Shown here piece after piece: positions 1 to 23,691 of a stretch of 23,691 bases of DNA. Position 1 is the first letter of the stretch, and the number at the start of each line of letters is the position of its first letter. A program made the position numbers and the translations under genes. The notes beneath the pieces are model-generated. The model searched no databases and had not been told where the DNA came from. It worked only from the letters and a program-made list of their open reading frames with translations. Source of the stretch: a virus; IMG/VR virus record IMGVR_UViG_3300029955_000144, positions 1-23,691 of that record. One strand, 5' to 3'.

Positions 1-140
1 AGGCGCAGGGATATACGCCGGATCAGGTCGAGGAATACGGGATGATCCTGGCGCTGTGCGCGGACTGGCTCAAGGCGAAATTCGGAACCGAGAATGTTTC
101 AATTCGAGACGCCAATGGCCGGGTTAAGGCAAAATCATGA
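1..140 (+). CDS. Partial hypothetical phage protein (C-terminal 45 residues)
   Basis: An open frame enters from the left edge, with codons in phase from base 3, and ends at TGA 138-140. The visible part is 45 residues, with an amphipathic stretch (DQVEEYGMILALCADWLK) and a basic end. It resembles no family I can name. Its stop overlaps the ATG of the next gene (ATGA at 137-140), the coupling style seen throughout this phage, which supports it being a real gene end. Position just upstream of the replication genes suggests an early-region protein, but no function can be assigned. Confidence 0.55.
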   Translation, partial: AQGYTPDQVEEYGMILALCADWLKAKFGTENVSIRDANGRVKAKS

Positions 141-331
141 ATTGCCGTGAAGCCAGCCTCATCGTGGCCCAGATCACCGTTCAGGCGTCCGCCCTTGAAG
201 TCCCGGACGGAACTGCCAGAGCCCTCGTAAACCGCGCCGTCACAGACCTTTTGGCCGCAAAGTCGAAGCTGCAAAGCGCGTCCCGTCTCGCCGGTGAACC
301 GCAGCAAATGCTTGACGCCAAACCGGCATAG
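137..331 (+). CDS. Small hypothetical protein, 64 aa
   Basis: This ATG frame overlaps the preceding stop by four bases and has a weak AAGG ribosome site about eight bases upstream. The protein (MNCREASLIVAQITV...) looks mostly alpha-helical, with no membrane segment, cysteine cluster or recognised motif. It is probably co-transcribed with the gene before it. Its 3' end overlaps the strong promoter at 312-340, so it closes the upstream transcription unit. Function is unknown; the family was not recognised. Confidence 0.5.
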   Translation: MNCREASLIVAQITVQASALEVPDGTARALVNRAVTDLLAAKSKLQSASRLAGEPQQMLDAKPA

Positions 332-340
332 GGCTATAAT
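312..340 (+). promoter_or_regulatory. Near-consensus sigma70 promoter ahead of the replication operon
   Basis: TTGACG (312-317) and TATAAT (335-340) are separated by exactly 17 bases. That is 11 of 12 consensus positions with optimal spacing. Transcription would start near 346-348, leaving a leader of about 118 bases before the ATG at 465. The leader contains the large inverted repeat at 386-447. No CI/Cro-type operator was recognised over the promoter. Activity is inferred from sequence only. Confidence 0.62.
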
Positions 341-385
341 ATAAGTATCAGGGTCGCGCCTGGGTAATCATATCTTTTCCCCCCT

Positions 386-447
386 CCCACCCTATTCCAT
401 GTTGTTCCCCAGTGCGGGGAAGCGCGACCAACAGGGAATAGGGTGGG
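386..447 (+). repeat. Large inverted repeat / stem-loop upstream of the replication initiator
   Basis: Bases 386-404 pair with 429-447 over 19 positions with one mismatch (399 against 434). Inside, TTCCCC (405-410) pairs with GGGGAA (416-421) around a five-base loop. As DNA this could be a cruciform or replication site. As RNA, in the leader of the 312-340 promoter, it would be a very stable hairpin. It is not a clear terminator because no U-tract follows the right arm. It also argues against starting the next gene at the ATG at 399, which lies inside the left arm. Confidence 0.7.
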
Positions 448-454
448 GAACCAC

Positions 455-464
455 TGGTAAACCA
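455..464 (+). repeat. TGGTAAACCA element, inverted copy of the origin repeats
   Basis: TGGTAAACCA lies directly before the ATG at 465. It is the exact reverse complement of TGGTTTACCA, which occurs twice inside the same gene (728-737 and 740-749). It is a near-palindrome typical of a dimeric protein-binding site. Placed between the large hairpin and the start codon, it could be an operator by which the initiator regulates its own gene, or an outlying origin-binding site. This is inferred from repeat identity only. Confidence 0.45.
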
Positions 465-1265
465 ATGGCACGTTCTAGGACTTGGAATCTGCGTCTCAAC
501 CTGGACACGTTCAACGCAGGTTTCGCTGCACTGGTTGACGATGTCGAGCGGGCGCAGTTCCTTTGCGGCCTTTCCCTTGGGATGAATGGGGGCAAGTTAC
601 GCCCTGAGTCGTCCTTCCCCCTTTCCGAGGGATTTTCCCAAGGGGAGGACATGAGGAACGAAGCCGAGGGATACCGTGAGTCCAGAATCAAGATTGGGAA
701 GCTCGGAGGACGTCCAAAAGAACCACATGGTTTACCAGATGGTTTACCACAAGGTTCACTTCTGGTGAACCACATGGGTAACGTCGAGTCAACGTCGAGT
801 GAACCCAATCCACAATCCACAATCAATACAAAAGAAGTACCCCCCTTACCCCCCAAGGGGGGCCGGAAGAGAAAGGTTGACCTGGATTGCTCCCCGGAAG
901 TCGAATCTGATGTCCTGAAGGTATTTGATTCCTGGCCCAAGGAGATCCGAGGGGAGAAGGCCCACAAGGGATCCTTCGCTCAGGCCGCACGTGCATTCCA
1001 GCGGATCATCGATTCAGGGGAGGCCACATCCAGGGAACTCAGGGGGTGTGGGCTGCTCTATGCCAAGGCTGAGCAATACCCGACTCTAGAATCTCGGATC
1101 AAGGACGCCTGGGAATACCGCGACCAAGCGATCATGCACGTTTCCACGTTCTACGGGCCCGAGAAGAAGCCATACCGGCAACTTCTCCCCTTGGCTAGGG
1201 AAGCTATTGCTCATGCCGATGAAAAGGCCAAACAGCAGCAACCGATCTTACTGGAGGCCATGTGA
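465..1265 (+). CDS. Phage replication initiator (lambda O / P22 gp18-like role)
   Basis: This protein of about 266 aa sits directly before a DnaB-type helicase, the position of P22 gene 18 and lambda O. Three parts are visible: an N-terminal region (MARSRTWNLRLNLD..., residues 1-85), a low-complexity Pro/Gly/Ser/Asn linker (about residues 85-145, beginning LGGRPKEP), and an alpha-helical C-terminal part (about 150-266). Phage initiators commonly have a DNA-binding N-terminus, an origin-encoding linker and a helicase-loading C-terminus. The linker DNA here is full of repeats (721-862). I chose ATG 465 because the other in-frame ATG (399) lies within a hairpin arm and lacks a ribosome site; 465 also lacks a good one. 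The TGA overlaps the helicase GTG start. The role rests on position and architecture, not a catalytic motif. Confidence 0.7.
   Translation: MARSRTWNLRLNLDTFNAGFAALVDDVERAQFLCGLSLGMNGGKLRPESSFPLSEGFSQGEDMRNEAEGYRESRIKIGKLGGRPKEPHGLPDGLPQGSLLVNHMGNVESTSSEPNPQSTINTKEVPPLPPKGGRKRKVDLDCSPEVESDVLKVFDSWPKEIRGEKAHKGSFAQAARAFQRIIDSGEATSRELRGCGLLYAKAEQYPTLESRIKDAWEYRDQAIMHVSTFYGPEKKPYRQLLPLAREAIAHADEKAKQQQPILLEAM
721..862 (+). other. Candidate replication origin inside the initiator gene
   Basis: Several repeats cluster here. ATGGTTTACCA occurs twice, 12 bases apart (727-737, 739-749). AACCACATGG is repeated at 721-730 and 768-777. GGTTCAC (753-759) and GTGAACC (765-771) form a hairpin. AACGTCGAGT occurs twice, 11 bases apart (780-789, 791-800). 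CAATCCA repeats follow (806-826, third copy degenerate). Bases 806-833 contain no G and are about 68% A+T, a plausible unwinding element in otherwise GC-rich DNA. A perfect hairpin follows: CCCCCCTT (840-847) with AAGGGGGG (855-862). Iterons followed by an AT-rich stretch within the initiator gene is the lambda ori plan. No origin activity is shown. Confidence 0.5.
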
Positions 1266-2617
1266 TCCCCGTCCCGGAGAACCCTGAAGCCGAGCGTTCC
1301 ACCATCGCCACTCTCTGTGCCCCGGGTGCTGAACATGCGGCCACCGTGCTGGTCCCCACCCTCCAGGACCATGATTTCCTGGTCCCGTCCCACCGAGCCG
1401 TTTTCGTGGCGCTGCGCTCCCTGGTTTCCGAAGGGGAGGAAGTCAATTCCCTCACCCTGCGGACCCGGCTCGCGGCCCAGGGGACGCTCAACATCGTGGG
1501 GGATATCACCGGCCTTCACTCGATCCTGGAAGCTGAGGAAGTCGGCCGGCCGGAAGTCCTGATCCGCTACCTCCAGACGGCACGGAAACAGCGGGAACTC
1601 CAAGCCATCGGGTATCGGATTTTGAAGACGGCGGCAGACACAGACCCGCTTGAGGTTGTCGCCGAAGCATCCGCCAGTCTTTCCGCCATGGCCCAGAGCA
1701 GCGACAAGGGCAACATCGAGCCAGTTGCCAATTTCAGCGACGATGCCCTGGCCGAAATGCTGGACAAAGTCGAGGGACGCTCCGTAATGGGCACCAGGTT
1801 GCACGGGTGGCCCCGATTCAATGGCCTGACCCATGGGCTCCAGCCGGGCCAGTTGATCGTCCTGGCGGCCCGCCCAGGCATCGGGAAATCGGCCCTGGCG
1901 ATGAACTGGCTTCTGCGGGCCGGGATGAACGGAAAGCGGGCCGCGTTCTTCAGCCTAGAAATGCCCAAGGAAGAACTCTGGAACCGTCTGGTTTCCGACA
2001 AGAGCGGCGTGGATACCCGGAAGATGATCGAGGAACACGATCAAGAATCCTTCCGGCTGTTCGCCCAGGGGAAAATGGAGGTTGATGAGTTGCCGCTGCA
2101 TGTCTCGGATCGGGCAAAGATCACGGTGCCTGAAATCTGCGCCCAGGTTGATCGGATCATTGGCCGGCACGGGAAACTTGACCTGCTAGTGATCGACTAC
2201 CTCCAGCTCCTGACCAGCGTGGCCAGCGTCAAGGGGCAGAGCGAAACGGTCCGCATCGGGGATATCACGCGCTCCCTGAAACTGCTGGCCAAGGATCGCC
2301 ACGTCCCCGTGGTTCTGCTATCCCAGCTCAACCGCGAGGTAGAGAAGCGCCAGGCCGGCCGTCCCCAGCTTTCGGACCTGCGGGACTCCGGTTGCATTGA
2401 GCAGGACGCAGACATGGTGATCTTCATTCACCGGAACATGACCCAGACGAATACCGATCTCATCATCGCCAAGCATCGGTCAGGGCCCTGCATGACGCTG
2501 CCCCTCAGCTTCAAGCCTGAAATCACCCGATACATCGAACTCGAACGGCAGACCACGGAGGATTCCGGGTTTGCCACCCCTGCGCCACTTTCCTACCTCA
2601 CGGAGGATTTTTCATAA
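1262..2617 (+). CDS. Replicative DNA helicase, DnaB family
   Basis: This 451 aa protein has the usual DnaB length. The N-terminal domain (about 1-120) includes PENPEAERSTIATLC, the primase-interacting helical domain. The RecA-like domain has Walker A ARPGIGKS at 203-210 (Lys209), Walker B LLVIDYLQLL with Asp312, the sensor stretch LSQLNREVEKR near 353-363, and EQDADMVIFIHR further on. It would unwind DNA 5'-3' as a hexamer at the phage fork. The GTG start at 1262 is preceded by GGAGG (1253-1257) and overlaps the initiator stop. An initiator next to its own DnaB-like helicase mirrors P22 genes 18 and 12. No separate loader gene is evident. Confidence 0.96.
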   Translation: MIPVPENPEAERSTIATLCAPGAEHAATVLVPTLQDHDFLVPSHRAVFVALRSLVSEGEEVNSLTLRTRLAAQGTLNIVGDITGLHSILEAEEVGRPEVLIRYLQTARKQRELQAIGYRILKTAADTDPLEVVAEASASLSAMAQSSDKGNIEPVANFSDDALAEMLDKVEGRSVMGTRLHGWPRFNGLTHGLQPGQLIVLAARPGIGKSALAMNWLLRAGMNGKRAAFFSLEMPKEELWNRLVSDKSGVDTRKMIEEHDQESFRLFAQGKMEVDELPLHVSDRAKITVPEICAQVDRIIGRHGKLDLLVIDYLQLLTSVASVKGQSETVRIGDITRSLKLLAKDRHVPVVLLSQLNREVEKRQAGRPQLSDLRDSGCIEQDADMVIFIHRNMTQTNTDLIIAKHRSGPCMTLPLSFKPEITRYIELERQTTEDSGFATPAPLSYLTEDFS

Positions 2618-2880
2618 TGAGCACGAAGATCAAGTCTATCGACCTGGAGCAGGGATGCGTGTATCTCGGAACGGGAGGCCCCACCCGGGAAATCGTGCGG
2701 ATCGACCGGAGAAACCACCTGCTCTACTACCGCAAATCCGGCTCGATGGAGCTCCACGAACTGGGCATCCCCAAGTTCATCGAGTGGACCGTCATGGATG
2801 TCACCGAGAAGATGGGGAACGGATGCCCGCTAATACGAGGTAGCAAGGTCCAGGACAAGCGGAAGGGTGTCTTGGCATGA
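2617..2880 (+). CDS. Hypothetical protein, 87 aa
   Basis: The ATG overlaps the helicase stop (TAATG at 2615-2619) and has GGAGG at 2602-2606. The product is a small basic protein with a probable short beta-rich core (about residues 10-45) and a lysine/arginine-rich end. No membrane segment or metal-binding pattern is seen. It sits between the helicase and ninB, where lambdoid phages carry small replication or recombination accessories. Family not recognised. Confidence 0.75.
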   Translation: MSTKIKSIDLEQGCVYLGTGGPTREIVRIDRRNHLLYYRKSGSMELHELGIPKFIEWTVMDVTEKMGNGCPLIRGSKVQDKRKGVLA

Positions 2881-3308
2881 AGGGCGCACATTTCATTCTC
2901 CGGGCCGCTCCTAGTCCCTCCCGCGCGAATTGCGTGAAGGCGATCTGGCAAACCCCGAACGATTGGGTCGTGACCATCAAGCCGCCGACCAGGTCAAACG
3001 TGCAGTCGGCCAAAATGCACGTGGTCCTCGGCCAGCTCGTCAAGGCCAACGTAAAATACCATGGTCGGCCCATGGACGTGGAAGGATGGAAAGACCTTAT
3101 CTCGGCCACACTCCTGACCCCTGAGCAGATCATGGCGAACACCGTCCCGGGGCTGGATGGTGGGTATGTGGTCCTGGGTCTGCACACCAGCGATCTCACC
3201 GGCCCCCAGGTGTCTGAGGTAATCGAGCGAGCCTACTGCATCGGCGCACAGAACGATCCGCCAGTGCGGTTCGTGGAGGACATCGAACCCATAGGGAGGC
3301 AGAAATGA
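2877..3308 (+). CDS. ninB: NinB-family recombination protein
   Basis: This 143 aa protein matches the pattern of lambda/P22 NinB (about 146 aa). Recognisable blocks are VTIKPPTRSNVQSAKMH (basic, near residues 31-48), YHGRPMDVEGWKDLISATLL (about 60-80), and VPGLDGGYVVLG followed by the conserved T/S-rich segment (about 88-105). NinB (Orf) is a single-stranded-DNA-binding recombination mediator that can replace RecFOR functions. ATG 2877 overlaps the previous stop (ATGA), with a GGAAGGG site upstream. Its place after the helicase matches P22 18-12-ninB order. The specific role is by homology of pattern. Confidence 0.85.
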   Translation: MKGAHFILRAAPSPSRANCVKAIWQTPNDWVVTIKPPTRSNVQSAKMHVVLGQLVKANVKYHGRPMDVEGWKDLISATLLTPEQIMANTVPGLDGGYVVLGLHTSDLTGPQVSEVIERAYCIGAQNDPPVRFVEDIEPIGRQK

Positions 3309-3544
3309 GCCAGCGAACCGAAATCCATTACACCTGTGACATCTGCAAGGACGAGGGGACGGGGCACGCCGAATGGGATGGTGAATCCATAATGGTTTGC
3401 AAAAGCCCAGCCCGTTTCAGTTGGACGATACAGGGGCCATTGCCATCCTTGGATATATGCGGGAAGTGTTGGCAAGCCATTCTCGCAGCGATGACCAAGC
3501 AAAGGAAAGACGCCTACGACAATCGCATCCTTGGTAAAGGGTAA
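3305..3544 (+). CDS. Small zinc-finger-like protein, 79 aa
   Basis: Two CxxC pairs (Cys11/Cys14 and Cys52/Cys55) plus Cys32 suggest a zinc-ribbon-like fold. The start overlaps the ninB stop (ATGA) and has a strong GGGAGG site (3294-3299). Such Cys-rich proteins are common in the nin-like regions of lambdoid phages, where some are DNA-binding or recombination factors. The exact family is not recognised. It ends the replication/recombination run; a 69-base gap with a possible promoter follows. Confidence 0.75.
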   Translation: MSQRTEIHYTCDICKDEGTGHAEWDGESIMVCKSPARFSWTIQGPLPSLDICGKCWQAILAAMTKQRKDAYDNRILGKG

Positions 3545-3578
3545 CCCGGTGGAGCCGGGACCAAAAGCGTCACAAAGC

Positions 3579-3607
3579 TACACAAACGACTAGATTCAGC
3601 CTATACT
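3579..3607 (+). promoter_or_regulatory. Candidate sigma70 promoter giving a leaderless mRNA
   Basis: TACACA (3579-3584) and TATACT (3602-3607) are 17 bases apart, matching 4/6 and 5/6 of consensus. The expected start point, about 6-8 bases after the -10 box, falls at or next to the ATG at 3614. That ATG has almost no ribosome-binding site (AGG one base away). This is one of the few true gaps between genes in the first 7 kb. A five-base-pair hairpin (3545-3559) precedes it but lacks a T-tract, so it is not a convincing terminator. Confidence 0.38.
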
Positions 3608-3613
3608 TTAGGC

Positions 3614-3907
3614 ATGAGCCCCGAAGAAGAGCAGGCCGAGCGCGTCTATATCCAGAGTGGTGCAGGTAGCCCCTACGGGAACATGGGCTCGAATCAGTTA
3701 CGGCTGGGTGTTCTCTATGGTTCTAATATCTGCCACGCCTTCGCTGCCCAAGTGAAGGAAGAGAACACCGGCCCGGCCATCATCCCTTGTGATGAGCAAC
3801 AGAACCCAATCGCCGGACCTGCTTTTTGGCAACCCGACACCCCAGGGAAGTTGTCCCGGTTGCTCGGATTGGTCGACGCATTCTTTGGCATCAAGGAGCC
3901 CAAATGA
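3614..3907 (+). CDS. Hypothetical protein, 97 aa
   Basis: An ATG frame after a 69-base gap. The product starts with an acidic segment (MSPEEEQAERVY) and continues with a mixed globular sequence; no membrane segment or known motif is seen. The ATG has no proper Shine-Dalgarno sequence and lies about seven bases downstream of a TATACT box, so translation may be leaderless. Its stop overlaps the next start (ATGA). It leads the group running into the terminase genes. Function unknown. Confidence 0.65.
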   Translation: MSPEEEQAERVYIQSGAGSPYGNMGSNQLRLGVLYGSNICHAFAAQVKEENTGPAIIPCDEQQNPIAGPAFWQPDTPGKLSRLLGLVDAFFGIKEPK

Positions 3908-4104
3908 GCCTGAGCAAACAGAAATACATGGACGGATGCCAAGTCATGGGGGATTTCCTCCAGGACGTTTACGCTGCGGCTGGGATGGTGATTCCGACGC
4001 AGTTTGACCCACACGCTGAGGCACAGAACATCATCACCATCCTCCGGGGCCAGGGGAAGAACGAGAAGACCTCCCTGGTCGATCTGAACGGGCAGGCGCT
4101 GTAA
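3904..4104 (+). CDS. Hypothetical protein, 66 aa
   Basis: I chose ATG 3904 (MSLSKQKYMDGC...) because it overlaps the preceding stop (ATGA) and has GGAG about five bases upstream. The same frame is open further upstream, but that part runs inside the previous gene. The protein is mostly helical with no recognised domain. It lies immediately before the small terminase, its stop overlapping that ATG. Family not recognised. Confidence 0.65.
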   Translation: MSLSKQKYMDGCQVMGDFLQDVYAAAGMVIPTQFDPHAEAQNIITILRGQGKNEKTSLVDLNGQAL

Positions 4105-4613
4105 TGGCTGGTCGCCCCTCAAGTCTCACAGACCGCCAATGGGGAGAGATTGGCAAGAGGCGGGCGAATGGTGAATCCGTGTCCGCCCTGGCCCGAGAAT
4201 TCAAGGTAGCAAAGTCCCGCATTTCGGAACGTTTCAGTGGGAAGACCGAAAACATCAAAGAGTTGGCCACACAATTGGTTGCCGTAGAAGCGGCAATAGA
4301 ACGACTTCCCGTTTCGGAACAGAGTTCCGTAATGGCCTTCGCCGACAACCTGAAACACATCGCGCAGTCCGCATCTGCTGGTGGTAGGTCCGGGATGAAG
4401 GGCGCGGCTTCGCTCATGGCCCGCTTCGAACGCCAGGTTGCCAACCTGCCCGCAGACGCAGACATGGACGATCTGCGCCCCATCGCTGCCCTGGCCGAGA
4501 CGGCCCAGAAGGGGGCGAGTCTGGGGCTGGCGCTGATGAATGCGAACCGCAACGCTCCCGAAGAAAAGGGCGGCATCACGGTGCGTTCCACTCCTGAGGA
4601 TGAACTCCTGTGA
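4104..4613 (+). CDS. terS: Terminase small subunit (probable)
   Basis: This 169 aa protein sits directly before the large terminase and overlaps it by four bases (GTGA). Residues about 8-45 (LTDRQWGEIGKRRANGESVSALAREF and on) form a helix-turn-helix of the kind that recognises the phage packaging site. The rest is helical, consistent with an oligomerising domain, followed by an acidic tail (STPEDELL). Small terminases recognise the pac/cos sequence, form rings and regulate the large subunit. The call rests on position, size and the HTH; sequence similarity within this family is usually low. Confidence 0.82.
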   Translation: MAGRPSSLTDRQWGEIGKRRANGESVSALAREFKVAKSRISERFSGKTENIKELATQLVAVEAAIERLPVSEQSSVMAFADNLKHIAQSASAGGRSGMKGAASLMARFERQVANLPADADMDDLRPIAALAETAQKGASLGLALMNANRNAPEEKGGITVRSTPEDELL

Positions 4614-5956
4614 GCCTCACTCCGGCCCAGACCAAGGCGCAGCAGAAGGTCCTCGCTAGCAATGCGACCCACATCATGCTGGAGGGCGGCTCGCGCTCTG
4701 GCAAAACCTACCTGCTGGTTCGTGCCGTGGTTATGCGAGCCATCAAGGCGAAGAACAGCCGCCACTGCATCTTGCGGTTCCGGTTCAGCCACGTGAAGGC
4801 ATCGATCATCCAGGACACGTTCCCGAAGGTGATGGCCACATGCTTCCCGGACGTGCCATACGACCTCAATAAGACGGACTGGATGGCTCTGTTGCCCAAT
4901 GGCTCGGAGATATGGTTCGGTGGCCTAGACGACAAAGCCCGGGTCGAAAAGATCCTAGGCCGTGAGTTCGTGACCATCTATCTCAATGAAATCAGCCAGA
5001 TTCCCTTCGAATCTCGGAACATGGCTGTGACCCGCCTGGCGCAGAAGGTTGATCAGGAGATCGACGGCGTTAAGCGCCCGATGCCTGTCAGGATGTATTA
5101 CGATCTGAACCCCACAGGCAAGGGCCACTGGGGATATAAGATGTTCCACCAGCGCCTAGACCCCGAGACGAAAGGGAAGCTGGACTCGCCAGAAGATTAC
5201 GCCTACTTCCAGATGAACCCTGAGGATAACCTTCTAAACCTGTCCGATACCTACATCAAGACATTGAAGGGCCTCGGCGCGAGACAGCAGAAACGGTTCC
5301 TGCGGGGAGAATGGTCTGACGAAAACCCGAATTCCTTGTTCAATGAGACGGACATCGACAAATGGCGCGTCACAGGTAGCGAAATCCCTGACCTGGTACG
5401 TGTGCTTGTCGCCGTGGACCCGTCAGGGGCAGGAGACGTGGACAATGCAGACAACGACGCCATCGGTATCGTGGTGGGTGGCCTGGGGACGGATGGCCGG
5501 GCCTACATCCTGGAGGACCTGACCGTAAAGGCCGGGCCGGCGACTTGGGGGAAGGTGGCAACCAGTGCCTTCGACCGCCATGAAGCTGACGCCATCATCG
5601 GTGAGTCCAACTTTGGCGGCGAGATGGTCCGGTTCACCATCCAGACGGCTAGGCCCCGCACGAACTACAAGGCCGTATCTGCCAGCCGGGGGAAAGTGGT
5701 TCGAGCTGAGCCGATCAGCGCCCTTTACGAAAGTGGGAAGGTTTCACACGTTGGCTATTTCCCGGAGATGGAAGAAGAACTCACCGCATTCTCTACCCAG
5801 GGCTATCTTGGCCAGGGCTCACCGAACCGGGCCGATGCTCTGGTCTGGCTGCTCACCGAACTGTTCCCGGCGCTGACCAAGGCGCCTAAGCCGCCGCCCA
5901 AACCAAGCCAGGGGCGCGTGCTGGACCACAACAAAGGGCTTGGATGGATGGGGTGA
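4610..5956 (+). CDS. terL: Terminase large subunit (ATPase and nuclease)
   Basis: This 448 aa protein is of normal length for a headful-type large terminase. The packaging ATPase domain has Walker A GGSRSGKT at 26-33 (Lys32), a Walker B-like strand FVTIYLNEIS with Glu127, and the coupling motif YYDLNPTG at 163-170. The C-terminal RNase H-like nuclease has acidic residues at the expected places: Asp270 (VAVDPSGAG), Glu332 (GESNFGG) and Asp409 (NRADALVW). It cuts concatemers and drives DNA through the portal. The GTG start overlaps the small-subunit stop, with GAGGA at 4596-4600. Unlike P22, the portal does not follow directly; about 4.8 kb intervenes. Confidence 0.97.
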   Translation: MSLTPAQTKAQQKVLASNATHIMLEGGSRSGKTYLLVRAVVMRAIKAKNSRHCILRFRFSHVKASIIQDTFPKVMATCFPDVPYDLNKTDWMALLPNGSEIWFGGLDDKARVEKILGREFVTIYLNEISQIPFESRNMAVTRLAQKVDQEIDGVKRPMPVRMYYDLNPTGKGHWGYKMFHQRLDPETKGKLDSPEDYAYFQMNPEDNLLNLSDTYIKTLKGLGARQQKRFLRGEWSDENPNSLFNETDIDKWRVTGSEIPDLVRVLVAVDPSGAGDVDNADNDAIGIVVGGLGTDGRAYILEDLTVKAGPATWGKVATSAFDRHEADAIIGESNFGGEMVRFTIQTARPRTNYKAVSASRGKVVRAEPISALYESGKVSHVGYFPEMEEELTAFSTQGYLGQGSPNRADALVWLLTELFPALTKAPKPPPKPSQGRVLDHNKGLGWMG

Positions 5957-5957
5957 C

Positions 5958-6044
5958 ATGAGCAAAGGTGACGCAGTTTTCCTGCTTCTGGTCTATGCCG
6001 CCATCGGCACAATCATCATGCATTTCGTCATCAAGTTCTGGTAG
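5958..6044 (+). CDS. Membrane microprotein, 28 aa
   Basis: A very short frame starting one base after the terminase stop, with a GGGGTG ribosome site. The product (MSKGDAVFLLLVYAAIG...) has a charged start, one hydrophobic segment (about residues 6-24) and a basic/aromatic end (IKFW), giving a single membrane helix. Tight spacing on both sides supports translation, but so short a frame could arise by chance. Function unknown; small phage membrane proteins act variously in lysis or in excluding other phages. Confidence 0.5.
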   Translation: MSKGDAVFLLLVYAAIGTIIMHFVIKFW

Positions 6045-6052
6045 GGATGTGT

Positions 6053-6250
6053 ATGAATGCTTTACTTGTTTGCGCTAAGTGCCAAAAGCCATATCGGTGC
6101 ATCGGCCCTTTTGAAGAAACTCCGGACTGCCAACATGATTGGTCAGATGCAGAATTGAACCTTGGCACACACATCCGGATCATTGACCCGGATGGCACAA
6201 TCCGCACCTTTGGAATTGGCTCCTTTATCCCCGACATAGGGCCGGTTTGA
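6053..6250 (+). CDS. Cys-rich hypothetical protein, 65 aa
   Basis: I chose ATG 6053 rather than ATG 6047 because AGGG (6043-6046) is six bases from the former and touches the latter. The N-terminal half carries Cys7, Cys10, Cys16 and Cys26 with His28, a possible one-zinc knuckle. The second half (LGTHIRIIDPDGTIRTFGIG) looks beta-rich. Its stop overlaps the next ATG (TGATG). It follows a membrane microprotein and precedes another CxxC protein. Family not recognised. Confidence 0.6.
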   Translation: MNALLVCAKCQKPYRCIGPFEETPDCQHDWSDAELNLGTHIRIIDPDGTIRTFGIGSFIPDIGPV

Positions 6251-6474
6251 TGTTCCCGCGCCCCGTTCGCCTCCCGATCAAGCGCACCAACAAGGTGGAG
6301 ATGTGCCAGCGCTGCGCAAAGATGCCCCTGGAGGCATGGGAACGTGCGACCTGTGCTGAGAACCTGCTTGAATACTGGGTCGGCCTCTGTGGCACGTGCC
6401 ACGGCGAATTGGCCGGCCAAACAATCTGGATTGTTGACAGCCCGAAAGGCTGGAAGATCAAGGAGCCGGAATGA
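6250..6474 (+). CDS. CxxC/CxxC zinc-ribbon-like protein, 74 aa
   Basis: ATG 6250 overlaps the previous stop. Cys19/Cys22 and Cys47/Cys50 (LCGTCHGELAG), with Cys35 between, form a zinc-ribbon or HNH-like pair spacing. No catalytic HNH histidine pattern is visible, so a nuclease is not claimed. The N-terminus is basic (RPVRLPIKRTNK), compatible with nucleic-acid binding. The stop overlaps the next small gene (ATGA). Function unknown. Confidence 0.65.
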   Translation: MFPRPVRLPIKRTNKVEMCQRCAKMPLEAWERATCAENLLEYWVGLCGTCHGELAGQTIWIVDSPKGWKIKEPE

Positions 6475-6542
6475 GTTGGGTCGCGCTTTGGATCGCCTTC
6501 GTCGCGGGCATGTTGTATTACGTCATCCAGGAGAACAACTGA
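6471..6542 (+). CDS. Membrane microprotein, 23 aa
   Basis: A 23-codon frame (MSWVALWIAFVAGMLYYVIQ...) is wedged exactly between two genes. Its ATG overlaps the upstream TGA, and its TGA overlaps the downstream ATG. Nearly the whole product is one hydrophobic helix ending in a polar tail. GGAG lies upstream within the preceding gene. The precise double overlap and clean transmembrane composition favour a real gene. Function unknown. Confidence 0.5.
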   Translation: MSWVALWIAFVAGMLYYVIQENN

Positions 6543-6832
6543 TGTGCTGGCGCTGCCACCTCCCAGAACTGCCCGATGTTGCCGTTGCCTGGCACAAAGA
6601 GACGAAGCTCGAATCCGGCCAGGTCGTCGGCTACATTCAGCCGCCGTCCTTCACCCCGCCGATCCTGGACCCGAACGACCCGGAAGGCTACGTTGACGCG
6701 TCCGGCGTCTGGGAGATCGTTTACGGCTACGAGGGAGGCCCATACCGCAGGTTCGTGCGGCCGTGCCGGTGGGATATGGCGCCGGCCGAAGTGAAGGCAA
6801 TGGACGAAGCCGTGAGGGCTGCGCGTGGCTAA
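6542..6832 (+). CDS. Hypothetical protein with N-terminal CxxCH, 96 aa
   Basis: ATG 6542 (MCWRCHLPELPDV...) is chosen for its TGATG overlap with the microprotein and an AGGAG site about ten bases upstream; the frame is also open further left, within other genes. Cys2/Cys5/His6 could bind a metal together with Cys near residue 75. The middle (PPSFTPPILDPNDPEGYVD) is proline-rich and probably extended. It overlaps the next gene by eight bases. Family not recognised. Confidence 0.65.
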   Translation: MCWRCHLPELPDVAVAWHKETKLESGQVVGYIQPPSFTPPILDPNDPEGYVDASGVWEIVYGYEGGPYRRFVRPCRWDMAPAEVKAMDEAVRAARG

Positions 6833-7193
6833 ACCGACGATCAGGATTGCCATCCCCTTCCCGCACCTCCCTTGGCTGAGCGTCAAGGTATTCCTGTTCG
6901 AGGACAAGAAACAGTATCTCTATCACTGGGAACGCAAATGGTGCGACATGCGGCCGCACTACCCAACGGCGGTCACCCATGAATTCAATTACGGCAAGTC
7001 GATGGAAGTCCTCATGCACTTGCCAAGCCAGGAGCGTGGTCAATGCGCCCTATCGCTGGCCCATGAATGCGTTCATGTGGTCCAGTTCATCGACAAGATC
7101 ATTGGTTCCCAGGATGACGAATGGGACGCCTACAACCTGGCCTACCTGATGGAAACAGTTTTCAAACGCGCTCCATTCATGAGGACCCGGTAA
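6825..7193 (+). CDS. Zincin-like putative metallopeptidase, 122 aa
   Basis: The segment LSLAHECVHVVQFID carries an HExxH motif at His80-Glu81-Cys-Val-His84. A third ligand candidate, Glu99 (in DDEWDAYNLAYL), lies 15 residues on, the arrangement of a small gluzincin-type zinc site. It may be a processing protease or host-directed peptidase. Many phages carry such minimal proteins of unknown substrate. The GTG start (6825) has a GAGGG site and overlaps the previous gene. No signal peptide is seen, so it should be cytoplasmic. Catalysis is inferred from motif only. Confidence 0.7.
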   Translation: MAKPTIRIAIPFPHLPWLSVKVFLFEDKKQYLYHWERKWCDMRPHYPTAVTHEFNYGKSMEVLMHLPSQERGQCALSLAHECVHVVQFIDKIIGSQDDEWDAYNLAYLMETVFKRAPFMRTR

Positions 7194-7427
7194 ATGGCTA
7201 AAGACTGGATCGACCCCAGCGAAGCGGCAAGGATGCTCCACCAGATGTCGGTCGGGTATTTTCGGGAGCATTTCGTAAACCCGGATACGCGTACATGCAC
7301 TGACCTTGTTGTGCAGCGTTTCCATGGCCCCAAGGGGACACCGCGTTATAAAATCCTAACCATCAGTGTTATCCGGTATTTGCAGGCGCATACGATCACC
7401 GTGGGAGACAAGGACCAAGCGTCATAA
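7194..7427 (+). CDS. Possible winged-helix DNA-binding protein, 77 aa
   Basis: The ATG directly follows the previous stop (TAAATG), with GAGGA at 7181-7185. Residues 5-25 (WIDPSEAARMLHQMSVGYFRE) resemble the helix-turn-helix of excisionase/MerR-like small proteins, and the next part (RFHGPKGTPRYKI) could be the wing. Such proteins act as regulators or excisionases. As the last gene before the virion block, it might regulate the downstream genes. This is a fold-level guess with no close match recognised. Confidence 0.55.
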   Translation: MAKDWIDPSEAARMLHQMSVGYFREHFVNPDTRTCTDLVVQRFHGPKGTPRYKILTISVIRYLQAHTITVGDKDQAS

Positions 7428-7528
7428 ACGTAGGCAAGTTGTGGTCTGATAACACATACAGGCAACATTGCCACTATATTTTTAAATCGCATGATTGAAT
7501 CCGAGGATAGTCCTCAAAGGATTCAACC
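7428..7528 (+). promoter_or_regulatory. Intergenic control region with AT-rich tract and RBS hairpin
   Basis: This 101-base gap separates the accessory block from the putative virion genes. It holds a short hairpin GGCA-ACAT-TGCC (7461-7472) followed by TATATTTTTAAAT (7475-7487), which could be a weak terminator or promoter core. TTGCCA (7468-7473) with CATGAT (7490-7495) at 16 bases is a weak sigma70 candidate. A bulged hairpin then covers the next ribosome site: TTGAATCC (7495-7502) pairs with GGATTCAA (7519-7526), and GAGGA (7503-7507) with TCCTC (7511-7515). The AT-rich character is striking for this genome. Confidence 0.5.
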
Positions 7529-8164
7529 ATGGCCCTCCAGCTTCAGGTTATCGCCCCGGTCCACCTCCAGGCTGCGGGCTCCACGATTACCCTTCCGTTC
7601 TCCGGGACCGTCACCGTCAACTCCCCCGTGAGTGGCAACGGCGCCGGCACCTTCAACATCGATCCCCGCGACATCCAGAGCGCAACCGCCCTGGGCTGCT
7701 GGTGGCCCCTGAATACCACCCTTCAGGTCCCGGCGGCCAATGAGGCGGCCAGTCTGGAACCCGCTGGCGTCATCGCTGGCGTCATCGGCACCCAGACCGT
7801 TTGCGCCAACCTGCTCGGCGCGAACATGAACGTGACGACCGACCAGCAGTTCAACTGGGGCGGACTGAATGGCAACCCTGTGGGCGGCCAGTTCCTCGTC
7901 ACCGGCCTGCTCGCCTGGAATCCCAGCATCTCGCTCACCACCGCTGCGGGGGGGGCCTACAACACCACCGGCAAGTCGGGCGTGCTGATCGCCGCCGCCA
8001 CCGCCTATTCGTCCCTGACCGTCGCCAGCTCGGCCCAGCTCACCGCCGCCGCCGCGACCAGCGTCTTCACCTATACCCAGACGATGCCCTACTTCAGCCT
8101 CACCACCGGCCAGGGCGCCGCCGCCACCGCAAACATCGCTCTGCTCGGAATCTGCTTGGCCTAA
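7529..8164 (+). CDS. Putative abundant virion protein, beta-rich, 211 aa
   Basis: The protein is rich in Ala, Gly, Thr and Ser, with almost no charged residues and no lysine-rich or coiled-coil parts. It suggests a beta-sheet structural protein, such as a capsid decoration or fibre component. Codons are overwhelmingly C- or G-ending, as in the coat gene, implying high expression. AAGGA (7517-7521) is well placed for ATG 7529 but lies inside a hairpin. It contains a G8 run (about 7947-7954). It pairs with the next gene, and their position between accessory and lysis genes is unusual. Family not recognised; the virion role is inferred. Confidence 0.7.
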   Translation: MALQLQVIAPVHLQAAGSTITLPFSGTVTVNSPVSGNGAGTFNIDPRDIQSATALGCWWPLNTTLQVPAANEAASLEPAGVIAGVIGTQTVCANLLGANMNVTTDQQFNWGGLNGNPVGGQFLVTGLLAWNPSISLTTAAGGAYNTTGKSGVLIAAATAYSSLTVASSAQLTAAAATSVFTYTQTMPYFSLTTGQGAAATANIALLGICLA

Positions 8165-8167
8165 CCG

Positions 8168-8186
8168 GTCCTCTGACCTGGAGGAC
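8168..8186 (+). promoter_or_regulatory. Hairpin covering the ribosome-binding site of the next gene
   Basis: GTCCTC (8168-8173) pairs with GAGGAC (8181-8186) around a seven-base loop, with a possible extra G-U pair outside. The right arm contains most of GGAGGA (8180-8185), the Shine-Dalgarno site of the gene at 8192. The hairpin could hold translation low until opened by ribosomes finishing the upstream gene or by a protein. A similar TCCTC-containing hairpin precedes the upstream gene. Confidence 0.5.
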
Positions 8187-8191
8187 TCGTA

Positions 8192-9070
8192 ATGCCAATC
8201 CAACTCGCACTTCCGCCCAACCTGATCACGGACAACATGCTCCCCACGCTGCCTGTGGGGCTGCTCAAGGCGATCCAGCGCAATGTGGTGACGCCCCTGT
8301 TGCTGACGGGGCGCAACCCTGCGGCTGGCACCACCCTGGCCGATCTCTGGGGGTTCCCGGCGACCACGGCCGGCGCCACCCAGTATGTCCGGGCCAACCC
8401 GACTGCTGGCTATACCCTGGTGGTCTGCTCGGACAGCACGGCGGACGCATCGGCCGGGACCGGCGCCCAACAGGTGGCCATCAGCTACCTGGACACGTCC
8501 TACCAGCCCCACACCGCCGTCTTTGTCCTCAACGGCCAGACGATGGTTTCCGCTGCGGCCCAGCTGGACGGGGTGACCGGACCTTTCACGATCACCAACT
8601 GCCTGCGGAACAACGGGGCCGAAGTGGTCGCCGTTGGGTCTGGCGGCTCCGCTGCTGGAAACATCTATATCGGCGCCACCCAGACCTTCACGCTCGGCGT
8701 CCCTCAGTCCCCGGCTCTAATCTATGACTGCATCCTGGCCGGCGACAACAACGACAGCACCGCTAATTTCACCATTCCGGCCGGCTTCTTCGGGATGATC
8801 TTCCAGCTTCTTCCGGCCATCAACGATGTCACCGCGACGGCCAAGTTTGGGAAGATCCGCCTGACCACCACGACCGGGGCCAACGGGATCGCTCTGAAAT
8901 TCGATCTGGGAGGCGTCAGCTCCAACAACAACCCCGACACCATCAGCCTTGGCTTGCTGCCGATCATCCAGCCGCAGAGCGATATCGACATCCAGGCCAT
9001 CACCTCCGCAACGACCGAAGTTGGCTGCGCCAACATGCTGGTTCTCTGGCCCTCCATCACGACCTATTAG
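8192..9070 (+). CDS. Putative abundant virion protein, beta-rich, 292 aa
   Basis: A low-charge, Thr/Ala/Gly/Asn-rich protein with alternating hydrophobic patterns. Segments such as YLDTSYQPHTAVFVLNGQT (about residues 99-117) resemble beta-strand repeats seen in phage structural or head-fibre proteins. Codon choice is strongly C/G-ending, as in the coat gene. ATG 8192 has GGAGGA six bases upstream, within a hairpin. It follows a similarly composed gene after a 27-base gap, suggesting that the two products assemble together. A receptor-binding or decoration role is possible. No family was recognised with certainty. Confidence 0.72.
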   Translation: MPIQLALPPNLITDNMLPTLPVGLLKAIQRNVVTPLLLTGRNPAAGTTLADLWGFPATTAGATQYVRANPTAGYTLVVCSDSTADASAGTGAQQVAISYLDTSYQPHTAVFVLNGQTMVSAAAQLDGVTGPFTITNCLRNNGAEVVAVGSGGSAAGNIYIGATQTFTLGVPQSPALIYDCILAGDNNDSTANFTIPAGFFGMIFQLLPAINDVTATAKFGKIRLTTTTGANGIALKFDLGGVSSNNNPDTISLGLLPIIQPQSDIDIQAITSATTEVGCANMLVLWPSITTY

Positions 9071-9078
9071 GAGTGCCG

Positions 9079-9522
9079 ATGTCCGAACATTTCACCCTCG
9101 ATGACCTGACGCGGAGCCAAACGGCCTCGCGGAAGGGCATCGATAACACGCCTCCCCAACACGCTATCGACAACCTCGCCACGCTGTGCAGCGACCTGTT
9201 GGAACCAGCACGGGCACTCCTTGGGGTGCCTATTTCCGTTGACTCGGGGTTCCGGAGCGAGGCTTTGAACGAAGCGGTTGGGGGGGCGAAGTCTTCGGCA
9301 CACCTTGACGGGCGAGCTGCTGACCTAGTGCCGCAGGGCATGGCGCTGCAAGCCGCCTTCGACATCCTGCGCAAGTCCAACCTGCCCTACGACCAAGTCA
9401 TCTTCGAATGCATGGCCTGGATCCATCTGGCCATCGCCCGCCCCGGTGAAACCCCCCGGCGCATGGCCCTCACCGCTGCCGGTGGCCCTGGCCATTGGTC
9501 CTACCAGGAGGTGCAGCCATGA
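9079..9522 (+). CDS. Endolysin, peptidase M15 family (Peptidase_M15_3 type)
   Basis: This 147 aa protein has the M15 zinc site in order: SGFRS (57-61), SAHLDGRAADL with His75 and Asp82 as ligands, Glu110 as likely catalytic acid, and WIHLAI with His116 as third ligand. It should cleave peptide cross-links in the host cell wall at lysis. It has no signal peptide, so it depends on the holin encoded downstream. ATG 9079 is preferred over GTG 9073 because AGGAG (9069-9073) is five bases upstream. It overlaps the next gene by four bases. Confidence 0.88.
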   Translation: MSEHFTLDDLTRSQTASRKGIDNTPPQHAIDNLATLCSDLLEPARALLGVPISVDSGFRSEALNEAVGGAKSSAHLDGRAADLVPQGMALQAAFDILRKSNLPYDQVIFECMAWIHLAIARPGETPRRMALTAAGGPGHWSYQEVQP

Positions 9523-9743
9523 AGCTGCTCAAGCGTTTCTGGGTCGAAGCCGTCCTGGCGCTCATGGTTCTGTCCATCTTCGCGCTGGCGTTCGGGTGTG
9601 CATCCCCGAAGCTGCGGGTCGAGAACACGTCCCTGAAAGTCGAGCTGGCCTACCTCAAGGGGTTCCTGGCCGGCGTTAGCGCTGCTTCCGGCCCGGTTGA
9701 CGCAGCTCCGCATTCGCGGCCCAGCCTGATGGTGCAGAGATGA
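9519..9743 (+). CDS. Small lipoprotein-like / membrane lysis protein, 74 aa
   Basis: The ATG overlaps the endolysin stop (ATGA), with AGGAGGTG upstream. A basic start (MKLLKRFWVE) is followed by a hydrophobic stretch ending in LAFGCASP. Cys27 could be lipidated, although Phe at -2 makes it a poor lipobox. The remainder (about 46 residues) is short, with a helical part and a Pro/Ser tail. In a lysis cassette it could be an outer-membrane spanin or simply a single-span membrane protein. Confident as a gene, uncertain as to role. Confidence 0.65.
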   Translation: MKLLKRFWVEAVLALMVLSIFALAFGCASPKLRVENTSLKVELAYLKGFLAGVSAASGPVDAAPHSRPSLMVQR

Positions 9744-9750
9744 GGGACGA

Positions 9751-9867
9751 ATGGACCCCGATGATCCCTACGACGAGGACCCGTATGGCGTCCCATTACC
9801 GGAGGACCCACGATGGGAATTGACATTACTGGCATCGGCTCTATCGCTGATCTGGCATCCAGTGTAA
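9751..9867 (+). CDS. Possible small overlapping protein, 38 aa
   Basis: ATG 9751 has GAGGG (9742-9746) close upstream. It encodes a very acidic, proline-rich start (MDPDDPYDEDPYGVPLPEDP) and a hydrophobic end (LTLLASALSLIW). It overlaps the first 55 bases of the holin gene in another frame. A rival 27-codon frame (9740-9823) overlaps the previous stop as ATGA but encodes an implausible Arg/Thr-rich peptide. It could be a translated leader coupling to the holin. Low confidence. Confidence 0.28.
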   Translation: MDPDDPYDEDPYGVPLPEDPRWELTLLASALSLIWHPV

Positions 9868-10226
9868 TCGGCAAGATCTGGCCCGACAAAACCCAGGCCG
9901 AAAAGGATCAGATGGCCCAGGCCATGGTTATCATCCAGGGCCAGATCGCCGCTCAGCAGTCCCAGATCGACACCAATAAGGTGGAGGCCGCGAGCACCAA
10001 CCTGTTCGTCTCTGGCTGGCGTCCATTCGTGGGCTGGGTCTGTGGTTCCGCCTGCGCATGGAACTGGGTGGGCCTGCCGCTGGCGAACTTCATCACCGCC
10101 ATCCTTCACCGCCCCCTGGCGATGGCTCCGGCTGACCTGACCCAGATGCTTCCCCTCCTGCTCGGGATGCTCGGCATGGGCGCAATCCGAATGACTGAAA
10201 AACTCAATGGAGTGGCCGCAAAATGA
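9813..10226 (+). CDS. Holin, 3TM family (PF11351-like)
   Basis: This 137 aa protein matches the pattern of phage holins with up to three membrane segments. It has an N-terminal amphipathic part, a glutamine-rich helix (about 30-55), SGWRPFVGWVCGSACAWNWVG (about 66-86), and a C-terminal hydrophobic span LTQMLPLLLGMLGMGAIRM followed by TEKLNGV. Holins permeabilise the inner membrane and release the endolysin. GGAGG (9801-9805) is seven bases upstream of ATG 9813. It lies just after the M15 endolysin, completing the cassette. Its stop overlaps the next gene. Confidence 0.85.
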   Translation: MGIDITGIGSIADLASSVIGKIWPDKTQAEKDQMAQAMVIIQGQIAAQQSQIDTNKVEAASTNLFVSGWRPFVGWVCGSACAWNWVGLPLANFITAILHRPLAMAPADLTQMLPLLLGMLGMGAIRMTEKLNGVAAK

Positions 10227-10492
10227 GCAGCATTTTCCAGTATCTCATCGGGGTCCTGATCGGCCTTGGTATCTCCGGTATCTGGTGGCTCATCGCCGAC
10301 CGGAAGGCGATCCGGGCGGAACTCGTTGCGCTGAAAGCCAAGGCCGAGGCTGACATCAAGGCGGCCCAGGCTGTGCCCAAGGTCGCCGAAGCGGACATCA
10401 AAGCCATCTTCGCCCAGTTCGCCGCAGACGTGAAGGCCGAAGCAGCGAAGACCGCCGCCACCGTGACCATCACCCCTTCCACGGCGGTTTAA
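10223..10492 (+). CDS. Membrane-anchored coiled-coil protein, candidate inner spanin
   Basis: A single N-terminal membrane helix (about residues 4-26, FQYLIGVLIGLGISGIWWLI) is followed by an Ala/Lys/Glu-rich helix (RKAIRAELVALKAKAEADIK... to about residue 80). This is the topology of Rz-type inner spanins, which link inner and outer membranes in the last step of lysis of Gram-negative cells. It directly follows the holin with an ATGA overlap. The sequence is too low in complexity to assign by homology; other phage membrane proteins share this shape. Confidence 0.65.
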   Translation: MSSIFQYLIGVLIGLGISGIWWLIADRKAIRAELVALKAKAEADIKAAQAVPKVAEADIKAIFAQFAADVKAEAAKTAATVTITPSTAV

Positions 10493-10494
10493 CC

Positions 10495-10737
10495 ATGACT
10501 CTGGCCAACTGGATTTCCATCGTCCTCGCCCTATCCGCTGCCGTGGGCGTCATCCTTCGCGGCCAGCATTCGCTGATTACCAAGCTCCTGTCGGAAAAAT
10601 GGCAGGCCCAGGACCAGCGCTTGACAAAGGTCGAAGACAAGACCGACACCCACACCGAGGAAATCTACAGCCTCAAGAACCGCGTTTCCCTGGTGGAAAG
10701 CGCGTGTTCGATCCACCACCCCCATAAGGCTATTTGA
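10495..10737 (+). CDS. Membrane/coiled-coil lysis-associated protein, 80 aa
   Basis: One N-terminal membrane segment (NWISIVLALSAAVGVIL, about 5-21) is followed by a heptad-like helix (LTKVEDKTDTHTEEIYSLKNRVSLVESA, about 43-70). It resembles small phage proteins found beside holins, some annotated as hemolysin-XhlA-like or DUF-type membrane proteins. It lies two bases after the previous gene, and its stop overlaps the portal start. It may be a second spanin component or a holin partner. The role is inferred from context. Confidence 0.62.
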   Translation: MTLANWISIVLALSAAVGVILRGQHSLITKLLSEKWQAQDQRLTKVEDKTDTHTEEIYSLKNRVSLVESACSIHHPHKAI

Positions 10738-12878
10738 TGGCCAAGCGCAAGCCCAAGGAAGATCCGGACCTCGCCCTCATCGAGAGGGTCCGAAAGCGTC
10801 TGGCCCAGGTCCAGGACGCGGAGGACGAACTGCGATCCCAGCGCACCGAGGACTTGAAATTCATGGTGGGCGAGCAGTGGCCGAACGAGATCAAGCTTGC
10901 TCGTCAGGCTGATCAGCGGCCCTGTATGACCATCAACCGTCTGCCGGCCATTATCAACCTCGTCACGAATGACCAGCGCCAGAACCGTCCAGAAGTGGCC
11001 GTTGACCCTGTCTCTGAGGGCGCCACCCAGGAGACGGCCGAGGTTTACCAGGGCCTAATTCGGCACATCGCCTACGACTCCCGCGAAGATACCGCGTTGG
11101 ACACCGCACATGACTACCAGGTGGCCTGTGGCGACGGGTTCTTCCGCGTGATCACCGAATACGAGTCTGACGATTCGTTCGATCAGGTGATCAAGGTCAA
11201 GAGCATCACTAACCCGGATTCCGTGTTCCTGGACCCGGCCGGCATCGAGCCTGATGGCTCCGATTGCGACTGGGGGATGGTCGTTGAGGACTTCACCAAG
11301 GAAGATTTCGAGCAGAAGTGGCCCAACGCTCAGGTTTCGCAGGGCATCGGGTCGATCACCGAATACCTAATGAAGGCTCCGGACTGGTTCAAGGGCGCGA
11401 ATATTCGTGTTGCGGATTATTTCGAGAAGGAATGGAAAGAGAAGACCCTTTATCTGCTGGCCAATGGCGAGACGGCATTCGAGGATGAACTCCCGGCCAA
11501 GAATCCAAAATTTAAGCTCGACAAGGACGGCAACCCCACCAAGCGAAGCGTCCAAGTCCCGACGATCTACTGGTATAAAATCAACGGTATCGAGGTTCTG
11601 GAGCGCACCGAATGGCCCGGCCAGTGGATTCCCATCATCCCTGTTCGCGGCCAAGAGTGCATCGTTGACGGCCAGCGCCACCGCTGGGGTCTGATCCGGT
11701 TCCTTCGTGACATCCAGCGCCGCTACAACTATCTCCGCAGCCAGGAAGCCGAAATAATCGCCCTGGCGCCCAAGGCCCCCTATGTAGTGGCCGAAGGCCA
11801 GCTCGACAACTACCAGGCCGACTGGGAGTCCGCGAACACCCGCAATCACGCCTTCCTGACCTACAACCCCGTGTCGAACGAGGGCTCGCCGCTTCCCGCT
11901 CCCCAGCGCCAGGCGTTCACGGCTGAGACGGGGGCCGTGCTGCAGTCGGTTCAGCAGGCATCGGACGAGTTCAAGGAAGTCTCTGGCATCTATCAGGACG
12001 AGCTTGGCTCTGGCGGCGACCAGAAGTCCGGCAAGGCCATCATGGCCCGGCAGACCCAGAGCCAGAGCGCGAACTTCCACCTGGTGGACAACCTCCACAA
12101 ATCACTCCGGCACCTTGGCCGGATCCTGGTTGACCTGATCCCCAAGATTTATGACACGCCGCGCACCGTGCGGATCCTCCATGAAAATGGCGAATCCGAG
12201 ATGATCGGCATCAACCAAATCTTCACCAAAGAGAACGGCGACAAGGTCCACCACAAAATGGATCAGGGCCGCTATGACGTGATCGTGCATTCCGGGCCGT
12301 CTTACTCCAGCAAGCGCCAGGAAAGCGCCACCTGGCTCCAAGAAGTGCTGCGCGGCAACCCCCAGTTAATGCAGTTGGTGGGCGACATCATGTTCCGCAA
12401 CCTGGACCTCCCTGGCGCAACTGAAGTTGCCGACCGGCTGAAGAAGATGCTTCCGCCCCAACTCCAGGACAACCAGGGCAAGCCGGACCCCCAGCAGCTT
12501 CAGGCCCAGGTCGCGCAGTCCGGGCAGGTGATTCATCACCTCATGGACGTTGCCGACGCCCTGAAGCAAAAGATCGAATCCAAACAAACCGAAACGGACG
12601 CTCGAATCCAGATGACGGCCATGCAGGAAGAGACGAAGCGCCTCATCGCCCTGTTGACCATCGGCAGCAAATCCGCCGCACTGGAGCTCCAGCACACCAT
12701 CGGCACCCTCGAATCGCAGGCCGACCGTGACCATGACGTGGCCATGGCCAACCTGCAAGCAAGTCAGGCCCAGCAGCAACAGCAGGGTCAGAACGGCACG
12801 GCACCGTCTGCCGGGGGCACCATGCCCGCGCAACCGCTCGACGGCTCACAGGGGCCTAATCCTGGAGGTATGCAGTGA
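10737..12878 (+). CDS. Portal protein, P22 gp1-like
   Basis: This 713 aa protein is close to P22 portal length (725 aa). Typical features are the N-terminal FMVGEQWPNEIKLAR...RPCMTINRLPAI block (about 40-75), the DSREDTALDTAHDYQVACGDGFFRV block (about 115-140), RWGLIRFLRDIQRRYNYLRSQ in the stem/clip region, and QKSGKAIMARQTQS (about 424-437). The C-terminus is Gln-rich helical (about 570-690), like the P22 barrel, with a Gly/Pro/Gln tail. It forms the dodecameric DNA channel. ATG 10737 overlaps the previous stop (TGATG). Confidence 0.95.
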   Translation: MAKRKPKEDPDLALIERVRKRLAQVQDAEDELRSQRTEDLKFMVGEQWPNEIKLARQADQRPCMTINRLPAIINLVTNDQRQNRPEVAVDPVSEGATQETAEVYQGLIRHIAYDSREDTALDTAHDYQVACGDGFFRVITEYESDDSFDQVIKVKSITNPDSVFLDPAGIEPDGSDCDWGMVVEDFTKEDFEQKWPNAQVSQGIGSITEYLMKAPDWFKGANIRVADYFEKEWKEKTLYLLANGETAFEDELPAKNPKFKLDKDGNPTKRSVQVPTIYWYKINGIEVLERTEWPGQWIPIIPVRGQECIVDGQRHRWGLIRFLRDIQRRYNYLRSQEAEIIALAPKAPYVVAEGQLDNYQADWESANTRNHAFLTYNPVSNEGSPLPAPQRQAFTAETGAVLQSVQQASDEFKEVSGIYQDELGSGGDQKSGKAIMARQTQSQSANFHLVDNLHKSLRHLGRILVDLIPKIYDTPRTVRILHENGESEMIGINQIFTKENGDKVHHKMDQGRYDVIVHSGPSYSSKRQESATWLQEVLRGNPQLMQLVGDIMFRNLDLPGATEVADRLKKMLPPQLQDNQGKPDPQQLQAQVAQSGQVIHHLMDVADALKQKIESKQTETDARIQMTAMQEETKRLIALLTIGSKSAALELQHTIGTLESQADRDHDVAMANLQASQAQQQQQGQNGTAPSAGGTMPAQPLDGSQGPNPGGMQ

Positions 12879-13666
12879 ACGACGAACCCATTACCGCTCC
12901 GGCAGAAACGCCGGTCCCCGCCACTGAGCCGGTCGCTCAGGTTGAAGAACCGAAGCTCCTAACCCAAGCCGAGGTTGACCAGGCCATCGAAAAGCGACTG
13001 GCCCGGGAACGCAAAAAGTTCGACCGCGAACTTCAGCAGCGCGACGACGAAAACAGGGCGCTCCGCCAGGCCCCGCCTGCCCCCGTGGTGCAGGAAAACG
13101 CCCCTGACCCCAACGACCCCAAGTTCCAGAACCCGGCAGACTACTACGCCGCGCTCGCGGAGCATAAGGCGAAGGTGGCCGTCAAGGAAGCCCTGCGGCT
13201 GGAAAACGACAGGCGCAGTCAGGAAGACCAGGCCCGCAGGAGCCAGACGGCCAGTGCCGCATGGTCCGAGCGGGAACGAACCGCCATGAAGGACATTGAG
13301 GATTACGAGGAAGTCGCGGACTCCGCGATGCTCCAGCGCAATCGGGCGATCACCCCGGCCATGGCAAAGGCCATCTCGGAGTCGGAATTCGGCCCCCAGA
13401 TGCTCTACCACCTGTGCCGGAACCTCGACGAAGCGAAGGATCTGGCCGCCATGTCGCCAGAGAAGGCGCTGCTCAAACTCGGCAAGATCGAAGCCCAATT
13501 CGAAAAACCTGTAACGCGGCCCACTACCTCCGCGCCCCCGCCGCTCCAGCCTGTTCGGGGCAATGCGCCGGCCGGTTCTGGTGACCCCTCGAAAATGACC
13601 GATGCCCAGTATCTCGCTTGGCGGAAGTCGCAGTACCAGGCCAGCCCTGCGAGGGGACGCCGCTAA
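12875..13666 (+). CDS. Scaffolding protein (probable)
   Basis: This 263 aa, charged and largely helical protein lies between portal and coat, the scaffold position in P22. It has a Pro/Glu-rich disordered start, a helix QAEVDQAIEKRLARERKKFD (about 31-50), a long Lys/Arg/Glu/Gln helix in the middle, and a C-terminal basic part ending SPARGRR. Scaffold proteins of this type bind coat through a basic C-terminal helix-turn-helix. The GTG start (12875) overlaps the portal stop, with GGAGG at 12864-12868. Identification is mainly by position and composition. Confidence 0.82.
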   Translation: MNDEPITAPAETPVPATEPVAQVEEPKLLTQAEVDQAIEKRLARERKKFDRELQQRDDENRALRQAPPAPVVQENAPDPNDPKFQNPADYYAALAEHKAKVAVKEALRLENDRRSQEDQARRSQTASAAWSERERTAMKDIEDYEEVADSAMLQRNRAITPAMAKAISESEFGPQMLYHLCRNLDEAKDLAAMSPEKALLKLGKIEAQFEKPVTRPTTSAPPPLQPVRGNAPAGSGDPSKMTDAQYLAWRKSQYQASPARGRR

Positions 13667-13703
13667 ACCATTCGCCGGTTGAAACCCGGCCCGGAGAAAC
13701 ACA
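13667..13703 (+). promoter_or_regulatory. Leader of the coat gene with small hairpin and RBS
   Basis: This 37-base gap has GCCGG (13674-13678) pairing with CCGGC (13686-13690) around a seven-base loop, then GGAG (13693-13696) seven bases before the coat ATG. Unlike most genes here, the coat gene is not overlapped with its predecessor, which allows translation independent of the scaffold gene. The hairpin leaves the ribosome site free, consistent with high coat output. Confidence 0.45.
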
Positions 13704-14927
13704 ATGGCGAATACCGTTCTCACCCACCAGATGATTGCCCGCGAGGCGGCCGGCATGCTCGAAGAGCAGCTGCCGTTTTTGAAGGGCTTGAACCGCAGCC
13801 GCGAAAAGGCCATCGGCCGGGACGTTGACGGCTACAGCGAAGGCGCGACGGTCAAGATCAAGATCCCCCCTGCGAGCGCGATCTACAACGGCCCGATTTT
13901 CGCTGGTGGTGGCAGTGCTCCTGACCAGAAGGAAACCTTCGCCAACCTGACCGTCAACACCCGCAAGCACGTGGCCCTGATGTTCTCGGCCGCTGAACGA
14001 GCCCTGGAACTGACCGATTTCAAGGAAAGGTTCCTGCGCCCCGCCATCAGCACCCTGGCTTCCGGCGTCCAGGCCGATCTGCTCAACCAGGCGCTCTGGT
14101 GGACCCCCCAGGTCGTCGGCACTGCCGGCGCCGTCCCCTCGTCCAGCGTGACCTACTCGGCCGCCCGCGTGTGGCTGGAAAAGATGCTGGCCCCCGAAGA
14201 GCCCCGCATGGCGATCTGGTCGTCTGACGCCCAGTCCGCCCTGATCGACGCCAGCAAGGTGCTGTTCAATCCCTCGCGGCTCCTGGCCGAAAGCTACCTC
14301 AAGGGCAGCTGCGGCGAGTTCATGGGCTTCGAGTTCTTCGAATCCCAGGCGACCCCCTACCTGACCAACGGCACCCAGACCCTCACCGGACTGACCATTT
14401 CCGCCACAGCCGGCCAGTCGGGTTCCGTGCTGAACATCGCTGGTGCCACCATCGGCAACACCATCGCCGCTGGCGCCATTTTCACCATCGCCAACGTCTA
14501 TGCCGTCCATCCGCTGCTCGGATTCGCCTACGGCACCACCCTGCGCCAGTTCGTGGTGACCGCGCCCGTCACTGTCACCAGCACCACGCAGCAGCCGATC
14601 CCGGTCTACCCGCCGATCACCACCGCCGCCCCCGACATCCCGTTCTGCTCTGCGCTGCCCGCCGCTTCCGCCGCCCTGACCTTCTGGGGCTCCGCGAACA
14701 CCGCCTACCGCCAAAACCTGCTGTTCCAGCGCGATGCCTACGCTGCGGCCTTCGTGCCCCTGCCTGTCATCGCTGGATGCGAGGGCTATACCTTCGACAC
14801 CGACGAAATGGCGGTCCGCGTCATGACTGGCGGAAACGTCCTGAACGACACCGAAGTGACCCGCATTGACGTGCTGTATGGCCTCGTCGGCGTCCGGGGC
14901 TACCACGCCTGCCGCGTGTCGGAGTAG
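13704..14927 (+). CDS. Major capsid (coat) protein, P22 gp5-like
   Basis: This 407 aa protein follows portal and scaffold and carries the P22 coat pattern. The N-terminal arm is MANTVLTHQMIAREAAGMLE, followed by the HK97-fold core with YSEGATVKIKIPP (about 48-60) and LTVNTRKHVALMFSAAERAL (about 80-99). A beta-rich insertion (about 220-310) corresponds to the P22 I-domain. C-terminal core strands end VGVRGYHACRVSE. It forms the T=7 shell expected of this group. Codons are strongly C-ending, as for a high-copy product. Confidence 0.93.
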   Translation: MANTVLTHQMIAREAAGMLEEQLPFLKGLNRSREKAIGRDVDGYSEGATVKIKIPPASAIYNGPIFAGGGSAPDQKETFANLTVNTRKHVALMFSAAERALELTDFKERFLRPAISTLASGVQADLLNQALWWTPQVVGTAGAVPSSSVTYSAARVWLEKMLAPEEPRMAIWSSDAQSALIDASKVLFNPSRLLAESYLKGSCGEFMGFEFFESQATPYLTNGTQTLTGLTISATAGQSGSVLNIAGATIGNTIAAGAIFTIANVYAVHPLLGFAYGTTLRQFVVTAPVTVTSTTQQPIPVYPPITTAAPDIPFCSALPAASAALTFWGSANTAYRQNLLFQRDAYAAAFVPLPVIAGCEGYTFDTDEMAVRVMTGGNVLNDTEVTRIDVLYGLVGVRGYHACRVSE

Positions 14928-14930
14928 ACA

Positions 14931-15161
14931 ATGGCTGACTACCCCAAGATGATCTACAAGGATTTCGCGGCCAACCCCGGGGAATATCTGATCGTCCAGA
15001 ACGCATCCGAGGAAACCCGGGCGCGGAAAAAGGGGTGGCGGAACTGGGACGAAGGGGCCGTAGTCGTGGCTCCCGCCCCTGACCCTGCGGCTGCCGTCAC
15101 CTTCACCCCGGCCGATCCCGCTACCCCGGATCCCGCCGCCGATCCCGCAGTGGAGGCTTAA
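14931..15161 (+). CDS. Small hypothetical protein, 76 aa, proline/alanine tail
   Basis: The start lies three bases after the coat stop, with GGAG (14921-14924). An N-terminal globular part (MADYPKMIYKDFAANPGEY..., to about residue 45) is followed by a repetitive Pro-Ala-Asp-Thr tail with DPAA/ADPA units. Small genes directly after the coat often encode head accessory or head-completion factors. The basic/aromatic segment ARKKGWRNWDEG resembles motifs in other small phage head-region proteins. The specific role is unknown. Confidence 0.65.
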   Translation: MADYPKMIYKDFAANPGEYLIVQNASEETRARKKGWRNWDEGAVVVAPAPDPAAAVTFTPADPATPDPAADPAVEA

Positions 15162-15164
15162 CCG

Positions 15165-15458
15165 ATGCCCGCAAAGTCCAAGGCCCAACTCCGATGGGTG
15201 AATAGCCCTGCTGGTCACAAAGCCTTGGGCGAGGCGGGCGTCAAGGAATGGGACAAGGCTTCAAAAGGGCTCAAGTTGCCCGAAAAGGCGAAAACCATGA
15301 AGAAACAGAAGGAAATCGGAATCCCCAAGGGCGCCCCCGCTTCCGTGAAGCGCAAGGATGATGCCTACGACAAGAAACATGCCCTCAAGGAAGGCTCCAA
15401 GGCCGACCTGAAGGCCGACCGGAAGCTCATGAAGGCTTCCAAGAAAGGGAAGAAGTGA
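15165..15458 (+). CDS. Very lysine-rich small protein, 97 aa
   Basis: 26 lysines and 3 arginines make about 30% of residues. It starts MPAKSKAQLRWVNSPAGH, resembling small phage proteins of the 'MPAKSKAQ' type (DUF3008-like), and ends SKKGKK. A middle segment (PKGAPASVKRKDDAYDKK) is likely disordered. It could bind DNA or RNA or be packaged in the head. GGAGG (15152-15156) lies upstream. It is the first of three adjacent small basic proteins. Function unproven. Confidence 0.68.
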   Translation: MPAKSKAQLRWVNSPAGHKALGEAGVKEWDKASKGLKLPEKAKTMKKQKEIGIPKGAPASVKRKDDAYDKKHALKEGSKADLKADRKLMKASKKGKK

Positions 15459-15655
15459 TGGCCAAGAAGAGCTACGCCCAGGGCTACTCCGGCAAGAAGA
15501 TCGACATGGAAGATGACGAGATCCCGGGCGTTCCGAGGCTCGGCAAACCCGGCATCCACCACGATCCCGAGATGGCCAAGCGCGACACCGGCCGCATCGC
15601 CAAGGCGGTCGCCGGCCCGCACCAGCACCATTCGTCCAAGAATTACAAGGGCTAG
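15458..15655 (+). CDS. Small basic protein, 65 aa, His/Lys-rich tail
   Basis: ATG 15458 is chosen for the TGATG overlap and the upstream AGGGA site; GTG at 15455 is the alternative. The product has a basic start (MAKKSYAQGYSGKK), a short acidic patch (MEDDEIPG) and a His-rich end (GPHQHHSSKNYKG). It is probably disordered. It sits between two other small basic genes in the coat-tail interval. No family was recognised. Confidence 0.6.
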   Translation: MAKKSYAQGYSGKKIDMEDDEIPGVPRLGKPGIHHDPEMAKRDTGRIAKAVAGPHQHHSSKNYKG

Positions 15656-15657
15656 CC

Positions 15658-15792
15658 ATGCGCGATGAGACCTGGGCCAAAAAGCGGAAAGAGCAATACG
15701 CCGAAACCAGGAAACCCGTTGCTCCGCTGGGGACGAACCCCAGAAACACGCCCCCGGCGGTTGTCAAGGCCACTCCCAAGAAAGGCAAGTGA
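15658..15792 (+). CDS. Small basic protein, 44 aa
   Basis: A short frame with AAGGG (15647-15651) upstream of ATG 15658, filling the space between two genes with only two- and three-base gaps. The product (MRDETWAKKRKEQYAETRK... ending in ATPKKGK) is strongly basic and probably disordered. Tight packing, a good ribosome site and a composition like its two neighbours support it. Function unknown. Confidence 0.55.
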   Translation: MRDETWAKKRKEQYAETRKPVAPLGTNPRNTPPAVVKATPKKGK

Positions 15793-15795
15793 AGT

Positions 15796-16545
15796 ATGAA
15801 AGTCCTGGACCTGATTGACCGAGCGTATCGCATCATCGGCGTGTTGGCCGAAGGCGAGACGCCCACCCCTCAGCAGGCCCAGGACGCTTTCAACGTCATC
15901 AACGTGATGTTGGACGAGTGGAACACCCAGGAAGGTATGAGCGTTTCCAACGTCATGGTTTCGACCCTGATCCAGCCCCCCAGCACGGTCCCCACCGAAG
16001 GGTTCAGCGTAACCATCGGGCCGGCCGGAACCATCGTGGTCCCCACCCGCCCGGTTGGCATTGCCGTGGCGACCCTCACCATGCCGTCCACGGCAAGTGC
16101 GGGAACCATCGATTACCCACTCCAGATCCTCTCCGTTGAGGAATGGAATTCTATCACCCTGAAGCAGACCCAGACCAACATCCCCCGTGGAATTTACTTC
16201 GACCAGCAGTTCCCCACCGGGAACATCTCTTTCTGGCCTTGCCCATCGGTCCAGGTAACCCTGAACCTGACCTACTGGAGCCAGGCAGCGGCTTTCGCAA
16301 CCATCAACGATGTGGTCAACCTCCCGCCCGGGTGGATGAAGGCGATCATCTACAACCTGGCAGTGGAGTTGTCCCACGAATTCCCTGGATGCCCAATCGG
16401 CCAGACGGTCCTTTCGACTGCCCTGGGTGCTCGTGCAGCCATCAAGCGGTCGAATCACCGTGTGCATTACCTCGGGTGTGACGCCGCGATCCTGGGACAG
16501 CCCCCCATCGGCTATTCCCTGGCCGACTTCCTGGCGGGGAGGTAG
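15796..16545 (+). CDS. Tail accessory factor, P22 gp4-like (head completion)
   Basis: This 249 aa protein has the P22 gp4-type N-terminal helical pattern MKVLDLIDRAYRIIGVLAEGE...AQDAFNVINVMLDEWNTQ. A beta-rich middle follows (SVTIGPAGTIVV...), then YPLQILSVEEWNSI and a helical C-terminus (LPPGWMKAIIYNLAVELSHEF, about 176-196). In P22, gp4 forms a twelve-member ring under the portal and stabilises packaged heads. Its place before the gp10-like gene matches P22 order. The ribosome site is weak (AAAGG about ten bases away). Confidence 0.85.
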   Translation: MKVLDLIDRAYRIIGVLAEGETPTPQQAQDAFNVINVMLDEWNTQEGMSVSNVMVSTLIQPPSTVPTEGFSVTIGPAGTIVVPTRPVGIAVATLTMPSTASAGTIDYPLQILSVEEWNSITLKQTQTNIPRGIYFDQQFPTGNISFWPCPSVQVTLNLTYWSQAAAFATINDVVNLPPGWMKAIIYNLAVELSHEFPGCPIGQTVLSTALGARAAIKRSNHRVHYLGCDAAILGQPPIGYSLADFLAGR

Positions 16546-16547
16546 AC

Positions 16548-18038
16548 ATGGGCCTAACCCGCATCCCAGGGTTCATTTCGGGCAGCTACACCCTTCGCCA
16601 GTGGCAGGCCGAATGCCAGCGCTGTCTGAACCTGTATCCCGAAATGGACGAGATGGGGACCGCCGCGAACCAGGAGAAGGGGATCCTGACCTCGACCCCT
16701 GGCCTGACGCTGCTGGGGAGCATCGGCGCTGGACCAATCCGCGGCCTATGGACCGCTTCTGATGGGAATCTATATTGCGTCAGCGGGAACGGCCTCTATT
16801 TGGTGTCCGAAACATGGAGCGGGATGCCATTGGGGACCTTGGGGACCGCATCAGGACGGGTCCAGATAGCCGATAATGGGGCACAACTCTGCGTTGTGGA
16901 TGGGCAAGGGTATGTTTGGACTTTCGCTCCCGATGCCAACACCACCCAGTTTTTGCCATTGGCAGACGTATCTGGCTGGCAGGGGTCCAATGTGGTGGCC
17001 TATCTGGACCAGTGGGGCATCTTTGCCGTCCCGGGAACGGCCGAATTCTATACTTCGAATCAGCTTGACTTCACGACATACAATGGGACCAGTGTAGAAA
17101 CCAGCCCGAACTATGCCTACAAGGCTGGGTTCTCGGATCCCATTGTATCGATCATGGCGGACCATTCCAACGTCTGGATTTTCGGGAGTCAAACGACTGA
17201 AGTCTGGTATGACGCCCAGTCGGCACCCCCGGGGATCGTCCTCTCTCGGATCCCTGGCAGCATCCTGGAAGTCGGGTGCTGTTCCCCAAACAGCCCATGC
17301 CAGGTCATGAATCAGATGTTCTGGCTGGGCGATGGGCGCCATGGATCCGGCGTCGTATGGATGGCCCAAGGCTATGCGGCACCACCGGTTCGGGTGAGCA
17401 CGCATGCGGTCGAAGAAGAACTGCTGTCCTATGGCTACGCCAACCTCCAACAGGCCACGTCCTGGAGCTATGAGCAGGACGGGCACGGCTTTTATTGTCT
17501 GAATATTCCCGGCGCCCCTGTGACCTGGTGCTATGACGTTACCTCCCGGCTCTGGCATGAGCGGGCGGCCCTCGTAGCTGGCCAGGACTCCAGGCATATT
17601 GCCGACTGCCACGCATGGTGGAACGGGACCCATGTGGTGGGCGACTACCAGACCGGAAACCTCTACTCCCTGGACCAGGACAACAACACGGACAACGGCT
17701 CTCCCAGACTCTGGATGCGCCGAACCCCGCATATGGCGAACAACAACCTGGCGCTCTATTTCAGCCGTGTCCAGTTAGAAATGGAGGTTGGTGTTGGCCT
17801 TGACGGGTCCGGACAGGGAATCAATCCCCAGGTCATGATGCGCTATAGCAATGACGCCGGCATGACGTGGAGCGCGGAGCGTTGGGCCTCATCCGGCGCA
17901 ATTGGCGGTTATCTGACCCGGTGCAAGTGGGATCGCTGCGGCAAGAGCCGGAATCGCGTCTGGGAATTCAGCGGGACCGACCCCGTGTCCTGGACGCTGT
18001 TTGGGGCAGAGATGCAGACCACACAGGGGTTAGCATGA
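16548..18038 (+). CDS. Packaged-DNA stabilisation / tail hub protein, P22 gp10-like
   Basis: This 496 aa protein (P22 gp10 is 472 aa) begins MGLTRIPGFISGSYTLRQWQ and QRCLNLYPEMD, typical of this family. It is rich in beta-strands and aromatic residues throughout, with WIFGSQTTEVWYD and HGFYCLNIPGAPVTWCYDV later, consistent with a propeller-like fold. In P22, gp10 forms the hexameric tail hub holding the spikes and needle. A strong GGGGAGG (16536-16542) precedes the ATG. The stop overlaps the fibre gene. Confidence 0.9.
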   Translation: MGLTRIPGFISGSYTLRQWQAECQRCLNLYPEMDEMGTAANQEKGILTSTPGLTLLGSIGAGPIRGLWTASDGNLYCVSGNGLYLVSETWSGMPLGTLGTASGRVQIADNGAQLCVVDGQGYVWTFAPDANTTQFLPLADVSGWQGSNVVAYLDQWGIFAVPGTAEFYTSNQLDFTTYNGTSVETSPNYAYKAGFSDPIVSIMADHSNVWIFGSQTTEVWYDAQSAPPGIVLSRIPGSILEVGCCSPNSPCQVMNQMFWLGDGRHGSGVVWMAQGYAAPPVRVSTHAVEEELLSYGYANLQQATSWSYEQDGHGFYCLNIPGAPVTWCYDVTSRLWHERAALVAGQDSRHIADCHAWWNGTHVVGDYQTGNLYSLDQDNNTDNGSPRLWMRRTPHMANNNLALYFSRVQLEMEVGVGLDGSGQGINPQVMMRYSNDAGMTWSAERWASSGAIGGYLTRCKWDRCGKSRNRVWEFSGTDPVSWTLFGAEMQTTQGLA

Positions 18039-18904
18039 CGTCTATCCCGCCTGTCCCTCTCGGCCCAATAGTGGATCCCAAAACAGGGACCATGAATCAG
18101 ACGTTCTCCCAATGGCTGGTCCAGAGTATACGCCCAGCTGTAGTAAATTCCCTATCGACTATCACGTTGACGGGTGACGTTACTGGCTCGGGAGGGTCCA
18201 GCTTTGCGACGACGATCTCTGCTGGAGCTGTGACCTTGGGGAAGATGGCAGCACTGCCCCTAACCTCCCTGATCGGGAATAGCTCGGGGTCCGCCGCCAC
18301 CCCCCAGGCCCTTACTCCGGTCCAGGTCACGGCCATGCTCAATGCCTTCACCCCAACGGCACAGGGACTTGTCATAGCTTCAGGAGGTGGCACCCTGAAC
18401 TTTGCCCGTGCCGATGGCGTCTGGGACGTCCCTCCCGCAGCGGGGCCGGCTGGCGGGGATCTGGCGGGGACCTTCCCGAGCCCGACCGTGGCAGGGCTGC
18501 TTGGGTCACCCCTCCCGTCGCTGTCCGTGGGCAACCTCTTCTACAACGGAACCAGCTGGGTAATGTCCACCCCGCTAACCGAGACGGATGGGACCTGGAC
18601 CACCACCGCGACCAATCTTACCATCGTCGGCACCCCAACATATACGGCAAAATTCAAGAGAATTGGTAACATCGAGTTTTTTACCATGATGGTCCAGGCG
18701 ACCACCAGTACTGCCAGCACTACGAACAGCACAAACTTCACCACCCGAACCACTCCAGCCGGATATGGAGCCTGTATCGCTGTGGATAACGTCAGCAACG
18801 TGTCTTATGGAACCGGGTCTATTTCAACTTCTGGGAAAATTTACCCACCCACCTGGCCTGCATCCGCATGGGTCATTATCACCGGCTGGTATTTCACCAC
18901 GTAA
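18035..18904 (+). CDS. Tail fibre / receptor-binding protein (probable), 289 aa
   Basis: ATG 18035 overlaps the gp10 stop (ATGA). The N-terminal part (PPVPLGPIVDPKTGTMNQTFSQWL) resembles the virion-anchoring segment of short-tailed phage fibres. Fibre-type repeats follow: ITLTGDVTGSGG, TSLIGNSSGSAATPQALTP and GGDLAGTFPSPTVAGLLG. The C-terminal domain (about 190-289) is Thr/Ser/Asn-rich, ends in aromatic strands (WVIITGWYFTT), and probably carries the host-contact surface. Its DNA is visibly richer in A and T. The receptor is unknown, and no depolymerase motif is seen. Confidence 0.8.
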   Translation: MTSIPPVPLGPIVDPKTGTMNQTFSQWLVQSIRPAVVNSLSTITLTGDVTGSGGSSFATTISAGAVTLGKMAALPLTSLIGNSSGSAATPQALTPVQVTAMLNAFTPTAQGLVIASGGGTLNFARADGVWDVPPAAGPAGGDLAGTFPSPTVAGLLGSPLPSLSVGNLFYNGTSWVMSTPLTETDGTWTTTATNLTIVGTPTYTAKFKRIGNIEFFTMMVQATTSTASTTNSTNFTTRTTPAGYGACIAVDNVSNVSYGTGSISTSGKIYPPTWPASAWVIITGWYFTT

Positions 18905-18912
18905 AGGCTACC

Positions 18913-19380
18913 ATGATTATCCACCACGTGCATCAGTCTGGATACGGGGTTGAAGACGCCCCCGCCGAGAAGATCCGCACTGCCATCTACCAGGCTGAGA
19001 AGATCATCGCCAGCGTCCCGCCCGGGACCGAAGCGGTGGACTGCTCGCCGACCAAACATCTGTTCGTGCATGGGGTCTACGCCCGCGAGGTGTTTTTGCC
19101 GGCTGGGTCCTGGAACACCGGGAAACTCCATGCCCATGAGGACCTGTTGATCATCGCCAAGGGCCGCGTGACCTTCTACACCGAAAACGGAGCCACGACC
19201 CTGGAGGGACCCTGCATGACCACTGTCAAGGCCATGACCAAGCCGCTCGTCCACGCCCACACGGATGTATGGATGTATTCCGCCCATGCGAACCCTCACG
19301 GGCACACGGACCCGGAGGCCATGGAACGGGAATCCGTTGTCCCTAACGAAATTGGAGTCATCCCGGAGGTATTGTCATGA
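18913..19380 (+). CDS. Cupin-like histidine-rich protein, 155 aa
   Basis: ATG 18913 has AAAGG (18903-18907) upstream. The centre follows a cupin barrel: GSWNTGKLHAHEDLLIIAKG (65-84) with His73, His75 and Glu76, then a strand region, then KPLVHAHTDVW (110-120) with His114 and His116. A His-rich end (SAHANPHGHTD) follows. Metal binding is likely. Cupin-type proteins occur near fibre genes in several phages, with uncertain roles such as sugar modification or fibre assembly. It lies between the fibre and ejection genes and overlaps the latter. The substrate is unknown. Confidence 0.7.
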   Translation: MIIHHVHQSGYGVEDAPAEKIRTAIYQAEKIIASVPPGTEAVDCSPTKHLFVHGVYAREVFLPAGSWNTGKLHAHEDLLIIAKGRVTFYTENGATTLEGPCMTTVKAMTKPLVHAHTDVWMYSAHANPHGHTDPEAMERESVVPNEIGVIPEVLS

Positions 19381-20087
19381 CGTGGGTAGCAGCAGCAATC
19401 GGTGGGGCGTCCATTGTCGGATCCCTGATCTCGAGCAACGCATCAAGCAACGCGGCGCAGACGCAGGCCGATTCTGCGAATAGCGCCAACCAGCTTCAAT
19501 GGAACATGTACCAGCAGACCAGGACCGACAATCAGCCGGCGTTGGATGCCCGGAACAATGCCTTGTCCCAGCTCCAGGGCTCCAACGGGATCGGGAATTT
19601 CAATTTCAATGAATACACCGACCCCAGCGCTCAATACGCCATGGGGCAAGGCCAGGATGCCCTGAGTCGGGCCAGCGCGAACAAAGGCGGGATGCTCAGC
19701 GGGTCGAACATGGCTTCACTGGACAACTACAGCCAGCAGATGGGGAACCAGGCATACAGCAACGCCTACAACCGATACCAGAGCAACATCGGTAACCTCA
19801 TGAGCCTTGCCGGCCTGGGCCAGAACGCCGGGGCACAGACCACCAGCGCGGGGACCTCGGCCAGCAATTCGATGGCCAACACCCTGACCAGCGCGGGGGC
19901 GGCGAGCGCTGCCGGACAGATTGGGGTCGCTAATGCCTACACCTCAGGGATCAATGGCGTATCGAACGCCTATGGGAATTACAGCACGCTGTCGAACCTC
20001 CAGAATAACTCAAACAACAACTGGGCGGCCCAGAACATCCAGACTTACCCGGCTGGCACGGCGTCCGGCACGGGGGAGGCATTCTAA
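19377..20087 (+). CDS. DNA transfer / ejection protein, P22 gp7-type (probable)
   Basis: This 236 aa protein starts with a short hydrophobic segment (MTWVAAAIGGASIVGSLISS), followed by an Ala/Ser/Gln/Asn-rich helix (SNAAQTQADSANSANQLQWN) and MYQQTRTDNQPALDARNNAL. This is a common signature of phage 'DNA transfer' proteins in P22-like podoviruses. The rest is Gly/Asn/Ser-rich with very few charged residues. Such proteins are packaged in the head and ejected to form a trans-envelope channel. It overlaps both neighbours. The subtype is inferred from order and pattern. Confidence 0.78.
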   Translation: MTWVAAAIGGASIVGSLISSNASSNAAQTQADSANSANQLQWNMYQQTRTDNQPALDARNNALSQLQGSNGIGNFNFNEYTDPSAQYAMGQGQDALSRASANKGGMLSGSNMASLDNYSQQMGNQAYSNAYNRYQSNIGNLMSLAGLGQNAGAQTTSAGTSASNSMANTLTSAGAASAAGQIGVANAYTSGINGVSNAYGNYSTLSNLQNNSNNNWAAQNIQTYPAGTASGTGEAF

Positions 20088-21682
20088 TGGCACTCGATCC
20101 CGCAATCGCACTCCAGGCCGGCCAAGGGGTTACGCCGCTCCAGGACCCCATCCAGCGGGCCTCCCAGTTCGCGCAGCTACAGAATATGCAGCAGCAGAAC
20201 CAGCTTGGGGGAATCAAGGTTCAGCAGGACCAACTTGCCCTCCAGGACCAGCAGAAGATGCGGCAAATCATGTCGGATCCATCCATTGATTTCACCAAAC
20301 CGGATGCCCTGGACCAAGTAGCAGCCAAGGGCGCAGCGGCGGGTATCTCGCCCCAGACGCTTTTGAACCTTCGGAACAGTCAAATGGAGTTCCAGAAGAA
20401 CTTCTATGCCATGTCCAAGGACAAACAGGCGCTTGGGCTCCAGCGCCGGGATGACATGCGCGGAGAACTTACCGCCTTGGTACAGGACCCGTCCTATGAC
20501 CCCAGCAACCCGGCTTATCAGGCCAAGTATTCGGGGATACTCGGAAAATACCAGGATGTGGAGGCTGCCGGGAAACTACCACAGCAGGCGGTCCCTGCCG
20601 CTCAATTACAGCCTTCAATCAATGGCCTCGCTGCCGGGTCTGCGCTCATGAAAGAGGCGACGGAACGGACTGCGGCAAACGCCCGGGCCACGGCGGCGAA
20701 TTTCAAGGTGGTCAATGGAACGCTGATGGACTTGTCCAGCGGGACGCCTAAACCGGCGATGCCCGCAACTGCCACCGACCCGAACCAGTGGAATTCATTG
20801 GTGGACAACGTGATCCCCACCGGGAAGGGCAATGACGCCTTGAACGTGCGGACCCATAATCTGGTCAATTTCTACCTCCAACAGGGGAATATCGAGGGGG
20901 CACAGAAGGTTGTTTCCGAGGCCGGTAGCCAGTTGGGAACCATCGAAAAGGAGACGAACCCATCAGTTGTGGGGTCCAAGGTGAACGTGGCTGTTGCCAC
21001 GGAGGTTGCCAAGGCAAAAGCCCAAATGGCGATGAACCCGGCCGCCGTGGGTCAAGTCCCCCCGCACTTGGTGCCTACGGCCATTGCTGACTATAACAAG
21101 GCCAGTGAAGCCAACGCCGAGGCGCAGAGCGCAGCCAACGACATGCAGACGTTCACCAACCTCGCCCGATCCGGCAACAAGATTGCCTACGCATACTCCC
21201 CAGTGGAGGGCGTCCTAACGCTGAACACCGGGCGCGGTGTCAAGCGCGTGAATATGAGCGAGATTGAGTCCTATGGTGGCGCCGGGTCGATGGCGGACAA
21301 GGTCCGGTCGTTCTTTGGGAAGGCCACTTCTGGTGCGTCCATTCCTGCCAACGTCCTTGATGACATTGACCAACTGCATACTCAGATCACGGCAAATGCC
21401 GCAGACCTGTATTCCAGGAAGGTTTCATCTATCAACAACTCCTACGGGGCGAAGTTCCAGCCGATGAGCCTGGGGAGCGGCGCCCCGGGCGGCCAAGGGA
21501 CTCCACAAGGGTATCCTGGCCAGCAGCCAGTGCCCCCGGTGCGCCCCCAGGCTGGCAACCAACAGCAAAGGCAATCCCCCCCTATGGACCCCACGACTCA
21601 AGCCAAAGTCCAAGCGCTCCGAGCCAAGGGTGTCTCTGAAGCCCAGATCCAGGCGGCCCTCGCGGCAAGGGGGCAACAGTGA
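20087..21682 (+). CDS. Ejection (internal virion) protein, P22 gp20-like position
   Basis: This 531 aa protein begins with MALDPAIALQAGQGVTPL and a Gln-rich helix (about 25-65), common in podovirus ejection proteins. A long, mostly helical body follows, with Ala-rich segments (about 180-200 and 290-360). A Pro/Gly/Gln disordered region comes next (about 460-505). The C-terminal segment (TTQAKVQALRAKGVSEAQIQAALAARGQQ) looks like a short helical hairpin. The order after the gp7-like gene suggests a gp20 equivalent. TAATG overlap at the start; its stop overlaps the next GTG. Confidence 0.78.
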   Translation: MALDPAIALQAGQGVTPLQDPIQRASQFAQLQNMQQQNQLGGIKVQQDQLALQDQQKMRQIMSDPSIDFTKPDALDQVAAKGAAAGISPQTLLNLRNSQMEFQKNFYAMSKDKQALGLQRRDDMRGELTALVQDPSYDPSNPAYQAKYSGILGKYQDVEAAGKLPQQAVPAAQLQPSINGLAAGSALMKEATERTAANARATAANFKVVNGTLMDLSSGTPKPAMPATATDPNQWNSLVDNVIPTGKGNDALNVRTHNLVNFYLQQGNIEGAQKVVSEAGSQLGTIEKETNPSVVGSKVNVAVATEVAKAKAQMAMNPAAVGQVPPHLVPTAIADYNKASEANAEAQSAANDMQTFTNLARSGNKIAYAYSPVEGVLTLNTGRGVKRVNMSEIESYGGAGSMADKVRSFFGKATSGASIPANVLDDIDQLHTQITANAADLYSRKVSSINNSYGAKFQPMSLGSGAPGGQGTPQGYPGQQPVPPVRPQAGNQQQRQSPPMDPTTQAKVQALRAKGVSEAQIQAALAARGQQ

Positions 21683-23691
21683 GCGACCCTCTCGATGACC
21701 TCATGGCCCAGCACGGAATAAAGGTTGATCCTCTGGACGCGCTTATGGCCCAACATGGGGTTACTGCCCCTGCGGTCCAGCAGCAGCCCCAGTCAGACTG
21801 GCAATCCCAAGTCAAGCCCGTGACCACATTCAACGGCAAGCCGAGCGTCCAGCGCCCCGATGGCGGCGTCTGGTATGGCCCTGATCAGGGGAATGCCGGG
21901 AAGCCTGGATGGTTCGATGCCGTAGGCCGCCGAATGGGGCTCACCAACGGGCAGGATACCGCTCCTCCCAGCACATCCGTTGGCGGACTGGCTGGAGCTG
22001 GCGTAAGGGGCTTGGCCCCGGTTACGGCAGGTGCCGCTCTTGGCGCAGCGGTTGGCGCGCCCTTTGCCGGCGTAGGTGCCATACCTGGTGCTGCGGCCGG
22101 TGCTGCGGCAGTGGGTGGCGCACAGCTCGTTGGCGACCCCCTCGTTAGTGGCATCAACCGCATGTTCGGGACCAAATATCAGATGCCGACAGAGGCAGTC
22201 CAGCATCTGCTTACCAGCCTTGGAGTCCCGGAGCCCAAAACGACCGCTGAGCGCATGGTCCAAGCGGGTGTTTCAACGATGGCCGGCGCTGGTGGCCAAA
22301 TCGGGCTCGGTCGATCACTCGCTGGCCAGGGTTTCTCTCCAGCGGCACAAACCGTTGGGAAGGCATTGTCATCTCAGCCCGCTGTCCAACTTGCCGGTGC
22401 AGCCGGGGGCGGCGTTGCGTCACAAGGAGCAGCAGAGGCTGGAGGCGGCCCCCTGGCCCAGATGGGGGCTGGCCTGGCTGGGTCAGTGATCGCTGGCGCT
22501 CCCTTCGCGGCTCGCATACCCAAAATATCCTCATCCCCCATCGGGGCATCACCCATGGAGCCCACGGCGGCAGAACATCCGACCGCCCCGGTTACGGCCC
22601 CTGTGTCGGCCGAAATCTCTCCAACAGACCTCGGGACACTCATCAAAAAGGCGTCTTCAGGCTCGGGATCTGCGGCCACCGCTGCGAAGCAGCAGATTGC
22701 AGACATGGCATCGTATAATCCCAAAGCTGCGGCGTCAGCCACCAGACTCGGGATCGAGCTCCCCCAGGATGTATTCGCGGATAACCCGCAGATCCGTGCT
22801 GCCGCAGGTCTTACCCGATCCGCTGCCGGTAGTGCCGCTGAAGCCGGGTGGCGGAATACCGTCTCAAACGCCGTAGACCAAGCCGACCAAGTGACCAAGG
22901 ATGCCCTGGGAGCAACCTATGAGGGCGGCACGGTAAGCCCTGGAGTCGTATCCCAGAAGGTGAGGGATAGGCTCGTCTCAACCCGTCAAACTATGGCCAA
23001 TGAAGCCAGTAACCTCTACCAAACAGTGGATGAAAGTGTCCCCAGGACATCCCCAGCCGTCACCGACAACCTGTCTGCCCTCTTGCAAAAAAACCTGAAC
23101 GAAGTTGGCCCAAATGGGCTTACCACGCAGGAAAGACGGTTGATGGGTATGGTGAACGACCCTGACGGCGCTACCTACGGTCGAATAATCCGAGAAAAGA
23201 GTCTCATCGGCAAGGCTATCGCGGGGAAGGATTCCACCTATGGGAATATGGACGCAGGAACACTCAAACAGCTTTACGGGGCACTTGCGGAGGATCAATT
23301 AGCGACTGTTTCAAACGTGGGTTCCCCGGAACTCGAACAGCAACTCCGTTCTGCTAACCTTCTGACGGCCAAACATAAAGCGCTTGGGGATCTTATCGTT
23401 TCCAACTTTGGTGACAATGTGAATGGGGATCTCGCCGGGAAGATGCGGGCGGCAATATCCGGGTCAAGCAAGGGGGGTTCTGCTGATTTCTCGAACCTCA
23501 TGGAGATTGTCCCGGATGACCTCAAAAAAGAGGTTGTATCAACCGCTCTTTCGGCGGCAACCCGCTCCATGCGCGGGGCAGAGAGGGGGGGATTCGGTTT
23601 CTCGGAGTTTGCCAAAACATACCAGGGCCTGAAGGCCAACACTCCGGTATATCAGCAGATCACAGACGCTCTAGGCCCTGAATCAAGCCAG
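21679..23691 (+). CDS. Large ejection protein, P22 gp16-like position, cut by window end
   Basis: A frame starting at GTG 21679 (AAGGGGG upstream; stop of the previous gene overlapped as GTGA) stays open to the last base, giving 671 codons. The N-terminus has a tandem 14-residue repeat: DPLDDLMAQHGIKV then DPLDALMAQHGVTA (3-30). Next come VQRPDGGVWYGPDQG and a glycine/alanine-rich hydrophobic stretch (about 99-155) with many small-residue zipper positions, likely membrane-inserting. A long helical region follows (about 310-671). It fits a protein that crosses the host envelope during DNA delivery. No lytic transglycosylase motif appears in the visible part. Confidence 0.78.
   Translation, partial: MSDPLDDLMAQHGIKVDPLDALMAQHGVTAPAVQQQPQSDWQSQVKPVTTFNGKPSVQRPDGGVWYGPDQGNAGKPGWFDAVGRRMGLTNGQDTAPPSTSVGGLAGAGVRGLAPVTAGAALGAAVGAPFAGVGAIPGAAAGAAAVGGAQLVGDPLVSGINRMFGTKYQMPTEAVQHLLTSLGVPEPKTTAERMVQAGVSTMAGAGGQIGLGRSLAGQGFSPAAQTVGKALSSQPAVQLAGAAGGGVASQGAAEAGGGPLAQMGAGLAGSVIAGAPFAARIPKISSSPIGASPMEPTAAEHPTAPVTAPVSAEISPTDLGTLIKKASSGSGSAATAAKQQIADMASYNPKAAASATRLGIELPQDVFADNPQIRAAAGLTRSAAGSAAEAGWRNTVSNAVDQADQVTKDALGATYEGGTVSPGVVSQKVRDRLVSTRQTMANEASNLYQTVDESVPRTSPAVTDNLSALLQKNLNEVGPNGLTTQERRLMGMVNDPDGATYGRIIREKSLIGKAIAGKDSTYGNMDAGTLKQLYGALAEDQLATVSNVGSPELEQQLRSANLLTAKHKALGDLIVSNFGDNVNGDLAGKMRAAISGSSKGGSADFSNLMEIVPDDLKKEVVSTALSAATRSMRGAERGGFGFSEFAKTYQGLKANTPVYQQITDALGPESSQ

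Follow-up and report, generated by a model that had tools for sequence, protein, structure and literature searches.

Why do two neighbouring genes in the head region of a phage genome both begin at ribosome-binding sites (RBSs) that are closed by RNA hairpins? The question is raised by 23.7 kb of DNA from an uncultured tailed phage (the window; 23,691 nt, the whole stretch of DNA that was analysed). The window carries a P22-type head module with genes for TerL (4610), portal (10734), scaffold (12875), a protein of the P22 coat family (13704) and a gp10-like closure protein (16548). The two genes, P1 (7529..8164, + strand; 211 aa) and P2 (8192..9070, + strand; 292 aa), are located among these head genes, between TerL and portal, together with lysis genes for an M15-type endolysin (9073-9522) and a holin (9813). 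P1 is preceded by a non-coding leader of 101 nt (7428..7528, + strand), and a gap of 27 nt separates its stop codon (8162-8164) from P2. Most other genes in the window begin at stop-start overlaps, a contrast to which the original prediction rightly drew attention. We propose that the first hairpin holds P1 back and that P2 follows P1 by translational coupling through the second hairpin, a serial gating to which we give an even chance of being correct.

Two features lie further upstream in the window. The mostly intergenic stretch at 3546-3619 is 97% identical in relatives, and a promoter-like TATACT precedes the start at 3614. A 122-aa protein encoded at 6825-7193 matches phrog_1365 (function unassigned) and, judging by its HExxH-like motif (HECVH), is possibly a small metalloprotease.

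Two consecutive ribosome-binding sites closed by hairpins

The core of the first hairpin (H1; 7495..7526, + strand), as originally predicted, has the form TTGAATCC-GAGGA-UAG-UCCUC-AAA-GGATTCAA. Its lower helix of 8 bp pairs 7495-7502 (TTGAATCC) with 7519-7526 (GGATTCAA), and its upper helix of 5 bp pairs 7503-7507 (GAGGA) with 7511-7515 (TCCTC) around the UAG loop, leaving AAA at 7516-7518 bulged. The Shine-Dalgarno (SD) sequence of P1, AAGGA at 7517-7521, is caught in this structure, with its GGA paired to TCC at 7500-7502. When 91 nt were folded, CATG at 7490-7493 also paired with CATG at 7528-7531, extending H1 in full to 7490..7531 and closing the P1 start codon too, so that SD and start codon both lie within a helix, as the SD and/or AUG do in T4 genes of the e/soc type. 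Pair probabilities were 0.9-1.0 even in a 500-nt context (0.76 for the pair 7507/7511).

The second hairpin (H2; 8167..8187, + strand) starts 3 nt downstream of the stop codon of P1. It is a stem of 8 bp with a 5-nt loop, GGTCCTCT-GACCT-GGAGGACT, in which 8167-8174 (GGTCCTCT) pair with 8180-8187 (GGAGGACT). The SD of P2, GGAGGA at 8180-8185, is wholly paired within it. Core pair probabilities were 0.95-1.0 in a 600-nt context, and that of the outer G-U pair was 0.81.

Folding thus confirmed that two hairpins occur where they had been predicted and that each closes an SD. We computed the cost of opening the RNA over -16..-4 relative to the start and ranked 34 positions of the window, including two that are not start codons. 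The two starts were the costliest, at 14.9 kcal/mol for 8192 (rank 1 of 34) and 12.6 kcal/mol for 7529 (rank 2 of 34). When the SD was kept and its flanks were shuffled, the observed cost was matched in none of 1000 shuffles at 7529 and in 3 of 1000 at 8192; random sites on the + strand were as costly in 3.2% (7529 value) and 0.65% (8192 value) of cases. For its own sequence, each RBS is therefore closed much more tightly than expected by chance. Folds of 91 nt gave z values of -1.6 for H1 and -2.9 for H2, so H1 is notable for where it folds and not for its total stability.

Closed starts also occur in other phages. Among 157 predicted genes from phages of similar G+C, 14 reached 12.5 kcal/mol and 5 reached 14.8 kcal/mol; since 7 of the 10 costliest were called from GTG or TTG, some of these starts are probably miscalled and the resulting share of about 9% is an upper figure. 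None of 126 adjacent gene pairs in these phages had both starts at 12.5 kcal/mol or above, where independence predicts about one, and adjacency alone is thus suggestive, not decisive.

Conservation and distribution of the hairpins

Relatives with both genes and both hairpins were confined to three near-identical IMG/VR contigs (L002-L004, the same as L030-L032), and degenerate patterns of the hairpins run over IMG/VR matched only these three. Every core-stem base of H1 and H2 is unchanged in them; they amount to a single relative, in which no covariation signal is possible. The leader differs from theirs at 1 of 101 positions, compared with 7.7-12.4% in flanking genes, and the 27-nt gap between P1 and P2 differs at one position, with third codon positions differing by 12.3% in P1 and 7.5% in P2. 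The leader change (7454 A>G) falls outside H1, and the gap change (8189 G>A) breaks a weak outer pair with 8165. Nor are the hairpins alone in being so conserved here: the gap between a lipoprotein-like gene and the holin (9744-9812) has no changes in 69 positions while neighbouring coding DNA differs by 4-9%.

The proteins are far more widespread. The P1 C-terminal domain was found in about 200 IMG/VR stretches from uncultured phages and the P2 family in more than 100, and none of the distant P1 or P2 relatives whose leaders we examined has the hairpins of the window (P1 relatives L166-L168, matched from residue 5, were left out of the leader comparison). Annotated phages yielded no P1 relative and one distant P2 relative, MW202879, which lacks the hairpin; no P1 relative was found on plasmids, and Rfam returned nothing relevant. 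In the nearest outside relative of P2, contig L039 (40-43%), the RBS is open (6.1 kcal/mol). The absence of the hairpins from distant relatives and this open RBS argue against serial gating. Alignment with L039 also backs the P2 start (MPMNFALPP in the window, MPIQLALPP in L039).

Two sets of candidates in relatives were rejected. A hairpin at the P2 start of a P22-like clade (L073-L086; opening 9.1-9.6 kcal/mol) appeared convergent, but the stretch can be read as the coding end of the upstream gene (ATGA overlap), and L051 lacks the pairs. In three P1 relatives (L170, L172 and L176; 10-11.5 kcal/mol) the RBS is closed by downstream coding sequence, a different arrangement; at L170 2755, L172 3941 and L176 1063, a 9-bp stem pairs the RBS with the first codons (GCAACGTGA...CGCGTTGC). 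L039 has a further link to the window in its M15-type endolysin, which is 81% identical (window 9073-9522, L039 2488-2922). Its P2 homologue lies close to that endolysin, and it has no match to the terminase, portal or coat proteins of the window. The endolysin match suggests that lysis genes and P2 may form a module moving between phages.

The narrow distribution bears on whether the hairpins are regulatory at all. They might only tune basal expression, fixing a low, unregulated initiation rate, and both the share of equally closed genes in phages of similar G+C and the lack of conservation outside one clade are in keeping with this. However, two strong stems occur consecutively, the second of them covering a strong SD and set exactly behind a stop codon; low output could be had more simply from a weak SD. 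We consider fixed tuning unlikely, though worth keeping in view beside serial gating.

Proposed opening of H1 and H2

If H1 is a gate for P1, something must open it. The preceding gene stops at 7427, leaving about 60 nt to the H1 stem, a distance too great for coupling to open H1 readily. Removal of the 5′ side of the RNA was effective in our calculations: the opening cost of P1 fell from 12.8 kcal/mol for a 5′ end at 7488 to 4.8 for 7498 and 4.3 for 7502, and a transcript starting inside the 5′ arm would therefore free the P1 RBS. The sole sigma-70-like match in 7300-8300, TTGCCA-16-CATGAT (7468-7495), is weak, with 0.4 expected by chance; it ends at 7495, which would place the transcript start near 7502. 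The P1 leader showed no T4-type late promoter (TATAAATA). We also considered H1 as a terminator and rejected this, as no terminator-like site was found. An out-of-frame ORF (7491-7628) begins with an ATG at the base of H1 and overlaps the P1 start; it lacks an SD, and a ribosome translating it would melt H1.

In phage T4, soc is a head decoration gene, as P1 perhaps is. RBS-closing hairpins are present in long transcripts of T4 e, soc, 49 and I-TevI (PMC3014915). For e, soc and 49, the long early transcripts are silent and the short late ones are translated, and the silent form cuts lysozyme synthesis 100-fold (PMC3014915). In these genes the SD and/or AUG lies in a helix, and transcription from a point inside the 5′ arm would release the RBS, as computed for H1; the present phage differs in being unrelated to T4 and in lacking a mapped late promoter. 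By this analogy, H1 is most plausibly an RBS-closing leader of the kind found in T4 e and soc. H1 could alternatively be a DNA operator for a transcription factor near a leader promoter, or a 5′ stem that stabilizes the mRNA, its overlap with the SD being incidental. The 8-bp inverted repeat (TTGAATCC/GGATTCAA) does lie in a conserved, promoter-like AT-rich region of 101 non-coding nt. Pairing of the start codon and the asymmetric bulge nevertheless suit RNA better than a DNA dyad, and no second copy of the repeat occurs among the reported repeat families, so we think this improbable and prefer H1 as an RNA gate.

For H2, the position after the P1 stop codon points to the ribosome itself. The front of a ribosome terminating at the P1 stop should lie at about 8171-8175. 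With upstream RNA masked as far as 8171, the computed cost of freeing the P2 SD drops from 14.8 kcal/mol to 5.2, and with masking as far as 8175 it drops to 4.2. The downstream RBS is thus closed and, by computation, can be opened by an upstream ribosome bound at the stop. This position and the fall in opening cost together make up the anatomy of translational coupling by RNA unfolding, and H2 is most readily interpreted as a hairpin for translational coupling. Known cases of such coupling are f1 VII/IX, MS2 coat/lysis and rpmI-rplT (PMC12548453), in which, as at H2, a hairpin closes a downstream RBS within reach of the upstream ribosome. H2 differs from them in its spacing of +27 nt and in lying wholly after the stop codon, and its coupling is a predicted one. 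Both arrangements, the RBS-closing leader and the coupling hairpin, are already known in other phages.

A stable stem placed directly after a stop codon also resembles ribosome termination structures, which are common at such sites and have been described as insulators against reinitiation (PMC7518266). That a stable post-stop structure can insulate in this way counts against serial gating, and H2 could on this model shield P2 from ribosomes leaving P1. Unlike those structures, however, H2 includes the SD of the gene that follows, so that independent starts would be blocked too and P2 would hardly be made. Insulation is for this reason less likely than coupling, and we rate it as quite improbable.

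Protein products and the proposed control of the pair

The suggestion that P1 and P2 are virion genes is probably correct. P2 belongs to the phrog_8198 family (function unassigned), which 26 of 29 aligned P2 relatives match at E 0.001 (E 0.004 for P2 of the window) and which lies between portal and scaffold in the P22-like contigs L073-L086. The P2 model (pLDDT 75) contains beta domains; among solved structures, these are matched best by the cement proteins of KHP40 and KHP30 (Z 8.5). The model of P1, which has a C-terminal GANMNVTTDQ domain, is poorer (pLDDT 68), with cement proteins among its best matches at Z 6.4-7.0 (GP4, Z 7.0; Pam1, Z 6.8; also KHP30/40). Like the cement proteins of Pam1, GP4 and KHP30/40 (PDB 7eel, 8h89, 7dn2, 7dou), P1 and P2 may have a small, beta-rich jelly-roll/Ig-like fold; the matches are weak (Z 6.4-8.5, in the range of common arrangements), model confidence is low to middling, and no sequence relationship was found. 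P1 and P2 are likely head decoration (cement) proteins, P1 probably with a jelly-roll/Ig-like fold and P2 probably a virion protein with jelly-roll-like domains.

The original prediction had also pointed to GTCCTC in both hairpins. The sequence is indeed there (7510-7515 and 8168-8173), but it is misleading as a common motif because its role differs. In H1 it forms the 3′ arm of the upper helix, where its partner is GAGGA at 7503-7507 and the SD is left untouched; in H2 it forms the 5′ arm, and its partner there is the SD itself. Its recurrence is unsurprising, since any stem that pairs with GAGGA-type purines would have such a pyrimidine stretch. The two sites do not present the same structural motif: arm order is reversed, the loops are UAG and GACCU, and bulge and length differ, so a common protein-binding motif is not supported. 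Autorepression, in which P1, P2 or some other virion protein would bind both hairpins and limit its own production in the manner of coat or ribosomal proteins, would fit the closure of both RBSs in adjacent structural genes but is very unlikely, given stems without a common motif, searches of Pfam and PHROGs that found no RNA-binding domain in P1 or P2, and coupling that makes a second operator unnecessary. Of the coordinated translational control that had been proposed, coordination of the pair is likely to hold, while a shared operator or autoregulation is not, since the stems differ and coupling accounts for H2, which hence needs no protein regulator.

The serial gating that we propose would work as follows. 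H1 would close the P1 SD and start codon, and transcripts arriving from upstream would yield little P1; H2 would close the P2 SD and prevent ribosomes from starting unaided on P2. A ribosome ending P1 at 8162-8164 would cover the 5′ arm of H2 (8167-8174), freeing the SD for translation of P2. We infer that P2 follows P1 by RNA-unfolding coupling, and whatever opens H1 would thereby control both genes. The likeliest opener would be a transcript specific to a phage stage that starts inside the 5′ arm, as for T4 e and soc. It is a long shot that H1 is instead a switch read by some factor of the phage or the host, free decoration protein for example, with H2 relaying the signal to P2 in a two-hairpin relay that would tune virion stoichiometry in P22-like phages. 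Serial gating indicates no new mechanism. If it is right, a P22-like phage would join the few cases in which virion decoration genes are restrained by RBS hairpins, and P1 and P2 would offer a compact, testable pair made up of one gate and one coupling hairpin.
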